Shown here: in pieces, positions 1 to 64,000 of the stretch
How positions within the stretch are numbered: position 1 is the stretch's first letter
Layout of the letters: each line of letters opens with the position of its first letter
NCBI RefSeq assembly: GCF_004114425.1
Contig: NZ_RDQF01000017.1
Span: 62,001 to 126,000 of the forward strand
Source: Bradyrhizobium vignae
GTDB lineage: Bacteria > Pseudomonadota > Alphaproteobacteria > Rhizobiales > Xanthobacteraceae
Length of the DNA stretch: 64,000 bases
Reading direction: 5' to 3'
Made by a program: the position numbers and the translations under genes
The notes under the pieces: model-generated
Told to the model about the DNA's origin: nothing
What the model saw: only the letters and a program-made list of their open reading frames with translations
The model's database searches: none

Positions 1-2018
1 AGGAAGTCGATCGTATTCAGCTTGGCATCGGTCGTGTTCAGGATCTGCTGCCAGCTCTTATATTCGGCCATTCTGGGCAATTTGAATGCGATCTCTTCGG
101 GGGCGGCGTTCAGGACGATAAAGATCGCAGCCCCGCCCGGTTCCATCGGGCCCATCACATAGGAGAGGAATCTGCCTTCCGGAAATTTCCAGTCGCTCTC
201 CGTCATCTCGTCGCCGGCGGGCGTCAGCCACAACGCACCGTAGGAGGCGCCGTCGTTGGGCCGGCCATCAAGCCAGCGATGGCTGCGCAGCTGCGAGAAC
301 CGGCGGCGGATGTCGGCGAGATGGGCGACGAAATCGACCATGTCGTCGCCCTCCTTGCCGAGATTGTCCCAGCCGACCCAGCCGACTTCGTTGTCCTGGC
401 AATAGGCGTTGTTGTTGCCGGATTGCGAGTTGCCGACCTCGTCGCCGGCGAGGATCAACGGAACGCCCTGCGCCAGCATCAGGCAGGCCAGCACGTTCTT
501 GCGCAGCTGCCGGCGCAGGCTGATGATGTTGGGATCGTCGGTCGGCCCCTCGACACCACAATTGTTGCTGTGATTGTCGTTGGAGCCGTCGCGATTGTCC
601 TCGCCATTGGCCTCGTTGTGCTTCTCGTTGTAGCTGAAGAGGTCGGCGAGGGTGAAGCCGTCGTGGACGGTGATGTGATTGATGCTGGCGCGCGGCCGGC
701 GTCCGTCGTGGTTGAACAGGTCGGACGACGCGGTCATACGGCTGGAAATGTCGCCGATCAGGCTGCCTTCGCCGCTCCAGTAGCGGCGCATGGCGCTGCG
801 ATAGCGATCGTTCCATTCCGACCATTGCGATGGGAAGGCGCCGACCTGGTAGCCGCCGAGCCCGAGGTCCCAGGGCTCCGCGACGAGCTTGACGGCCGCC
901 AGCACCGGGTCCTGCCGGACCGCGGTCAAGAACGAGCTGCCGCGATCAAAGCCGTGCGGTCCCCGCGCCAGCGTGGTGGCGAGGTCGAAACGGAAGCCAT
1001 CGACATGGCAGACCTCGACCCAGTAGCGCAGGGAATCCATCACCATCTGCAGCACGCGCGGGTGGGTGAGGTTCACCGACGAGCCGCAACCGGTGAAATC
1101 GTCGTAGTAGCGCGGGTTCTCGCGGTTCAGCCAGTAATAGGAGGCGTTGTCGATGCCGCGATAGCACAGGGTCGGGCCGAGGTGGTTACCCTCGGCGGTG
1201 TGGTTGTAGACGACGTCGAGCATCACTTCGATTCCGGCATCGTGCAGCCGCGCCACCGTGGTGCGGAAGGAATCGAGCGCGTTGTCCTGAGCGTAGCGCG
1301 GCTCGGGCGCGAAGAAGGACAGCGTGTTGTAGCCCCAGTAATTGGCGAGCTTCTTTTCCACGAGGATGCGGTCGTCGACGAAGCTGTGGATCGGCAACAG
1401 CTCGACCGTGGTGACTCCGAGCTTCTTCAGGTGCTCGATCATCGCCGGCGAGGACAGGCCGCCATAGGTGCCGCGCAAGTTCGGCGGCACGTCGTCGCGC
1501 GTCTGAGTGAGGCCCTTGACGTGGGCCTCGTAGATGATGGTGTCTTCCCAGGAGATGTTGGGACGGATCTCGCGGCGACCCCAGTTGAAGGTCTCGTCGA
1601 CCACGACGGCCTTCGGCATGCCGCGCGCATTGTCGCGCCGGTCGAAGGACAGGTCTTCGCGCGGTGAGCCGGTGCGATAGGCAAAATGCGCATCGCTCCA
1701 GACCAGCCGCCCGGCAAGCCGCTTGGCATAGGGGTCGAGCAGCAGCTTGTTGGCGTTGAAGCGATGGCCGTGCTCGGGCTCGTAGGGCCCGTGCACGCGA
1801 TAGCCGTAGAGCTGGCCGGGCGAGACGTCATTGAGATAGCCGTGCCAGACATCCTCGGTCTTCTCAGGCAGCTCGATACGCTCGAGCTCGCGGCGGCCTT
1901 GCGCGTCGAACAGGCAGAGCTCGACCCTCTGCGCGTTGGCGGAGAACAGCGCGAAATTGGTGCCGCGTCCGTCCCAGCTTGCGCCGAGCCGTGCGGGCGA
2001 TCCGGCGGTCAGGCGCAT
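1..2018 (-). CDS. glgX: Glycogen debranching enzyme GlgX (3' end off the left edge)
   Basis: Isoamylase-type GH13 enzyme that removes alpha-1,6 branches from glycogen in the cytoplasm. Translation from the ATG at 2018 begins MRLTAGSPARLGASWDGRG, the usual start of the N-terminal beta-sandwich (CBM48). GH13 catalytic motifs follow: GFRFDLATTL with the nucleophile Asp, LVAEPWDLG with the acid Glu, and ITVHDGFTL with the third Asp. About 672 codons are present and the frame is still open at base 1, so only a short C-terminal piece is missing. It starts 3 bp after the glgB stop and is the last visible gene of the glgE-like/treS/glgB/glgX run. The catalytic residues are intact, unlike in the glgE-like gene of the same operon. 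Confidence 0.93.
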   Translation of the reverse strand, partial: MRLTAGSPARLGASWDGRGTNFALFSANAQRVELCLFDAQGRRELERIELPEKTEDVWHGYLNDVSPGQLYGYRVHGPYEPEHGHRFNANKLLLDPYAKRLAGRLVWSDAHFAYRTGSPREDLSFDRRDNARGMPKAVVVDETFNWGRREIRPNISWEDTIIYEAHVKGLTQTRDDVPPNLRGTYGGLSSPAMIEHLKKLGVTTVELLPIHSFVDDRILVEKKLANYWGYNTLSFFAPEPRYAQDNALDSFRTTVARLHDAGIEVMLDVVYNHTAEGNHLGPTLCYRGIDNASYYWLNRENPRYYDDFTGCGSSVNLTHPRVLQMVMDSLRYWVEVCHVDGFRFDLATTLARGPHGFDRGSSFLTAVRQDPVLAAVKLVAEPWDLGLGGYQVGAFPSQWSEWNDRYRSAMRRYWSGEGSLIGDISSRMTASSDLFNHDGRRPRASINHITVHDGFTLADLFSYNEKHNEANGEDNRDGSNDNHSNNCGVEGPTDDPNIISLRRQLRKNVLACLMLAQGVPLILAGDEVGNSQSGNNNAYCQDNEVGWVGWDNLGKEGDDMVDFVAHLADIRRRFSQLRSHRWLDGRPNDGASYGALWLTPAGDEMTESDWKFPEGRFLSYVMGPMEPGGAAIFIVLNAAPEEIAFKLPRMAEYKSWQQILNTTDAKLNTIDF

Positions 2019-2021
2019 CGA

Positions 2022-4169
2022 TCAGCTTTCCGGAACGAGGAAGATCGCGGCGAGCGGCGGAATGGTGAGGCGGAGCTCGGGCGTCTTGCCGTCAACGGTC
2101 TGAACCTCGCCGATGTTCCCGACATTGCTGCCGCCGTAATGGGCGGAGTCGGAGTTGAACACCTCTTTCCACTTGCCGGCCAAAGGCACGCGGACGCGAT
2201 AGTTGCGATAGACATTGGGAGAGAAATTGACGACCACCAGACATCGCGCCTGCTCGTCAAAGCCCTTGCGCAGCCAGGCGAACACGTTGCGGTTGGCATC
2301 GTCGGTGATCAGCCATTCGAAGCCGGCCTGGTCGCAATCCATCTGGTGCAGCGCCGGCACGGCCCGGTAGAGCCGGTTGAGGTCGCGGATCAGCGCCTGG
2401 ATGCCGGAATGGTACTTGTATTCGAGCAGGTGCCAGTCGAGCGATTGATCGTGATTCCATTCGCTGCTCTGCGCGATTTCCGCGCCCATGAACAGCAGCT
2501 TCTTGCCGGGATGTCCGAACATGAAGCTGTAATAGGCGCGCAAATTGGCGAAGCGCTGCCACTCGTCGCCGGGCATGCGGCCGAGGATCGAACGTTTGCC
2601 GTGCACGACCTCGTCATGCGACAGCGGCAGGATGAAGTTCTCCGAGAACGCGTAGTGCAGGCCGAACAGGATCTCGCCGTGGTGGTGCTTGCGGTAGATC
2701 GGATCCTTGCTGATGTAGCTCAGCGTGTCGTGCATCCAGCCCATGTTCCACTTGTAGCCGAAGCCGAGCCCGCCGAATTCGACCGGGCGTGAGACCTGAG
2801 GCCAGGCAGTGGACTCCTCAGCCGCCGTGGTCGCCTGCGGGAAGCGGGCGAACACTTCCGTGTTGAAACGGCGCAGGAAGTTGATCGCCTCGATGTTCTC
2901 CCGCCCGCCATACTGGTTCGGAACCCATGCGCCGGGCGGCCGGCTGTAGTCGAGATACAGCATGGAGGCCACCGCGTCGACGCGCAGACCGTCGATCGCG
3001 TAACGCTCCAGCCAGAACAGTGCATTCGACACCAGGAAGTTCGTCACTTCGGTGCGGCCGTAATTGTAGATCAGCGTGCCCCAGTCGAGGTGGCGACCCT
3101 GGAGCGGGTTGGCGTGCTCGTAGAGCGAGGTGCCGTCGAAATGGCCGAGCCCGTGCGGATCATCCGGGAAATGGCCGGGCACCCAGTCGAGCAGCACGCC
3201 GATGCCCTCGCGGTGGCAGGCATCGACCAGTGTCGCAAAGTCATCGGGTGTGCCGAAGCGGCTGGTCGGCGCGTAGAGGCCGGTCGGCTGGTAGCCCCAG
3301 GAGCCGTCGAACGGATGCTCGCTGACGGGCAGGAATTCGAGATGGGTGAATCCCATGTCGCGGGCGTAGGCCGGCAGCTGCTCGGCCAGTTCGCGATAGG
3401 TGAGCCATTCATTGTTGCCCTTGCGCCGCCACGAGCCGAGATGGACCTCGTAGATCGACATCGGCGCCGACAGGGCATTGATGCCGTCGGGCGCCGGGCG
3501 CGGCCGCGGCAGACGCGCCTCGTCGAACACGATCGAAGCCGTCTTCGGCCGCAGCTCGCTGGCAAATGCCAGCGGATCGGATTTCAGCGGCAGCAGGTGG
3601 CCGTGCGGGCCGATGATCTCGAATTTGTAGTGATCGCCGGCCTTCGCATGCGGAATGAACAATTCCCAGTAACCGCTGCCGCGCACCCGCATCGGGTGAC
3701 GCCGCCCGTCCCAGAAGTTGAAGTCGCCGACCACGGATACGCGCCCCGCATTTGGCGCCAGCACCACGAAGCCGATGCCGTCCACGCCCTCGAGCCGCAT
3801 CGGATGCGCGCCGAGCTTGTCGTAGAGGCGCTGATGGGTGCCTTCGCCGAGCAGGTAGAGATCGAAATCGGTCAGGATCGGCGGAAAGCGGTAGGCATCC
3901 TCGAACTCGACGACGTCGTTGCCGAAGGTCGCGCGCAGCTGGTAGTGCTTCGAGCCATTGGGCAGGGCGCCGATGAACAGGCCGGAATCGTGCACGCGGT
4001 CGAGCGGAGCGACCTCGCCATGCTCGCCGACCGCCTCGACATTGGTGGCCTCGGGCAGAAACGCGCGCACCACGCTTTTGCCGCCCTCGGGATGCAGCCC
4101 GAGATAGTGGAAGGGATCGGAGTGGCGGCCCTCGATGATCGCATAGGCCTCGGCAGGCAATTTAGGCAT
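2022..4169 (-). CDS. glgB: 1,4-alpha-glucan branching enzyme GlgB
   Basis: Introduces alpha-1,6 branches into linear alpha-glucan (GH13). 715 aa, a normal length for GlgB with two N-terminal beta domains. Visible motifs: [39 protein letters not shown] with the nucleophile Asp, AEESTAW with the acid Glu, and [13 protein letters not shown] chose the ATG at 4169 ([11 protein letters not shown]), which overlaps the treS stop by 8 bp and has GAGAG upstream; an in-frame GTG at 4187 is an alternative. The overlap implies translational coupling to treS. Next to TreS-Mak it would branch the linear glucan made by a GlgE-type transferase. Confidence 0.96.
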
Positions 4170-7100
4170 GGGCTTCGCTCTCGGCACTGGACAGAATGCG
4201 AAGCAGTTCGGTCAGCGGCGCATGGAGCCCCTCAGGCCGGTGGGACAGCTCGTGCTCTACTTCGTCGAACGCTTGATCAAGCAGGAAAAACCTTAACAGG
4301 CCTCGCGTTGATGGCCGATCTTCCGGCCACAGCCTCCGGTCGGTCATGGCTTCGCGGTAGGCGGATAGGAAGGTCGCGGTGGCGCGTTCGCGCCATTCGT
4401 CGAGCGCGGCGACGAGCCGGCCCTGCTCGTCGGAGGCGCCCGTGAGCGCGCGACTGAGGGCCGCGTTAACCGAAACGTCGATCGAGTGGATCAGGCCCGC
4501 GACGTCGCGGGCGGCCGGAGCCTTGCGCCGCTTGTCGACCAGTGGCACGCGCGGATCGCCGTCGAAATCGATGATGAAGATGTCGTCCTTCACGATCAGA
4601 GTTTGCCCGAGGCGGAAGTCGCCATGATGACGGATGTTCAACCCACGGGTCCCGGAAGGCAATAGCGCATTCAGCCGGTCGGACAGGCCCGCACGCGTCT
4701 CCGTAAGCCGATCGATCAGCGGCCGGTGCGCCTCCGGCAGGCCGTGGCGGCTGTCGGCCAGCCGTTCGAAAACCTGCTCGGCGCGAGCCTTGAGGTCGGA
4801 TACGAGGCGCGCGATGCATGCGGAATCGATCGGCTCCGGAGCGAGCTCGTCCGGTCTTGCCGCGGCGAGGGCGACATGCAGCTCGGCGAGCCGCCGGCCG
4901 ATCTGCGCGATGAAATGCAGATACGGCGCCTGCTCCTGGGTTTCGCGTGGCATCTTATCGGCCGGCGCCACGCGCTGCTCGTCGATATAACGATCGAGAT
5001 AGCCCGTGGTCACCGTCCAGCCGTCGCCCTGGTTCTCGACATAGGCATGCAGCACGCCGAGCGCGCTGCGCTGGTCGCCGTCGACCAGCTCGACGCTGCC
5101 GAGCAGCGCCGGTGTGTTGGCGAAGCGCGCGACCTCGGTGAGATAGTGGCCGATCTCGATCTCGGGGCTGATGCCGCTTTCGAGCCGGCGATAGATCTTG
5201 GCGACGTACTGGTTGTCGACCAGCGCGGTGCTGTTCGACTGCTCGATCGCACGGATGCGCCCGGGCTCCTTGATCGTGTAATCGGCGAAGCGGCTGGTGG
5301 CCTTGAACTCCAGCCGCAGATTGTTCTCTTCCACCACGAGATTCTGCGACAGATTGCGCAGGAACAGGCCGATGAAGATCTGCTCGGTCGCGACATCGAG
5401 CAGCGTGCCTTCGCGCGCGCCCTGGCGCACGGCGGCCAGCGCTTTCGGGTTGAAGCGCTCGCGGTCGAAGCGCACCCACTCGATCTGTAGCGGCAGTACG
5501 TAGCGTGTGGTCGCGTCCCCCTGCCTGGTCTCGAAAAACGCGATCCAGGGGCGGTTGTCGCCGATGTCGCAGAACGGTACCGCAGAGGTCAACGCGGTCT
5601 TGATCTGCTTGGGATTGTGCTCGGGGAACCAACGCGTCCGTGACAGAAATCCCGGCAGCACGTCGCGCTCGAACACGCCGCGCTCGCGGGCAAGCGACAC
5701 CCAGTTCGAGTTCACCGGGACCACCAGCGTCTCGAACTCCGGCACCGCGCTCGGCGTCACCGGCTCGGACTTGTCGCGCTCCAGAAGCTGGAACCAGTAG
5801 AAGCCATAGGGCCCCAGCGTGATCATGTAAGGCAGTTCGCCGATCGGGGGAAAGCGGGTGCGGCCGAGCATCTCCTGCGGGATGCGGTCCTTCCACGGCG
5901 ACAGGTCGAGCTCGGTCGCTTGCGCGGCACGGGAGAGATTGGCGACGCAGAGGATCACCTCGTCGCGATACTGCCGGACATAGGCCAGCACGGCGCGGTT
6001 GGCCGGGCGGATGAAGGTCATGGTGCCGCGGCCGAAGGCGAGCGTCGACTTGCGCACCGAGATCAGCCGCTTGGTGGCGCTGAGCAGCGACGACAGGCTG
6101 CGCGACTGTGCCTCCACGTTCACCGACTCATAGCCATAGACCGGGTCCATGATCAGCGGCGCGTAGAGGCGGGCCGGATCGCAGCGCGAGAAACCGCCGT
6201 TGCGGTCCGGGCTCCATTGCATCGGCGTGCGCACGCCGTTGCGGTCGCCGAGATAGATGTTGTCGCCCATCCCGATCTCGTCGCCGTAATAGATGATCGG
6301 CGTGCCGGGGAACGACAGCAGCAGCGAGTTCATCAGCTCGATCTTGCGGCGGTCGTTGTCCATCAGCGGCGCAAGGCGCCTGCGAATGCCGACATTGATG
6401 CGCGCGCGGGGATCGTTGGCGTAGGTGGTCCAGAGATAGTCGCGCTCGACGTCGGTGACCATCTCCAGCGTCAGCTCGTCGTGGTTGCGCAGGAACAGCG
6501 CCCATTGGCAGCTCGCCGGGATGTCCGGCGTCTGGCGCAGGATGTCGGTGATCGGGAAGCGGTCCTCCTGTGCGATCGCCATGTAGATGCGCGGCATCAG
6601 CGGGAAGTGATAGGCCATGTGGCACTCGTCGCCACGGCCGAAATATTCCTGCACGTCCTCTGGCCATTGATTGGCCTCGGCCAGCAGCAGCTTGCCTTTG
6701 GAATACGCATCGAGCTCCTGGCGCAGGCGCTTGATGATCGCATGCGTCTCGGGGAGGTTCTCGTTCGAGGTGCCCTCGCGCTCGCAGAGATAGGGAATGG
6801 CATCGAGGCGGAATCCGTCGACGCCGGCATCGAGCCAGCGCTTCATCACCTGGATGATAGCGCTGACCACGCGCGGATTGTCGAAATTGAGGTCCGGCTG
6901 GTGCGAGAAGAAACGGTGCCAGTAGAACGCGCCGGCCTCGGGATCCCAGGTCCAGTTCGACTTCTCCGTATCGGTGAAGATGATGCGCGTGCCCTGGTAT
7001 TTCTGGTCGGTGTCGCTCCAGACGTACCAGTTGCGCGCGCTGGAGCCTGGATGGCTGCGCCGCGCGCGCTTGAACCACTTGTGCTGGTCCGAAGTGTGGT

Positions 7101-7455
7101 TGACGACGAGCTCGGTGATGACGCGCAGGCCGCGCTTCTGCGCCTCCTGGATGAAGCGCTTGAAATCCTTCATCGTCCCGAAATCGGGATTGACCGACCC
7201 GTAGTCGGCGATGTCGTAGCCGTCGTCGCGGCCGGGCGAGGGATAGAACGGCAGCAGCCACAGCGCGGTGACGCCGAGCTCCTGGAGGTAAGGCAGCTTC
7301 TCGGTCAGTCCGGCGAAGTCGCCGATGCCGTCATTATTGCTGTCGGCAAAAGCCTTGACGTGGAGCTGATAGATGATGGCATCCTTGTACCAGAGCTCAT
7401 CCACGACCTCGGCAGCCTCGGCTTTTTTGGCATCGACGGAAGACAGGACATTCAT
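4162..7455 (-). CDS. treS: Trehalose synthase-maltokinase fusion (TreS-Mak/Pep2)
   Basis: Bifunctional protein of 1097 aa. The N-terminal ~560 residues are a GH13 trehalose synthase interconverting trehalose and maltose: motifs [40 protein letters not shown] (nucleophile), LLLAEANQW (acid) and FLRNHDEL. The C-terminal ~500 residues are a maltokinase with an aminoglycoside-phosphotransferase-like fold: [11 protein letters not shown] catalytic loop and IIDFDGDP metal-binding motif. Together they would turn trehalose into maltose-1-phosphate, the GlgE substrate. The start is the ATG at 7455 ([14 protein letters not shown]); the open frame extends further upstream but without family similarity. 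It lies 11 bp downstream of the glgE-like gene. All catalytic residues expected of both domains are present. Confidence 0.95.
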
Positions 7456-7466
7456 GGCGTGAACCC

Positions 7467-9413
7467 TTACGCCAGGCCGCGGAATAGAAGCGCCGGATCG
7501 CGCTCTGGATCGATACGCAATCTGATTCCGCCCCATTCGATGCAGGACCGCTCGCCGGTGACGAGGTTTTCGAGTGTCGTCACATGGTGTCGCTGCCCGC
7601 CGACGTCAATGGTGACGTCGCCGAGCGGCAGCCAGAATTCGCGCACGTGGCGCGACAGCGCGATCACGACGATGACGGCATTGTCCGGCTCGGCCGTCTG
7701 CTTCACGAAGGCAATGGTTTCGCCATCCTCGACGCCGAGGAAGCGCAGATTGACCGTCTGCCGGAGCGCCGCGTTCTCGGTGCGGATGCGATTGAGCGCG
7801 GCGATGTAGGGCTTGATGTTGCCGGGCTTGTCCCAGTCGCGCGGCTTGATCCGATATTTCTCGGAATCCAGATATTCTTCGCGGCCGGGAATGGCCTCAT
7901 GCTCGAGGAGCTCGAATCCGCCAAAGATGCCGTAATTGCCCGAGAGCGTCGCCGCCAGTGCGATGCGCGACTTGAATGCCCAGGCCTCTCCGCTCTGGAG
8001 ATGATAAGGCAGCAGGTCGGCCGTGTTGACGAACAGGTTCGGACGATAGAACTCGCGCTCGGGATAGCGCGTCAGCTCGCCGAGATATTGCTCCAGCTCC
8101 CACCTTTCCGTGCGCCAGGGGAAATAGGTGAACGACTGCGCAAAGCCGAGCTTGGCGAGGCCGTTCATCAGCTTCGGCCGTGCATAGGTCTTGGAGAACA
8201 GGATCACCTCCGGATGCCGGCGGCGGATGTCGTGGATCAGCCACTCCCAGAATGGAAGCGGCGCGGTGTCGTGATTGTCGATGGCGAAGATGGTGACGCC
8301 ATGGTCGATCCAGAACAGCATGGCGTCGCGAAACGCATTCCACAGGCCGGTGCGATCCACCGAGGCGAAATCGGGAATGACGATGTCGGAATAAGGGCCG
8401 TCGGCCGTCCGTACCGAGCGGTCCGGCCGCCATTTGAACCATTCCGGATGCTGAGTCATCCAGGGATGGTCCGGCGAGCACTGCACCGCGAAGTCCAGTG
8501 CGAGCTCGAGCCCGTACTCGAGGCATGTGGCGACCAGCGCGCGAAAATCCTCGATCGTGCCGAGCTCGGGATGCAGCGCATCGTGGCCGCCCTCGGCCGA
8601 GCCGATCGCATAGGGCGAGCCCGGATCGCCCTCATTTGCCACCGGCGCGTCGTTGCGGCCCTTGCGGCTTGTGTGACCGATCGGGTGGATCGGCGTGAAG
8701 TAGAGCACGTCAAAGCCCATGGCAGCGATGTCGGGCACGCGCGCGATGCAGTCGCGCAGCGTGCCATGCCGGCCCGGCAATGCGCTCTGGCTGCGCGGCA
8801 TCATCTGATACCAGGCGCTAGAGCGCGCCTTGTCGCGGTCTATGCTCAGCGGGAAGAGTGGTGAGCGGGTGAGGTCGGGGCGCGACTGGCTCTCGGCCAT
8901 CGCTGTGCCGAGCTCGGCTGCGAGCAGTGAGGCGACGTCGCCGTTCCTCAGATAGTCCTCGCATTGCCTGATGATGACCGCTGCCGCGTCCTGCCGCGCG
9001 CCATGCGCCTTGGTCAAAAGGCCCGCGCCCTCGATGGCATCGAGGCTGACATCGGCCCCGGTACGCCGCTTGCGCGCGACCGCGTGCGACCAGGTGGCGA
9101 ACTCGTCGGTCCAGGCTTCGATCGCGTAGACATATTGGCCGGGCTCAACGGGCGTGAACGCGCCGCACCAGCGGTCGTTGCCGTGATGGGTCATCGGCTC
9201 GCTCCGCCATTCGCGGTCCTGCTCTCCTCGCCAGATCAGCGCGGCGGCGATCACGGCCTCGCCGTCGCGGTAGATGTCGGCCCAGACCTCGACCGGTTCG
9301 CCGGCGATCCGCTTCACGGCGAAGCGGCCGCCGTCGATCGAGGGATAGACGTCCTCGATCAGGAAAGCGCTGCCGGCTGCGGCACTTTCGACAGTTTGAA
9401 TTGTCTTGTTCAC
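7467..9413 (-). CDS. GlgE-like maltosyltransferase with substituted catalytic residues
   Basis: 648 aa with GlgE architecture: an N-terminal beta domain (IEDVYPSIDGGRFAVKRI), a helical insert, then a GH13 barrel. GlgE moves maltose from maltose-1-phosphate onto alpha-1,4-glucan. Similarity to the family is clear in FWEWLIHDIRRRHPEV, ARPKLMNGLAKLGFAQS, TADLLPY and GIFGGFELLEHEAI. The catalytic centre differs: it reads FAIDNHDTAP where GlgE has FRVDNPHTKP, so the invariant Arg is Ala377 while nucleophile Asp379 remains. Exactly 29 residues on, the acid/base Glu is Lys408 (LFSKTYARPK). The third Asp (TADLLP, ~466) is present. Start is the GTG at 9413; no strong Shine-Dalgarno is visible. It could be an inactive or repurposed GlgE, so I give no symbol. 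Family assignment is firm; activity is doubtful. Confidence 0.85.
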   Translation of the reverse strand: MNKTIQTVESAAAGSAFLIEDVYPSIDGGRFAVKRIAGEPVEVWADIYRDGEAVIAAALIWRGEQDREWRSEPMTHHGNDRWCGAFTPVEPGQYVYAIEAWTDEFATWSHAVARKRRTGADVSLDAIEGAGLLTKAHGARQDAAAVIIRQCEDYLRNGDVASLLAAELGTAMAESQSRPDLTRSPLFPLSIDRDKARSSAWYQMMPRSQSALPGRHGTLRDCIARVPDIAAMGFDVLYFTPIHPIGHTSRKGRNDAPVANEGDPGSPYAIGSAEGGHDALHPELGTIEDFRALVATCLEYGLELALDFAVQCSPDHPWMTQHPEWFKWRPDRSVRTADGPYSDIVIPDFASVDRTGLWNAFRDAMLFWIDHGVTIFAIDNHDTAPLPFWEWLIHDIRRRHPEVILFSKTYARPKLMNGLAKLGFAQSFTYFPWRTERWELEQYLGELTRYPEREFYRPNLFVNTADLLPYHLQSGEAWAFKSRIALAATLSGNYGIFGGFELLEHEAIPGREEYLDSEKYRIKPRDWDKPGNIKPYIAALNRIRTENAALRQTVNLRFLGVEDGETIAFVKQTAEPDNAVIVVIALSRHVREFWLPLGDVTIDVGGQRHHVTTLENLVTGERSCIEWGGIRLRIDPERDPALLFRGLA

Positions 9414-9483
9414 GGTGATGCCATTGACAAGAAAGCAGGAGCCCGTTTCCCTTGTCGGGAACCCACGCTTGGTACCATTATAG

Positions 9484-9539
9484 AAAGCCGCTTATGTGTC
9501 ATTGGTTCCCCCGGGAACGGCAAGCGCAGTGTGCGAGTT
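9484..9539. promoter_or_regulatory. Divergent GGAAC-type (EcfG-like) promoter region
   Basis: The 204-bp gap between glgE-like (minus) and malQ (plus) contains two back-to-back GGAAC boxes in a near palindrome at 9505-9518. Plus strand: GGAAC 9514-9518, 17 bp, then AGTT 9536-9539. Minus strand: GGAAC 9509-9505, 17 bp, then CTTT 9487-9484. The alphaproteobacterial EcfG consensus is GGAAC, 16-17 bp, CGTT, so each side has the right spacing and one mismatch in the -10 box. The minus-side mismatch is in the more conserved part. This is pattern matching only. Confidence 0.45.
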
Positions 9540-9617
9540 ACCCCTGACTAACCTCTTCCGCGACCTCGTTAAAATCGATGCCCCTGGCCAAACAATGGCC
9601 TGCAAGCTGCGTGCCGA

Positions 9618-11579
9618 ATGGATCTTTTAGCTCAAGCCCGGATCAAGGGCGTTCAGTCCGAATTCATCGACGCTCTCGGCAAGCTGCGGGTCACCGCGCC
9701 CGAGGCTCTCAAATCCATCCTCGAGGCGCTGCCGGAGAAGCGGGTTTACAGCTTCGCCAGCGGGCCGGTCGTGGTGCGTGCGCTGGGACATCCGCGCACG
9801 GAATTGGCTTCTATCGGCACGCCGCCGCTGCAATGGAAAATCCTCGGCAACGGCAATGTGATCGCCCAGGGCGAGACGCGCGAGCCCGTGATCGCCTGGC
9901 CCGCCGGCCTGCCACTCGGCTATCACCGCCTGACGCTGACGGATGCCGCGGGCGTGACCGAAGAGGTACCGATGATCGTGGCGCCGGAGCGCGCCTTCGG
10001 CGGCGATTTCGATCGCGGCTGGCTGCTTGCCGTGCAGCTCTACAGCGTCCGTTCGGACCGCAACTGGGGCATCGGCGACTTCACCGATCTCGCCGGGCTG
10101 GTCCGGCTTGCCAAGCAGCTCGGGGCCGACGGCGTCGGCCTCAATCCGCTGCATGTCCTGTTCGACGACCACCCCGCCGATTGCAGCCCCTATTCGCCGA
10201 ACAGCCGGCTCTTCCTCAACCCGCTCTACATCGACGTCGAGGCGATTCCCGAATTCTCGGCAGACCTCGTGCCCAACGCGGCCGCGACGGCGGCCCGTCT
10301 GCGCGAAGGTGATCGCGTCCCTTATGCCGACATGGCGGCGTTGAAATGGCTGGGCCTGCGCGCCGCCTTTGACAGCTTCGTGACGAGCGCGAGCCAGGCG
10401 CGCCGCAAGGCGTTTGACGGCTTCCGCGCCGCTCGCGCGCCGCTGTTGTCCCGCTTTGCCTGCTTCGAGGTGCTGCGGCATCGCTTCAACGCACCCTGGT
10501 GGGAGTGGCCATCCGAATGGCAACAGCCGGACGAGGCCAAATGCACCGAGCTGCGCAATGGCCCGGGCAAGCGCGAGATCGAGTTCGTCGAATTCGTGCA
10601 ATGGACGGCCGACAGCCAATTGCATGCCGCCAAGGAGCTCGCCAGCCAGCTCGGCATGCGGGTCGGGCTCTATCTCGACGTCGCCGTCGGCGTGCAGTCC
10701 AACGGCTTCGATGCCTGGAACGAGCAGAAGGCGATTTCCCGCCATCTCGCCGTCGGCGCGCCGCCCGACGTGCTCAACACCATCGGCCAGGACTGGGGTC
10801 TCGCCGGTTTCAACGCCGGTGGGCTCGAGGCGCAGTCCTTCGTGCCGTTCGCCGACATGCTCGCAGCGTCGATGCGCCATGCCGGCGCCATCAGGCTCGA
10901 TCACGTGCTGGGTCTGAAGCGGCTTTATCTGGTGCCGCGCGGCTTCAAGCCCGATAACGGTGCCTATGTGCAGATGCCGTTCGAGGCGCTGCTGGCGGCC
11001 GTCGCGTGCGAGAGCGCGGCCCACAAATGCATCGTGATCGGCGAGGACCTCGGCACCGTGCCTGAAGGTTTCCGCGAGATGATGCAGGATTTCGGCATCT
11101 GGTCCTACCTCGTCATGATGTTCGAGCGCGACGATGCCGGCCATTTCCGCAACGTCGACCACTACCGGCCCAACGCGCTGGTGACGCTGAACACGCATGA
11201 CCTGTGCACCTATGCCGGCTGGCGCTCCTTCAGCGACCTCAAGATGAAGCGCTCGCTCGGGCTCGATCCCGGCGAGAACGACCAGGCGCGCTGGGATGCG
11301 CTCGGCAGGCTCGACGAGATCCTGCGCCAGAACGGCATCGGCGCCAACGACCTCTATTCGGTGCTCGCCTTCCTGTCGCGCACGCCCTCTCGCCTGCTCG
11401 CGGTGTCCATGGAGGATCTGCTCGGTGTGATCGACCAGCCCAACATTCCCGGCACGATCGACGAGCATCCGAACTGGCGCCAGCGCCTTCCTGTTGCGCT
11501 CGACAAGATCGCGTCCAAGATCGATCTCGCGGCTTTGAAGGCCGCGACGCGGGAACGTTCCTTGCCCGGCGGGAGTTGA
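9618..11579 (+). CDS. malQ: 4-alpha-glucanotransferase MalQ
   Basis: Amylomaltase (GH77), 653 aa, disproportionating maltodextrins in the cytoplasm. Motifs: QLYSVRSDRNWGIGDFTDLA, GVGLNPLHVLF, GLYLDVAVGVQ, AIRLDHVLGL with the nucleophile Asp, CIVIGEDLGTVPEGFR with the acid Glu, and LNTHDLCTYAGW with the third Asp. The ATG at 9618 (MDLLAQARIKG) has no obvious Shine-Dalgarno. It is transcribed away from the glgE-like operon from a shared intergenic region and followed after 28 bp by a GH15 gene, so the pair probably processes maltodextrins released by GlgX and phosphorylase. Confidence 0.95.
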   Translation: MDLLAQARIKGVQSEFIDALGKLRVTAPEALKSILEALPEKRVYSFASGPVVVRALGHPRTELASIGTPPLQWKILGNGNVIAQGETREPVIAWPAGLPLGYHRLTLTDAAGVTEEVPMIVAPERAFGGDFDRGWLLAVQLYSVRSDRNWGIGDFTDLAGLVRLAKQLGADGVGLNPLHVLFDDHPADCSPYSPNSRLFLNPLYIDVEAIPEFSADLVPNAAATAARLREGDRVPYADMAALKWLGLRAAFDSFVTSASQARRKAFDGFRAARAPLLSRFACFEVLRHRFNAPWWEWPSEWQQPDEAKCTELRNGPGKREIEFVEFVQWTADSQLHAAKELASQLGMRVGLYLDVAVGVQSNGFDAWNEQKAISRHLAVGAPPDVLNTIGQDWGLAGFNAGGLEAQSFVPFADMLAASMRHAGAIRLDHVLGLKRLYLVPRGFKPDNGAYVQMPFEALLAAVACESAAHKCIVIGEDLGTVPEGFREMMQDFGIWSYLVMMFERDDAGHFRNVDHYRPNALVTLNTHDLCTYAGWRSFSDLKMKRSLGLDPGENDQARWDALGRLDEILRQNGIGANDLYSVLAFLSRTPSRLLAVSMEDLLGVIDQPNIPGTIDEHPNWRQRLPVALDKIASKIDLAALKAATRERSLPGGS

Positions 11580-11607
11580 CAGTCGGGATTCCCAGGCTCG
11601 CACCACA

Positions 11608-13410
11608 TTGGCTCAGAGGATCGAGGACTATGCGCTGATCGGCGATTGCGAGACCGCGGCGCTGGTCGGGCGCAACGGCTCGATCGACTGGCTGTGCTGG
11701 CCTGCCTTCGATTCCGATGCCTGCTTTGCCGCCATCCTCGGCACGCACAAGAACGGGCGCTGGCTGATCGCGCCGAGTGAGCACGCGACCCGCATCTCGC
11801 GGCGCTATCTCGGCAATACCCTCATCCTCGAAACGTGTTTTGAGACGAGTAGCGGCACCGTCGCGCTGATCGACTTCATGCCGCCGCGCGGCAAGGCCTC
11901 GGACATCGTGCGGCTGGTCCGAGGCGTCAGCGGCACCGTGAAGATGCGGATGGAGCTCGTCATCCGCTTCGGCTTCGGCGCCGACATTCCCTGGGTGCGG
12001 CGAATGGATCATGCGCTGCTCGCGATCTGCGGCCAGGACATGACGGTGCTGCGAACACCCGTCGAGACCCGCGGCGAGGACCTGACGACAGTTGCCGAGT
12101 TCGACGTCGGGGCGGGCGAGACCGTCCCGTTCGTCCTGACCTACGGCCCCTCGCATCTCGAGCCGCCGGCATCGATCGATCCGGAGCTCGCCTTCCAGGA
12201 GACCGAGAAATTCTGGCAGGACTGGTGCGGCCATTGTGCCCGCGACGGCGGCTATCAGGACCTCGTCTTGCGCTCGCTGATCACACTGAAGGCGCTGACC
12301 TTTGCTCCGACCGGCGGCATCGTCGCGGCCCCCACCACCTCCTTGCCGGAAAGGCTGGGGGGAAGCAGGAATTGGGACTACCGCTTCTGCTGGCTGCGCG
12401 ACGCCACGTTCACGTTGCTGGCGCTGATGAACTCGGGCTACACCGAGGAAGCCTCGGCCTGGCACAGTTGGCTGCTGCGCGCCGCCGCCGGATCGCCGGC
12501 GAACATGCAGATCATGTACGGCATCTGGGGCCAGCGGCGGCTGCTGGAATGGGAGGCGGGCTGGCTCGGCGGCTACGAGGGCGCGCAGCCCGTGCGCGTC
12601 GGCAACGCCGCGCATGCGCAGCTCCAGCTCGACGTCTATGGCGAGCTGATCGATGCCTTCCACCAGTCGCGCATGGCCAAGCTCAAGCTCGACGAGCAGA
12701 CCTGGGCGCTGGAATGCGCCGTGCTCAATCATCTGGCCGAGGTCTGGGACCGGCCCGACCACGGTATCTGGGAGCGGCGCGGACAGCCCAAGCATTATGT
12801 CTTCTCCAAGGTCATGACCTGGGTCGCCTTCGACCGCGGCATCAAGAGTGCCGAGACCTTCGGCTTCAAGGCGCCGCTGCTGCATTGGCGCACTCTGCGT
12901 GAGGCGATCCATCGCGACGTCTGCAACAACGGCTTCGATGCAGAGGAAAACGCCTTCGTCGAATCCTACGGCTCGAAACTGCTCGATGCCAGCGTGCTGC
13001 TGCTGCCGGCCGTCGGCTTCCTGCCGCCATCGGATCCGCGCATCCGCGGCACCATTGCTTCCGTCGAAAAATGCCTGATGCGCGACGGCTTCGTGCTACG
13101 GCACGATCCACGCGAGCTGCCAGCGGGGCAGCCACCGCTCGAAGGCGCGTTCCTGGCCTGCAGCCTGTGGCTCGCCGACGCCTATGTGCTGTCGGGCGAT
13201 CTCGACAAGGCGCAAGCCTTGTTCGATCGCGTCGTGGGCATTGCGAACGATGTCGGGCTGCTGGCGGAGGAATACGACTCCGTGGCCCGCCGGCAGACCG
13301 GCAATTTCCCGCAGGCGCTGACCCACATCGCCCTGATCAACACCGCGCATAACCTCTCGGCGGCAAGACGGAAGAGCGAGAAGCCGGCGATGCAGCGGTC
13401 GAAGAAGTGA
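11608..13410 (+). CDS. Glycoside hydrolase family 15 protein (glucoamylase/trehalase-like)
   Basis: 600 aa. Starts with TTG (MAQRIEDYALIGDCETAALV), matching the typical N terminus of bacterial GH15 proteins, which supports this unusual start. The all-alpha catalytic domain shows NWDYRFCWLRDATFTLLAL, DHGIWERRGQPKHYVFSK with the likely acid Glu, and EEYDSVARRQTGNFPQAL near the likely base Glu. Family members are inverting glucan 1,4-alpha-glucosidases or trehalases; sequence alone does not decide between these. No signal peptide, so cytoplasmic. It follows malQ by 28 bp, so hydrolysis of short maltodextrins or trehalose to glucose is the simplest role. Confidence 0.9.
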   Translation: MAQRIEDYALIGDCETAALVGRNGSIDWLCWPAFDSDACFAAILGTHKNGRWLIAPSEHATRISRRYLGNTLILETCFETSSGTVALIDFMPPRGKASDIVRLVRGVSGTVKMRMELVIRFGFGADIPWVRRMDHALLAICGQDMTVLRTPVETRGEDLTTVAEFDVGAGETVPFVLTYGPSHLEPPASIDPELAFQETEKFWQDWCGHCARDGGYQDLVLRSLITLKALTFAPTGGIVAAPTTSLPERLGGSRNWDYRFCWLRDATFTLLALMNSGYTEEASAWHSWLLRAAAGSPANMQIMYGIWGQRRLLEWEAGWLGGYEGAQPVRVGNAAHAQLQLDVYGELIDAFHQSRMAKLKLDEQTWALECAVLNHLAEVWDRPDHGIWERRGQPKHYVFSKVMTWVAFDRGIKSAETFGFKAPLLHWRTLREAIHRDVCNNGFDAEENAFVESYGSKLLDASVLLLPAVGFLPPSDPRIRGTIASVEKCLMRDGFVLRHDPRELPAGQPPLEGAFLACSLWLADAYVLSGDLDKAQALFDRVVGIANDVGLLAEEYDSVARRQTGNFPQALTHIALINTAHNLSAARRKSEKPAMQRSKK

Positions 13411-13517
13411 CCGCTGCGGCATTGTTCACCTCTCCCGTAGCCCCGTCGGGGAGTTAGAGGTGGATACCGAGCGTCAGGCGACAGTCGAGGTCATTGGTTC
13501 CTTGGGGGCTTCAACTC

Positions 13518-14330
13518 CTACCCAACCCCATTCCGCTTCAAGATCATCTCCATCGCCTCGGCAAAACCGTCCTGCTCATTGCTCGCAGTGACGTGCGTCG
13601 CCTCGTCCTTGACGTTGTCGGCGGCATTGCCCATGGCGATCGAGACGCCGCTGACGCGGAACATCGCGAGGTCGTTCTGCATGTCGCCGATGGTGGCAAC
13701 GGCATCGGTCGAGATGCCGACGCGCTTGGCCATGGCCTCGACGAAGGTGCCCTTGTTGAATCCCGGCGGGGTGATGTCGAGATAATAGGTCTGCGAGCGC
13801 ACCGCGGTGGCTTCGCGGCCGAGCGCCTCCTGCATCGCTTTCTCGCAAGCCGCGAGCCTCGCCGCATCGGCACTGGCGCCGACGATCTTGCAGGCGCTCG
13901 ATAGGTACGGCGAGAAATCGGGCACGATGGTGGGGTCGGCGCGGATCGTGTGCTGCTCGTGGGCGACGTAGCTGCCGCGGGGGTTGTCGATCAGCCATTT
14001 GTCGGTCGTGAACAGCCAGATGTCGGCGCCGTAGTCGCGGAGGATCTGCAAGGACCGCTCGGCCGCGCTCGCGGGAATCAGGTGCTGCTCGACCGGCCTC
14101 ATCTCGGGATCGATGATCGAGGAGCCGTTGAAGGGACCGACCGGCAGCCACAGCGCCAGCGGTTTGATCAGGAAGCGCATGCCGATCGCGGGGCGGCTGG
14201 AGGTGATGGTGAAGCCGATGCCGGCCCGGTGCAGCCGCTCCACTGCGCTCCGCGCGCGCTCCGTCAGCGTCTTGTCCTTGGTCAGCAGCGTGCCGTCGAC
14301 GTCGGAGACCACGAGTGAGATGGGGGTCAT
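13518..14330 (-). CDS. Cof-type HAD-IIB sugar phosphatase
   Basis: 270 aa HAD-superfamily hydrolase. Motif I is VVSDVDGTLLTKDKTL (DxDGT), motif IV is GDMQNDLAMF, followed by GVSIAMGNAADNVKDEATHV, the signature of the Cof/YbiV group with a type IIB cap. These enzymes dephosphorylate sugar phosphates and similar metabolites with low specificity. It starts 19 bp after the gntK stop and is the last gene of the tal-pgi/gnd/zwf/pgl/gntK operon, so a phosphosugar substrate is likely. The specific substrate cannot be read from the sequence. Confidence 0.85.
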   Translation of the reverse strand: MTPISLVVSDVDGTLLTKDKTLTERARSAVERLHRAGIGFTITSSRPAIGMRFLIKPLALWLPVGPFNGSSIIDPEMRPVEQHLIPASAAERSLQILRDYGADIWLFTTDKWLIDNPRGSYVAHEQHTIRADPTIVPDFSPYLSSACKIVGASADAARLAACEKAMQEALGREATAVRSQTYYLDITPPGFNKGTFVEAMAKRVGISTDAVATIGDMQNDLAMFRVSGVSIAMGNAADNVKDEATHVTASNEQDGFAEAMEMILKRNGVG

Positions 14331-14349
14331 GGCAGGACCTTGGAATTCA

Positions 14350-14895
14350 TCAGGTTTCTTGCCTCAGCGTTTTCGCGCCGCCCAGCTTCAGCTGCCGCAC
14401 GATGCCGTCCACGATCGCCTCGACGGTCTCATCGATCGAGACCGTGACCACGTGCTCGCCCGGCTCCGGCGGCTCCAGCGTATTGAACTGGCTCGTCAGC
14501 AGCTCGGGCGGCATGAAATGGCCCTTGCGGCGCGCGAGCCGCTCGGCGATCAGCTCCTTTGTGCCCTTCAGGAACACGAATCGGACGTCGTCGCGACCAC
14601 GCAGCAGCACCTCGCGATAGGCGTGCTTCAGCGCCGAGCACGCAATGATGACGTGCTCGCCGCGTCCGCAGACAAGCGCGATCTCGTCGGCGATCGCGTT
14701 GAGCCAGGGCCAGCGGTCTTCGTCGGTGAGCGGATGGCCGGCCCGCATTTTCTCGACATTGCTGGCGGGATGGAAGTTGTCGCCGTCCTCGAAACGCCAG
14801 CCGAGTCGCCCGCCCAGTGCTTTTGCAACCGTGCTCTTGCCCGAACCCGACACGCCCATCACGATCAATGCAAAAGGTGCTTCAGCGCCGCCCAC
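14350..14895 (-). CDS. gntK: Gluconokinase GntK
   Basis: Phosphorylates D-gluconate to 6-phosphogluconate with ATP. Motifs: P-loop GVSGSGKSTVAKAL, FEDGDNFHPASNVEKM, HPLTDEDRWPWL, CSALKHAYRE and KGHFMPPELLTSQF, all characteristic of the GntK family. I chose the GTG at 14895 (VGGAEAPFALIV), giving 181 aa, because it is preceded by GGAGGAAATTC, the best ribosome-binding site of the operon; the open frame extends further upstream without similarity. The start lies inside the end of pgl (14-bp overlap), so translation is probably coupled. It feeds the same pathway as zwf, pgl and gnd. Confidence 0.93.
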   Translation of the reverse strand: MGGAEAPFALIVMGVSGSGKSTVAKALGGRLGWRFEDGDNFHPASNVEKMRAGHPLTDEDRWPWLNAIADEIALVCGRGEHVIIACSALKHAYREVLLRGRDDVRFVFLKGTKELIAERLARRKGHFMPPELLTSQFNTLEPPEPGEHVVTVSIDETVEAIVDGIVRQLKLGGAKTLRQET

Positions 14896-15631
14896 GAATT
14901 TCCTCCGGAAGCGCGGCCCTATCGACCAGCCAGACGGTCTCACCATTCGAGCGCGCGCGTAAGGCCGGCAGATTCTCGCCATTGAGGAGGCGCGTCAAGA
15001 TCGGCCGCTTGTCGTGCCCGGCAATCTCGAACAGCATCTCGCGGCAGGAAGCCAGAACGGGCAGGGTGAGCGAGACTCGCGGCACGAACGGCGCGACATT
15101 GGCTTTGGCGACACCGACGACCCAGCGTCGGGTCTCCTCGATCTCGGCATAACCGGGAAACAGCGATGCGGTGTGGCCGTCCGGGCCTGCACCCATCAAG
15201 ACCACGTCGAACAGCGGCCGCGCCGGATCGAGCCGGTCTGCGCCGTAGAAGGCCTGCAGCTCGCGCGCGTAGGCTGCGGCACTGGCATCGGGGTTCTCGG
15301 CCGCGGTCGGAATCGGATGGACGTGACCAGGAGGCGCATTGGAATCGAGAAATGTCGTCCGCGCGACCGCCATGTTGTTGAGAGGGTCGCTTTCAGGCAC
15401 GAACCGTTCGTCGCCGATGAACCAGTGCACGCGGTCCCATGGAATCCTTCCGCGCCACGCCTCGCTGCCGAGCAATTGATAGAGCTTCTTCGGGCTGGAG
15501 CCGCCGGTGAGGCAGATGGCGCTCCGTCCGGGATTGGCCGCGATCCGCGCCATAACCCGTTCGGCCGCGGTGCGGGCAAGCGCTTCGGCGTCGGCTTCGA
15601 CGATCAGCTTCGGCTGGCCGGCCGCAGTCAC
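14882..15631 (-). CDS. pgl: 6-phosphogluconolactonase Pgl
   Basis: Hydrolyses 6-phosphogluconolactone to 6-phosphogluconate (DevB/NagB-like fold). Motifs: ICLTGGSSPKKLYQLL, HWFIGDERFVPESDPLNN, FDVVLMGAGPDGHTASLFPG and VWLVDRAALP. Starts with the GTG at 15631, whose first four bases GTGA also contain the zwf stop TGA, a 4-bp coupled overlap; GGCGGAAATA lies just upstream. The resulting 249 aa is a normal length. It sits between zwf and gntK in pathway order. Confidence 0.95.
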   Translation of the reverse strand: MTAAGQPKLIVEADAEALARTAAERVMARIAANPGRSAICLTGGSSPKKLYQLLGSEAWRGRIPWDRVHWFIGDERFVPESDPLNNMAVARTTFLDSNAPPGHVHPIPTAAENPDASAAAYARELQAFYGADRLDPARPLFDVVLMGAGPDGHTASLFPGYAEIEETRRWVVGVAKANVAPFVPRVSLTLPVLASCREMLFEIAGHDKRPILTRLLNGENLPALRARSNGETVWLVDRAALPEEIRGRR

Positions 15632-17139
15632 GAGTATTTCCGCCAGCTTCGCCCGTCGCGCCGCAGCAACTCGTCGGCGCATTTCGGGCCGTCGCTGCCG
15701 GCTTCATACGTCTCGATGCCGTTGGTGCCGGCCTGTTTCCAGGCGTCCAGGAACGGCTGCACCGCCTGCCAGCCGGCCTCGACTCCGTCGGCGCGCTGGA
15801 ACAGGATGTTGTCGCCGATCATGCAGTCGTGGATCAGCGTCTCGTAGCCGGTCGAGGGATCGGCGCGGAAATAGTCGCCGTAGCGAAACTTCATCTCGAC
15901 GCCGTCGATGGTGACGCTCGGACCCGGGACCTTGGCGTTGAACTGAAGCTCGATGGTTTCGGTCGGCGCGATGCCGATGGTGAGGAAGTTCTGCGACAGG
16001 CGATCGACCGCCGTGCCCGAGAACATCGACAGCGGCGCCTGCTTGAACTTGATCGCCACCTCCGTGCGCTTGTGCGCCAGTGCCTTGCCGGTGCGCAAAT
16101 AGAACGGCACGCCGGCCCAGCGCCAATTGTCGATCATCAGCTTCAGCGCGACATAGGTCTCGGTGGTACTGCCGGGCTTGACGTCCGCGGTCTTGCGATA
16201 GTCCGGGATCTCCTCGTCACCGATGCGGCCTGCGAGATATTGCGCGCGCACCGAGCTCTTCAGCGCTTCCTCCAGGCTCGGCCGCTGGATCGCAGTGAGC
16301 ACCTCGGCCTTCTCGGAGCGGACCGAATGGGCGTCGAAACGGCTCGGCGGCTCCATGGCGACCAGCGACATCAGCTGGAACAGATGGTTGGGTACCATGT
16401 CGCGCAATGCGCCGGTCGCGTCATAGAAGCCGCCGCGATGGCCGACGCCGAGCTTCTCCTCGACGGTGATCTGGATGTGGTCGATGTGGTTGCGATTCCA
16501 GATCGGCTCGAACATGCCGTTGGCAAAGCGCAGCACCAGAATGTTCTGCACCGTCTCCTTGCCGAGATAGTGGTCGATCCGGTAGATCTGGTGCTCCTCC
16601 ATGATCTTCAGCAGCTCGGCGTTCAGCGCACGCGCCGAGGCGAGGTCGGTGCCGAACGGTTTTTCGACCACCAGCCGCCGCCACGCGCCGTTCTCCTTCA
16701 TCATGCCGGTGCGGCCGAGCTCGCGCGTGGTCGGCGCGAAGGCGGCGGGCGGGGTGGCCAGATAGAACAGCCGGTTGCCGCCGGTCTCGTGCGCGCATTC
16801 CAGCGAATCCAGATGCTCGCGCAGGCGATCGAAGGAGGGCGGATCCTTCGCGTCGGCCTCGACGAAGGTCAGGCATTCCAGCAGCTTCTTGGCGATGTCG
16901 TCGTCCACGGGCCGCGTCGCGAATTGCCGCAGGCCCTTCAGCAGGCTGTCGCGCAGCTCGTCATCCGACTGGCCCCTGCGGGCCACCCCGACGACACAGA
17001 ATTTTTCCGGTAACAGGTGCTCGGCGGCCAGATTGTAGAGCGATGGCATCACCAGGCGATGGGTAAGGTCGCCGGTGACACCAAAGATGACGAAGGCGCA
17101 ATTTTCCGGCTTGCGCTTGGCTTGCGGGTCTTTTGTCAC
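15628..17139 (-). CDS. zwf: Glucose-6-phosphate 1-dehydrogenase Zwf
   Basis: 503 aa NAD(P)-dependent oxidation of glucose-6-phosphate to 6-phosphogluconolactone, first step of the oxidative pentose phosphate and Entner-Doudoroff routes. Motifs: nucleotide-binding FGVTGDLTHRLVMPSLYNL, VEKPFGTDLASARALN, the signature RIDHYLGKETVQN with the catalytic His, and WAGVPFYLRTGKAL. Starts with GTG at 17139, 28 bp after gnd, and overlaps pgl by 4 bp. Intact and of normal length. Confidence 0.97.
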   Translation of the reverse strand: MTKDPQAKRKPENCAFVIFGVTGDLTHRLVMPSLYNLAAEHLLPEKFCVVGVARRGQSDDELRDSLLKGLRQFATRPVDDDIAKKLLECLTFVEADAKDPPSFDRLREHLDSLECAHETGGNRLFYLATPPAAFAPTTRELGRTGMMKENGAWRRLVVEKPFGTDLASARALNAELLKIMEEHQIYRIDHYLGKETVQNILVLRFANGMFEPIWNRNHIDHIQITVEEKLGVGHRGGFYDATGALRDMVPNHLFQLMSLVAMEPPSRFDAHSVRSEKAEVLTAIQRPSLEEALKSSVRAQYLAGRIGDEEIPDYRKTADVKPGSTTETYVALKLMIDNWRWAGVPFYLRTGKALAHKRTEVAIKFKQAPLSMFSGTAVDRLSQNFLTIGIAPTETIELQFNAKVPGPSVTIDGVEMKFRYGDYFRADPSTGYETLIHDCMIGDNILFQRADGVEAGWQAVQPFLDAWKQAGTNGIETYEAGSDGPKCADELLRRDGRSWRKYS

Positions 17140-17167
17140 GAATTGTCGGCCTTCGTTTCGTTACTTG

Positions 17168-18175
17168 CTACTTTGGTTTCGAAGCGTCCGGTTGCTTCGG
17201 CTCCTTGTGGCCGCCGAAACCGGCGCGCATTGCAGAGAGAATTTTTTCGGCGAAGGTGTGTTCCTTGCGGGAACGGAAACGCGTGTAGAGCGCCGCGGTC
17301 AAGACTTCGGCCGGCACCGCCTCGTCGATCGCCGCATTCACGGTCCAGCGTCCTTCGCCGGAATCCTCGACGAAGCCGGAATATTCCGACAGAAGCGGGC
17401 TGTCGGCGAGTGCGGTCGAGGTGAGGTCGAGCAGCCAGGACGGGATCACGCTGCCGCGCCGCCACACTTCGGCGATATCGGCGAGATCGAAATCGTAGCG
17501 GTGATCTGCCGGCAAAGCCTCAATGTTGGCATTCTTGAGAATGTCGAAACCCTCGGCATAGGCCTGCATCAGGCCGTATTCGATGCCGTTGTGGATCATC
17601 TTGACGAAATGGCCGGCGCCCACCGGACCGGCATGGATGTAGCCCTGCTCGATCCGGGGATCGCGGCCCTCGCGGCCGGGCGTTCGCGGAATGTCGCCGG
17701 CGCCGGGCGCGAGCGCAGCGAAGATCGGATCGAGCCGGTCGACCACCTGCTTCTCGCCGCCGATCATCATGCAATAGCCGCGGTCGAGGCCCCAGACGCC
17801 GCCGGAGGTGCCGACGTCGACATAATGGATGCCGCGCTCCTTCAGCGCCTTGCCGCGGCGGACGTCGTCCTGCCAGAAGGTGTTGCCGCCGTCGATGATG
17901 ACGTCGCCAGCCTGCATTACGCCGGCGATCGTCTCGATCGTGGTCTCGGTGATGCGCCCGGCCGGCAGCATCACCCAGGCCGTGCGTGGCCGCTCCAGCT
18001 TCGCGACGAACTCTTCCAGCGTCGCCGAGCCGACCGCGCCGTCTGCGATAAGGCCGGCGACGGCCTTGGCGTCCTTGTCGTAGACCACGGTCGAATGTCC
18101 ATGGCGCATCAGGCGGCGAACGATGTTGCCGCCCATTCGGCCGAGGCCGATCATGCCGAGTTGCATCTGCATCAT
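17168..18175 (-). CDS. gnd: 6-phosphogluconate dehydrogenase, short (GndA-like) form
   Basis: 335 aa, decarboxylating oxidation of 6-phosphogluconate to ribulose-5-phosphate. Rossmann motif [17 protein letters not shown], substrate motif [19 protein letters not shown], and catalytic segment [19 protein letters not shown] with the Lys and Asn of the family. It is the short ~330-residue type rather than the ~470-residue enteric type; short forms often prefer NAD, but preference cannot be read here. Two adjacent ATGs (18175, 18172) follow AAGGGA; the first is used. It lies 4 bp after the tal-pgi stop, so cotranscribed. Confidence 0.94.
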
Positions 18176-18179
18176 TCCC

Positions 18180-21029
18180 TTAGTTCAGCGCCTCGTTCAG
18201 CGCCGTGTTGAGGGCCGCGAGACCCTTCTTGAGCCCGCCCTTCAGATGCACGCGCAGCGCACGCCGACCACGCTCGGTGAGCACGTCGAAGTCGCCCCGC
18301 GCCTGCGCCGCCTTGATGACGCCAAAGCTGGCTTTCTGGCCCGGCACCGTCAGATCCTTGGCATCGTCGGCCGTGATCTGGAGGAACACGCCGCTGTCGG
18401 GTCCGCCCTTGTAAGCCTGTCCCGTCGAGTGCAGGAAGCGCGGTCCGAACTCGGCGCAGGTCGCGACGTGCCGCTTCTCGCGCACCTCTAACCGCATGGC
18501 CTGCAGCGCCTCGATCGTCGCCTTGTCACGCGCGATGTAGCCGAGCAGGGCGACATAGTCGCCATGGTTCGAGCGGGAGAGATGCGCCTTCAGCCAGGAG
18601 CTGAGATCGCCGTTGGCGCCGGCCGCGCGCAGCGCCGCGGCGTTGGCCTCGTCGGTGTAGAGATCGGCCTCATCCGTGCTGACCACCGGCTGCTCTTCCG
18701 GCAACGCGCCGGTCTTCTCGAATGCGGCAGTGAGCTCGCGGGTTTTGATCTTGGCCGCTTCCACGTCCGGCTGGTCGAACGGGTTGATGCCGAGGATCGA
18801 GCCTGCAACCGCCGTCGCCATCTCGAAGCGGAAGAACTCCTGGCCGAGATGCTCGATCGACTTCATGACGATGCGCACCACGGGATGGCCGGCCGCTTCG
18901 ATCGCGGCGAGCTTGGAGTCGTGGGCAGCGTCCGCTTCGCCCTCGATGCGGATGTCGATGAAGAAGCGATCATTGCCGTAGACCGAGGGATCGCCCAGCG
19001 GCTCGCCCTCGATCGGGATCAGGCCCTTGCCTTCCTTGCCCGTCGATTCCGCGATGAGCTGCTCGGCCCAGGCGCCGAAATCGGCGATCTTCTTCGATGC
19101 CAGGATCGTCACCTTGTCGCGGCCTTCGAGTCCGGCGAGGCCCATGGCAAGGCCGAGCTGCACGCCCGGGTTCTCGGATGGGGGCACGTCCGGTCCGCAG
19201 GAGCGGGCCATCGCGAGCGCATGCTCGACGAAGGTCTTGACGTCGATGCCCGCGGTCGCCGCCGGCACCAGACCGAAGGGCGAGAGCACCGAATAGCGTC
19301 CGCCGATCGAGGGCTCGCCGTGGAAGATGCGGGCATAGTTCAGCTTCTTTGCCGCCTTCTCCAGCGACGAGCCGGGATCGGTCACCGCGATGAAGCGATG
19401 GCCGGTCTTCACCTGGGTTCCGACCGCCTTGGCGACCTGCTCATGGAAATAGTCCTTCATCGCGTTCGGCTCGGTGGTTCCGCCGGACTTGCTGGAGACG
19501 ATGAAGACCGTGTTGGCGATGTCGATCTTCGCCTCCATCGCCCGCACCTGCGCCGGGTCGGTGGAGTCGAGCACATGCAGCTTCGGGAAGCCGGGCTTCT
19601 TGCCAAAGGTCTCGGCCAACACTTCGGGGCCCAGGCTCGATCCGCCCATGCCGAGCACGACGGCGTCGGAGAATTTCTGGCCCTTCACGCGGCCTGCATA
19701 GTCCTCGTAGTCGGCAATGTCGGCCTTGGCCGGGCTGTCGAGCCAGCCCAGCCATTTGTCTTCGTCGGTGCCGGTCCAGATCGACTTGTCGCGCTGCCAC
19801 AGCCTGCGGATTTTTGCCGAGGCTCGCCATTCCTCGGTGCTCTTGACCACGGCCTTGCCGAGCCCGTCGCCGAGCGAGAGCTGTTGGCGGTCGAGCGCGG
19901 GCCCGAGCACGGTGGTACGCTTGTGGGCGACGGCGCCGTAGAGCTTGTCGGCTGAGTCGGCGAACAGCTTGACGCCATCCTTGACCAGCTCCTCGGTGAT
20001 CGCATCGAGCGAGATGCCGGAACGCTCCAGCTCCTCCAGCACGCGCCTCGCGTCATCGATATTCTCTTCCAGGCTGTCGCGCGGCTTGCCGTGGTCGCGG
20101 AACGCGTCCAGCGTCGCCGGCGGCATGGTGTTGATGGTGTCTGGGCCGATCAGCTCCTCGACATAGAGGACGTCGCTGTAGTCCTTGTTCTTGGTGCCGG
20201 TGGAGGCCCACAGCATGCGCTGCGGCTTGGCGCCCTTGGCGGCGAGCTTCTCCCAGCGCGGACCTGCGAACAGGCGCTTGTAATCCTGGTAGGCGAGCTT
20301 GGCGTTGGCGATCGCGACCTTGCCCTTCAGCGCGGCAAGCCGCTCCTTCTCCGATGGATCATTGGCGCGGGCGATCTTCTCGTCGAGCTGCTTGTCGACC
20401 ATGGTGTCGATCCGGCTGACGAAGAAGCTCGCCACGCTCGCGACATGCGACGGATCGCCGCCGCCGGCGACGTATTTCTCGAGGCCGGCGATGTAGGCTT
20501 CGGCCACCTGGAGATAGACCGCCTTCGAGAAAAGCAGCGTGATGTTGATGCTGATGCCTTCGCTGATCAGCTGTTCGATCGCAGGGAGGCCCTCCGGCGT
20601 CGCCGGCACCTTCACCATCAGGTTCTTGCGGCCGACGTCCTTCCAGAGCCGCCGCGCCTCGGCGACTGTGCCGGCGGTGTCCATTGCGAGATAGGGCGAG
20701 ACCTCCAGGCTGACATAGCCATCGCCGCCTTTGAGGCGGTCATAGACCGGCCGCAGCACGTCGGCGGCGTTCTGGATGTCCTCGACCGCGACGGTCTCGA
20801 ACAGGTCGGCCACGGTCCGGTCGCCGCGCTTCAATGCCTTGCCGATCGAGGCGTCATATTCGTCGGAGCTGCCGATCGCCTTCTCGAAGATCGACGGATT
20901 TGAGGTGACGCCCTTGACGCCATCGGTGTCGATCAGCCGCTTCAGGTCGCCCTTGGCGACGAAGCCACGGGCCAGGAAGTCCAGCCAGACCGCTTGTCCG
21001 TGCTTTTCCAGTTCTTTGACGGGATTCAT
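18180..21029 (-). CDS. Bifunctional transaldolase/phosphoglucose isomerase
   Basis: 949-aa fusion. Residues ~1-370 are transaldolase: [38 protein letters not shown] with the Schiff-base Lys, and [11 protein letters not shown]. Residues ~380-949 are glucose-6-phosphate isomerase: [39 protein letters not shown] and [17 protein letters not shown]. The fusion joins pentose-phosphate recycling to fructose-6-P/glucose-6-P interconversion, so it feeds zwf directly. ATG at 21029, first gene of the operon. Such tal-pgi fusions are known in rhizobia, cyanobacteria and acetic acid bacteria. Both catalytic centres look intact. Confidence 0.96.
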
Positions 21030-21330
21030 GATGCTTACTTCTCTCCAAGCCTGCGGACGAGGGGTTTTCGCGCCGGTCCTGACGCGCTATCCTCTAGCTT
21101 ACATGCTCCCGGGAGGGAACCAATCAAGGGTATGGGAGTCATACTCTCCAGTGTAACTCCGTCGCGATCATGGCGATCCAGGCGGGGAGTGTCTGTGTTG
21201 CGTAGACATCGTTGGCCGGAGGATGCGGCTGCATGCACGTCCATGATGAAGGTTCGGCGGTTGCCGACAGCCAGCAACCGGTTGCGTCGACGGCGAGCAT
21301 CGATGCATCGCGCGATCTCGAAATCAATGC
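21030..21330. other. Intergenic region upstream of tal-pgi
   Basis: Non-coding stretch expected to hold the tal-pgi promoter on the minus strand. A CTCCCGGGAG palindrome lies around 21106-21115, followed on the plus strand by GGAAC (21116-21120). No CGTT lies 16-17 bp further on, so I do not call a promoter. No reading frame here resembles a protein. Confidence 0.4.
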
Positions 21331-21833
21331 GTGACACAGCTGCGGCTGCTGGTTGCCGCGGGCTTTGCCATGACCCCGCTCAGTGCAAGCCTTGCCTTCG
21401 ACCTATGGGCGGTCTTGGCGATGCGGTCTTGGCGATGCGGTCTTGGCGATTATGACACGCAGTCGGCTATGCCGGCGTCGTGGTGTTCAGCCTAGTGACC
21501 AACTGGCTGATCTGGATGCTTCTGGCCGAGCGAGGAGCGGTGGTGGTCGTCACACCCTACGGCATCCGCGATCTCCGCATCGGGAATGAATTTCTGCTGT
21601 GGGAGTCGATCGCGGAGATTTCGGCTGACGAACGCCGCGGCCACAAAGCGATCGTGCTGACGCCGTCGCCGGCATTGCGGCGCCAGCTGTGCGCCATCCC
21701 GACTCTGGCCCGTTGCGCGCGGGATGGTCGCATCCGCGCGGAGGGCCTGGCGACCGATTTTGATACATTGCTGCGCGCCTGCCGCGACCGCCACGCTGCC
21801 AGCAGCGCGCGCCGCATTGCAGCAGGAAGATGA
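21331..21833 (+). pseudogene. Broken small membrane-protein gene (hypothetical)
   Basis: Two consecutive frames read like one gene. From GTG 21331 the frame gives MTQLRLLVAAGFAMTPLSAS and a first hydrophobic segment, then enters a 14-bp triplicated repeat (21409-21450) and ends at TAG 21493-21495 after 54 codons. A second frame, open from 21456 after a TGA at 21453, continues GVVVFSLVTNWLIWMLLAER, a second membrane segment, then TPYGIRDLRIGNEFLLWESI and runs to 21833 (117 aa if started at GTG 21480). The pair looks like a two-TM protein with a PH-like cytoplasmic domain, disrupted near the repeat. Removing repeat copies alone does not restore one open frame, because the TGA remains. No known family recognised. 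Confidence 0.4.
21409..21450 (+). repeat. 14-bp tandem repeat, three perfect copies
   Basis: The unit GCGGTCTTGGCGAT occurs three times without mismatch at 21409-21422, 21423-21436 and 21437-21450. Fourteen is not a multiple of three, so any copy-number change shifts the reading frame of the flanking small membrane-protein gene. Confidence 0.9.
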
Positions 21834-22107
21834 CCGTGGCGCCCAAAGCTTCGCCGTACAAGTGTCATAAGATCGCCGCTCCCGGATCGCTATGTTGCAT
21901 TGCCGGATCAGCACATCCCCGGGAACGCCCGGATGTTGCGACCAAGTGACATTTTCTGGAAATGAGCCAATATAGACAGAGATTCGCACAAAATACAGGC
22001 ATGTGCCTGTTCGTAACTCATAGAGTGCCTACGTTGTGCGTTGCGTCGTATCGGCACCCGGGTGTCCAATGATCGTCATGTGCTCACGCTGATTCGAAAC
22101 GGCCTGA

Positions 22108-22133
22108 GGAACGGTCCGGTAACTGCTTTCGTT
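22108..22133 (+). promoter_or_regulatory. EcfG-type general stress promoter upstream of prkA
   Basis: GGAAC at 22108-22112, exactly 17 bp, then CGTT at 22130-22133. This is a perfect match to the alphaproteobacterial EcfG (sigma-EcfG, PhyR-NepR controlled) consensus, 35 bp upstream of the prkA ATG. Predicted transcription start is around 22140. Direction and distance fit control of prkA-yeaH-spoVR. Confidence 0.7.
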
Positions 22134-22167
22134 TCAGCTTGTAGCGGAACTCACGCGGAGAGGGATC

Positions 22168-24111
22168 ATGTACAACGATTCTCTATTCAACGCTTTCGCT
22201 CGGTCGTTCGAGGCGAGAAGCCAGCACGACATGTCGATGGCGGAATATCTGGAATCGTGTCGAAGCGATCCCATGAAATACGCGAACGCGGCCGAGCGAC
22301 TGCTAGCGGCGATCGGTGAGCCCCAGACGATCGACACGGCCAAGGACCCACGCCTTGGCCGTATTTTTTTGAACCGCACGATCCGCACCTATCCGGCCTT
22401 CGCCGGCTTCTACGGCATGGAAGAAACCATCGAGCGCATCGTCGGCTTCTTCCGCCACGCGGCGCAGGGCCTCGAAGAGCGCAAGCAGATTCTTTATCTG
22501 CTTGGCCCGGTCGGTGGCGGCAAGTCTTCGCTCGCCGAGCGGCTCAAGTCGCTGATGGAAGTGAACCCCATCTATGTGCTCAAGGCCGGCGACGAACTCT
22601 CGCCCGTGTTCGAGAGCCCGCTCAGCCTGTTCGATCCCGATCAGCTCGGTCCGATGCTGGAGGAGAAGTACGGCATTCCGCGCCGCCGTCTCACCGGCCT
22701 GATGAGCCCGTGGTGCTACAAGCGGCTCGAAGCCTTCGGCGGCGACATCTCGCAATTCCGCGTCGCCAAGATCCAACCATCGCGGCTGCGCCAGATCGCG
22801 GTCGCCAAGACCGAGCCCGGCGACGAGAACAACCAGGACATCTCCTCGCTGGTCGGCAAGGTTGATATCCGCAAGCTCGAGACCTACGCCCAGAACGATC
22901 CCGACGCCTACAGCTATTCCGGCGGCCTCAACCGCGCCAATCAGGGCATTCTCGAATTCGTCGAGATGTTCAAGGCGCCGATCAAGATGCTGCATCCGTT
23001 GCTTACCGCGACGCAGGAAGGCAACTATATCGGCACCGAGAACATCGGCGCGATCCCGTTCACCGGGATCATCCTGGCGCACTCGAACGAAGCCGAGTGG
23101 GCGAGCTTCAAGGCCAACAAGAACAATGAAGCCTTCATCGACCGCATCTGCGTGATCAAGGTGCCCTACTGCCTCAGGGTCACCGAAGAGCAGAAGATCT
23201 ACGAGAAGCTGATCCAGGGCTCCGAGCTCGCCTCGGCTCCTTGCGCGCCTTCGACACTGGAGACGCTGGCGCGGTTCTCGGTGATGTCGCGCCTGCGCAA
23301 GCACGAGAACTCCACCTTGTTCGCCAAGATGCGGGTCTACGACGGCGAGAGCCTGAAGGAATCCGATCCGAAGGCGCGCAGCGTGCAGGAATATCGCGAT
23401 GCCGCCGGCGTCGACGAGGGCATGGACGGTGCCTCCACCCGTTTCGCCTTCAAGGTCCTGGCCGCGACCTTCAATCACGATCCGCAGGAGGTCGCCGCCG
23501 ACGCCGTGCACCTGATGTACGCGCTGGAACAGGCGATCCGCCGCGAGCAGCTTCCGGAGGAAACCGAGAAACGCTATCTCGAATTCATCAAGGCGGAGCT
23601 GGCGCCGCGCTACGCCGAGTTCATCGGCAACGAGATCCAGAAGGCCTATCTGGAATCCTACTCGGATTATGGCCAGAACCTGTTCGACCGCTACGTCGAC
23701 TATGCCGACGCCTGGATCGAGGACCAGGACTTCAAGGATCCCGACACCGGCCAGCTGCTTGATCGCGAGCTTTTGAACCAGGAGCTGACCAAGATCGAGA
23801 AGCCGGCGGGTATCGCCAACCCCAAGGACTTCCGCAACGAGGTCGTCAAATTCTCGTTACGGTCGCGGGCCCAGAACGGCGGCAAGAATCCGACCTGGAC
23901 CTCCTATGAGAAGATTCGCGATGTGATCGAAAAGCGGATATTCTCCCAGGTCGAGGACCTGCTTCCCGTCATCTCCTTCGGGTCGAAGAAGGACGGCGAG
24001 ACGGAGAAGAAGCACGGCGAGTTCGTCGCACGCATGGTGGAGCGCGGCTACACCGAGCGCCAGGTTCGCCGGCTCGTCGAATGGTACATGCGCGTGAAGC
24101 AGGCCGGCTGA
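22168..24111 (+). CDS. prkA: PrkA serine protein kinase
   Basis: 647 aa, the usual length of PrkA/YeaG. N-terminal AAA+ ATPase-like region with P-loop GPVGGGKSSLAERL (~residues 112-125) after the PrkA-type segment FYGMEETIERIVGFF; the C-terminal third is the PrkA kinase-like domain (SYDYGQNLFDRYVDYADAW). ATG at 22168 follows GGAGAGGG. In E. coli the homologue YeaG is produced in stationary phase and nitrogen starvation with YeaH; in Bacillus PrkA affects sporulation. It is first of a three-gene set with yeaH (24 bp gap) and spoVR, preceded by an EcfG-type promoter. The phosphorylation target is unknown. Confidence 0.95.
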   Translation: MYNDSLFNAFARSFEARSQHDMSMAEYLESCRSDPMKYANAAERLLAAIGEPQTIDTAKDPRLGRIFLNRTIRTYPAFAGFYGMEETIERIVGFFRHAAQGLEERKQILYLLGPVGGGKSSLAERLKSLMEVNPIYVLKAGDELSPVFESPLSLFDPDQLGPMLEEKYGIPRRRLTGLMSPWCYKRLEAFGGDISQFRVAKIQPSRLRQIAVAKTEPGDENNQDISSLVGKVDIRKLETYAQNDPDAYSYSGGLNRANQGILEFVEMFKAPIKMLHPLLTATQEGNYIGTENIGAIPFTGIILAHSNEAEWASFKANKNNEAFIDRICVIKVPYCLRVTEEQKIYEKLIQGSELASAPCAPSTLETLARFSVMSRLRKHENSTLFAKMRVYDGESLKESDPKARSVQEYRDAAGVDEGMDGASTRFAFKVLAATFNHDPQEVAADAVHLMYALEQAIRREQLPEETEKRYLEFIKAELAPRYAEFIGNEIQKAYLESYSDYGQNLFDRYVDYADAWIEDQDFKDPDTGQLLDRELLNQELTKIEKPAGIANPKDFRNEVVKFSLRSRAQNGGKNPTWTSYEKIRDVIEKRIFSQVEDLLPVISFGSKKDGETEKKHGEFVARMVERGYTERQVRRLVEWYMRVKQAG

Positions 24112-24135
24112 GGCGGATGGGAGGCGGATGGTAAA

Positions 24136-25419
24136 GTGCCCATTCACATCATCGACAGGCGCCTGAATCCAGGCGGCAAGAGTCTTGAGAACCGCCAGCG
24201 GTTCTTGCGTCGGGCCAAATCCCTGGTGCAGGGCGCCGTCAAGAAGACCTCGCAGGAACGCGACATCAAGGACGTCCTGGAGGGGGGTGAGGTCACGATC
24301 CCGCTCGACGGCATGCACGAGCCGCGCTTCCGCCGTGAAGGCGGAACGCGCGACATGGTGCTGCCCGGAAACAAGAAGTTCGTGGAGGGCGACTATCTCC
24401 AGCGCCAGGGCCAGGGCAGCGCCAAGGATTCCGGCCCCGGCGAAGGCGACAGCGAGGACGCCTTCCGCTTCGTGCTGAGCCGTGACGAGTTCGTCGATCT
24501 TTTCCTCGACGACCTCGAGCTGCCGGATCTCGCCAAGCGCAAGATCGCGCAGACCGAGAGCGAAGGCATCCAGCGCGCCGGCTACACCACGTCGGGCTCG
24601 CCCGCCAACATCTCGGTGAGCCGGACGGTGAAGCTCGCGCTGGCGCGCCGCATCGCGCTCCGGCGTCCCCGCAAGGAGGAGATCGAGGAACTGGAGGCGG
24701 CGATCGCTGCCTGCACCGACGAGGCCGAACGGGCGGAGCTGGTTGCCGAGCTCGAAAAGCTGGAGGCGAAGTCCAAGCGCATCCCCTTCATCGACCCGCT
24801 CGACATCCGCTACCGACGCTTCGAGACGGTGCCGAAGCCCGTCGCGCAGGCCGTGATGTTCTGCCTGATGGACGTTTCCGGCTCGATGTCCGAGCACATG
24901 AAGGACCTGGCAAAGCGCTTCTACATGCTGCTCTACGTGTTCCTGAAGCGGCGCTACAAGCACGTCGAGATCGTCTTCATCCGCCACACCGACCGCGCCG
25001 AGGAGGTGGACGAGCAGACCTTCTTCTACGGTCCGGCCTCGGGCGGCACGCTGGTCTCGAGCGCGCTGCAGGCGATGCACGAGATCGTGCGCGAGCGCTT
25101 CAACCCGTCGGACTGGAACATCTACGCCGCGCAGGCCTCCGATGGCGACAATTCCTATTCCGACGGCGAGCTCACGGGGCTGCTGCTGACCGACAAGATC
25201 CTGCCGGTCTGCCAGTTCTTTGCCTATCTCGAGGTCGGTGAATCCGGCGGCAGCGCCTTCGATCTCTCCGACTCCTCGCTCTGGGCCCTCTATGAGCGCC
25301 TGCGCAACAGCGGCGCGCCGCTCTCGATGCGCAAGGTCTCGGAGCGCAGCGAGATCTTTCCGGTGTTCCACGATCTGTTCCAGCGCCGCGAAACTGCCCA
25401 GGAGAAGACCGCTCCATGA
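24136..25419 (+). CDS. YeaH/YhbH family protein (DUF444, VWA-like)
   Basis: 427 aa starting at GTG 24136 (MPIHIIDRRLNPGGKSLENR), the standard N terminus of the UPF0229/DUF444 family. A von Willebrand A-like metal site is visible as MDVSGSMSEHMKDLAKRF (DxSxS), followed by EIVFIRHTDRAEEVDE and GGTLVSSALQAMHEI. Function is not established; it always travels with PrkA and SpoVR and may act as their partner. The 3' end overlaps spoVR by 4 bp (ATGA), so translation is coupled. Confidence 0.92.
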   Translation: MPIHIIDRRLNPGGKSLENRQRFLRRAKSLVQGAVKKTSQERDIKDVLEGGEVTIPLDGMHEPRFRREGGTRDMVLPGNKKFVEGDYLQRQGQGSAKDSGPGEGDSEDAFRFVLSRDEFVDLFLDDLELPDLAKRKIAQTESEGIQRAGYTTSGSPANISVSRTVKLALARRIALRRPRKEEIEELEAAIAACTDEAERAELVAELEKLEAKSKRIPFIDPLDIRYRRFETVPKPVAQAVMFCLMDVSGSMSEHMKDLAKRFYMLLYVFLKRRYKHVEIVFIRHTDRAEEVDEQTFFYGPASGGTLVSSALQAMHEIVRERFNPSDWNIYAAQASDGDNSYSDGELTGLLLTDKILPVCQFFAYLEVGESGGSAFDLSDSSLWALYERLRNSGAPLSMRKVSERSEIFPVFHDLFQRRETAQEKTAP

Positions 25420-26954
25420 CGGAACGTTTGTTCGAAGGCGCCGATTGGGATTTTCACACCTTGCAGCGCATCACCGATGCCTGCGAGCAGGTGGCGTTGA
25501 AGGATCTCGGGCTCGACGTCTATCCGAACCAGATCGAGGTCATCACGGCCGAGCAGATGCTGGACGCCTATTCGTCGGTCGGCATGCCCCTGTTCTACAA
25601 GCACTGGTCGTTCGGCAAGCACTTTGCGTTCCACGAGGCGTCCTACCGCAAGGGCCTGATGGGGCTCGCCTATGAGATCGTGATCAACTCCTCGCCCTGC
25701 ATCTCCTATCTGATGGAGGAAAACACGGCGACGATGCAGACGCTGGTGATCGCGCACGCCGCCTTCGGCCACAACCACTTCTTCAAGAACAATTATCTGT
25801 TCAAGCAGTGGACCGATGCCGACGGCATCCTGGACTATCTCGACTTCGCCAAGAACTACGTCATGCAATGCGAGGATCGCTACGGCCGCATCGAGGTCGA
25901 GCGCACGCTCGATGCCGCGCATGCGCTGATGTCGCACGGCATCGACCGCTATCCCGGCAAGAAGAAGCTCGATCTGCGCGCCGAGGAGAAGCGGGCAGGG
26001 CGCCGCCGCCAGCACGAGGAGGAGGTCTTCAACGATCTCTGGCGCACGGTCCCGAAGGGCGCGGCCAAGAGCCGGTCCGCGCTCAGCATCGAGCGCCGCC
26101 GCAAGCTGCTCGGCCTGCCGCAGGAGAATTTGCTCTATTTCCTGGAGAAGAGCGCGCCGCGGCTGGCGCCCTGGCAGCGCGAGCTGCTCCGCATCGTCCG
26201 CCACATCGCGCAATATTTCTATCCGCAGAGCCAGACCAAGGTGATGAACGAGGGGACGGCGACCTACGTCCACTATCGCATCATGACCAAGCTGCATGAG
26301 CAGGGTCGCATCAGCGACGGCAACTTCCTCGAATTCCTGGGATCGCACACCAACGTCGTGTTCCAGCCCGAATTCGACGACCCCCGCTTCTCCGGCTTCA
26401 ACCCTTACGCGCTCGGCTTTGCCGTGATGCAGGACATCGAGCGCATCGTCACCAAGCCGGAGGATGAGGACCGCGAATGGTTCCCCGACATCGCCGGCAA
26501 GGGCGACGTCATGGGCGTGCTGCGCGACGTCTGGGCCAACTACCGCGACGAGAGCTTCATCGGCCAGTTCCTGAGCCCCAGATTGATGCGGCACTTCCGC
26601 ATGTTCCATCTGCACGACGATCCCGAGGAGCGCGCCGGCATCCGCGTCGATGCCATCCATGACGAGCGCGGTTTCCGCCGCGTGCGCCGCGAGCTGGCGC
26701 GGCAGCACGACGTCGGCTTCATCGATGCCAACATCGAGGTGGTCGATGTCGATCTCTCCGGCGACCGCCGCCTGATCCTGCATCACCACGTCATCAAGGG
26801 CTCGCAGCTCAACGAGACCGATGCCAAGCGGGTGCTCCAGCATCTCGCCGACCTCTGGACCTACGACGTCGCGCTGATCGAGGTCGATGCCAAAGACAAG
26901 GTCCTGCGCGAATATGTCGTGAGCCCGCGCCCGATCCCGGCGGCGGTGGCCTGA
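25416..26954 (+). CDS. SpoVR family protein
   Basis: 512 aa SpoVR/YcgB family. Starts MTERLFEGADWDFHTLQRIT. Typical segments: MPLFYKHWSFGKHFAFHEAS, YEIVINSSPCISYLMEENT, AHAAFGHNHFFKNNYLFKQW (several conserved His) and MNEGTATYVHYRIM. The family is widespread with PrkA and YeaH and is named for a Bacillus spore-cortex gene; its biochemical role is unknown. The conserved HxH and Glu-rich motifs suggest a metal site (inference). Last gene of the stress-associated set; a perfect palindrome follows 10 bp after its stop. Confidence 0.93.
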   Translation: MTERLFEGADWDFHTLQRITDACEQVALKDLGLDVYPNQIEVITAEQMLDAYSSVGMPLFYKHWSFGKHFAFHEASYRKGLMGLAYEIVINSSPCISYLMEENTATMQTLVIAHAAFGHNHFFKNNYLFKQWTDADGILDYLDFAKNYVMQCEDRYGRIEVERTLDAAHALMSHGIDRYPGKKKLDLRAEEKRAGRRRQHEEEVFNDLWRTVPKGAAKSRSALSIERRRKLLGLPQENLLYFLEKSAPRLAPWQRELLRIVRHIAQYFYPQSQTKVMNEGTATYVHYRIMTKLHEQGRISDGNFLEFLGSHTNVVFQPEFDDPRFSGFNPYALGFAVMQDIERIVTKPEDEDREWFPDIAGKGDVMGVLRDVWANYRDESFIGQFLSPRLMRHFRMFHLHDDPEERAGIRVDAIHDERGFRRVRRELARQHDVGFIDANIEVVDVDLSGDRRLILHHHVIKGSQLNETDAKRVLQHLADLWTYDVALIEVDAKDKVLREYVVSPRPIPAAVA

Positions 26955-26964
26955 GGCGAGCGGC

Positions 26965-27013
26965 TAAAGCATGATCCGGAAAACCGCTTCGCACTTTTCC
27001 GGATCATGCTTTA
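26965..27013. terminator. Perfect 19-bp palindrome between convergent genes
   Basis: Arms 26965-26983 and 26995-27013 are perfect inverted repeats (TAAAGCATGATCCGGAAAA and its complement) with an 11-bp loop. It lies between spoVR (plus) and the DUF1801 gene (minus); the TAA stop of the latter lies in the right arm. Its location and A/T-flanked stem suit a bidirectional terminator. The AAGCATGATCCGGAAAA sequence is familiar as a dispersed intergenic repeat of Bradyrhizobium and relatives, so it may be both. Confidence 0.8.
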
Positions 27014-27457
27014 GACCGATCGCTTCTTCGCCGGCTTCTTCTTTGCCTTCGACGCATTCAGCTGCACCGCCGCGCGGATCAGCGTCTTCAACGCCTTCTC
27101 GTCGATCTCTACGCCCTCGCGAATATCGATCGCGCGCCGCACATTGCCCTCGAGACTGGAGTTGAACAGGCCCGCGGGATCCTCCAGCGCCGCGCCCTTC
27201 GCGAAGGTCAGCTTCACCACGTTCTTGTAGGTTTCGCCGGTGCAGATGATGCCGTCGTGCTCCCAAACGGGAACGCCGCGCCATTTCCACGCCTCGACGA
27301 TGTCGGGGTCCGCCTGCTTGATCAGACCGCGGATCCGCGCGAGCATCTCGCCGCGCCAGTCGCCGAGCTCCTTAATCCTGCCGTCGATCAGTTTCGAGGG
27401 CGAAGGTTCATTCGTTTCTTTCACGCGTACCTTTTTCGATGTCATGGCCTTCTGCAT
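27011..27457 (-). CDS. DUF1801 domain protein
   Basis: 148 aa from the ATG at 27457 (MQKAMTSKKVRVKE); the adjacent ATG at 27460 and the ATG at 27445 are alternatives. A GAGG motif precedes the first pair. The domain is visible in WRGEMLARIRGLIKQADPD, VEAWKWRGVPVWEHDGIICT and YKNVVKLTFAKGAAL, typical of the YdhG/DUF1801 family (CyaY/iron-chaperone-like fold, function unknown). The C-terminal tail is Lys-rich (SKAKKKPAKKRSV). The stop codon lies in the 19-bp palindrome. The start of the open frame runs into the end of the neighbouring small membrane-protein gene. Confidence 0.8.
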   Translation of the reverse strand: MQKAMTSKKVRVKETNEPSPSKLIDGRIKELGDWRGEMLARIRGLIKQADPDIVEAWKWRGVPVWEHDGIICTGETYKNVVKLTFAKGAALEDPAGLFNSSLEGNVRRAIDIREGVEIDEKALKTLIRAAVQLNASKAKKKPAKKRSV

Positions 27458-27470
27458 CATCCTGCCTCGT

Positions 27471-27674
27471 TCACGCGTTGCCGCGGCTGACATGGGGCAA
27501 CGCGAACAGATAGAGCCCGGTCGCGAGCAGCGGGATGAGCGGCACGAGCGCCAGGACGCCGATCCACACGGCCTGGAGCTGCATGGTCATCGCCACGATG
27601 TTGGCGATGACCGCGAGCGTGAACGCCATCGACAGCCAGCGATGAATCTGCCGAATCCACATTTGGGTGCTCAT
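27471..27674 (-). CDS. Small two-TM membrane protein, hypothetical
   Basis: 67 aa. ATG at 27674 preceded by GGAGGAGG at good distance, so a real gene despite its size. Two hydrophobic segments are visible (MAFTLAVIANIVAMTMQL and IGVLALVPLIPLLATGLYLF) with a short basic C terminus. Small proteins of this appearance accompany SRPBCC/ArsR gene pairs in rhizobia, but no function is known to me. Its end abuts the DUF1801 gene, suggesting cotranscription. Confidence 0.75.
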   Translation of the reverse strand: MSTQMWIRQIHRWLSMAFTLAVIANIVAMTMQLQAVWIGVLALVPLIPLLATGLYLFALPHVSRGNA

Positions 27675-27716
27675 TGAGACCTCCTCCGAGATTGATCGAA
27701 ATGGACGCCGGCGGAG

Positions 27717-28145
27717 CTAGCCTGCCCGCGCCAGTACTTCGTCCAGCTTGGCCAAAAACTGCTTCCAGCCGGCATGCGCGCCGCCAAAGGCCTGCTTCTG
27801 CGTCGGGCGGAAGCCCGCCTGCTCGACGCGCAGGCGCGTGCCCGCGCCCGTCGGTGTCAGCGTGAAGGTCACCACGCTCTTGAGATCGAAGGCGGCGTCC
27901 TCATGCGAGAAATTCCAGGTGTAGGCCAGCGTCTTCTGCGGCTCGATGGTGAGCACCTCGCAGTCCAGCACGCCGCCCCATTCGCCGCGCAGGTTGAAGC
28001 GATGACCGACGACGGGCTTGAAGTCGTTCTTCATCAGCCATTCCTCGATCAGATGTGGCTGCGTCAGTGCGCGCCACAGCCGCTCCACTGGGGCGGCAAA
28101 TTCGCGCTCGAGGACGACGGAGCGTGTCTCGGCAGGTTCGTTCAT
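27717..28145 (-). CDS. SRPBCC (AHSA1/START-like) domain protein
   Basis: 142 aa, single AHSA1-type domain: LEREFAAPVERLWRALTQP, IEEWLMKNDFKPVVGHRFN, VLDCEVLTIEPQKTLAYTW and WKQFLAKLDEVL. These proteins form a helix-grip cavity for hydrophobic ligands; no catalytic role is assigned. It overlaps the upstream arsR gene by 4 bp (ATGA), the common ArsR-SRPBCC pair in which the regulator controls its own operon. Confidence 0.9.
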   Translation of the reverse strand: MNEPAETRSVVLEREFAAPVERLWRALTQPHLIEEWLMKNDFKPVVGHRFNLRGEWGGVLDCEVLTIEPQKTLAYTWNFSHEDAAFDLKSVVTFTLTPTGAGTRLRVEQAGFRPTQKQAFGGAHAGWKQFLAKLDEVLARAG

Positions 28146-28465
28146 TGGTCCATCCTCTTCAGGAGATCGTCGAGGGCGTCGAGCCGCCTCTGCCAGAAGC
28201 CGGTCATCTGGCTAGTCCAGTCGACCAGCGGGTTGAGCGCGCCGGGCTGCGCGCTGTAGTGCGTCTGTCGTCCTTCATGGCGGTCGCGCACCAGCCCAGC
28301 CTGCTTGAGCGCGCCGAGATGTTTCGAGACCGCCGGCTGGGACACACCGGATCGCGCGGTCAGCGCCCCGACGGTCTGCTCGCCCTCGCGGCACAGCCGC
28401 TCGAAGATCGCCCGCCGGGTCGGGTCGGCAAGCGTCCTGAACAGGAGATCGTGCGCGGCGGACAT
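28142..28465 (-). CDS. ArsR-family transcriptional regulator
   Basis: 107 aa winged-helix repressor. HTH: TVGALTARSGVSQPAVSKHL followed by GALKQAGLVRDRHEGRQTHY, with LFRTLADPTRRAIFERL before it. The C terminus lacks a cysteine metal site, so it is of the non-metal ArsR subgroup that partners SRPBCC genes. ATG at 28465. Two operator-like inverted repeats lie immediately upstream (28473-28519), suggesting autoregulation. Confidence 0.92.
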   Translation of the reverse strand: MSAAHDLLFRTLADPTRRAIFERLCREGEQTVGALTARSGVSQPAVSKHLGALKQAGLVRDRHEGRQTHYSAQPGALNPLVDWTSQMTGFWQRRLDALDDLLKRMDQ

Positions 28466-28472
28466 GCGAGAT

Positions 28473-28519
28473 CCATAACCGGGAAGTTATGGGTTTGGTC
28501 TATAACCGTGGAGTTATGG
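28473..28519. promoter_or_regulatory. Duplicated ArsR operator-like palindromes
   Basis: Copy 1, 28473-28492: CCATAAC, 6 bp, GTTATGG (perfect 7-bp arms). Copy 2, starting 28501: TATAAC, 6 bp, GTTATG (imperfect outer base). The copies are 28 bp apart start to start, close to three helical turns, and lie 8-54 bp upstream of the arsR ATG, where promoter and operator are expected. Confidence 0.7.
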
Positions 28520-28570
28520 GTAAGTCAAGCGGGGTGGTGATGAGGCGAGAGGGCGCCACGTACTCCGCTG

Positions 28571-28690
28571 TCATTGCGAGGAGCCCTTGCGACGAAGCAT
28601 CCAGATTGTCTCGGCGCAGGGATTCTGGATTGCTTCGCGGAGCCTGTCATCTGGCCGCGCTTCGCGCGGACCCGTTGGCTCGCAATGACG
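28571..28690. repeat. Intergenic palindromic repeat (CATTGCGAG family), copy 1
   Basis: Begins TCATTGCGAGGAGC and ends GGCTCGCAATGACGG, with internal GAAGCATCCAGA and GGATTGCTTCGC segments in inverted order. The same building blocks recur at 43171, 45503, 46836, 48178, 49798 and 54808. It fills most of the gap between arsR and the dsrE-family gene. Confidence 0.8.
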
Positions 28691-28717
28691 GTGGATGAGG
28701 TGACGCCTTCCACAACG

Positions 28718-29188
28718 CTACGGCCGCGAATACAGATACCCCTGCGACTGCAGCTCGGCCATCCGCACTACGCCGCCCTTCTCGGCGCTGACGAAGCCCG
28801 GCAGCAGCTCGTTGAGCGTAACGTTCTGCGCCTTCATCGTGTTGCCGCAGGCGGCAAGCTCGACGCCATCTTTGGAGAAATCGCCGACGCGTTTGCTGAC
28901 CTCGGGGTTGGCCTGCGCCGAGTGAAACGCCCTCAGCGCCGGGCCATGGATCACCAGCGCGATCGTCACATGCTCGGGCCCGCCGACGCCGTCGATGTGG
29001 TTCTGGATATTGCCGAGCACGAAATTGACCTTCTCGGCATCGCTGAGATGATAGACGACCTTCAGCTTGCTCGCGCCCGCTTCGGTCGCGGCTTTCGCAC
29101 TGGAGGCGCCAAGTGCGGCGCCAAGTGCCGCGCCAAGCGCCGCGCCCAAGGTCGAGACGGCGCTCCACAACATGTTCCGCCGGTTCAT
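28718..29188 (-). CDS. DsrE family protein with signal peptide
   Basis: 156 aa from ATG 29188, preceded by GAAGGAGATC. The N terminus MNRRNMLWSAVSTLGAALGA is a signal-like sequence, possibly Tat type (RR), ending near SSAKAATEA. The mature domain is DsrE-like: LKVVYHLSDAEKVNFVLGNI, NHIDGVGGPEHVTIALVIHG and DGVELAACGNTMKAQNV, with the single Cys typical of this sulfur-relay-related family. The open frame extends upstream of this ATG, but that part is antisense-like noise. Periplasmic location and role in sulfur chemistry are inferred. Confidence 0.85.
   Translation of the reverse strand: MNRRNMLWSAVSTLGAALGAALGAALGASSAKAATEAGASKLKVVYHLSDAEKVNFVLGNIQNHIDGVGGPEHVTIALVIHGPALRAFHSAQANPEVSKRVGDFSKDGVELAACGNTMKAQNVTLNELLPGFVSAEKGGVVRMAELQSQGYLYSRP
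29107..29151 (-). repeat. 12-bp in-frame repeat in a signal peptide
   Basis: Roughly four near-identical 12-bp units (GCGCCAAGTGCG-like on the plus strand) encode the repeated ALGA of GAALGAALGAALGA in the hydrophobic core of the DsrE-family signal peptide. Confidence 0.75.
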
Positions 29189-29226
29189 GGCGATCTCCTT
29201 CGGCTGACTGAGCCCGGCGACAGATA

Positions 29227-29850
29227 TCACTTGTGGCGCAGTGCGGCGAGCTCCTTGCGATCGGTCACCAGCGAAGCGCATTCGCTGGTATCGGTGCGGT
29301 CGAGGCGGAAAATCTTGTCGTCGGCGCCGGCGACCAGCGATCGCTCGGCCTCGTCGTCCGGCTTGTTGTTCTGCCAGACCCTGATCTGCTCGAGGCGGAT
29401 GATCGCGGATTTGTTGTCCTTGGACAGCGCCACTTCGATGCCGCCGCCTTCGCAGTCGACGCCGCAGCCCATGCGGACCTCGTCCCCCTGGCTGAGAAGG
29501 ACGGCATGGCTGCCGCACGAGCCGCTGGAGTCGAAATCGCCGGAGCGGTGCCGATAGCGGAAGCCCAAGCGGAAGGAATTGTGCAGCTGCTTGTCCTCCT
29601 TGTCGGTTTCCGCCGAGATCAGCAGCTTCATGGATGCCACCTTCTGCTTGGGATGCCGCGCCAGGTGTTCGGCATCGTAGCGGCGGACGAAGCAGGCGTA
29701 GGACTTGTCGGCGGGTGTCCCCGCATAGAGCCGCGCATTGAAGGCGTCGGCTTCGGCCTTTGTGGTCTCCCGGACCTTGTCGGCCTCGTCGGCGTGAGCG
29801 ACGCCGACGAAGGCGGCAAGGACGAGCGGCAGGAAAAGAGCAAGCTTCAT
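29227..29850 (-). CDS. Secreted protein of unknown function
   Basis: 207 aa from ATG 29850 (MKLALFLPLVLAAFVGVAHA), a textbook signal peptide with cleavage after AHA; an upstream TTG (29880) would add 10 residues before it and is less likely. The mature protein has four or more Cys (SYACFVRRY, SGSCGSHAV, MGCGVDCEGGG, SECASL), suggesting disulfides in the periplasm. The HPKQKVASMKLLISAE and HNSFRLGFRYRHRSGDFDSS segments are not a family I can name. It lies 38 bp upstream of the dsrE gene in the same direction, so possibly cotranscribed. Confidence 0.75.
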   Translation of the reverse strand: MKLALFLPLVLAAFVGVAHADEADKVRETTKAEADAFNARLYAGTPADKSYACFVRRYDAEHLARHPKQKVASMKLLISAETDKEDKQLHNSFRLGFRYRHRSGDFDSSGSCGSHAVLLSQGDEVRMGCGVDCEGGGIEVALSKDNKSAIIRLEQIRVWQNNKPDDEAERSLVAGADDKIFRLDRTDTSECASLVTDRKELAALRHK

Positions 29851-30360
29851 GATCGCACCCAGCGTGTGAACCGTCGTCAATCCGCAACGAGCAGGCGGGA
29901 GCCGACTGGCGGTTAGTCGCAGGCGGCGAGCGGCGCGTTCAAGCGCTTCTGGCGCACGCTCTGGATGCTGCTCTTCTCCAGGGCGCCGGTCGTGTTCATC
30001 ACTCGGGTCGGCATTCGCGACACTGGGATCGCCGATGACACCATGGCCTGGAGATCCGTCCGCGACCTATCGGCCCGGCAATTTCGCGTCCAGGGCGCAG
30101 CCGAGGCGGTGGCCGCATGCGTGGCGCGTTCAGCTCGCACACGCGCGCAGAGCGGAGCGGGCAGCGCGGTTCCATGCACCGCCTTAGTCGAGCGTAAGGC
30201 CGCAAAGGTTCAATCGAGGTGGGCCCTTCGCCCCTAGGGAACTCGATGTCGCGCAGCCTTCGACATTGTTCCCATTCGGCGATGTGATAGCCTTCACAGG
30301 CGATTGCTCTTGGCAGTCGTAGAGTGGGACCGCCTCTTGTCTTGTGTGGAGTCCCCCCGC
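29851..30360. other. 510-bp intergenic region, no gene seen
   Basis: Lies between the divergent secreted-protein gene (minus) and the cyclase fusion gene (plus) and should hold both promoters. Short frames exist on both strands, including a minus-strand 88-codon frame ending at 29913, but none has a good ribosome-binding site or family resemblance. No repeat of the CATTGCGAG family occurs here. Confidence 0.5.
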
Positions 30361-31890
30361 ATGGGCGAAATTCGCAACTTCAGATCCGGAAATCAGGATG
30401 AGCCGCCGCCGCACGGCGCAATGCCTCGTCGTCTCGCCGCGATCATCGTCGGCGACATCGCCTCCTACAGCCGGTTGATGCAGGCCGACGAGGAAGGCAC
30501 GCATGCTCGCGTCAAGCGGATCGAGCGAGATCTCATCCAGCCCAGCATCATCGAACACCATGGAAGCCTGGTGAAGACGACCGGCGACGGCTTCATCGCC
30601 ATTTTCGACAGTCCCGTGGAGGCCGTTCGATGCAGCATCGTCATCCAGCAAAATCTCGTCGCTCGCAACGCTTCGGTTCCCAAGCATTCCCGGCTCGAAT
30701 ATCGGATTGGCGTCAATCTCGGCGACGTCATCGTGGAGCCGGACGACATCTATGGTGACGGCGTCAACATCGCCACGCGTATCGAGGGCATCGCGGAGCC
30801 GGGGCAGGTCTACATCTCCGGCGCGATCTACGAGCAGATCAAGCACAAGATCGTGTGCGGCTATGAGTCGCTCGGCGACCGCAAGGTCAAGAACATCACC
30901 GATCCCGTGCGCGTCTATCGCGTGCTGCCGGATGCAGATGCCGTCGGCAGGACAAGAAGCCGGCGCGAGAACGCGCTGATCTTTTTCCTGGCCGTCACGC
31001 TGCTCGTCATTGCCGCCGGCGCACTCTGGTATTTGCTGGCACAGCCGCAAGGCAGGGGCGGCCAGCAGGTCGCAGCGCCCGCCGTCTCTCCGGCGCCATC
31101 CCCGGTCCCGCAAGCTCTGCCGCGCGAAGCCGCGACGCAGGCGCCGCAACCATCTCCTTCATTGGCGTCGGCGCCTTCATCGCCCGCACCGGCGCCGAGC
31201 CCGTCCTCGACACCGCTGCGCGAGCCCGAAATGATCGCCATTCGCGGCGGCAGTTTCGCGATGGGAAGCAACGACGATCCGACCGAGCGTCCCGTGCACC
31301 AGGTCACGATCAAGCCGTTCTCGATCGGAAAATATCCGGTGACCGTGCAGGAGTGGAACGAATGTGCGGCTGCGAAGGCGTGCTCCTTCACGGCCACCGG
31401 CAAGGACGATGCGCCGGTCAGCAATGTGAGCTGGACTGATGCGCAGCAATATGCCGCCTTTCTGTCGCAGGCGACGAAAAAGCAGTACCGGCTCCCGAGC
31501 GAGGCCGAATGGGAATACGCAGCCCGCGGCGGTACGCAAACGAAGTATTGGTGGGGCGACAAGCTCCAGCCGGGCATGGCCGGATGCAAGGATTGCGGCG
31601 ACCTCGCGGCCGAGCAGCCGGCGAAGGTAGGCAGATTCAAGCCCAATCCATTCGGCCTCTACGACATGGGCGGCGGCGTCGACCAATGGGTCGAGGATTG
31701 CTGGCACAAGAATTACCAGGGCGCGCCCGTCGACGGCTCGGCATGGACCGGCGGCGACTGCTCATCGCACGTCCTGCGCTCGGGCTCCTGGAAGAACGAT
31801 TCGAGATACGTGCGGCCGTCCAACCGCGATGGCTATGATACCAATGTTCGTTACCCGACGCATGGATTCCGTGTCGCGCTCAGTCCTTAG
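30361..31890 (+). CDS. Class III nucleotide cyclase fused to a sulfatase-modifying-factor (FGE-like) domain
   Basis: 509 aa from ATG 30361 (MGEIRNFRSGNQDEPPPHGA). Residues ~22-190 are a class III adenylate/guanylate cyclase domain with both metal Asp (AAIIVGDIASYSRLM; VNLGDVIVEPDDIYGDGVN), substrate Lys in KTTGDGFIAIF, and transition-state Asn/Arg in GVNIATRIEG, so it looks active. One TM helix follows (ALIFFLAVTLLVIAAGALWY, ~205-224), then a Pro/Ser/Ala-rich linker and a C-terminal FGE-sulfatase fold (EMIAIRGGSFAMGSNDDPTE, YRLPSEAEWEYAARGG, YPTHGFRVAL). The FGE active-site Cys pair is not seen (DSRYVRPSNRDGYD there), so formylglycine formation is unlikely. The topology suggests a periplasmic sensor domain controlling a cytoplasmic cyclase (inference). 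Confidence 0.88.
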   Translation: MGEIRNFRSGNQDEPPPHGAMPRRLAAIIVGDIASYSRLMQADEEGTHARVKRIERDLIQPSIIEHHGSLVKTTGDGFIAIFDSPVEAVRCSIVIQQNLVARNASVPKHSRLEYRIGVNLGDVIVEPDDIYGDGVNIATRIEGIAEPGQVYISGAIYEQIKHKIVCGYESLGDRKVKNITDPVRVYRVLPDADAVGRTRSRRENALIFFLAVTLLVIAAGALWYLLAQPQGRGGQQVAAPAVSPAPSPVPQALPREAATQAPQPSPSLASAPSSPAPAPSPSSTPLREPEMIAIRGGSFAMGSNDDPTERPVHQVTIKPFSIGKYPVTVQEWNECAAAKACSFTATGKDDAPVSNVSWTDAQQYAAFLSQATKKQYRLPSEAEWEYAARGGTQTKYWWGDKLQPGMAGCKDCGDLAAEQPAKVGRFKPNPFGLYDMGGGVDQWVEDCWHKNYQGAPVDGSAWTGGDCSSHVLRSGSWKNDSRYVRPSNRDGYDTNVRYPTHGFRVALSP

Positions 31891-31906
31891 GTCTGGAGTA
31901 GGTTTG

Positions 31907-32371
31907 ATGAAAATCATTCGCTGCGCCGCGCTGGCAGCGGCGCTCGCATTGCTGCCCATCGTTCTGCTGCCAAGCGCTGCTTACTCTCAGGGCAAGACCG
32001 CTCCCAAGGACGCCAAGCTCTATTTCATCACCCCGCAGGACGGCCAGAAGGTCCGTGGTGGCTTCTGGGTCCGGTTCGGTCTGCGCAATATGGGCGTGAC
32101 GCATGCCGGCGATGACTACCAGAATGCCGGTCATCACCATTTGCTGGTCGACGTCAACGACCCCATCGATACCAAGGAACCGATCCCGCAGGACAAGTCC
32201 CATCTGCATTTCGGAGCAGGGCAAACCGAAACGCTTCTCGAGCTTCCGCCCGGCACGCACACGCTGCAACTGGTGCTGGGCGATGCGAAGCACTATCCCT
32301 TCGATCCGCCCGTCGTGTCTGACAAGATCACCGTACGAGTCAGGCAGCCCGGTTCAGTGCGGCGCCGTTGA
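31907..32371 (+). CDS. DUF4399 domain secreted protein
   Basis: 154 aa from ATG 31907. Signal peptide MKIIRCAALAAALALLPIVL with cleavage near AAYSQG. The mature part matches DUF4399: LYFITPQDGQKVRGGFWVRF, GLRNMGVTHAG, AGHHHLLVDVN, SHLHFGAGQTETLLELPPGT and HTLQLVLGDAKHYPF. The His-rich HHH and HLHFG elements suggest a metal site, function unknown. It starts 16 bp after the cyclase-fusion stop with GGAG upstream, so probably cotranscribed. It ends tail-to-tail against korB with no spacer. Confidence 0.85.
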   Translation: MKIIRCAALAAALALLPIVLLPSAAYSQGKTAPKDAKLYFITPQDGQKVRGGFWVRFGLRNMGVTHAGDDYQNAGHHHLLVDVNDPIDTKEPIPQDKSHLHFGAGQTETLLELPPGTHTLQLVLGDAKHYPFDPPVVSDKITVRVRQPGSVRRR

Positions 32372-33427
32372 TCACCGCAGGCTGGCGTTGATCTTGTCCA
32401 GAACCGCCGAGCCTGGGCAGAGCGTGTCCGCTTCCAGCGTGTTGAGCGGGGTCTCGACCGTGTTGAGATGCTCGTGCAGATCTTCCGCATCGGGGTCGAC
32501 ATAGAGCAGGCCGGTGACGATCTGCCCCTTGGCGGCGTGCCTCGCGAGGAAGGTCTGGGCTCCCAACCGGTCATGCGGATCGTAGTCGGCGTCGATCTTG
32601 CGCAGCGCGACCTTGCTGCCGTCGTGCTGCTCGACCACCTGCACCGTGCCCGGTGCGTAATCGACGGCGATCGGATCGCGGCTGACCAGCACGTCGAGCC
32701 GGTTCACGGCATCGTTGTGCTCGCGGACGTAGTCAAAACTCTTGGTCGAGCCGGCGTGGTTGTTGAATGCGATGCAGGGGCTGATGACGTCGATGAAGGA
32801 TGCGCCCTTGTGGCGGATCGCGGCCGCGATCAGCGGCACCAGCTGGGCCTTGTCGCCGGAGAATGAGCGCGCGACGAAGGTTGCGCCCAGCTGCAGCGCG
32901 ATCGCGACGAGGTCGATGGCGTTGTCGGTGTTGGTGACGCCCTTCTTGCTCTTGGAGCCGCGGTCGGCGGTGGCCGAGAACTGGCCCTTGGTCAGGCCGT
33001 ACACGCCGTTGTTCTCGACGATATAGGTCATGTTGACGCCGCGCCGGATCGAATGCGCGAACTGGCCGAAGCCGATCGAGGCGGAATCGCCGTCGCCGGA
33101 GACGCCGAGATAGATCAAATCGCGGTTGGCGAGGTTGGCGCCGGTCAGCACGCTGGGCATGCGGCCGTGAACGGAGTTGAAGCCGTGCGAATTGCCGAGG
33201 AAATAGTCCGGCGTCTTCGACGAGCAGCCGATGCCGGAGATCTTCGCCACCCGGTGCGGCTCGATCGAGAGCTCATAACAGGCCTCGATGATCGAGGCCG
33301 TGATCGAGTCGTGGCCGCAGCCCGCGCACAGCGTCGAGATCTTGCCCTCGTAGTCGCGATGCGTGTAGCCGAGCTCATTCTTCTTCAGGCCGGGATGATG
33401 GAATTTCGGCTTGGCGATATAGGTCAT
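32372..33427 (-). CDS. korB: 2-oxoacid:ferredoxin oxidoreductase, beta subunit
   Basis: 351 aa from ATG 33427 (MTYIAKPKFHHPGLKKNELG). Thiamine-diphosphate subunit: STLCAGCGHDSITASIIEAC with two of the [4Fe-4S] Cys, GDGDSASIGFGQFAHSIRR with the ThDP/Mg motif, and YIVENNGVYGLTKGQFSAT. Together with the gamma-alpha subunit upstream it would oxidatively decarboxylate 2-oxoglutarate (or pyruvate) to acyl-CoA and reduced ferredoxin. The 2-oxoglutarate assignment rests on family resemblance, not on a diagnostic residue. Separated from korA by 130 bp holding a repeat. Confidence 0.88.
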   Translation of the reverse strand: MTYIAKPKFHHPGLKKNELGYTHRDYEGKISTLCAGCGHDSITASIIEACYELSIEPHRVAKISGIGCSSKTPDYFLGNSHGFNSVHGRMPSVLTGANLANRDLIYLGVSGDGDSASIGFGQFAHSIRRGVNMTYIVENNGVYGLTKGQFSATADRGSKSKKGVTNTDNAIDLVAIALQLGATFVARSFSGDKAQLVPLIAAAIRHKGASFIDVISPCIAFNNHAGSTKSFDYVREHNDAVNRLDVLVSRDPIAVDYAPGTVQVVEQHDGSKVALRKIDADYDPHDRLGAQTFLARHAAKGQIVTGLLYVDPDAEDLHEHLNTVETPLNTLEADTLCPGSAVLDKINASLR

Positions 33428-33450
33428 GCGAGCACCTGAAATTTCCGCGG

Positions 33451-33537
33451 CGTCATGGCCGGGCTTGTCCCGGCCATCCACCTCTTGGCCAGGAGAAAGA
33501 AAGGCGTGGATGCCCGGCTCAAGCCCGGGCATGACGG
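33451..33537. repeat. Palindromic repeat (CGTCATGGCCGGGCTTG family) between korA and korB
   Basis: Begins CGTCATGGCCGGGCTTGTCC and ends GGCTCAAGCCCGGGCATGAC, an imperfect inverted repeat with GGCCATCCAC/GTGGATGCC inside. This is a different family from the CATTGCGAG repeats; both are familiar intergenic elements of Bradyrhizobium. It interrupts the korA-korB spacer and could affect transcript stability. Confidence 0.8.
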
Positions 33538-33557
33538 ACGAGAGCGCAAGGTGTTGT

Positions 33558-35405
33558 TCATGACACGGCCTTGCGGAGCGGGGTCACCTTGAGGTGATCC
33601 TGGTGGTCGCCAATGGTTTTCGCGATGAAGCGGGCGGTGATCGGCGTGCCGTCGTAATGCACGATCGGCACGAGCCGGACGGGATCGATGCCGTTCTCAT
33701 TGACGATCAGCTGCCGCAGCTGGCTGTCGCGGTTCTGCTCGACCACGTAGACGAAGTCGTGCTCGGCGAGGAAGCTCGCCACGCTCGAATGGAACGGGAA
33801 GGCGCGGATGCGCAGGCGGTCCAGCTGATGCCCGCGCGCCTCCAAAAGTCCGATCGCCTCATCCATCGCCGGGGAGGTCGAGCCGAAATAGATCACGCCG
33901 TATTTCGTCGGCCGTTCCGCATTGGCCTGCAGCGGCCGCGGCACCAGGTCCTGCGCGGTCTCGAACTTGCGCACCAGGCGCTGCATGTTGTCGGCGTAGA
34001 CCGTGCCTTCCTCGGAATAGCGCGCATAGCGATCACGCGAGGTGCCGCGCGTGAAATAGGAGCCCTTGGTCGGGTGCGTGCCGGGATAGGTGCGGTAGGG
34101 AATGCCGTCACCGTCGACGTCGAGATAGCGGCCGAAGTCGCGGCCCTCCTCCAGCATCTCCGCGGTCATGATCTTGCCGCGGTCATATTGCCGGGCATCG
34201 TCCCACTTCAACGGGCGGCAGAGCCGGTGGTTCATGCCGATGTCGAGGTCGAGCATCAGGAAGATGGTGGTCTGCAGCCGGTCGGCGAGATCGAACGCGG
34301 CGGCCGCGAACTCGAACGCTTCGGCCGGATCTTCCGGGAACAGCAGCACATGCTTGGTGTCGCCATGGGAAGCATAGGCGCAGGCGATGATGTCGCATTG
34401 CTGGGTGCGCGTCGGCATGCCCGTGGAGGGGCCGGCACGCTGGATATTCATGATCACCGCCGGAATCTCGGCGAAGTAGGAGAGGCCGATGAACTCCGTC
34501 ATCAGCGAGATGCCGGGGCCTGAGGTCGCGGTGAAGGCGCGGGCGCCGTTCCAGGAGGCGCCGATGACGATGCCGATCGAGGCCAGCTCGTCCTCGCCCT
34601 GCACGATCGCGTATTTCGCCTTGCCGGTTTCCGGATCGTGCCGGTACTTCTTGCAATGGGCGGTGAAGGCCTCCGCCACCGACGAGGACGGCGTGATCGG
34701 ATACCACGCGCACACCGTGGCGCCGCCATAGACGGCGCCGAGCGCGGCGGCGCTGTTGCCCTCGATGAAGATGCGGTCGCCGACCTTGTCGGACTTCTTT
34801 ACCCGCAGCCCGATCGGACATTTCAAATTCTGCAGCGCCCAGTCGCGGCCGAGATGCAGCGCATGGACGTTGGAGGAGAGCAGCTTCTCCTTGCCCTTGT
34901 ACTGCTCGCCGATCAGCTGCTCGATCAGCTTCGGGTCCATGTCGAGCAGCGCACTGAGCGCGCCCAAATAGATGATGTTCTTGAACAGCTGGCGCTGGCG
35001 CGGATCAGTGTAGGTCGAGTTGGTGATGGCGGTGAGTGGCACGCCGATCACGGTGATGTCGTCGCGGAACTTGGTCGACGGCATCGGCTTGGTGGAATCG
35101 TAGAACAGGTAACCGCCGGGCTCGATGCCGGCGACGTCCTTGTCCCAGGTCTGCGGGTTCATCGCCACCATCATGTCGACGCCGCCGCGGGCGCCGAGAT
35201 GACCGGCCTCCGTCACCCGTACCTCGTACCAGGTCGGCAGGCCCTGGATGTTGGAGGGGAAGATGTTGCGCGGGCTCACGGGGACGCCATGGCGCAGGAT
35301 CGCGCGCGCGAACATCTCGTTGGCGCTGGCCGACCCCGAGCCGTTGACGTTGGCGAAGCGGACGACGAAGTCGTTTACGCTGCTGATCGGCTTTTTGTCG
35401 GGCAT
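33558..35405 (-). CDS. korA: 2-oxoacid:ferredoxin oxidoreductase, fused gamma-alpha subunit
   Basis: 615 aa from ATG 35405 (MPDKKPISSVNDFVVRFANV). The N-terminal ~190 residues are the gamma domain (NGSGSASANEMFARAILRHG, EAGHLGARGGVDMMVAMNP); the rest is the alpha domain (FIEGNSAAALGAVYGGATVC, AWYPITPSSSVAEAF, ATSGPGISLMTEFIGLSYFA, QRAGPSTGMPTRTQQCDI). The gamma-alpha fusion is the KorA type found in 2-oxoglutarate:ferredoxin oxidoreductases. Its start overlaps the upstream FAD/iron-sulfur gene by 31 bp, so the two are made together. Confidence 0.9.
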   Translation of the reverse strand: MPDKKPISSVNDFVVRFANVNGSGSASANEMFARAILRHGVPVSPRNIFPSNIQGLPTWYEVRVTEAGHLGARGGVDMMVAMNPQTWDKDVAGIEPGGYLFYDSTKPMPSTKFRDDITVIGVPLTAITNSTYTDPRQRQLFKNIIYLGALSALLDMDPKLIEQLIGEQYKGKEKLLSSNVHALHLGRDWALQNLKCPIGLRVKKSDKVGDRIFIEGNSAAALGAVYGGATVCAWYPITPSSSVAEAFTAHCKKYRHDPETGKAKYAIVQGEDELASIGIVIGASWNGARAFTATSGPGISLMTEFIGLSYFAEIPAVIMNIQRAGPSTGMPTRTQQCDIIACAYASHGDTKHVLLFPEDPAEAFEFAAAAFDLADRLQTTIFLMLDLDIGMNHRLCRPLKWDDARQYDRGKIMTAEMLEEGRDFGRYLDVDGDGIPYRTYPGTHPTKGSYFTRGTSRDRYARYSEEGTVYADNMQRLVRKFETAQDLVPRPLQANAERPTKYGVIYFGSTSPAMDEAIGLLEARGHQLDRLRIRAFPFHSSVASFLAEHDFVYVVEQNRDSQLRQLIVNENGIDPVRLVPIVHYDGTPITARFIAKTIGDHQDHLKVTPLRKAVS

Positions 35406-37174
35406 GTCGAACCTGCGTGAGTCATCTCGATGAAATACTTCTGCATGTCCCAGGCTCCGGTGGGACAACGCTCGGCGCAAAGCCCGCAATGCAGGCAGAC
35501 ATCCTCGTCCTTCACCATCACGCGCCCGGTCTTGAGGTCGCTGGATACGTAGAGGTCCTGATCCGGATGCAGTGAGGGCGCCTTCAGGCGCTGGCGCAAA
35601 TCGCTTTCCTCGCCGTTACCCGTGAAGGTGATGCAATCCATCGGGCAGATGTCGGCGCAGGCGTCGCACTCGATGCAGAGCGAGGTCGAGAACACGGTCT
35701 GCACGTCGCAGTTCAGGCAGCGATGCGCTTCGCCCAGCGCAAGCTTGACGTCATAGCCGAGCTCGACCTCGGCGCGGATGTCCTTCAGCGCAACGACCTT
35801 GTCGCGATGCGGCACCTTGAAGCGCTTGTCGATCGAGATGTCGTTGTCATAGCTCCATTCGTGGATGCCCATCTTCTGTGAGGAGATTTGCACCTCCGGG
35901 AGCGGACGCTCACCGATGTCCTCGCCTGACAGCATCTTGTGGATCGACAGCGCGGCGTCATGGCCGTGCGCGACCGCCCAGATGATGTTCTTCGGACCGA
36001 ACGCGGCATCGCCGCCGAAGAACACTTTCGGATTGGTCGATGCAAAGGTCTTGGGATCGACCTTCGGCATGTGCCATTTGTCGAACTCGATGCCGCAATC
36101 CTGCTCGATCCAAGGGAAGGCGTTCTCCTGGCCGACCGCGACCAGCACATCGTCGCATGCGAAGGTCTGGTCCGGCTCGCCCGAGGGAACGAGGTTGCGG
36201 CGGCCCTTGGCGTCGTACTCGGCCTTCACCTTCTGGAACGTGACGCCGGTGAGCTTGCCGTTCTCGTGCACGAAGGCGACGGGGACCAGGAAATTGAGGA
36301 TCGGAATGTCCTCATGGATCGCATCCTCCTTTTCCCAGGGCGAGGCCTTCATCTCCTCGAAGCCGGAGCGCACGATCACCTTGACGTCCTCGCCGCCGAG
36401 ACGGCGCGCGGTGCGGCAGCAATCCATTGCGGTGTTGCCGCCGCCGAGCACGATCACGCGCTTGCCGATCTTGTCGACATGGCCGAACGAGACCGAGGCC
36501 AGCCATTCGATGCCGATATGAATGTTGCTTGCTGCCTCTTTCCGGCCGGGAATGTCGAGCTCGCGGCCGCGCGGCGCGCCGGAGCCGACGAAGATCGCGT
36601 CGTACTTCTCTGCAAGCAGCGACCTCATGCTGTCGATGCGGTGGCCGCCCTTGAAGTCGACGCCGAGAGCCAGGATGTAGCCGGTCTCCTCGTCGATCAC
36701 GGAGTTGGGCAGGCGGAATTTCGGGATCTGCGTCCGCATCATGCCGCCGGCTTCCGGATCGGCATCGAACACGGTGCAGTGATAGCCGAGCGGCGCGAGA
36801 TCGCGCGCCACCGTCAGCGAGGCAGGGCCGCCGCCAACGAGCGCGACACGCTTGCCGTTCGTCGGCACGGGCTTCGGCAGGCGCTGCCTGATGTCGTCCT
36901 TGAAGTCGGCGGCGACGCGCTTGAGGCGGCAGATCGCCACCGGATTCTCCTCGACGCGTCCGCGGCGGCACGCCGGCTCGCAGGGACGATCGCAGGTGCG
37001 TCCCAGAATTCCGGGAAACACGTTCGATTTCCAATTGATCATGTAGGCATCGCTGTAGCGGCCTTGTGCGATCAGTCGGATGTATTCGGGAACCGGGGTG
37101 TGCGCAGGACAGGCCCACTGGCAATCGACCACTTTGTGAAAGTAGTCGGGGGCCGCGATATCGGTCGGTTTCAT
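35375..37174 (-). CDS. GltD-like FAD/NAD(P)H oxidoreductase with two ferredoxin-type clusters
   Basis: 599 aa. N-terminal GltD-type Cys cluster (CQWACPAHTPVPEYIRL, GRTCDRPCEPACRRGR), FAD-binding RVALVGGGPASLTVARDLA, NAD(P)-binding KRVIVLGGGNTAMDCCRTAR, closing FAD motif VFFGGDAAFGPKNIIWAVAHG. The C terminus carries 2x[4Fe-4S] ferredoxin motifs: CIECDACADICPMDC and CLHCGLCAERCPTGAW. It resembles the glutamate-synthase small-subunit family, but there is no gltB here. Being first of the operon and overlapping korA, it is the likely electron-transfer partner moving electrons between NAD(P)H, ferredoxin and KorAB. Direction of flow in vivo is unknown. Confidence 0.88.
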   Translation of the reverse strand: MKPTDIAAPDYFHKVVDCQWACPAHTPVPEYIRLIAQGRYSDAYMINWKSNVFPGILGRTCDRPCEPACRRGRVEENPVAICRLKRVAADFKDDIRQRLPKPVPTNGKRVALVGGGPASLTVARDLAPLGYHCTVFDADPEAGGMMRTQIPKFRLPNSVIDEETGYILALGVDFKGGHRIDSMRSLLAEKYDAIFVGSGAPRGRELDIPGRKEAASNIHIGIEWLASVSFGHVDKIGKRVIVLGGGNTAMDCCRTARRLGGEDVKVIVRSGFEEMKASPWEKEDAIHEDIPILNFLVPVAFVHENGKLTGVTFQKVKAEYDAKGRRNLVPSGEPDQTFACDDVLVAVGQENAFPWIEQDCGIEFDKWHMPKVDPKTFASTNPKVFFGGDAAFGPKNIIWAVAHGHDAALSIHKMLSGEDIGERPLPEVQISSQKMGIHEWSYDNDISIDKRFKVPHRDKVVALKDIRAEVELGYDVKLALGEAHRCLNCDVQTVFSTSLCIECDACADICPMDCITFTGNGEESDLRQRLKAPSLHPDQDLYVSSDLKTGRVMVKDEDVCLHCGLCAERCPTGAWDMQKYFIEMTHAGSTCPTKSRSAA

Positions 37175-37412
37175 TCCTACCCTGTCCGCCCAGGCTCAAA
37201 GGACCCGGCGGCCTCTTCTTGAGCTTGGCGAACGCTTAACGCGCGTCGATCTGGTTTCTGAATGACGTCATTAGGTTAGCTTATTAGAACCACTCCGAAG
37301 TACAACGGCAAATTTGCGCGCTTCCGCTCTTTCATGGGAGCCAAGCGCGCACAGCATCAATGGCCGCACGCAATGTGCGTGCGGTGCAACATGCTGCGAT
37401 GGGGATGCGGGT

Positions 37413-38090
37413 TCAGCTGCGTGCGATATCGCTCTTCGCGAGGTCCCACATCAGGCAATAGGTGCCGACGGAGATCGGAAGCGGGAAGGGCGCCGCAGCC
37501 GGACCGGTGAAGCGCTCGGCGATGACGGCGGAGACCGCGCCGACATGCGTGCCGTCGATCAGCACGAACCAGTCGCGCGCGCCCTCGTTGCGCGCCGCCG
37601 GTATTTCCGCCGTTGCACCCGACAATTCCGGTTCGCTTTCGAGCAGATGCATCGAGATGATGCCGTCGCGCTCGTCCGGCGTCAGTCTGTCTTGCAGTGC
37701 ATCACGCCAGGACGCTGCATTGTCGGGCGTCGGCCGCAGCCGTACAACGCCGAGCGCAGCGCCGCGTCCGGTGCCCTTGCTGATCGTGATGCGTGCGACG
37801 ACCCGGAGCATGTCCTTGAAGCGCGCCATGGTCTGCCGCGACCAGTCGGTCGGGTTCGCGAGCCGCGCCTTGTAGGCGGGACTGTCGAGCACGTCGAGCC
37901 TCGCGGTCGAGTACAGGCACAGATATTTGGGATTGGCGGCATGCGCGACATAGCGCCGCGCTTCGAGGAATCCGTCGATCGCGACACGCTCTTCCAGATG
38001 CTCGCGATCATACCAGCGGTTGAAATCGATCTCATCGGCGGCGTCAATATTCATCGACGTCAGCAGCATGCCTTTCCCGGCGAGCGGCAT
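37413..38090 (-). CDS. Hypothetical protein, dimeric alpha-beta barrel-like
   Basis: 225 aa. Two related halves begin with MLLTSMNIDAADEIDFNRWY and a later RGAALGVVRLRPTPDNAASW, each followed by secondary structure like an EthD/dimeric alpha-beta barrel. DREHLEERVAIDGFLEARRY and CLYSTARLDVLDSPAYKARL support this. No catalytic motif is obvious and I cannot name a family with certainty. ATG at 38090. It is isolated: a 238-bp gap upstream of the FAD/iron-sulfur gene and a palindromic repeat on the other side. Confidence 0.7.
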   Translation of the reverse strand: MPLAGKGMLLTSMNIDAADEIDFNRWYDREHLEERVAIDGFLEARRYVAHAANPKYLCLYSTARLDVLDSPAYKARLANPTDWSRQTMARFKDMLRVVARITISKGTGRGAALGVVRLRPTPDNAASWRDALQDRLTPDERDGIISMHLLESEPELSGATAEIPAARNEGARDWFVLIDGTHVGAVSAVIAERFTGPAAAPFPLPISVGTYCLMWDLAKSDIARS

Positions 38091-38108
38091 TGTTCTTGTC
38101 CTTCCATG

Positions 38109-38195
38109 CTAGCCCCTCATGGTGAGGAGCGCGTCTCTCGGCCTTCATCCTTCGAGACGCGCGCGAAGGGCGCGCTCCTCAGGATGAGGGGCTAG
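38109..38195. repeat. Palindromic repeat (CTAGCCCCTCATGGTGAGG family)
   Basis: Begins CTAGCCCCTCATGGTGAGGA and ends CTCAGGATGAGGGGCTAG, with internal CGCGTCTC/GAGACGCG. A long imperfect hairpin filling the space between two minus-strand genes; a third repeat family in the window. Confidence 0.8.
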
Positions 38196-38199
38196 ATCC

Positions 38200-39186
38200 T
38201 TATCGCGGAATCTTCGAAGCAAGGTCGGCGATCGACTTCATGACGGCATCCCTCACGCCGCCATCATAAAGCGAATGTCCGGCCTCTTCCACGATGCGAA
38301 GCTCGGAACCGGACCAGACTTTCGCAAGGGCCTGGGACGTCGCGGGAGGACACAACAGATCATAGCGCCCCTGCACGATAATGCCGGGAATGCCTTCGAG
38401 CCGGCCCGCGTTTCGCAGCAGCTGGTTTTCGCTCATGAAGCTGTCGTTGACGAAATAATGCGCCTCCATGAACGGCGTCGCCGGCAGCGTCCGCCACACG
38501 TTCAGCGAGGCCAGGTCCAGCCGTGTCTTTGCGGGCTTGTGCTCCGAGAGCGTGCGCTCGGTGTCGTGCCAGGCCTTCGCCGCCGGGCCGTGCACGGCCG
38601 GATCGGCATCGAGGATGCGGCGCCAATAGGCCTCCACCGGCCGGTCGCGTTCTTCCCGAGGCAGCGCGCTGAGGAAATCCTCGTACAACGCGGGATGGAA
38701 TTGCGACAGGCGCGAGGTGAAGGCCGTCTCGACCTCGGCCCGCGTGCCGAGAAACGTCGCGCGCAGCGCGATGCCCGACACGCGCTCGGGGTGCGCTTCG
38801 GCATAAGCCAGTGCCAGCGTCGCACCCCAGGAGCCGCCGACCACGATCCAGCGCTCGAATCCGAACTTTTCGCGGATCTTCTCCATGTCCGAGATCAGGT
38901 GCGCGGTGGTGTTGTGCGCGCGCGATCCCTTGGGACGGCTGCGGCCGCAGCCGCGCTGGTCGAACAGCACGGCGCAGAAGCGATCGGGATCGAACAGCCG
39001 GCGATGGTCGGGCTGGCAGCCGCTGCCGGGCCCGCCATGCAGATAGACCGCAGGGATTCCGTCCGCGCGCCCGATGCTCTCGATATAGAGCTCATGGCCG
39101 TCGCCGACGTCGAGCATGTCCGCGGTCAGCGGCGCAAAAGGATCGGCGCGCCTGATCGAGCTGGCTGCGTCGGCGTCAGGCGTCAT
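38200..39186 (-). CDS. pip: Proline iminopeptidase (alpha/beta hydrolase)
   Basis: 328 aa from ATG 39186 (MTPDADAASSIRRADPFAPL). Prolyl aminopeptidase family S33: oxyanion motif VYLHGGPGSGCQPDHRRLFD, FDQRGCGRSRP, nucleophile elbow VVGGSWGATLALAYAEAHP, catalytic Asp region GRYDLLCPP and His in EEAGHSLYDGG. It removes N-terminal proline from peptides. The start overlaps the pqqE stop by 11 bp, so it is the last gene of the pqq operon, and a role in trimming a peptide made there is possible but unproven. Confidence 0.92.
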   Translation of the reverse strand: MTPDADAASSIRRADPFAPLTADMLDVGDGHELYIESIGRADGIPAVYLHGGPGSGCQPDHRRLFDPDRFCAVLFDQRGCGRSRPKGSRAHNTTAHLISDMEKIREKFGFERWIVVGGSWGATLALAYAEAHPERVSGIALRATFLGTRAEVETAFTSRLSQFHPALYEDFLSALPREERDRPVEAYWRRILDADPAVHGPAAKAWHDTERTLSEHKPAKTRLDLASLNVWRTLPATPFMEAHYFVNDSFMSENQLLRNAGRLEGIPGIIVQGRYDLLCPPATSQALAKVWSGSELRIVEEAGHSLYDGGVRDAVMKSIADLASKIPR

Positions 39187-40369
39187 TCTCGGATTCCAGC
39201 GTGCCGCCGGCGAAATTGCGATACAGGAAGCGGTTGGTCTCGCCCTCGGCCTCGCGCTCGGCCTGCTTGAAGATGGTCTCGTGCAACGGCGACAGCGCGC
39301 AGGCCGGGTCGGTGTTGGCGGCATCGCCCGTCAGCGCAAAGGCCTGGCAGCGGCAGCCGCCGAAATCGATCTCGCGGAATTCGCAAGACTTGCACGGCTC
39401 CTTCATCCAGCCGGTGCCGCGATAGCGGTTGAAGGCCTCCGAGTTCTGCCAGATCCAGGCGATTGAATGGTTGGAACGCACCGATTCGAACTCGAGCCCG
39501 GTGATGCTCTCGGCGGCGTGGCAGGGCAGCACCTTGCCGGCGGGCGAGATGTTGAAGAACTGCCGGCCCCAGCCGCCCATGCATTTCTTCGGCCGTAGCG
39601 CGTAATAATCGGGCACGACGTAGTCGATGGTCAGCCGGCCCTTCAGCCGCTCGCGCGCCTCCTCGACCAGGCGGGTGCATTCGTCCAGCTGCGCCACAGT
39701 CGGCATCAAGGCAGCGCGGTTCTTCAGCGCCCAGCCGTAATATTGCACGTTGGCGACCTCGAGCCGGTCGGCGTCGAGATCGAGGGCCATCTGGATGATA
39801 TCAGGGAGATGGTGCAGGTTCTGCCGGTGCATCACCGCATTCACGGTGAGCGGCAGATCGAGCTCGCGCGTCCATTTCGCCACTTCGAGCTTCTTGCGAT
39901 GAGCGTTCTTGTAACCGGCGACGCGATCGGCGAGGCCTTCCTCGACACCCTGGAACGAGATCTGCACATGGCAGAGCCCGGCATCCGCCAGATCGCTCAG
40001 GCGTTCGCGCGTCAGCAGCACGGCCGAGGTGATCAGATTGGTGTAGAGGCCGGCGTCGCTCGCATGCTTGACCAGCTCGACCAGGTCCTTGCGCGCCGTC
40101 GGCTCGCCGCCGGAGAAATGCACCTGCAGCACGCCAATCTCGGCGAGCTCGCTCAACACCTTCTTCCATTCCTCGGTGGTCAGCTCCTTGCCGGAGCGGT
40201 CGAGCTCGACCGGGTTGGAGCAATAGGGGCATTGCAGCGGGCAGCGATGGGTGATCTCGAGCAATACCGCGAGCGGGATGCCAAAAGTTTCCGCCGTCGA
40301 GCGCTGCTTCTCCAGCACCGCGAGGCTGTCGCTGGTCTCTGGCGGGATGTTGCCCAGCACATCGCTCAT
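39176..40369 (-). CDS. pqqE: PQQ biosynthesis radical SAM enzyme PqqE
   Basis: 397 aa. Radical SAM cluster motif HRCPLQCPYCSNP (CxxxCxxC), HFSGGEPTARKDL and a C-terminal SPASM domain with KKCMGGWG and CKSCEFREIDFGGCRCQAF. It forms the Glu-Tyr carbon-carbon bond in PqqA, with PqqD as peptide chaperone. It overlaps pqqD by 4 bp and pip by 11 bp. All cluster Cys are in place. Confidence 0.97.
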   Translation of the reverse strand: MSDVLGNIPPETSDSLAVLEKQRSTAETFGIPLAVLLEITHRCPLQCPYCSNPVELDRSGKELTTEEWKKVLSELAEIGVLQVHFSGGEPTARKDLVELVKHASDAGLYTNLITSAVLLTRERLSDLADAGLCHVQISFQGVEEGLADRVAGYKNAHRKKLEVAKWTRELDLPLTVNAVMHRQNLHHLPDIIQMALDLDADRLEVANVQYYGWALKNRAALMPTVAQLDECTRLVEEARERLKGRLTIDYVVPDYYALRPKKCMGGWGRQFFNISPAGKVLPCHAAESITGLEFESVRSNHSIAWIWQNSEAFNRYRGTGWMKEPCKSCEFREIDFGGCRCQAFALTGDAANTDPACALSPLHETIFKQAEREAEGETNRFLYRNFAGGTLESENDA

Positions 40370-40677
40370 GACGTCTTCTCCCGGGCTTCGGTGAGAAAGC
40401 CCTTGTCGGCGAGATCCTGCAGCATGGCGATGACATCGGTGAGGATCGCCTCGCGCGGCGCGGCATATTTCGCGGCCAACTGATCTGCGACGTCGCCGAC
40501 GCTGCGCTCGCCGTTGCAGAGCTGCAGCACCTCGACCGCGATCTCGTCCGGCGCCAGCACCCGTTCCGGCGCCAGGATCACCCAGACCTTGCGGGTCTCG
40601 TCAAACTTCAGCTTGGCATGCCGCGGCAGCACGGGGCGGCTTGCCTCGCTGACGCTGATGTTCCGCGGCCCAGCCAT
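40366..40677 (-). CDS. pqqD: PQQ biosynthesis peptide chaperone PqqD
   Basis: 103 aa, winged-helix RRE-type domain that binds PqqA and delivers it to PqqE. Typical segments: RPVLPRHAKLKFDETRKVWV, ILAPERVLAPDEIAVEVLQL, CNGERSVGDVADQLAAKY and MLQDLADKGFL. ATG at 40677, 12 bp after pqqC; overlaps pqqE by 4 bp. Confidence 0.96.
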   Translation of the reverse strand: MAGPRNISVSEASRPVLPRHAKLKFDETRKVWVILAPERVLAPDEIAVEVLQLCNGERSVGDVADQLAAKYAAPREAILTDVIAMLQDLADKGFLTEAREKTS

Positions 40678-40689
40678 CGATCCTCCTCT

Positions 40690-41469
40690 TCAGCTCGCTT
40701 TGGGCACGAAGGCGCCCGGCGGAATGTGGCCCTCGACATAGGCATGCTGGAGCGCATCGAGCTGCACCCACAGCACGTTGGTCTTGAAGATCAGCGCGTT
40801 GCAGACCTGCGCGCGCTGCTCCGGCGTCGTGGCGTGCGTCTTGACATAATGAAGCGCGAAATTGGCATCGCGCGGTGCCTGGGTCAGGCGGCGCTTGAAA
40901 TAGCTCATGATATCAGGATTGACGAAGTCGTAATGCTCCAGCATGCCGGAGATGCGCTCTTCATGCAGGTTCGGCGCGAACAGCTCGGTGAGCGAGGAGG
41001 CGATCGCCTCCAGCGGGCTTTTTTCGCGGCAGTAGTGGACGTAGGCTTCGACCGCGAACCGCGTCGCCGGCAAAATGCCTTCGGTGGATTCGACGTAGGC
41101 GGTGTCGAGGCCAAGCCCTTCGGTCAGCTTGAGCCAGCGTTCGATTCCACCCTCGCTGCCGACATCGCCGTCATGGTCTTCGATGCGGTGGCGCCATTCC
41201 ACGCGCGTGGCGCGGTCGCGGAAGCGCGAGATCACCACCGCGTCCTTCATCGGGATGGTGCTCTGGTAATAGTAGCGGTTGAGCGCCCAGGCCTGCACCT
41301 GGCCCTTGTTGAGCTTGCCGCCATGCAAGAGCTTGTGGAACGGATGCAGGCTGTGATAGCGCGTCGCCCCGATATGGCGCAGCGTCGCCTCGAGCTCCTC
41401 GGCAGAGTTGAGCTTGATGTCCTTGCCGATCGAGAGCGCGGTCATTCCAGTCGATGATGCGGCATTCAC
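40690..41469 (-). CDS. pqqC: Pyrroloquinoline-quinone synthase PqqC
   Basis: 259 aa, cofactor-free oxidase carrying out the last ring closure and eight-electron oxidation to PQQ. Segments YHSLHPFHKLLHGGKLNKGQ, VQAWALNRYYYQSTIPMKDA, EWRHRIEDHDGDVGSEGGIE and YVHYCREKSPLEAIASSLTE are typical; the active-site His, Tyr and Arg clusters are visible. Overlaps pqqB by 4 bp. Confidence 0.97.
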   Translation of the reverse strand: MNAASSTGMTALSIGKDIKLNSAEELEATLRHIGATRYHSLHPFHKLLHGGKLNKGQVQAWALNRYYYQSTIPMKDAVVISRFRDRATRVEWRHRIEDHDGDVGSEGGIERWLKLTEGLGLDTAYVESTEGILPATRFAVEAYVHYCREKSPLEAIASSLTELFAPNLHEERISGMLEHYDFVNPDIMSYFKRRLTQAPRDANFALHYVKTHATTPEQRAQVCNALIFKTNVLWVQLDALQHAYVEGHIPPGAFVPKAS

Positions 41470-42395
41470 AGCACGATCTCCGTTCCATCCGCGGGTATCT
41501 GCCAGCCCGCCTCCTCAGTGATCTTGCGCTCGGGCGAGTCGGGCAGCAGCGCCGGATTCGAGTTATTGATATGCAGAAACAGCTTCCTGTCGATATTGAG
41601 GTCGGCCAGCCGTGCGATGGCGCCGTCCTCGCCGGACATCGCGACATGTCCCATGCTCTTGCCGGTCTTGTGGCCGAGGCCGGCCCTGATCATCTCGTCG
41701 TCGCGCCAGACCGTGCCATCGAAGAACACCAGCGCCGCGCCGTCGATCTCGGCCTTCAGCGCGTCGGTCACCTCGGCGCAGGCCGCAATGAAGTAGAAGA
41801 ACTTGCCCGCGGCCTTGTCGGTGATCTTCAGGCCCAGAGTGTCGCCGTCGCCGCTCCCGCCGCCCGGATGCATCTTGCCTTCGAGATACCAGGCCGACTT
41901 GCCCGGCACTGCGAAGGGTAGCACCTCCAGGCCGGAGCGCGCCCCATCCGGCAGCCGGGGCTCGAACGGCTCACTGACACCGATCGGCTGGCGCCGCACG
42001 TTCTTCTCATTCAGCACATTGAAGATGCTGTTGCTGGCAAGGATCGCCAGCACCTTCTCGTGCGCATACACCGTAAAGGGCGAGCCCTCGCGCATCGACA
42101 GCAGGCCGGCTACGGCATCGACTTCGCCGTTGGTCAAAATCACGCCCGCAATCGGCGTGTGACGCAGTGCGCCCGCCTTGGGGTGCAGCTGCGGCGTGGC
42201 ATTCAATTGCTGCCGCAGGTCGGGAGAGGCGTTGATCAGGAACCAGTGCTCGCCGTCACCGCTGAAGGCGACCGAGGCTTGGGTCCTTTGAAGCTCGTGG
42301 CCGTCGCTGCGGGCCGCTCGGCAACCCTCGCAGCCGCAATTCCATTGCGGAACTCCGCCGCCGGCCCCGGCGCCCAGGACGACGACGCGAAGCAT
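41466..42395 (-). CDS. pqqB: PQQ biosynthesis protein PqqB
   Basis: 309 aa metallo-beta-lactamase-fold protein. N terminus MLRVVVLGAGAGGGVPQWNC with CGCEGCRAARS (structural zinc Cys); the usual HxHxDH site is altered to LTNGEVDAVAGLLSMREGSP, as is normal for PqqB. It is involved in PQQ formation, proposed as a tyrosine hydroxylase acting on the processed peptide. Located 132 bp downstream of pqqA; that spacer may contain a partial terminator allowing excess pqqA. Confidence 0.96.
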   Translation of the reverse strand: MLRVVVLGAGAGGGVPQWNCGCEGCRAARSDGHELQRTQASVAFSGDGEHWFLINASPDLRQQLNATPQLHPKAGALRHTPIAGVILTNGEVDAVAGLLSMREGSPFTVYAHEKVLAILASNSIFNVLNEKNVRRQPIGVSEPFEPRLPDGARSGLEVLPFAVPGKSAWYLEGKMHPGGGSGDGDTLGLKITDKAAGKFFYFIAACAEVTDALKAEIDGAALVFFDGTVWRDDEMIRAGLGHKTGKSMGHVAMSGEDGAIARLADLNIDRKLFLHINNSNPALLPDSPERKITEEAGWQIPADGTEIVL

Positions 42396-42527
42396 GATCC
42401 GTCTCCTGGAGGCAAATTCGCGAGGTGGATCTCAGGCCGACACAAAAGCTGTCTTCCGGACATCATCGTGACCGAAAGAAGTCGGGCCGAAAGATCCACC
42501 TGCGCAGAACGCGATCTCACCAACCGC

Positions 42528-42608
42528 TTACTTGCGGGTGGCGCTCACATACATGTTGATTTCCATGCCGCAGGGCACTTCGACGATCTTCGGGGCTTTC
42601 CAGGCCAT
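42528..42608 (-). CDS. pqqA: PqqA precursor peptide
   Basis: 26-residue peptide, too short for ordinary gene calling. It reads M-A-W-K-A-P-K-I-V-E and then VPCGMEINMYVSATRK. Glu16 and Tyr20 form the ExxxY pair whose side chains become PQQ. ATG at 42608 is preceded by GGAGAG. It is the first gene of pqqABCDE on the minus strand. Confidence 0.96.
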   Translation of the reverse strand: MAWKAPKIVEVPCGMEINMYVSATRK

Positions 42609-42663
42609 TTCGGCTCTCCATCTTGCGAATTCGGGACGTATCCGCCCGCCCGTTAAACTAATG

Positions 42664-42683
42664 CTGGCGGAAAAGTTCGCCAG
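42664..42683. promoter_or_regulatory. Inverted repeat upstream of pqqA
   Basis: CTGGCG (42664-42669), 8 bp, CGCCAG (42678-42683): a perfect 6-bp-arm palindrome 56-75 bp upstream of the pqqA start, in the region expected to hold its promoter. The space between pqqA and the DUF6894 gene is divergent, so it may serve either. Operator role is inferred from position only. Confidence 0.35.
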
Positions 42684-42870
42684 TGAAATTTTCCCGACCT
42701 AGGTAGTAGCCAGCGGAATTGTTGCACTGCAAAGTGAGCGCATTGCGGCCGTAAAGATGAACGAATGCCGTCCGCAAAATCGCCGATAGGTCGTGATCCC
42801 TGTCGGGATAAACGAGTTGTGAGTATGCAACGGCTTCTGTTCGGCTCCAGGCGACCCCATTGGATCAGGC

Positions 42871-43128
42871 ATGCCCAGATATTTCTTCAACACCCGTATC
42901 GGCGACGAATTGATCGTGGATCCCGACGGCGAGGACCTGCGTAACCCCGATCGCGCCTGGGAGGTCGCGCGCCAGATGATCCTTGAGGTCGTGAAGTCGG
43001 AAGGCACCCAACGGGCCTTGCTGGACGCGGTGATCGAGGTGACCGATACCGACGGCGAGATCGTGCTGGAGTTTCCCTTCACCGAGGCCCTGCTGGATAT
43101 GCCGGACCAGTCGGCGACGAAGCATTAG
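42871..43128 (+). CDS. DUF6894 family small protein
   Basis: 85 aa beginning MPRYFFNTRIGDELIVDPDG, the hallmark N terminus of the DUF6894 proteins that occur in many copies in Bradyrhizobium. Continues EDLRNPDRAWEVARQMILEV and a short acidic C terminus. ATG at 42871. Function unknown; soluble, no signal peptide. Divergent from pqqA. Confidence 0.85.
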   Translation: MPRYFFNTRIGDELIVDPDGEDLRNPDRAWEVARQMILEVVKSEGTQRALLDAVIEVTDTDGEIVLEFPFTEALLDMPDQSATKH

Positions 43129-43170
43129 CCGGACGCGCGGTCGGGTAAGGGGCCCGCCGCTCTCTCCACC

Positions 43171-43242
43171 GTGATTGCGAGCCAACGGGACCGCGCGAAG
43201 CGCGGCCCGATGACAGGCTTCGCGAAGCAATCCAGAATGAGG
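43171..43242. repeat. CATTGCGAG-family repeat, truncated copy
   Basis: Contains GTGATTGCGAGCCAACGGGA, a GCGCGAAGCGCGG mini-palindrome, and TTCGCGAAGCAATCCAGAAT, but lacks the second half of the complete elements (45503, 46836). Located between the DUF6894 and amidase genes. Confidence 0.7.
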
Positions 43243-43339
43243 CACCAGCCAGCGCCAAACCTGCCCTTCACCCCCGCGAAATCCGCATGGCTTTGCCGCG
43301 TTGCCGGCGCTAAAAGACGCCGGTCATACGGAGCAAACC

Positions 43340-44740
43340 ATGCAAGACCTCTGGCGCCTGTCGGCCGCCGACCTCGCCACCCTCGTCAAGTCCAAGAAAG
43401 TCTCTGCCAGGGAGGCCGCGCGGGCTGGCCTCGCGCGGCTCGATGCCGTCAATCCCCAGCTCAATGCCGTGATCGACCACCGGCCGGAGGACGTGCTCAA
43501 GCAGGCCGATGCCGTCGATGCGGCCATCGCGCGGGGCGAGGACCCCGGTGTGCTCGCCGGCGTGCCCGTCACCATCAAGGCCAATGTCGACCAGGAAGGC
43601 TTTGCCACCACCAACGGCCTGAAGCTCCAGCGCGACCTGATCGCGCGCGAGGACAATCCGGTGGTCGCCAATTTCCGCAAAGCCGGCGCCGTCCTGCTCG
43701 GCCGCACCAATTGTCCGGCCTTCTCCTACCGCTGGTTCACCACCAATCTGATCCATGGCGACACCAAGAACCCCCGCGACGCTTCGCTGACCCCGGGCGG
43801 CTCCTCCGGCGGAGCCGGCTCGGCGGTCGCGGCCGGCATCGGTCACATCGCCCATGGCACCGACATCGCCGGGTCGATCCGCTATCCCGCCTATGCCTGC
43901 GGTGTGCACGGATTGCGCCCGACGCTCGGCCGCATCCCCGCCTTCAACCCGGCACTGCCGGAGCGCCCGATCGGGCCGCAGATCATGGCGGTGTCAGGCC
44001 CGCTGGCGCGCACGGTCAACGATTTGCGCATCTCGCTCGAAGCAATGTCCGCCCGTGACGTCCGCGACCCCTGGTTCGTGCCGGTGCCGCTGCAAGGCCC
44101 GACACGGGAAAAGCGCGCCGCGCTCTGCCTCAATCCGGGCGGCCTTGCCACCACGCCGGAGGTGAAGGCGGCGGTGAGCGATGCCGGCAAGCGCCTCGAA
44201 CGCGCCGGCTGGACCGTCGACATCATCGCGGACACGCCGCCAATGCGCGAGGCGGTCGAGTGGCAAATAAAACTCTGGCTCGGCGACGGTTATGAGGCGC
44301 AGCTGGAAATGGCCGAGCGCGAGGGCGATCCCGGCGCGCTGGCCTGTCTGCGCGGCAACCGCGCAAGGGTCACGCCGATGGACCAGGCCAATTACGCCAA
44401 GGCGCTGACCCGAAGAGCCACGCTGACGCGCGAATGGATGTTGTTCTTCGAAAGATACTCGGTGCTGCTGACGCCAGTCTCAGGCGAGTTGCCGTTCCCG
44501 GATCATCTCGACCGCAAGGACGACGAATCCTTCAAGCGCGTCTGGGAAGCGCAGCTGCCGCAGATCGCCATTCCCTTCATGGGCTTGCCGGGCCTCGTCG
44601 TCTCCACCGGACTCGTCGGCAAGGCCCCGGTCGGTGTGCACATCGTTTCCGGCCGCTATCGCGAGGATCTCTGTCTGCTGGCAGGTGAAGCGATCGAGGC
44701 CGGCGGCGTGCCGCCGTCGCCGATCGATCCCGCGGGCTAG
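43340..44740 (+). CDS. Amidase (amidase signature family)
   Basis: 466 aa from ATG 43340 (MQDLWRLSAADLATLVKSKK). Catalytic Ser-cisSer-Lys triad visible: Lys in VTIKANVDQEGFATTNG, cis-Ser in TPGGSSGGAGSAVAAG, nucleophile Ser in HGTDIAGSIRYPAYACGVHG. Hydrolyses carboxylic amides; the substrate is not predictable and it is not GatA (no gatB/C here). Ends 2 bp before the glutathione peroxidase gene, so the two are probably cotranscribed. Confidence 0.92.
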   Translation: MQDLWRLSAADLATLVKSKKVSAREAARAGLARLDAVNPQLNAVIDHRPEDVLKQADAVDAAIARGEDPGVLAGVPVTIKANVDQEGFATTNGLKLQRDLIAREDNPVVANFRKAGAVLLGRTNCPAFSYRWFTTNLIHGDTKNPRDASLTPGGSSGGAGSAVAAGIGHIAHGTDIAGSIRYPAYACGVHGLRPTLGRIPAFNPALPERPIGPQIMAVSGPLARTVNDLRISLEAMSARDVRDPWFVPVPLQGPTREKRAALCLNPGGLATTPEVKAAVSDAGKRLERAGWTVDIIADTPPMREAVEWQIKLWLGDGYEAQLEMAEREGDPGALACLRGNRARVTPMDQANYAKALTRRATLTREWMLFFERYSVLLTPVSGELPFPDHLDRKDDESFKRVWEAQLPQIAIPFMGLPGLVVSTGLVGKAPVGVHIVSGRYREDLCLLAGEAIEAGGVPPSPIDPAG

Positions 44741-44742
44741 CG

Positions 44743-45219
44743 ATGAGCACCATCTACGACTTCAAGGCCAACTCGCTTGCCGGCGAGGAGGTGCAGATGC
44801 GCCGGTTCGAGGGGCAGGTGCTCTTGATCGTCAACACCGCGAGCAAATGCGGCTTCACGCCGCAATATCGCGGCCTCGAGGATCTCTATCGCGACCTCTC
44901 CCCGCGCGGTTTCTCGGTGCTCGGCTTTCCCTGCAACCAGTTCGGCGCGCAGGAGCCGGGGCAGGCGAGCGAGATCCAGGAGTTCTGCTCGACCCATTAC
45001 GACGTCACCTTCCCGCTGTTCGAGAAGATCGACGTCAACGGGCCGAAGGCGCATCCTCTGTACGAGTACCTGAAACGTCAGCAATCCGGCCTGTTGGGCG
45101 CCTCCATCAAATGGAATTTCACCAAATTCCTGGTGGACCGTGAGGGCCGCGTGGTCGCCCGCTACGCGCCGACCGCACGGCCCGAAGGATTGCGGCAGCA
45201 AATCGAAACACTGTTGTGA
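44743..45219 (+). CDS. Glutathione peroxidase family protein
   Basis: 158 aa thioredoxin-fold peroxidase. Peroxidatic Cys in VNTASKCGFTPQYRGLEDLY, Gln in FPCNQFGAQEPG, Trp/Asn in IKWNFTKFLVD: the catalytic tetrad is complete. Reduces hydroperoxides; Cys-type bacterial members usually use thioredoxin. No signal peptide. It starts 2 bp after the amidase stop and is followed after 11 bp by the DUF3297 gene. Confidence 0.93.
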   Translation: MSTIYDFKANSLAGEEVQMRRFEGQVLLIVNTASKCGFTPQYRGLEDLYRDLSPRGFSVLGFPCNQFGAQEPGQASEIQEFCSTHYDVTFPLFEKIDVNGPKAHPLYEYLKRQQSGLLGASIKWNFTKFLVDREGRVVARYAPTARPEGLRQQIETLL

Positions 45220-45230
45220 GCGAGACAAGC

Positions 45231-45473
45231 ATGAGCGACGAATTTCCCGACCGCCTGTCGGTCGACCCGAACAGCCCGTACTACAACGCGGACATCCTGG
45301 CGCGCGACGTCGGCATCCGCTTCAAGGGCATCGAGAAGACCAATGTCGAGGAGTATTGCATCAGCGAAGGCTGGGTCCGCGTCACCGCAGGGAACGCCAA
45401 GGACCGCTACGGCAACCCGCTGACCATCAAGGTGCACGGCCCGGTGGAGCCGTATTTCAGGGATAAGAAATAG
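45231..45473 (+). CDS. DUF3297 family protein
   Basis: 80 aa from ATG 45231 (MSDEFPDRLSVDPNSPYYNA). Matches DUF3297: ILARDVGIRFKGIEKTNVEE, YCISEGWVRVTAGNAKDRYG and KVHGPVEPYF. Function unknown. An upstream GTG (45216) overlapping the peroxidase stop is possible but adds only MSETS. Likely cotranscribed with the peroxidase gene. Confidence 0.85.
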   Translation: MSDEFPDRLSVDPNSPYYNADILARDVGIRFKGIEKTNVEEYCISEGWVRVTAGNAKDRYGNPLTIKVHGPVEPYFRDKK

Positions 45474-45502
45474 TTTGAACTGAGCGCGCGCCGCTCTCTC
45501 CT

Positions 45503-45620
45503 CGTCATTGCGAGGAGCTCGCGACAAAATTGCGCAGCAATTTTGCGCGGATGCGACCAAGCAATCCAGGATCTTTCCGCGGTGACAATCCGGATTGCTT
45601 CGCTTCGCTCGCAACGACGA
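45503..45620. repeat. CATTGCGAG-family composite repeat
   Basis: Starts CGTCATTGCGAGGAGCTCGC and ends GCTTCGCTCGCAACGACG. It contains an AAAATTGC/GCAATTTT palindrome at about 45536-45544. Bases 45503-45557 are exactly repeated in reverse orientation at 49859-49913. Confidence 0.85.
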
Positions 45621-45644
45621 CAACAACCACCAAAGGCCAGCCCC

Positions 45645-46814
45645 ATGTCCGTCCGCATCACCGACGTCCGCGAGATCACAAAACCGATCTCGTCCCCGAT
45701 CCGCAACGCCTATATCGACTTCACCAAGATGACGACGAGCTTAGTTGCCGTCGTCACCGACGTCGTTCGTGACGGCAAGCGCGTCGTCGGCTACGGCTTC
45801 AACTCCAACGGCCGTTACGGGCAGGGTGGCCTGATCCGCGAGCGCTTTGCCTCGCGCATTCTCGAAGCCGATCCGAAGTCGCTGCTCAATAGCGCCGGCG
45901 ACAATCTCGACCCCGACAAGGTCTGGGGCGCGATGATGACCAACGAGAAGCCCGGCGGTCATGGCGAGCGCTCGGTCGCGGTCGGCACCATCGACATGGC
46001 GGTGTGGGATGCGACGGCGAAGATCGCCGGCAAGCCGCTGTTCCGCCTGCTCGCCGAACGCCACGGCGTCACCGCCAATCCGCGCGTCTTCGTCTACGCC
46101 GCCGGCGGCTACTATTATCCCGGCAAGGATCTTTCGATGCTGCGCGGCGAGATGCGCGGCTATCTCGATCGCGGCTACAACGTCGTCAAGATGAAGATCG
46201 GCGGCGCGCCGATCGACGAGGATCGTACGCGTATCGAGGCGGTGCTGAAGGAGATCGGCAACGACGCGCAACTCGCCGTCGACGCCAACGGCCGCTTCGA
46301 TCTGGAAACGGGAATCGCCTACGCAAAAATGCTGCGCGACTATCCCCTGTTCTGGTACGAGGAGGCCGGCGATCCCCTCGACTACGCGCTGCAGGCGGCG
46401 CTCGCCGAATTCTATCCGGCTCCCATGGCGACAGGCGAAAACTTGTTCAGCCACCAGGACGCCCGCAACCTGATCCGCTACGGCGGCATGCGCCCCGATC
46501 GCGACTGGCTGCAATTCGACTGCGCGCTGTCCTACGGCCTGTGCGAATACCAGCGCACGCTCGAGGTGCTGAAGACCTACGGCTGGTCCCCCAGCCGCTG
46601 CATACCGCACGGCGGCCACCAGATGTCACTCAACATCGCCGCCGGCCTCGGCTTAGGCGGCAACGAAAGCTACCCCGACCTGTTTCAGCCCTACGGCGGC
46701 TTCCCGGACGGCGTCCGCGTCGAGAACGGCCACATCACCATGCCCGAGCTTGCAGGCATCGGCTTCGAAGGCAAGTCCGATCTCTACAAGGAAATGAAGG
46801 CGCTGGCGGAGTAG
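45645..46814 (+). CDS. tarD: D-tartrate dehydratase TarD (enolase superfamily)
   Basis: 389 aa from ATG 45645 (MSVRITDVREITKPISSPIR), mandelate racemase/muconate-lactonizing fold. Counting from this start, catalytic Lys184 lies in VVKMKIGG (KxK), metal ligands are Asp213 (VDANGRF), Glu239 (WYEEAGD) and Glu265 (TGENLFS), and His322 is in RCIPHGGHQ. These positions coincide with those of the D-tartrate dehydratase characterised from Bradyrhizobium japonicum, also 389 aa, so I assign that function: D-tartrate to oxaloacetate plus water. The start choice reproduces that numbering. No transporter or regulator is adjacent. Confidence 0.92.
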   Translation: MSVRITDVREITKPISSPIRNAYIDFTKMTTSLVAVVTDVVRDGKRVVGYGFNSNGRYGQGGLIRERFASRILEADPKSLLNSAGDNLDPDKVWGAMMTNEKPGGHGERSVAVGTIDMAVWDATAKIAGKPLFRLLAERHGVTANPRVFVYAAGGYYYPGKDLSMLRGEMRGYLDRGYNVVKMKIGGAPIDEDRTRIEAVLKEIGNDAQLAVDANGRFDLETGIAYAKMLRDYPLFWYEEAGDPLDYALQAALAEFYPAPMATGENLFSHQDARNLIRYGGMRPDRDWLQFDCALSYGLCEYQRTLEVLKTYGWSPSRCIPHGGHQMSLNIAAGLGLGGNESYPDLFQPYGGFPDGVRVENGHITMPELAGIGFEGKSDLYKEMKALAE

Positions 46815-46835
46815 CCCGACTGTGGCGACACACAC

Positions 46836-46910
46836 GTCATTGCGAGCGAAGCGATCCAGAATCTCACCGCGGAGGCAAGTCTGGATTGCTTCGCTGCGCT
46901 CGCAATGACG
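46836..46910. repeat. CATTGCGAG-family repeat, short complete copy
   Basis: Runs from GTCATTGCGAGCGAAGCGAT to GCTTCGCTGCGCTCGCAATG, a compact imperfect hairpin with TCCAGA/TCTGGA inside. Lies between the stops of tarD (plus) and the DUF418 gene (minus), where it may act as a terminator. Confidence 0.8.
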
Positions 46911-46956
46911 GCGGAGAGAGCCGTGACGTTCTCGTATGTCTCCGCCTGCGGCGGCT

Positions 46957-48096
46957 TCATCGCTCTTTCCCCGCCTCCACCGCCGCCATCGGCTGTCGCG
47001 CCCCATACATCAACGACCGCCACAGCCATTCGAGCGGGCCGTAGCGATAGCGACGCAGCCACCAGACGCTGAACAGCGCCTGTGCGGCGTAGACGGCAAT
47101 GCCGATGGCGAGAGCCTCGGCGACGCCAAGCCGGCCGAACAGGCCGAGGCCGTAGCCGTAAAAGATCCAACCGAAGATGAGGGACTCCGCTATGTAGTTG
47201 GTGAAGGCCATCCGTCCCAGCGGCGCGGCCCAGCCGAGCAGCTTCTTGCCGCGATCGAAATGGGCGATGCCGAGGATGGCGGCGCCATAGCCCAGCGCCA
47301 ACAGGGTGGCGCCGAGCGGCTCGATGCCGCGATAAAGCAGGCCCGCGCCGAGAGCGAGCGCGGGAAGCCCGATGACGAACAGGGCGCGGGTGTTTTGCAC
47401 GATGCCGCTCCGCCAGGCCAGTATTCCCAGAAGAAATAGCCCGATCGTACGCAGAAAGACGAATGCGTGGAGCGAAGCGATCAGGGGAATTTCGCGCAGC
47501 CGAAACGCCAGCACATCGAGAAAGCCGCCCGTCGCATAGATGCGATTGGCGTCCATGGCATCGCGCCAGATCATAGTCCGGCTGGGAAACAATCCAGCCG
47601 GCGGAAAAGCCTGCATCGCCAGATACAGCCCCAGAGATGTCACTGCGGCGAAAGCGAGCAGCCAGCGCGGGCCAAACAGCAATGGTAGCACGATGAATCC
47701 GGCTAGCGCATATTCGGCGAGGATATCGCCATTCCAGATCAGGCAAAGGTGGATAATGCCGAACACCAGCAGCACGGCAAGCCGGCGCAGGAGCAAAACG
47801 GTGCGACGTTTGCTGGCGGCGAGCCGGTCGAATTGAATGGCAAGACCTGCGCCGAACAGCAGCGAAAACAGCGCGAATGCCTTGAGCTCGATAGCCTGTG
47901 TCAGGATCGTTTCGATGGTCTGGTCGATGGGCGAAGCGAGTGTCTTGGGGCCGAGAAACTGCTCGAAGATCGAAATGCGAAATTCCATCACGAGATTGAT
48001 CGCCATGACGCCGAACAGGGCGATGCCCCTGAGCACGTCGATGGCATCGATCCGCTCTACGGACGGTGTCGGAGCTGCGGGGCTATATGGCGTCAT
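46957..48096 (-). CDS. DUF418 family membrane protein
   Basis: 379 aa from ATG 48096 (MTPYSPAAPTPSVERIDAID). Begins with the DUF418 N terminus (DVLRGIALFGVMAINLVMEF) and has about nine hydrophobic segments; the domain core GRMAFTNYIAESLIFGWIFY and PLEWLWRSLMYG is at the C terminus. Inner-membrane protein of unknown transport or sensing role. The frame stays open far upstream into the malonyl-CoA decarboxylase gene, but that part is antisense noise; family similarity begins at this ATG. Confidence 0.88.
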   Translation of the reverse strand: MTPYSPAAPTPSVERIDAIDVLRGIALFGVMAINLVMEFRISIFEQFLGPKTLASPIDQTIETILTQAIELKAFALFSLLFGAGLAIQFDRLAASKRRTVLLLRRLAVLLVFGIIHLCLIWNGDILAEYALAGFIVLPLLFGPRWLLAFAAVTSLGLYLAMQAFPPAGLFPSRTMIWRDAMDANRIYATGGFLDVLAFRLREIPLIASLHAFVFLRTIGLFLLGILAWRSGIVQNTRALFVIGLPALALGAGLLYRGIEPLGATLLALGYGAAILGIAHFDRGKKLLGWAAPLGRMAFTNYIAESLIFGWIFYGYGLGLFGRLGVAEALAIGIAVYAAQALFSVWWLRRYRYGPLEWLWRSLMYGARQPMAAVEAGKER

Positions 48097-48177
48097 GCAA
48101 GTCTCGGCTAATTCGGCCTTGCTGCCGCAGCTGCGCCCGGCCAGGCTCGGTGCAGGCGAGGTGCCGCCACGTTCTTT

Positions 48178-48255
48178 GTCATTGCGAGCGAAGCGAAGCA
48201 ATCCAGAGTCTGTCCGCGAAGGCAGTCTGGATTGCTTCGCTGTGCTCGCAACGAC
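48178..48255. repeat. CATTGCGAG-family repeat
   Basis: GTCATTGCGAGCGAAGCGAA to GCTTCGCTGTGCTCGCAACG with AATCCAGAGTC/CAGTCTGGATT inside. Fills the gap between the malonyl-CoA decarboxylase stop and the DUF418 start on the minus strand. Confidence 0.8.
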
Positions 48256-48272
48256 GCTGTGACGCGGCCTCT

Positions 48273-49625
48273 TTACGACAGCCGCATGTCCAGCAGCCTT
48301 CGTCCCTCGCCCTTCAGCAGCTTCTTCACCGCACTGGACGCCACCACCTCGCCGTCGTTCGCATAGGCCTCGTGGTTCTTCTCGATGTCGTCGAGGCGGT
48401 AGAGATAGTTGACCATCACGCCGGCGGACTCCCGCACGCCCTTGGGCGAGAGGTCGCCCATCCAGTTGATGCGCTCGAGCCGGGCACCGTTGCCGAGATG
48501 GAAGCGGGCGACGGAATCGATCAGCCGGCCCTTCGGCGTGCGCGCCCTCAGGAAATAGTAGGCGGCGAGCGGCTCCAGCACGCCGCGAAGCAGTGCCGCC
48601 GTCTCGGGGCTTTCGAACCATTTGGGATCATCGAGACGCTTCAGCGCCTCGCGGTCCTCGTCCGCCAGCGGCAGCTCCTTGTCCTGCTTCACCCAGGCCA
48701 TGAAGCCGGGCACCGGCGACAGCGTCACGAAGGTGTCGAGCTTCGGCAATTCGCGGCGCAGCTCCTCCACCACCTGCTTGATCAGGAAGCTGCCGAAGGA
48801 GATGCCGCCCAGGCCGCGCTGGGTGTTGGAGATCGAATAGAACACGGCGGTGCGCGCCTTCTCGATGGGAAGGTGCTGGCGGTCGACCGCGAGCAGCGGC
48901 GCGATCGCGCCCGGGATCGTCTCTGTCAGCGCCACCTCGACGAAGATCAGGGGCTCGTCCACCATTGCGGGATGGAAGAAGGCGTAGCAGCGGCGGTCGA
49001 CCGGGTCGATACGGCGGCGCAGATCGTCCCAGTCGGAGATCTCATGCACGGCTTCGTAACGGATGATCTTTTCGAGGATGTTGGCCGGGGTCGACCAGTC
49101 GATCCTGCGCAGCACGAGAAACCCCCTGTTGAACCACGAAGAGAGAAGATGCGAGACGTCGCGGTCGAGCGCGGCGAGATCGGTGTGCCCGTTCATCATG
49201 CCGAGCAGATCGGCGCGCATCTTGACGAGATCGCCGGTGCCACCCGGCGCGCGGTTGAGGCGGCGGATCAGTTCCTGCCGCCGCGGCTCGGAGGCGAAGT
49301 GCAGGGCACTGGCATCCTCGTCGCTCGGCTTGGCGCGCCATTGTTCGATCGCCTTGGAAAGTCGTTCCCGGTCGGGGCCGAAAAAGCGCACCAATCCTTC
49401 GAAAAAGGCGCGGCGTCCCGCCGCATCCAGCTCCTGATAGAGATCGAGCACCTCGCGCGCCATGGCGGTGCCGGAGGCTTCGCCCCGGCCGGACAGCAGC
49501 GCGCCGCAAAGCTCGAGCAGTCCATCGGCATCTCGTTTGGTGTCCGAGGCGTCGCCGCGGCGAAGCAGCGTGCGGCCGCGCTCGGAGATGGTGGCGAGCA
49601 GGTCGGAGAAGAAGGCGTTGGCCAT
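48273..49625 (-). CDS. Malonyl-CoA decarboxylase
   Basis: 450 aa. Converts malonyl-CoA to acetyl-CoA and CO2. Two-domain MCD family: N-terminal helical bundle (MANAFFSDLLATISERGRTL) and C-terminal GNAT-like catalytic domain with GLGGISFGSFLIKQVVEEL (Ser) and ARFHLGNGARLERINWMGDL (His), then SAGVMVNYLYRLDDIEKNHE. In rhizobia MCD (MatA) usually comes with malonyl-CoA synthetase and a malonate carrier; neither is adjacent here. ATG at 49625. Confidence 0.95.
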   Translation of the reverse strand: MANAFFSDLLATISERGRTLLRRGDASDTKRDADGLLELCGALLSGRGEASGTAMAREVLDLYQELDAAGRRAFFEGLVRFFGPDRERLSKAIEQWRAKPSDEDASALHFASEPRRQELIRRLNRAPGGTGDLVKMRADLLGMMNGHTDLAALDRDVSHLLSSWFNRGFLVLRRIDWSTPANILEKIIRYEAVHEISDWDDLRRRIDPVDRRCYAFFHPAMVDEPLIFVEVALTETIPGAIAPLLAVDRQHLPIEKARTAVFYSISNTQRGLGGISFGSFLIKQVVEELRRELPKLDTFVTLSPVPGFMAWVKQDKELPLADEDREALKRLDDPKWFESPETAALLRGVLEPLAAYYFLRARTPKGRLIDSVARFHLGNGARLERINWMGDLSPKGVRESAGVMVNYLYRLDDIEKNHEAYANDGEVVASSAVKKLLKGEGRRLLDMRLS

Positions 49626-49797
49626 CTGGGCTTTCGATTCAGGTTTGTGCGTTGCGGAAGCTTACATGGGATTTGGGCAGAAGCCGATCACAATCAAGGA
49701 GGGGGATGCGGCATCTTTAGTTGGAGTGTGCGTTTGGCGAATGACGGCATGTTCAGGCCAGCGGGATTTGGAGAACGCGGCGGCCATCTCACCCGCC

Positions 49798-49913
49798 GTC
49801 ATCGCAAGCGCAGCGAAGCAATTCAGACTGCCTCCGAGGAGGGATTCCGGATTGCGTCGTCGCATCCGCGCAAAATTGCTGCGCAATTTTGTCGCGAGCT
49901 CCTCGCAATGACG
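49798..49913. repeat. CATTGCGAG-family composite repeat (inverse partner of the 45503 copy)
   Basis: Lies in the 331-bp gap between malonyl-CoA decarboxylase and AraC genes, in which I see no gene. Starts GTCATCGCAAGCGCAGCGAA; its last 55 bp (49859-49913) are the exact reverse complement of 45503-45557, including the AAAATTGC/GCAATTTT palindrome, and end CTCGCAATGACG. Confidence 0.85.
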
Positions 49914-49956
49914 GGGGAGAGAGTTACGCAAGGCGCTCGCAATGACGAGATTGGGG

Positions 49957-50766
49957 CTACCCCTTCCCCGCAAACTCCGTCGGCGTCCGCCCCGTCACCT
50001 GGCGGAACGCCGCCGAGAACGCCGGCACGCTCGCATAGCCAAGCTGCGTGGCGAGCTGTTTCACCGAGACATTTGCATCCGTCGACAGCCGCTGGATCGC
50101 AGCCGCAATCCGCGCGCGCTGGCACCAGCTCTTGAAGCTGAGCTGCGTCTCGGTCGAGAACAGCCGCGACAGCGTCCGCACGGAGGTTCCGACCGCGCGC
50201 GCCAAGGTGTCGATGTCGTGCAGGCCGGTGGGATCGTCGAGCACGATCATCGCGGCGCGGCGGCAGCGCACTTCGCGCGGCAGCGGTACGAACGTCGTGG
50301 AATCCTCGGCCTGGTGCAATTCCAGCATCACCAGGCGCACCAGCAGTTCGGTGCGCTCCTCGGTGTTGCCTGCATCGAACAACGCGAGGATCGCCTGATT
50401 GAGCAGCGGTGACACCCGCACCACGAATTCCCTGGTCAGGCCGTCATAGCGCTGCTGGCGCTTCAGCCAGGACAGGTCGAAATACAGCGTGCGCATCTCG
50501 ATGTCGGCGAGCAGGTCGATGGCGTGCTCGAGCCCGGCCGGCACCCAGACCGCCCGGTCCGGCGGCACCAGCCAGCGTCCCCCGGGCGTCGTCACCTGCA
50601 TGGTGCCCCTGGTCGCATAGATCAGCTGCGCCTCGCGGTGCAGGTGCGGCTCGATCCGCATCCCCTTGGGATAATCGCGGGCGACCAGGTGCACGCCCGC
50701 GGGCGAGCGGTGGTTGCTCCGGACCTCGCGGAGGATTGGCGTTTCCAAGACAGTCATTGGCAGCAT
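49957..50766 (-). CDS. AraC-family transcriptional regulator
   Basis: 269 aa with an N-terminal cupin-like sensing domain (HLHREAQLIYATRGTMQVTT, WLVPPDRAVWVPAGLEHAID) and a C-terminal double HTH (DIDTLARAVGTSVRTLSRLF; VKQLATQLGYASVPAFSAAF, RQVTGRTPTEF). Two ATGs are possible, 50766 and 50757 (MTVLETPILREV); neither has a clear ribosome site. It is divergent from the MFS gene 54 bp away and probably regulates it. Ligand unknown. Confidence 0.92.
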   Translation of the reverse strand: MLPMTVLETPILREVRSNHRSPAGVHLVARDYPKGMRIEPHLHREAQLIYATRGTMQVTTPGGRWLVPPDRAVWVPAGLEHAIDLLADIEMRTLYFDLSWLKRQQRYDGLTREFVVRVSPLLNQAILALFDAGNTEERTELLVRLVMLELHQAEDSTTFVPLPREVRCRRAAMIVLDDPTGLHDIDTLARAVGTSVRTLSRLFSTETQLSFKSWCQRARIAAAIQRLSTDANVSVKQLATQLGYASVPAFSAAFRQVTGRTPTEFAGKG

Positions 50767-50820
50767 CCCGTCATTCGCAAGACATATACCTCATTTTCGG
50801 AGCAGGAGAGGATTCGGGAA

Positions 50821-51993
50821 ATGAACAGCCCCAGCCGGGTCATCAGTTTCGTCAATGCAGGCCATTTCATCGACCATTATTCGATGCTGATCTTCGCCGC
50901 CGCCGTCATCATCATGGGCCCGGCGCTCGGCATGGCCTATTCGGAACTCCTGCCTTACGCGACGCCGGGCTTCGTTGCCTTCGGGGCGGGCTCGCTGCTC
51001 ACCGGCTGGCTCGGGGATCGCTGGAGCCGCCGTCACATGATGCTGATCTTCTTCATCGGCATCGGCGCCTCCATGATCGCGGTCGGCTTCGTGCAGACTC
51101 CCGTGCAGCTCGGCGCCGCGCTGCTCGCCATCGGCATCTTCGCCTCGATCTATCATCCCGTCGGCACTGCCATGATCGTGTCCTATGCCGACCGGCTCGG
51201 TCGCGAGATGGGCATCAACGGCGTCTGGGGCAATCTCGGCGTCGCCTCGTCGGCCCTGGTCACCGGCGTGATCGGCCAGTATCTCGGCTGGCGCTTTGCG
51301 TTCATCGTTCCCGGCGTGGTCACGATCCTGATCGGCATCGGCTTCGCGATGAGCGTCGTGCATGAGGACCGCAAGGGCTCGAAGCAGGCGGCGGCCCAGG
51401 CGCGGGTGGCAAAACAGGACATGTGGCGCGTGGTGCTGTCGCTGCTGATCGTGGTGATCGCGATCTCCACGACCTTCAACGCCGTCACAGTCGCGCTGCC
51501 AAAGCTGTTCGCCGAGCGGCTCGCTGATCTCACCAAAAGCCCGGCGCTGCTCGGGGTCATCGCCGCCTGCGTCTACGTGTTCGGCGCGATGACGCAATAT
51601 ACGATCGGCCGGCTGCTCGACCGCTACTCGCTGAAGACGGTGGCGCTGCCGCTGTCCTTCATGCTGGCGCCGTTCCTGTATCTGGCCGCGAGCCTGAACA
51701 ATCTGCCGCTGATCGTGGTCTCGATCGGCATCGTCATGGGCGCGTTCGGCCAGGTCACGGTGAACGATGCCATGGTCGGCAAGTACACCACCGAGGAGTG
51801 GCGCTCGCGCGCCTATGCCGTGCGCTATTTCGTCGGCTTCACCGCGGCCGGCGCCTCCGTCGGCCTGGTCGCCTGGCTCTACGAGCAGGGCGGGTTCGTC
51901 ACCATGCTGCACGCCTTCGCCGCCCTCTGCCTGCTCGCGATCGCCGCCGCGCTGATTCTGCCGCGCGAGATCAGGACGCCGCAGCCGGCGTGA
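50821..51993 (+). CDS. MFS transporter
   Basis: 390 aa from ATG 50821 (MNSPSRVISFVNAGHFIDHY), about 12 membrane segments. The major-facilitator loop 2-3 motif is visible in LTGWLGDRWSRRHMMLIFFI. HPVGTAMIVSYADRLGREMG and GINGVWGNLGVASSALVTGV resemble the fosmidomycin-resistance-like (FSR) subfamily of drug or metabolite exporters. Divergent from an AraC regulator, which suggests substrate-induced expression. Substrate not predictable. Confidence 0.9.
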   Translation: MNSPSRVISFVNAGHFIDHYSMLIFAAAVIIMGPALGMAYSELLPYATPGFVAFGAGSLLTGWLGDRWSRRHMMLIFFIGIGASMIAVGFVQTPVQLGAALLAIGIFASIYHPVGTAMIVSYADRLGREMGINGVWGNLGVASSALVTGVIGQYLGWRFAFIVPGVVTILIGIGFAMSVVHEDRKGSKQAAAQARVAKQDMWRVVLSLLIVVIAISTTFNAVTVALPKLFAERLADLTKSPALLGVIAACVYVFGAMTQYTIGRLLDRYSLKTVALPLSFMLAPFLYLAASLNNLPLIVVSIGIVMGAFGQVTVNDAMVGKYTTEEWRSRAYAVRYFVGFTAAGASVGLVAWLYEQGGFVTMLHAFAALCLLAIAAALILPREIRTPQPA

Positions 51994-52004
51994 GAGGCTC
52001 TCGT

Positions 52005-52052
52005 GTCCCGGACAAGCTGCAACGCGTTGGCGTTGCTGCGTAGAGCCGGGAC
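52005..52052. repeat. Small palindromic repeat (GTCCCGG...CCGGGAC)
   Basis: Outer arms GTCCCGG/CCGGGAC and an inner perfect GCAACGC/GCGTTGC pair form a compact two-level hairpin 12 bp after the MFS stop, suitable as a terminator. Part of a 431-bp stretch (51994-52424) without a gene; beyond it, 52085-52145 holds half of a CATTGCGAG-family repeat. Confidence 0.7.
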
Positions 52053-52272
52053 CCAGAAAAAAATTACAGGCGAGTGTCTCGGCGGCATGGGCCCCGCCTC
52101 AGCAGCGCACCGTCGAAGAGACGCTGCGCTGCGCCCGCAATGACGGGGAATGTGGCGGGCGGCGGGACCTGCGGCGGTACTTCCCCCGCTGCCTGCCCAT
52201 TATCCCATTCTGCCAGTGTTTTGCCCGACGGAGCAAGTCGTTTCGGCAAGTCCGAAATTTCGTGAGGTTTTT

Positions 52273-52301
52273 CAACCCCATCTCTACTGTGCATGGGGTT
52301 G
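52273..52301 (+). promoter_or_regulatory. Stem-loop followed by T-rich tract in antiporter leader
   Basis: CAACCCCAT (52273-52281) and ATGGGGTTG (52293-52301) are perfect 9-bp arms with an 11-nt loop, followed by TTTTCGCACTTTTTGTTTTC. This looks like an intrinsic terminator or attenuator, about 125 bp before the antiporter start. It could end transcription from upstream or act in the leader of the antiporter mRNA; sequence cannot decide. Confidence 0.55.
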
Positions 52302-52345
52302 TTTTCGCACTTTTTGTTTTCGCCCCCTGAACCCGCCGGTGCGGC

Positions 52346-52371
52346 GGAACCCGCTCTGCCTTCCGCGGGTT
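52346..52371 (+). promoter_or_regulatory. Possible EcfG-like promoter before the antiporter gene
   Basis: GGAAC at 52346-52350, 17 bp, then GGTT at 52368-52371: right spacing, one mismatch to CGTT. It lies 54 bp before the ATG and downstream of the stem-loop. In a GC-rich genome such matches arise by chance, so this is a weak call. Confidence 0.3.
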
Positions 52372-52424
52372 CTATCCCCTGTGGCCCCGACGCCCGGGAT
52401 AGATCAAGGGGGAAAGATACCTGC

Positions 52425-54680
52425 ATGCCATGGCGCCTGCTCCGAACGGTCGGCCTTGTCCCCGCGGCGCTTATCCTCACCACCATTGCAGTCGCCGCCG
52501 AACGCGGCAAATCGGCCGGACCCTCCGAGTCGCTCCTGATCCTGCAGATCGCGCTGCTGATGGCGCTCGGCCGCGGCCTCGGCGAGATCATGCAGCGGAT
52601 CGGCCAGCCCTCGGTGATGGGCGAACTGCTCGCCGGCATCATCCTGGGGCCGTCGCTGTTCGGCTGGATCTGGCCGGAGGCGCAAGCCGCGATCTTCCCC
52701 AAGACGCCCGAGCAGAAGGCGATGATCGACGGCATCGCGCAAGTGGGCATTCTGCTGCTGCTCTTGCTGACCGGCATGGAGACCGATCTCAAGCTGGTCC
52801 GGAAGGTCGGCAAGGCCGCGATCGCGATCTCGATTGCCGGCATCCTGGTGCCCTTCGCCTGCGGCTTCGCACTCGGCGAGTTCCTGCCGGATGCACTGCT
52901 GCCCAATCCGCAGGAGCGCCTGGTGGCATCGTTGTTCATGGGCACGGCGCTGTCGATCTCCTCCGTGAAGATCGTCGCCGTGGTGGTGCGCGAGATGAAT
53001 TTCATGCGCCGCAATGTCGGGCAGATCATCGTCGCGACCGCCGTCATCGATGACACCATCGGCTGGATCATCATCGCCGTCATCTTCAGCCTGGCCTCGC
53101 ACGGCACGCTCGACATCGCCTCGGTGGCCAAAGCCGTGCTGGGGACGCTCGCCTTCCTCGCCATCAGCTTCACGATCGGCCGCCGCCTGGTGTTCCAGCT
53201 GATCCGCTGGGCCAACGACAACCTGGTCAGCGCCGCGCCTGTCATCACGGTGATCCTGGTGCTGATGGGCGTCATGGCGCTGATCACGCACCTGATCGGC
53301 GTCCACACCGTGCTCGGGGCCTTCGTCGCCGGCATTCTCGTCGGCGAGTCGCCGATCCTGACGCGGCAGATCGACGAGCGCCTGCGCGGCCTGATCTCGA
53401 GCTTCTTCATGCCGGTGTTCTTCGGCCTGGCCGGGCTCAGCGCCGACCTCCCGGTGCTGCGCGATCCCAGCCTCCTGATGCTCACCGGACTCCTGGTCGT
53501 GATCGCCAGCGTCGGCAAGTTCGGCGGTGCCTTCGTCGGCGGTACCTTGGGAGGGCTGAATGCCAGGGAGTCGCTGGCGCTCGCCAGCGGCATGAATGCG
53601 CGCGGCTCGACCGAGGTGATCATCGCAACCATCGGCCTCTCCATCGGCGTGCTCAGTCAGAACCTGTTCACGATGATCGTGACCATGGCAATCGTGACGA
53701 CGATGGCGATGCCGCCGATGCTGCGCGCGGCGCTGGCCAGGCTGCCGATGAACGAGGAGGAGAAGGAGCGGCTCGAGCGGGAAGAATTCGAGAAGCGCGG
53801 CTTCATCGCCAATCTCGAGCGTCCCCTGCTGGCGGTGGACGAGAGCCCCAACGCCACCTTCGCCGCCCACGTCGCCGGCCTGATCGCCGGCATGCGCGGC
53901 CTGCCGATCACGGTGCTGCATATCGGCAAGCACGCCGAGGAGCAGGAGAAGGGCCGCCATGAGAGTCACGAAGCCGTGGTCAAGAAGGCCGCCGAAACCG
54001 TCTCCGCCAACGGCGATGGCAATGCCGGCAGCATCGACGTCGTCACCCGCACCGGGCGCGCGGAGCTCGGCGAGACCATTGCCGACGAAGCGCGCAAGGG
54101 GTTCGACCTCCTGGTCGTCGGCGTCGCCAAGGTGGCCGCCGCCAAGGACCGTTTCGATCGCAAGATCGAGGATATCGCCGCAACGTTCGACGGACCGCTC
54201 GCCATCGTGGCCGCCAAAGGCAAGCATCTGAAGCAGCCAATGCCCGATGCGCTCAACATCCTCGTTCCCGTTTCCGGCAGCGCCGTTTCCAAGCGCGGTG
54301 CGGAGATCGCGGTGGCGCTGGCCGGCTCAGGCTCGCTCCGGGTGATCTATGTGGCGACGACGCGCGACAAGGGCGCACAGCGCGGCACTTCGCGCGGGCT
54401 GAGCCAGGAGACGGGCATCCTCAAGGACACCAGCGATCTCGCGGCCCGATACGACGTCGACATCACTACCACGCTGCGGCTGAACCGGGCGCCGGAGGCC
54501 GCGATTCTGCGCGAGATCGATACCACCGACGTCGACCTCGTCGTCATGGGTGTCGACCGCATCCAGGCCGATCACCTTTCCTTCGGCGGCGTCGCCGACG
54601 CGGTGCTCAGGCAATCGAAGGTCTCGGTGCTGCTGGTGTCGAGCGGCGAGGCGCGGCAGGCGCCGCCGGAGAAGGCTTAG
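52425..54680 (+). CDS. Cation:proton antiporter (CPA2/KefB-like) with universal-stress-protein-like tail
   Basis: 751 aa from ATG 52425 (MPWRLLRTVGLVPAALILTT) preceded by AAGGGGGAAAG. A longer frame from 52293 exists but would start inside a hairpin. Residues ~1-440 have a hydrophobic leader and about 12 TM segments of the Na+/H+ exchanger fold: GQPSVMGELLAGIILGPSLF, ATAVIDDTIGWIIIAVIFSL with the acidic pair, and GLNARESLALASGMNARGST. The last ~300 residues are soluble, with two USP-like nucleotide-binding halves (ERPLLAVDESPNATFAAHVA; LNILVPVSGSAVSKRGAEIA). Exports or exchanges Na+ or K+ for H+ at the inner membrane; ion specificity unknown. Confidence 0.9.
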   Translation: MPWRLLRTVGLVPAALILTTIAVAAERGKSAGPSESLLILQIALLMALGRGLGEIMQRIGQPSVMGELLAGIILGPSLFGWIWPEAQAAIFPKTPEQKAMIDGIAQVGILLLLLLTGMETDLKLVRKVGKAAIAISIAGILVPFACGFALGEFLPDALLPNPQERLVASLFMGTALSISSVKIVAVVVREMNFMRRNVGQIIVATAVIDDTIGWIIIAVIFSLASHGTLDIASVAKAVLGTLAFLAISFTIGRRLVFQLIRWANDNLVSAAPVITVILVLMGVMALITHLIGVHTVLGAFVAGILVGESPILTRQIDERLRGLISSFFMPVFFGLAGLSADLPVLRDPSLLMLTGLLVVIASVGKFGGAFVGGTLGGLNARESLALASGMNARGSTEVIIATIGLSIGVLSQNLFTMIVTMAIVTTMAMPPMLRAALARLPMNEEEKERLEREEFEKRGFIANLERPLLAVDESPNATFAAHVAGLIAGMRGLPITVLHIGKHAEEQEKGRHESHEAVVKKAAETVSANGDGNAGSIDVVTRTGRAELGETIADEARKGFDLLVVGVAKVAAAKDRFDRKIEDIAATFDGPLAIVAAKGKHLKQPMPDALNILVPVSGSAVSKRGAEIAVALAGSGSLRVIYVATTRDKGAQRGTSRGLSQETGILKDTSDLAARYDVDITTTLRLNRAPEAAILREIDTTDVDLVVMGVDRIQADHLSFGGVADAVLRQSKVSVLLVSSGEARQAPPEKA

Positions 54681-54807
54681 GCTACATCGAGTTCAGTCCG
54701 GCTGCACCTGCGCAGGAGGTGCGCTCCCTCTTGCGCTTGCGGGAGAGGTTTGGGGAGAGGGCTGTCTCCTCATTGAGACACTCCCCTTAGCGCCGATCCC
54801 TCTCCTC

Positions 54808-54888
54808 CGTCATTGCGAGCGCAGCGAAGCAAATCCAGACTGTCACCGCGGAAAGATTCTGGATTGGTTCGCTGCGCCCGCAATGACG
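54808..54888. repeat. CATTGCGAG-family repeat
   Basis: CGTCATTGCGAGCGCAGCGA to GTTCGCTGCGCCCGCAATGA, with CCAGACTGTC/GATTCTGGA inside. It lies between the convergent antiporter and RND genes and may serve as a terminator. Confidence 0.8.
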
Positions 54889-54907
54889 ATGTGGATGCCT
54901 CGGCGCC

Positions 54908-57900
54908 TTAAGTCTTCACCGCCACCGCCTTCGGCGCCTTCTTCGAGGCGCGCCAGTTCTCAAACCGCTGCACCACCACGAAGAAGGCCGGCACGAACAG
55001 CACCGCAAGGCAGGTCGAGGCCAGCATGCCCGAGAACACGGTGATGCCGATCGACTTGCGCGCGCTGGCGCCGGCGCCGGTCGCGAGCACCAGCGGCACG
55101 ACGCCGAGGATGAAGGCGAAGGAGGTCATCAGGATCGGGCGGAAACGGGCACGCGCGGCTTCGATCGCGGACTCCAGGATCGGCTTGCCGTCGCGGCCGT
55201 GCAGCTCGAGGCCCACCTCGACGATCAGGATCGCGTTCTTGGCCGACAGCGCGATGAGCAGGATCAATCCGATCTGGCAATAGAGGTTGTTGTCGATCTT
55301 GAGCCCGGAGAGGATCAGCATCGGCCCGAGCAGCGACAGCGGCACCGCGAGGATCACCGAGATCGGCGCGTACCAGCTCTCATACTGGCCGGCGAGCACG
55401 AGATAGACCAGCAGCATGGCGAGGCCGAACACCCAGTAGATCTGGTTCGAGACCGCCTTCTCCTGATATGACATCGCGGTCCATTCATAGCCGGTGCCGG
55501 GCGGCAGCGTCTTGTCCGCGATCTCCTCCATCAGCTTCAGCGATTGGCCCGATGAATAGCCCTGCGCCGGCAGGCCGATCACCGTCGAGGACGGATAGAG
55601 GTTGTAGAGGCTGATCAGCGACGGACCGGTGGCCGGCGTGATCTTGGCGACGGTGCCGATCGGGATCATGTCGCCGTTGGAGTTGCGCACCTGCATGTTG
55701 GCGATGTCGCGCTCGGTGACGCGGAAGGCCGGATCGGCCTGGGTGTAGACCTGGAAGACGCGGCCGAACTTGTTGAACTGGTTGACGTAGGACGAGCCGA
55801 GATAGGTCGATAGCGCCGAGAACACCTGGTCCGTCGTGACGTGCAGCGTCTGGGTCTTGATGCGGTCGATCTCGACGTTGAACTGCGGCACCGACGAGCG
55901 GAACGAGGTCTGCACGCGCTGCAGCGCGCTCTGGCTCTGCGCGTTGCTGACCATCGCACCGGTGATGGCCTGCAGCTTGGCGAAATCGCTGTTGCCGTCG
56001 CGCAGCTCGACCTGCATCGAGAAACCGGCGGCGTTGCCGATGCCCTGGATCGGCGGCGGCGGCAGCACAATGGTGCGCGCCTCCATGATGGTTGCGAGCT
56101 TGTCGTTCAGCCCGAAGACCAGCGAGCGCAAATCCTCGCCGGGTCCTTTGCGCGCGTCCCAATCCTTCAGGATGATGTAGGCGACGCCGGCATTGGCGAG
56201 GCTGGCGCTGTTGTCGAGCGCGGAGATGCCGGCGATGGTGATGACCTGCTGGACGCCGGGCGTATCCTTGATGATCTCGCTGGCCCTGTCGAGCACGTTC
56301 TGGGTCCGCTCCAACGCTGCGCCGTCGGGCAGCTGGATCGCGGCGATCAGATAGCCCTGGTCCTCGATCGGCAGGAAGCCCGTCGGCACCCGCGACAGGC
56401 CGTAGCCGCTGGCTCCGATGACCAGCAGCGCGAACGCGACCGAGATGGTGGCGTTCTTCACCAGGAACGTGATCAGCCTGGTGTAGCCGCGCTCGACGCG
56501 GTCATAGACGGCGTTGAAGCCTCGATAGAAGAAATTGCGCTGCTCCGGCGGCACCGCCGGCCGCAGCCATAGCGCACACTGCGTCGGCTTCAAGGTCGCC
56601 GCGTTGATCGCGGAGAGCAGCGCGGTCGCCGCGATCACCAGCGCGAATTGCGAGTAGATGCGCCCGGTGAGGCCGGCAAGGAACGAGGCCGGCAGGAACA
56701 CCGAGATCAGCACCAGGGTGATGCCGACTATCGGCGCGAACAGCTGGTCCATCGCCCTGATCGCGGCGTCGTGGCCGTTCATGCCCTGCTCGATGTTGTG
56801 CGCCGCGCCTTCCACCACCACGATGGCGTCGTCGACCACGATGCCGATCGCGAGCACGATCGCGAACAGCGTCGACATGTTGATGGTGAAGCCGAGCGCC
56901 GCCATCGCGGCGAAGGCGCCGATGATGGTGACGGGCACGGTCGTCGCCGGCACCAGCATCGCGCGCCAGTCCTGCAGGAACACGAGGATCACGACCAGCA
57001 CCAGAAGGCCGGCTTCGATCAGCGTCATGTAGACCTCGTGCACCGAGGCTTGCACGAACTTGGTGGTGTCGAACGGCGTGTCGTATTTGATGCCTTCGGG
57101 GAAGCGCTTGGCGAGCTCGGCCATCTTCTTCTCGACGGCCTGCTCGACCTGCAGCGCGTTGGCGCCGGGCGACTGGAACACGCCGATGCCGGTGGCGGGC
57201 TGCTTGTTGAGCGAGAAGATCTGGCTGTAGGTCTGTGCGCCAAGCTCGACCCAGCCGACGTCGCGCACCCGCGTGACGTCGCCGCTGGTCCCTGTCTTGA
57301 CGATGATGTTCTCGAACTGGGTGGTGTCGTCGAGCCGTCCGTTGACGTTGAGCGTGTACTGGAACGCCTGGCCCGGCGGCGTCGGCGGTGCGCCGACCTG
57401 GCCGGCGGAGACCTGCTGGCTCTGCTGCTGGATCGCGTTGATGACGTCCTGCGGTACCAGGCCCCGGGCCTGCAGTTTGCTCGGGTCGAGCCACACCCGC
57501 ATCGAATACTGGCCGGCGCCGAACACCGTGACGTTGCCGACGCCGGGCAGGCGGGAGAGCTCGTCGCGGATGTTGATGGTGGCGTAGTTGCTCAAATAGA
57601 GGCTGTCATACTTCGCCTCGGGCGAGGTCAGCGTCACGAACAGCAGGATAGCGGTCGATTTCTTCTGGACGGTGACGCCCTGGTTCTGCACCGCCTGCGG
57701 CAGCTGCGCCAGCGCACTGGAGACACGGTTCTGCACCAGCACCTGTGCGAAGTTGAGGTCGGTGCCGATCTTGAAGGTCACGGTCAGCGTGTAGGTGCCG
57801 TCCGAGCCGCTGTAGGACTGCATGTACAGCATGTCCTCGACGCCGTTGACCTGCTGCTCGATCGGCAGCGCCACGGTGTCGATCACGGTCTTGGCGCTGG

Positions 57901-58057
57901 CGCCGGGATAGCGCGTGGTGACCTGCACCGTCGGCGGCACCACGTCGGGGTATTGCGCGATCGCAAGGTTGAACAGGGCGACGCCGCCGATCAGGATCAT
58001 CAGGAGTGCGATGACGTTCGAGAGGACCGGCCGCTCGATGAAGAATTTTGAGATCAT
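54908..58057 (-). CDS. RND efflux transporter permease (HAE1 family)
   Basis: 1049 aa, full length for an AcrB-type trimeric pump. Starts MISKFFIERPVLSNVIALLM; TM4 has IVLAIGIVVDDAIVVVEGAA with the two proton-relay Asp, and later segments include PAQGYSSGQSLKLMEEIADK in the porter domain and LILLIALSAKNAILIVEVGL with the TM10 Lys. It exports hydrophobic drugs or metabolites with a periplasmic adaptor (the gene just upstream) and an outer-membrane channel, which is not encoded here and must be shared. Located 12 bp after the adaptor gene. Confidence 0.96.
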   Translation of the reverse strand: MISKFFIERPVLSNVIALLMILIGGVALFNLAIAQYPDVVPPTVQVTTRYPGASAKTVIDTVALPIEQQVNGVEDMLYMQSYSGSDGTYTLTVTFKIGTDLNFAQVLVQNRVSSALAQLPQAVQNQGVTVQKKSTAILLFVTLTSPEAKYDSLYLSNYATINIRDELSRLPGVGNVTVFGAGQYSMRVWLDPSKLQARGLVPQDVINAIQQQSQQVSAGQVGAPPTPPGQAFQYTLNVNGRLDDTTQFENIIVKTGTSGDVTRVRDVGWVELGAQTYSQIFSLNKQPATGIGVFQSPGANALQVEQAVEKKMAELAKRFPEGIKYDTPFDTTKFVQASVHEVYMTLIEAGLLVLVVILVFLQDWRAMLVPATTVPVTIIGAFAAMAALGFTINMSTLFAIVLAIGIVVDDAIVVVEGAAHNIEQGMNGHDAAIRAMDQLFAPIVGITLVLISVFLPASFLAGLTGRIYSQFALVIAATALLSAINAATLKPTQCALWLRPAVPPEQRNFFYRGFNAVYDRVERGYTRLITFLVKNATISVAFALLVIGASGYGLSRVPTGFLPIEDQGYLIAAIQLPDGAALERTQNVLDRASEIIKDTPGVQQVITIAGISALDNSASLANAGVAYIILKDWDARKGPGEDLRSLVFGLNDKLATIMEARTIVLPPPPIQGIGNAAGFSMQVELRDGNSDFAKLQAITGAMVSNAQSQSALQRVQTSFRSSVPQFNVEIDRIKTQTLHVTTDQVFSALSTYLGSSYVNQFNKFGRVFQVYTQADPAFRVTERDIANMQVRNSNGDMIPIGTVAKITPATGPSLISLYNLYPSSTVIGLPAQGYSSGQSLKLMEEIADKTLPPGTGYEWTAMSYQEKAVSNQIYWVFGLAMLLVYLVLAGQYESWYAPISVILAVPLSLLGPMLILSGLKIDNNLYCQIGLILLIALSAKNAILIVEVGLELHGRDGKPILESAIEAARARFRPILMTSFAFILGVVPLVLATGAGASARKSIGITVFSGMLASTCLAVLFVPAFFVVVQRFENWRASKKAPKAVAVKT

Positions 58058-58069
58058 GGCTGGCGGCTC

Positions 58070-59263
58070 CTACTTGGTGGACGCCTGGGACTGGTCGATC
58101 TTCGTCACCTGCGGGTCGATCTTCTGCCCCGGGATCACCCGCAGCAGTCCCGCGATCACGACGCGGTCGTCCGGCTTGAGGCCGCTTTCAATCACGCGCA
58201 GGCCGTTGTCGGTCGGCCCGATCTGCACCTTGCGCTGCTCGACGACATTGTCGTTGTTGACGACGAGGAGATAGCGGCCGCCCTGGTCGCTGCCGAGCGC
58301 GGTGTCGGGGACGAGCAGGGCTTCCTTCTCCTGGGTGAAGGGTACGCGGACGCGGACGAAATAGCCGGGCAGCAGCACCCGCTTGTCGTTGGGTATGACG
58401 CCGCGCACGGCGAGCGTGCCGGTCGATGTATTGAGGGTCGGCGAGACGTAGTCGAGGTGGCCTTCATGCGGGTATCCGGTCTCGGTCTGGAGGCCCACCT
58501 GGACCGGCAACTGTCTGAGATCGGCGACCGTCAGCCCGCGGCGGGCCGCTTCGGCGCGGATGCGAAGGACGTCCTGCTCGTTGACGGTGAAGTTCACCCA
58601 GATCGGGTCCAGCGCGACGATGGTCGCGAGCTGGGTCGGGGAGGAGACGCCGACGAGCTCGCCGATCGAGACCAGGTGCGCGCTGACGATGCCGTCGAAC
58701 GGCGCCGTCACCTTGGTGTAGCCGTAATTGACCTCGGCGAGCCTGGTATTGACCTGCGCCTGTTGGAGACTGGCCTGCGCGTTTTCGCGGTTCGAGGTCG
58801 AGGTGTCGAGGGTGGACTGCGAGACCGCCTGGCGCTGCACCAACTCGGTCTGCCGCTTGAAATCGGCCTCTGCCTGCTTCAGCGTGGCCTGCGCGCCGGC
58901 CTCGGCTGCCTGTGCCTGCTCGAGCTTGAGCTTGTAGGTCTCCGGCTCGATTGTGAACAGCTGGGTGCCCTGCTTGACGAAGGTGCCGTCCTGGTAGTCG
59001 ATCGATTGCAGGAAGCCCTGCACGCGCGCGACCAGATCGACGCTCTTGATCGGCGCGGTGTTGCCGGTCGCCTCGACGTAGCGCGTCACTGCGCGCTGCA
59101 CCGGCGTCGCGACGTCCACCTTGGGCGGCGGCGGCGCCACGAAGGTGTTCTTGTCCTCGCAGCCGGCGAGCGCGATGACCGCGGTTGCCGTTGCCAAGGC
59201 CCGCCCGACATGTTTCCGCGCTTGCCTAGGCCGTGCGGGAGATGCGAGATTCGCGCGCGTCAT
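58070..59263 (-). CDS. RND efflux periplasmic adaptor subunit
   Basis: 397 aa from ATG 59263 (MTRANLASPARPRQARKHVG), preceded by GGGAG. Lipoprotein-type signal TAVIALAGCEDKN with lipobox Cys. The membrane-fusion-protein order is visible: biotinyl-lipoyl halves (VDLVARVQGFLQSIDYQDGT, TKVTAPFDGIVSAHLVSIGE) around a helical hairpin rich in Gln/Ala (LEQAQAAEAGAQATLKQAEA), then a beta-barrel. It links the RND permease to an outer-membrane channel. First gene of the two-gene operon; no regulator adjacent. Confidence 0.95.
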   Translation of the reverse strand: MTRANLASPARPRQARKHVGRALATATAVIALAGCEDKNTFVAPPPPKVDVATPVQRAVTRYVEATGNTAPIKSVDLVARVQGFLQSIDYQDGTFVKQGTQLFTIEPETYKLKLEQAQAAEAGAQATLKQAEADFKRQTELVQRQAVSQSTLDTSTSNRENAQASLQQAQVNTRLAEVNYGYTKVTAPFDGIVSAHLVSIGELVGVSSPTQLATIVALDPIWVNFTVNEQDVLRIRAEAARRGLTVADLRQLPVQVGLQTETGYPHEGHLDYVSPTLNTSTGTLAVRGVIPNDKRVLLPGYFVRVRVPFTQEKEALLVPDTALGSDQGGRYLLVVNNDNVVEQRKVQIGPTDNGLRVIESGLKPDDRVVIAGLLRVIPGQKIDPQVTKIDQSQASTK

Positions 59264-59503
59264 TCGGTGGCTCCCGGATTGCTGTCTGTCGGTGCGGCAG
59301 GCTACCAACAAATGCCCGGCCGCGGAACACCATAGCCATGGCAGTCAGAGGCCTTGCACTGCAAACGGCGGCGTGCCCTTTGGCAGGTTCATCATGACAA
59401 ATCGCTTTTCACTGAGCGCATGATCGACCAGAATTGGCGAAGGCGGTGTGATTGATGCGCCGGAAGGATTCGCCGATCCGGACGGAGTAGCGGCAGCGGC
59501 TGC

Positions 59504-60022
59504 ATGACAACTGAAATTCAGATTCGCGCCTTCGCGCCGCTCGATGCGGCTCCTGTGCGCGAGCTGTTCATCCGGGTAAATCGTCTGTTGGCACCCGCGC
59601 ATTTGGCGGAGGCGTTCGAAAAATACATCACTCGCTCGCTCGTGGAGGAGATAGATCGAATCGCCGAATACTATTCGAGCCGGGACGGCGGTTTTTGGGT
59701 CGCTGTCGACGACGACGAAATTGTTGGCATGTTTGGGCTGGAGAGCGTTGGCGGGGAAGCGATGGAGCTGCGGCGCATGTACGTCGCTCCCGGCGCGCGA
59801 CGCCGGGGAATTGCGCGGAACATGCTGGCGTTTGCGGAGCAGGAATGCCGCCGCCGGAAGCGGTTACAATTGCAGCTGAGTACGTCCGAGCTTCAGCAGG
59901 ATGCGCTGGCGCTGTATCGTAACGCCGGATACGAGAACGCGGGCGAAGAGATCGCCGATGCCGCCACCAACAAGACGCTAGGCGGCGGCATTCGCCGCTA
60001 CCATTTCATCAAGCGGCTCTGA
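59504..60022 (+). CDS. GNAT family N-acetyltransferase
   Basis: 172 aa from ATG 59504 (MTTEIQIRAFAPLDAAPVRE). GNAT motif A is MYVAPGARRRGIARNMLAFA (acetyl-CoA loop RxxGxA), motif B is ALYRNAGYENAGE. Acceptor substrate unknown. Divergent from the RND adaptor across 240 bp without another gene. Confidence 0.9.
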   Translation: MTTEIQIRAFAPLDAAPVRELFIRVNRLLAPAHLAEAFEKYITRSLVEEIDRIAEYYSSRDGGFWVAVDDDEIVGMFGLESVGGEAMELRRMYVAPGARRRGIARNMLAFAEQECRRRKRLQLQLSTSELQQDALALYRNAGYENAGEEIADAATNKTLGGGIRRYHFIKRL

Positions 60023-60090
60023 GGTGAAAACTGGCTCTGCCGAGAGGAGGATGCGCATGCGATTGTCCCTGGTGACAGCTTCGTGATCGT

Positions 60091-61164
60091 CTACCGCCTC
60101 TTGATCTCCTCATACTTCGCCATCGCGCGCTCGAACTTCCGGTTGAACAGCCACATCGCAGCGAGGATCTCGCGGAAGCTCGCCGAGGTGCGCGCCCGGT
60201 CGGTCTGTCCGAAAGCAAAAATGCTGTTGTTGCGCAGGTGCTTCATGATCATGGGGCTGGACACCCTGTAGTTCAGGAGATCGCCCGATTTGAGCGCAGC
60301 CCGCGTCGGCGTGGGAACGATCTGGATCAGTTCGAACAGCTTCATCTGGTCGATCGGATCAGGCAGCGTCTTCACGATTTGCGGGATCTCACGGAACAGG
60401 TCGGCATGCGCGTTCATCAGCCCGTCCCGCACGTTGGTCCAGTGGTTGAAGCGGTGATCGGTGCCGCGGGCGCGTGCCTCCTCCTTGTCGTCGCGCGCGC
60501 TCAGCGCCGGATCGATCGCGGCGATGTCGCCCTTGATGGTCTCCCATTTCCGGCGGCCGTTGCGGTCTTCGGAGGGGCCGGTCTGGAAGCTGCCCATGTA
60601 GGTGTTCGAGCGCGCATTGCGGACATTCTGCTTGCCGTTGGTCTCGGCGAAGAACAGCCCGAGGCTGATGCGCCCTGCGGCCTCCGCATGCTCAGGCGCA
60701 AGCCCCTTGGCGCGCGCAATGGCGACCGCGAGATCGACGACGTCCTTGAACGGCGTTGGCGAATTCTGCGCGCTGGCAGGCGGCGCCTCCATGATGTCGA
60801 ACAGCTTCGAATATTCGTCGATCAAAGGCTCGATGTCGGCGTCGAAATAGGCCGGAGGAATCTCGAACTTGTTGGGCCTCCCGATCCGCGCCGGCATGGC
60901 GTCCGTCAGGTCCTTGTAGCTGCTGATCACCGCGACGCGCGCGAGATAGAGCGCCTGTCCCGGCAGATTGGGCAGCGGCTCCTTCGCCTCGATCTGGCGT
61001 CGTCGCTCGGCGAGGATGGATTTGAAATCGGCGAGCGCCCGCTCGTAGGTGGCGAGCGCCTCGGATTGCCTTGGCGTTGGCGCGCCTTTCTGTGCAACGA
61101 CGGGCGCCGCGACGAAGAAGGCAGCGGCCGCAAAGAACGCGGCGGCAAGTCGTCTCGATCCCAT
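60091..61164 (-). CDS. Secreted protein with lysozyme/transglycosylase-like motif
   Basis: 357 aa. Signal peptide MGSRRLAAAFFAAAAFFVAA with cleavage after VVAQ. A central segment reads LGLFFAETNGKQNVRNARSN followed by TYMGSFQTGPSEDRNGRRKW: a Glu, then A-x-S-x-x-x-x-G-x-x-Q, which resembles the catalytic Glu and substrate-cleft pattern of soluble lytic transglycosylases and goose lysozymes (ES...A.S..G..Q). The N-terminal ~130 residues and the basic C-terminal helix (FNRKFERAMAKYEEIKRR) are unassigned. I infer a periplasmic, possibly peptidoglycan-acting protein; it could equally be an unrelated family. No operon partner. Confidence 0.6.
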   Translation of the reverse strand: MGSRRLAAAFFAAAAFFVAAPVVAQKGAPTPRQSEALATYERALADFKSILAERRRQIEAKEPLPNLPGQALYLARVAVISSYKDLTDAMPARIGRPNKFEIPPAYFDADIEPLIDEYSKLFDIMEAPPASAQNSPTPFKDVVDLAVAIARAKGLAPEHAEAAGRISLGLFFAETNGKQNVRNARSNTYMGSFQTGPSEDRNGRRKWETIKGDIAAIDPALSARDDKEEARARGTDHRFNHWTNVRDGLMNAHADLFREIPQIVKTLPDPIDQMKLFELIQIVPTPTRAALKSGDLLNYRVSSPMIMKHLRNNSIFAFGQTDRARTSASFREILAAMWLFNRKFERAMAKYEEIKRR

Positions 61165-61235
61165 GGTTGGTTCCCGTCGATTCGATGGCCAGGGAGATCG
61201 TAAGCATCAGACGCGAGCTGCCGCAATTCTTCCTC

Positions 61236-62723
61236 TCACGCCGCCCGGTAGTCCGGCGCGGTCGCCAGAAACTTCGCGTAGATATCCGCGTCCGGCGGCG
61301 AGAAGCGCCCGGCGAACCCGCCGCGCTTCCAGTTCTTCGCACCGATGTCGGCCATCAGCTCGTCGAAATGACGGTAGTGATAGGGCGCGACGCAGAGTCC
61401 GCCATAGACGCCTGCCGCCGGCCGCTCGACGCGCTTGAAGTGCAGCATCATCTCGATGTTGTCGCGCATCTGCTTGGTCGACGGCTGGTTGGCGAGCTGG
61501 CCGTCGGCGTAGCGCACCAGCCAGTTGGCGGCGAGATCGGCGCAGAGCACGGTGCAGAACGACGAGTTGAAGCCGACGAAGCCGAGCTCCGGCAGATCGG
61601 GGTTGGCGATCAGACGATAGAGCCGGTACTGGCCGTCGGCATCGACCAGTTTCTGCCGGTAGGCCTCGGGCAGGAACGGCACGCCGAGCTTGTAGCCGAT
61701 CGCGAGCACCGCGAGGTCGGCCTTGATGCGCTCGCCGCCGCTCATCACGATGCTGTCGCCTTCATAACGGTCGAACGTGCCGAACACCGCCTTGATGCGG
61801 CCGTCGGCGACCATGGGATAGAAGCCCGGCGTTGCGATCGGCACCGAGCAGTTGACGCCGTCTTCGATCCGCTCCTTCGGGACCATCTTGCAGCGGCCGA
61901 GCTTGAGCTGCGCCTTGAGCAGGCTCTCCAGCCCGCGCCAGTTCGCCCAGACCAGCGGCGCGGCGATGCGATGTGCAAATCTCGCCATCGCGCTCGCGCC
62001 CCAGCCCAGAAACATCTCCTCTTGCGCGCGGATGTAGAGGATGCGCTTGAAGTTCACGAGACCGCCGATGAAGTAAGGGATGCGCCAGACCGGCTCGCGC
62101 ATTACGATCGTGACCTCGCGAGCGCCTGACTTCACCGCGTTCACGGCGATGTCGGTCGCGGACTTCGAGCCGCCGAGCACGACGACGCGGCGTCCCTTTG
62201 CAAGTACTGGATCGCCGTATTTCGACGAGTGCCGGATCTGGCCGCCCTGCGCCAGAAAACCGTCCTCGCCGGGGCAATGCAGCTCGCGCGGCTCATTGAA
62301 TTGGCCGGTGCAGACGGCGACGAAATCGAAGTCTTCGTTCGTCGTGCCGTCTTTGCTCGTCAGGGTCAGCGTCCAGCCCGGTCTGCCGTCCGCGCGACGC
62401 GCCATGCCGGCAACTTCGGTGTCGTGGCGCAGCATGCGGTCGAGGCCAAAACTCCTGGCGTAGTCGGCGAGATAGGCATGGACCTGCGGCCCGGTCGGCC
62501 ATTCCGGATAGGCATCCGGCATGGCGCGGTCGGTGTAGCGATAGAGTTCCTTCGGGCTCTGCGTCTGCACCTCAGGATAGGAGCGCGCCGGCTCCCAGAC
62601 GCCGCCGAGATCCGAGCTGCGCTCGACGATGGTGACGCGGTGGCCGCGGCGGGAGAACGCCTTGGCGGCGGCAAGGCCGGAGACGCCGGCGCCGATCACG
62701 CAGACATGTTTGGGACTGACCAT
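61236..62723 (-). CDS. Flavin-containing monooxygenase-like FAD/NAD(P) oxidoreductase
   Basis: 495 aa from ATG 62723 (MVSPKHVCVIGAGVSGLAAA). FAD motif GAGVSGLAAAKAFSRRGH, LGGVWEP, the FMO-type HSSKYGDP segment, second Rossmann motif VVVLGGSKSATDIAVNAVKS, and the late ADLAVLAIGYKLGVPFLPE motif. Members hydroxylate soft nucleophiles or perform Baeyer-Villiger oxidations; substrate unknown. Lies 100 bp downstream of the cupin gene, same strand, probably one transcript. The frame is open upstream of this ATG, but without similarity. Confidence 0.9.
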   Translation of the reverse strand: MVSPKHVCVIGAGVSGLAAAKAFSRRGHRVTIVERSSDLGGVWEPARSYPEVQTQSPKELYRYTDRAMPDAYPEWPTGPQVHAYLADYARSFGLDRMLRHDTEVAGMARRADGRPGWTLTLTSKDGTTNEDFDFVAVCTGQFNEPRELHCPGEDGFLAQGGQIRHSSKYGDPVLAKGRRVVVLGGSKSATDIAVNAVKSGAREVTIVMREPVWRIPYFIGGLVNFKRILYIRAQEEMFLGWGASAMARFAHRIAAPLVWANWRGLESLLKAQLKLGRCKMVPKERIEDGVNCSVPIATPGFYPMVADGRIKAVFGTFDRYEGDSIVMSGGERIKADLAVLAIGYKLGVPFLPEAYRQKLVDADGQYRLYRLIANPDLPELGFVGFNSSFCTVLCADLAANWLVRYADGQLANQPSTKQMRDNIEMMLHFKRVERPAAGVYGGLCVAPYHYRHFDELMADIGAKNWKRGGFAGRFSPPDADIYAKFLATAPDYRAA

Positions 62724-62823
62724 GGGATTGCTCGCTATCGATGTGTTTTCCGGGCAAGCGGCCACGTTCGGCCGCAAGGCGCGGCCGGTAGGCCTGCAAG
62801 CAGATGACAGTGGACGAGGGAGC

Positions 62824-63273
62824 CTAGTCGTTGGCCTCGGGCGGCAGGAAATCGACCTCATGCAGCGCCGAGATACGCACCACTTCGGCAGGGTCGGTCA
62901 GATTGTGCAGCTGGTTGAACAGCGCCTCCAGCTTCTGCATCGGTGAGACCCAGAACAGCGCGCGGCACGGCTTGTCGGACTTGTTGAAATAGCCGTGCGG
63001 AATGCCGCGCGGCATGCGCACGAGGTCGCCGGCATGGGCCTTGACCCATTGGCCATCCAGCTTGAGGTCGAGCGTGCCTTCCTGCACCAGGATGAACTCG
63101 TCCTGGGTCGGATGGATGTGCACCGGCACGAACTGGCCGGGATCGCTGTTGGTCTCGAACGCGAAGGTGGAGTCGGTCACGGCTTTGGGGAAATAGACCT
63201 GGTCAAGGATGTTCCAGCTCTTGCCGCCATAGCCCGTGCCGTTAGCGGTAATGCCCTTTTCGAGTGCAGTCAT
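62824..63273 (-). CDS. Cupin domain protein
   Basis: 149 aa from ATG 63273 (MTALEKGITANGTGYGGKSW), preceded by GAGGAGC. Single cupin: motif 1 VPVHIHPTQDEFILVQEGTL (His, His, Glu metal ligands), motif 2 GDLVRMPRGIPHGYFNKSD (His). Resembles small quercetinase-like cupins. Probably a dioxygenase, isomerase or sensor acting with the monooxygenase downstream; the reaction is unknown. Confidence 0.87.
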   Translation of the reverse strand: MTALEKGITANGTGYGGKSWNILDQVYFPKAVTDSTFAFETNSDPGQFVPVHIHPTQDEFILVQEGTLDLKLDGQWVKAHAGDLVRMPRGIPHGYFNKSDKPCRALFWVSPMQKLEALFNQLHNLTDPAEVVRISALHEVDFLPPEAND

Positions 63274-63460
63274 GGCTTGCTCCTCATGGATTCCGGCGGG
63301 GACGGAGCTTTCGCCAGCGATAGGCGCCTGTCTATCCGCTAAACGAATCCGAACGCCGCCATTGCCATGCAGCACGAGGATTTTGCAGGAGCCGCTCTTT
63401 TCGCATCCGCGGAACTATTATAGGCTTAAAGCAATTCCGTGACGCGAAGCGTGGTCGATG

Positions 63461-64000
63461 ATGTCCGCAGCCGTGCTGGAACTGAACGCAAGGGCGCCTG
63501 CAGCTGAGCGGCTTGCGGCCTTCGCGCGCGTCACCACCGACAATGTCGACGAAGCCGCCGAGCAGATCGGGCGCATCTTCTGCCCGCACGATCTCGAGCC
63601 GGGAGAGGCGCGGGCGGCCGGCTTCTCCGCCCGGCACAATTGCGCTGATTTCGCCGGCTTCTCCATCAACTATGTCGCCTATGGCGGATCGGTCAGTATC
63701 GATCCCGGCTGCCTCGAGCGCTTCTTCCTGGTGCAGGTCCCGCTGGCTGGCGCCGCCCGCATTCGTGCCGGCGGCTGTGAACTCGATTCCGCGCCGGACC
63801 GGACGGCGTCACTGCTGTCGCCGACGATCCCGACGCGGATGATCTGGACCGACTGCGCCCAAGCGATCCTGCTGCTCGAGCGCCGCATGGTCGAGCAGCG
63901 AGCCGCGGCGCTGGCGGGCAGGACGGTCGGCACGGTCGAATTCGATCCCGTGATCGAACTCGACGCGCCCTCCGGACGGGCCCTGCAGACCAGTCTTGCC
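63461..64000 (+). CDS. AraC-type regulator, N-terminal part (cut by the right edge)
   Basis: Open frame of 180 codons from ATG 63461 (an adjacent in-frame ATG at 63458 is possible), still open at base 64000. Reads MSAAVLELNARAPAAERLAA, then IGRIFCPHDLEPGEARAAGF, DFAGFSINYVAYGGSVSIDP and FLVQVPLAGAARIRAGG, the AraC_binding_2 sensing domain of AraC regulators. The DNA-binding HTH would lie beyond the window. Divergent from the cupin-monooxygenase pair, so it probably regulates it. Confidence 0.8.
   Translation, partial: MSAAVLELNARAPAAERLAAFARVTTDNVDEAAEQIGRIFCPHDLEPGEARAAGFSARHNCADFAGFSINYVAYGGSVSIDPGCLERFFLVQVPLAGAARIRAGGCELDSAPDRTASLLSPTIPTRMIWTDCAQAILLLERRMVEQRAAALAGRTVGTVEFDPVIELDAPSGRALQTSLA

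What the first reader, a model, noticed from the sequence alone, without database searches (positions are those of the whole stretch)
7467..9413. GlgE homologue with substituted GH13 catalytic residues in an otherwise intact GlgE-pathway operon
Seen: the motif normally FRVDNPHTKP reads FAIDNHDTAP. The nucleophile Asp379 is kept, but the GH13-invariant Arg two residues before it is Ala377. Twenty-nine residues after the nucleophile, the same spacing as D394 to E423 in Streptomyces coelicolor GlgE, the acid/base Glu is Lys408 (codon AAG on the minus strand, 8192-8190). The downstream Asp (~466) and much of the fold signature are conserved, and the frame is intact. Known: those Arg and Glu residues are needed for GH13 chemistry. 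Inference: the protein is inactive as a maltosyltransferase or has a new role (glucan-binding scaffold, regulator of TreS-Mak or GlgB, or altered chemistry), and maltose-1-phosphate must be used by another GlgE or not at all.
Basis: partly seen in the sequence, partly recalled or inferred. Interest (0 to 1): 0.75.

Follow-up and report, generated by a model that had tools for sequence, protein, structure and literature searches.

The report
Retained but inactive glycogen-building enzyme
Many Bradyrhizobium soil bacteria carry a glycogen-building enzyme (GlgE) that has lost its catalytic and phosphate-binding residues, and the partner kinase that should make its fuel has lost residues of its own active site, so a branch of the pathway appears to be switched off while the proteins are kept, perhaps for another use.

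Summary
In detail: the window's only GlgE (7467-9413, minus) has R392A and E423K (Streptomyces numbering) and keeps D394 and D480. The signature (FA.DNHD.AP, Lys for the acid/base Glu) occurs in 97 of 195 Bradyrhizobium genomes, none with a canonical motif. The 60 such proteins read also lack phosphate-site Lys355 but keep most of the maltose (-2) subsite. The gene is under purifying selection (median dN/dS 0.16).

The maltokinase domain fused to TreS next door is degenerate too (H307R, E324D, E326D, K413Q, Y416D, Y420H). In the loci read, the 13-residue kinase signature is intact in 28 of 28 with canonical GlgE and in 0 of 95 with altered or missing GlgE; those 95 include a second GlgE clade and 39 GlgE-less genomes with other kinase lesions. 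TreS motifs stay intact.

Best reading: the maltose-1-phosphate branch was dismantled several times. Here GlgE survives as a pseudoenzyme, perhaps a glucan-binding partner of TreS-Mak/GlgB; that role is inferred. GlgC-GlgA, MalQ, GlgX and TreYZ can cover glucan metabolism.

The parts
7467..9413 (-). GlgE pseudoenzyme gene (648 aa; fold and N/S domain of GlgE, catalytic and phosphate sites lost)
8283..8285 (-). codon 377, Ala in place of the -1 subsite Arg392
   Evidence: A in 58 of 60 family sequences, T and S in one each
8277..8279 (-). codon 379, former nucleophile Asp394 (kept here; Ala or Val in 3 of 60 relatives)
8268..8273 (-). codons 381-382, new His-Asp (P396H, H397D), invariant in 60 of 60
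8190..8192 (-). codon 408, Lys in place of acid/base Glu423, invariant in 60 of 60
8391..8399 (-). codons 339-341 (Gly-Pro-Tyr): phosphate-site loop; N352G, with P354-K355-K356 deleted
   Evidence: phosphate-site roles from PMC4526890 passages
4162..7536 (-). treS-mak fusion (ORF of 1124 aa; several relatives align only from residue 26-28, so the true start may be near 7455): TreS domain intact, Mak domain degenerate
4612..4614 (-). Mak R975 = H307R (catalytic loop HGDFRLGQ)
   Evidence: position counted from the motif printed; one search's three labels for this motif are one residue too far on
4555..4563 (-). Mak D992 and D994 = E324D, E326D (DFDGDP for DFEGEP)
4252..4275 (-). Mak Q1088, D1091, H1095 = K413Q, Y416D, Y420H (maltose pocket)
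2022..4187 (-). glgB branching enzyme, family matches above cut-off
1..2018 (-). glgX (cut by the window end); treZ and treY follow outside the window (L280)
9618..11579 (+). malQ, divergent; 4-alpha-glucanotransferase

Best explanation
The protein is a GlgE pseudoenzyme. The maltose-1-phosphate (M1P) branch of this operon (maltose + ATP to M1P by Mak; M1P to glucan by GlgE) has been shut down at both ends: Mak lost its maltose pocket, and GlgE lost its phosphate-site Lys and Asn, its acid/base Glu and its -1 subsite Arg. TreS still interconverts trehalose and maltose. Maltose and glucan can be handled by MalQ, GlgX and TreYZ, and glycogen can be built by GlgC-GlgA-GlgB. Shown here: residue losses, co-variation, intact frames, purifying selection, gene-specific rate increase. 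Inferred from published mutants: lack of activity. Inferred only: the retained role, most likely a maltose/alpha-glucan-binding subunit that holds or tunes the TreS-Mak/GlgB machinery on glucan (I put about 0.4 on that role within this reading; the confidence below is for the switched-off branch).
For: Alignment and site tables: R392, E423 and K355 lost in 60 of 60; -2 subsite K264, A282, D359, K534, Y535 and acceptor W448 kept in 60 of 60. Mak tables: H307R, E324D and loss of Y416 in 38 of 38 loci, K413 lost in 35 of 38. Canonical GlgE goes with an intact 13-residue Mak signature in 28 of 28 loci read (25 genomes, one of another genus); altered or absent GlgE in 0 of 95 loci (38+17; 40, one of them read only in part). 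The 13 positions were chosen from the 21 as those conserved in canonical loci, so the independent tests are 0 of 40; 54 of 63 exact. Single genomic GlgE. GlgC, two GlgA, GlgX, TreYZ present. Median dN/dS 0.158. dN to an outgroup raised 1.50x in GlgE and 1.56x in Mak but 0.97x in TreS. TreS motifs kept in 164 of 165 rows, repeats included; the other row is the paralogue L002. A catalytically dead E423A GlgE still binds malto-octaose in crystals (PMC5076824, section 9).
Against: No biochemistry. D379 is kept in 57 of 60, D466 and N380 in 60, and positions 381, 382 and 408 are strictly conserved, which could mean a new site rather than a dead one. Retention of the -2 subsite is no better than for other positions conserved in canonical GlgE (154 of 191 kept), and the window has N268D, so glucan binding is not proven; the p of 0.03 used sites chosen after I had seen them conserved. 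H397, the +1 acceptor contact, is lost in 60 of 60 and R449 in 4 of 60. 40 of 195 genomes have no GlgE found, and one altered copy (G078) has a broken frame, so slow loss is a live alternative. AlphaFold confidence is moderate (pLDDT 81) and no coordinates were available to measure the site.
Confidence: 0.8

Rival explanations
1. New catalytic or ligand-binding function: the remodelled pocket (A377, H381, D382, A384, K408) does different chemistry or binds a different anionic ligand, and the Mak domain changed substrate in step.
For: H381, D382 and K408 invariant in 60 of 60; 15 fixed differences, many of them at the active site; a Mak homologue with a DFD loop is a glucosamine kinase (PMC6520443 passages).
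Against: The nucleophile D379 is Ala or Val in 3 of 60. Mak position 416 varies (D, N, E, H, V, G) and 413 too, unlike a new specificity. The glucosamine-kinase D-x-H motif is not kept (HGDFRLGQ).
Confidence: 0.1
2. Slow decay (shares the switched-off branch with the best reading and differs only in the retained role): with M1P no longer made, GlgE and Mak are under weakened constraint and on the way to loss; the low dN/dS reflects folding constraint or recent inactivation.
For: dN raised most in GlgE and Mak; 40 of 195 genomes show no GlgE; G078 has a broken copy (fragments of both halves).
Against: 96 of 97 altered copies have intact frames at a median within-clade dS of 0.53 (37 loci, pairs with dS 0.1-1.0); dN/dS is 0.16 against 0.12 in canonical GlgE; K408, H381 and D382 are invariant.
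Confidence: 0.25
3. Still an active GlgE with unusual residues (relocated acid/base, for example D382, or disproportionation only).
For: D379 and D466 kept in the window protein; D382 is a new invariant acid.
Against: E423 mutation causes loss of activity in S. coelicolor and D394 is the proven nucleophile (PMC5076824 passages); K355 and N352 of the phosphate site are gone; H397 contacts O2 of the +1 sugar, so D382 is not obviously placed to act on the glycosidic oxygen (my inference); three members lack even the nucleophile.
Confidence: 0.04

Closest known systems
GlgE, alpha-1,4-glucan:maltose-1-phosphate maltosyltransferase (GH13_3; S. coelicolor 3zss, M. tuberculosis 4u33)
   Same: Full-length homology (phmmer E about 5e-140), same fold in the model (Foldseek TM-score 0.76 to 5lgw), N/S domain, most of the -2 subsite, D394, D480
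   Different: Arg392, Glu423, Asn352, His397 and Lys399 replaced and Lys355 deleted
Catalytically dead ScGlgE variants E423A and D394A
   Same: Dead GlgE that still binds malto-octaose (E423A, PMC5076824 section 9) or M1P (D394A, title of 4cn1) in crystals
   Different: Laboratory mutants; here a natural clade with several further changes, including the phosphate site
Maltokinase Mak/Pep2 (4u94) and TreS-Mak fusions (P. aeruginosa, E. lausannensis)
   Same: Same fusion and same Mg/ATP residues (K149, D305, Q310, D322)
   Different: Maltose pocket K413, Y416, Y420 and catalytic-loop H307 lost in the window; those two fusions are shown active (PMC8084333 and PMC7935935, passages)
Pseudoenzymes in general (for example iRhoms, pseudonucleases; abstract starts)
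   Same: Conserved, frame-intact homologue without catalytic residues
   Different: Two consecutive enzymes of one pathway altered together, more than once

Membership tests
GlgE (active M1P maltosyltransferase) | GlgE fold with N/S domain | tested here: met
   PF11896 179.6 bits (cut-off 25); Foldseek best hits are GlgE structures; GLGE_C scored 19.8, below its cut-off of 27, and no NCBIfam GlgE model was hit
GlgE (active M1P maltosyltransferase) | nucleophile Asp394 | tested here: met
   D379 in the window; 57 of 60 altered sequences
GlgE (active M1P maltosyltransferase) | acid/base Glu423 | tested here: not met
   K408; K in 60 of 60
GlgE (active M1P maltosyltransferase) | -1 subsite Arg392 | tested here: not met
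   A377
GlgE (active M1P maltosyltransferase) | phosphate site N352, K355, Y357, N395 | tested here: not met
   N352G, K355 deleted; Y357 and N395 kept
GlgE (active M1P maltosyltransferase) | -2 maltose subsite (K264, N268, D359, K534, Y535) | tested here: met
   Four of these five kept in the window; N268 is Asp (52 of 60 have Asn)
GlgE (active M1P maltosyltransferase) | transferase activity with M1P | not testable with these tools
   no biochemistry
Maltokinase (Mak) domain of TreS-Mak | ATP/Mg residues K149, D305, Q310, D322, S136, N137 | tested here: met
   all six kept in the window
Maltokinase (Mak) domain of TreS-Mak | maltose pocket K413, Y416, Y420 and H307 | tested here: not met
   Q, D, H and R
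Trehalose synthase TreS | GH13 catalytic motifs and family score | tested here: met
   TIGR02456 911.6 bits (cut-off 678); motifs intact

The most novel reading that the evidence does not exclude
In Bradyrhizobium the toxic-intermediate pair Mak-GlgE has been switched off jointly several times by different lesions, and in the clade of the window both dead enzymes were kept and re-used: an ATP-binding pseudo-maltokinase fused to TreS and a glucan-binding pseudo-maltosyltransferase act as a nucleotide- and glucan-responsive regulator or scaffold of trehalose-maltose interconversion.
Probability: 0.35. Interest if true: 0.8.

Novelty: new variant of a known kind. Interest (0 to 1): 0.62.

Why it matters
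GlgE and maltokinase are studied as drug targets because blocking GlgE leaves toxic M1P. Bradyrhizobium offers natural cases in which the pair was disabled without being lost, with the kinase altered in each locus read where GlgE is altered. Annotation by similarity would credit about half the sampled Bradyrhizobium genomes (97 of 195), probably including the soybean symbiont B. diazoefficiens USDA110, with a GlgE pathway that the residues say is dead. That bears on published trehalose and treS mutant work in that strain, and it gives a tractable system for asking what dead carbohydrate enzymes do.

Tried and rejected
Second GlgE elsewhere in the genome: none. The only other hit is a 36% match over 126 residues to another GH13-like protein. 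In six further genomes, chosen for extra or odd hits, there was likewise no second full-length GlgE.

Horizontal replacement: rejected for the altered clade. Gene order is malQ-divergent / glgE / treS-mak / glgB in the altered, canonical and third-type loci (some cut by the locus end; the five-genome group L120-L122, L133, L134 lacks malQ and glgB there), and the altered clade nests inside canonical Bradyrhizobium GlgE with SH-aLRT 100 (columns of the trait left out).

Sequencing error or one odd genome: rejected.

A sigma-EcfG-like site (GGAAC-N15-18-NGTT) upstream of glgE: 0 of 118 upstream regions. This says nothing about looser sites.

Active-site geometry from the AlphaFold models: not possible, because no coordinates were exposed. 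I could not test whether K408 pairs with D382.

Conservation test of retained ligand sites (p 0.03): discounted, since the sites were picked after seeing them conserved.

Independent-pairs test: the Mak trait was entered as identical to the GlgE trait, because they coincide in the rows read, so only the number of independent contrasts (4 on supported branches, 7 on the best tree) is informative, not the p.

Literature. Listings seen by title and start of abstract only: GlgE with Bradyrhizobium, 8 of 8 papers; 20 of 41; 12 of 134; GlgE, pseudoenzyme, maltokinase, inactive, catalytic residues; 12 of 70; blr6766/6767/6768/bll6765; 1 of 1; 7 of 7; TreS-Mak terms; 12 of 17. I saw nothing there on inactive GlgE or Mak homologues; PMC7935935 holds neither 'glgE2' nor 'inactive', and the 12 of 66 passages seen of PMC11046441 do not mention it. 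Unlisted papers were not seen, and the library lacks most subscription journals.

Full report
Observation. The ORF 7467-9413 minus encodes 648 aa with no internal stop. It is a full-length GlgE homologue: Pfam GlgE domain N/S 179.6 bits (the C-terminal GlgE model scored 19.8, below its cut-off of 27), PDB chains of S. coelicolor GlgE at E about 5e-140, and a predicted model (pLDDT 81, pTM 0.80) whose best Foldseek matches are GlgE structures, TM-score about 0.76. According to PMC4526890 (passages), N352, K355, Y357 and N395 bind the phosphonate of a substrate analogue and R392 contacts O2' of the -1 sugar. PMC5076824 (passages) calls D394 the unequivocally demonstrated nucleophile and reports loss of activity on mutation of E423.

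How common. The genus g1 is Bradyrhizobium: one of its contigs (G103, 283063 bases) has the same length as a named B. sp. CSA112 contig, and the named close relatives agree. In 195 genus genomes (window genome included) 168 have some match; by my count 13 of those are only weak matches to other GH13 proteins, leaving 155 with a GlgE or pieces of one. By DNA pattern, FA.DNHD.AP occurs in 92 of 195 and FR.DNPH..P in 56 of 195, with no genome in both sets. Five more altered genomes have variant motifs and were read directly (L095, L097, L098, L099, L106), giving 97. Of the rest, 26 fall in a 'third' similarity band (17 read), 31 in the canonical band (24 read), one (G083) is a separate variant, and 40 show no GlgE. 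In the order-wide sample (249 genomes) 24 of the 45 full-length matches outside the genus were returned as loci and aligned; all 24 are canonical at R392, D394, E423 and K355. G187 has a contig of 9105828 bases, which I recall as the size of B. diazoefficiens USDA110; its glgE is of the altered type.

What changed and what did not (60 distinct altered sequences, from 60 of the 97 genomes; a further one, G078, is broken and was left out). E423 is K in 60; R392 is A in 58 (T and S in one each); K355 is absent in 58 and Gly in 2; N352 is G in 55 and never Asn; P396H and H397D in 60; K399A in 59. Y357 is kept in 59. The nucleophile is kept in 57 and is Ala or Val in 3. K264, A282, D359, K534 and Y535 of the -2 subsite, N395, W448 and D480 are kept in 60; S279 in 57; R449 in 56; N268 in 52 (Asp in the window); Q324 in 59. 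Of 191 positions conserved at 93% or more in 49 canonical sequences, 154 are kept at that level and 24 are lost, many of them at the active site. The retained -2 subsite is therefore in line with the general background and is suggestive, not proof, of glucan binding.

The kinase next door. TreS-Mak (4162-7536) has an intact TreS domain (TIGR02456 911.6 bits; motifs intact). Its Mak domain carries H307R, E324D, E326D, K413Q, Y416D and Y420H (M. vanbaalenii numbering). PMC4306142 (passages) reports that mutating K413, Y416 or Y420 practically abolishes maltokinase activity, that H307 lines a putative substrate pocket, and that mutating S136 costs 97%. In the 38 altered-type loci read, H307R and E324D are present and Y416 is lost in 38; K413 is lost in 35; Y420 in only 4. 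The ATP/Mg residues K149, N137, D305, Q310 and D322 are kept in 38 of 38 and S136 in 32. In the third GlgE clade (17 loci: K355Q in 17, Y357W in 16; R392, D394 and D480 kept in 17 and E423 in 16, Gly in L119) the Mak lesion is a different one: S136 is Pro or Ala and N137 is His in 17, while K413, Y416 and Y420 are kept in 17. G083 (L246) has GlgE K355E, Y357C, H397Q and W448S, with R392, D394 and E423 kept, and Mak S136R, Q310E, E326N and Y416A. Of the 40 genomes without GlgE, 39 still have a TreS-Mak match (the miss, G035, is an 80% complete assembly). All 39 of those loci were read, one (L279) only in part, and none has an intact Mak signature; S136 is lost in all 38 where it could be read. 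In 35 of the 39, malQ lies in the same fetched stretch with no glgE found beside treS; in L262, L275, L278 and L279 the stretch does not reach malQ, so absence there rests on the genome search, and some assemblies are incomplete. All 28 canonical loci, from 25 genomes after removing repeats (one, L135, of another genus), match M. vanbaalenii Mak at all 13 positions. These 13 were picked from the 21 positions as the ones conserved in canonical loci, so that figure is partly built in; and the next control were run with the list fixed. As that control, 63 of 68 broad-set loci with a Mak have canonical GlgE (one of them, L151, is again the G103 genome); 54 of the 63 match all 13 positions, eight differ at one, and one was cut short.

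History and selection. In the GlgE tree (71 rows, trait columns left out) the altered clade (21 rows) is one branch with SH-aLRT 100, inside canonical Bradyrhizobium GlgE; the third clade is another (99). On a TreS+GlgB tree (86 rows, quick method) intact GlgE needs 7 changes, with 4 independent contrasts on well supported branches. Since Mak and GlgE states coincide in the rows read, each contrast is a joint change; the sign test there is not informative. Pairwise NG86 dN/dS in the altered clade (37 loci, pairs with dS 0.1-1.0) has medians of 0.158 for glgE, 0.043 for TreS, 0.223 for Mak, 0.080 for GlgB and 0.128 for MalQ; canonical glgE is 0.121 and Mak 0.167. dN to the outgroup L135 is 1.50 times the canonical value for altered glgE and 1.56 for Mak, but 0.97 for TreS, 1.19 for GlgB and 1.16 for MalQ; for the third clade the ratios are 1.43, 1.37, 0.98, 1.09 and 1.16. 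So constraint fell mainly in the two M1P enzymes but is far from absent; 96 of 97 altered copies have open frames (G078 is broken).

Setting. The genes run glgE, treS-mak, glgB, glgX, treZ, treY on one strand, with malQ and a trehalase-like gene on the other. Elsewhere the genome has glgC-glgA and a second glgA. So glycogen can be made without M1P. In P. aeruginosa, with an intact pathway, deleting glgE raises M1P about eightfold (PMC8084333 passages), and in M. tuberculosis the accumulation is toxic (PMC4526890 abstract start). The simplest account of the coincidence is that a cell without GlgE cannot keep an active Mak, or that both became useless once M1P was no longer needed. In B. [quoted passage not shown]

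Interpretation. Most likely the window protein is a pseudoenzyme in a dismantled M1P branch. A dead ScGlgE (E423A) still holds malto-octaose across the -2 to +6 subsites (PMC5076824 section 9), so a glucan-binding partner role is physically reasonable. Loss of H397 and the absence of any binding or interaction data keep this an inference. Slow decay is the main rival for the retained role, and new chemistry a lesser one. In the third clade, which keeps the GH13 residues but not the phosphate site, a switch to M1P-independent disproportionation is possible; GlgE is known to disproportionate malto-oligosaccharides without M1P (PMC11046441 passages).

Limits. No activity was measured. Classification of genomes outside those read rests on motif patterns and similarity bands. 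The structure models gave no coordinates. The papers searched are an open-access subset.

Noticed in passing
L040-L045, L047, L107, L116-L119, L123-L127: A second, independently derived Bradyrhizobium GlgE clade (17 read) keeps R392, D394 and D480 (E423 lost only in L119) but has lost the phosphate site (N352 mostly His, K355Q, Y357 mostly Trp), with a Mak that lost S136 and N137; possibly an M1P-independent transglycosylase.
   Followed up: partly
G083 (L246, L232, L234): A third, separate GlgE variant in one genome: K355E, Y357C, H397Q and W448S, with Mak S136R, Q310E and Y416A.
   Followed up: partly
L240-L245, L247-L279: 39 Bradyrhizobium genomes in which no GlgE was found keep a TreS-Mak fusion whose Mak active site is degenerate (one locus read only in part); why the dead kinase domain is kept is unexplained.
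   Followed up: partly
L120-L122, L133, L134: A distinct Bradyrhizobium group has canonical GlgE followed by a Mak with an intact signature that is only 38-40% identical to the window's Mak, with no malQ or usual glgB in the fetched stretch.
   Followed up: no
window 11608-13410 (+): Trehalase-like gene (best NCBIfam match 372 bits, below its cut-off of 820) downstream of malQ.
   Followed up: no
L280:949-4644 (-): A 1231-aa ORF beyond treY has a bacterial Ku match only in residues 941-1193; probably a Ku gene with a long upstream extension or fusion.
   Followed up: no
L051 (G078): One altered-type glgE is split by a frame break, and its treS-mak also appears as two frames.
   Followed up: no
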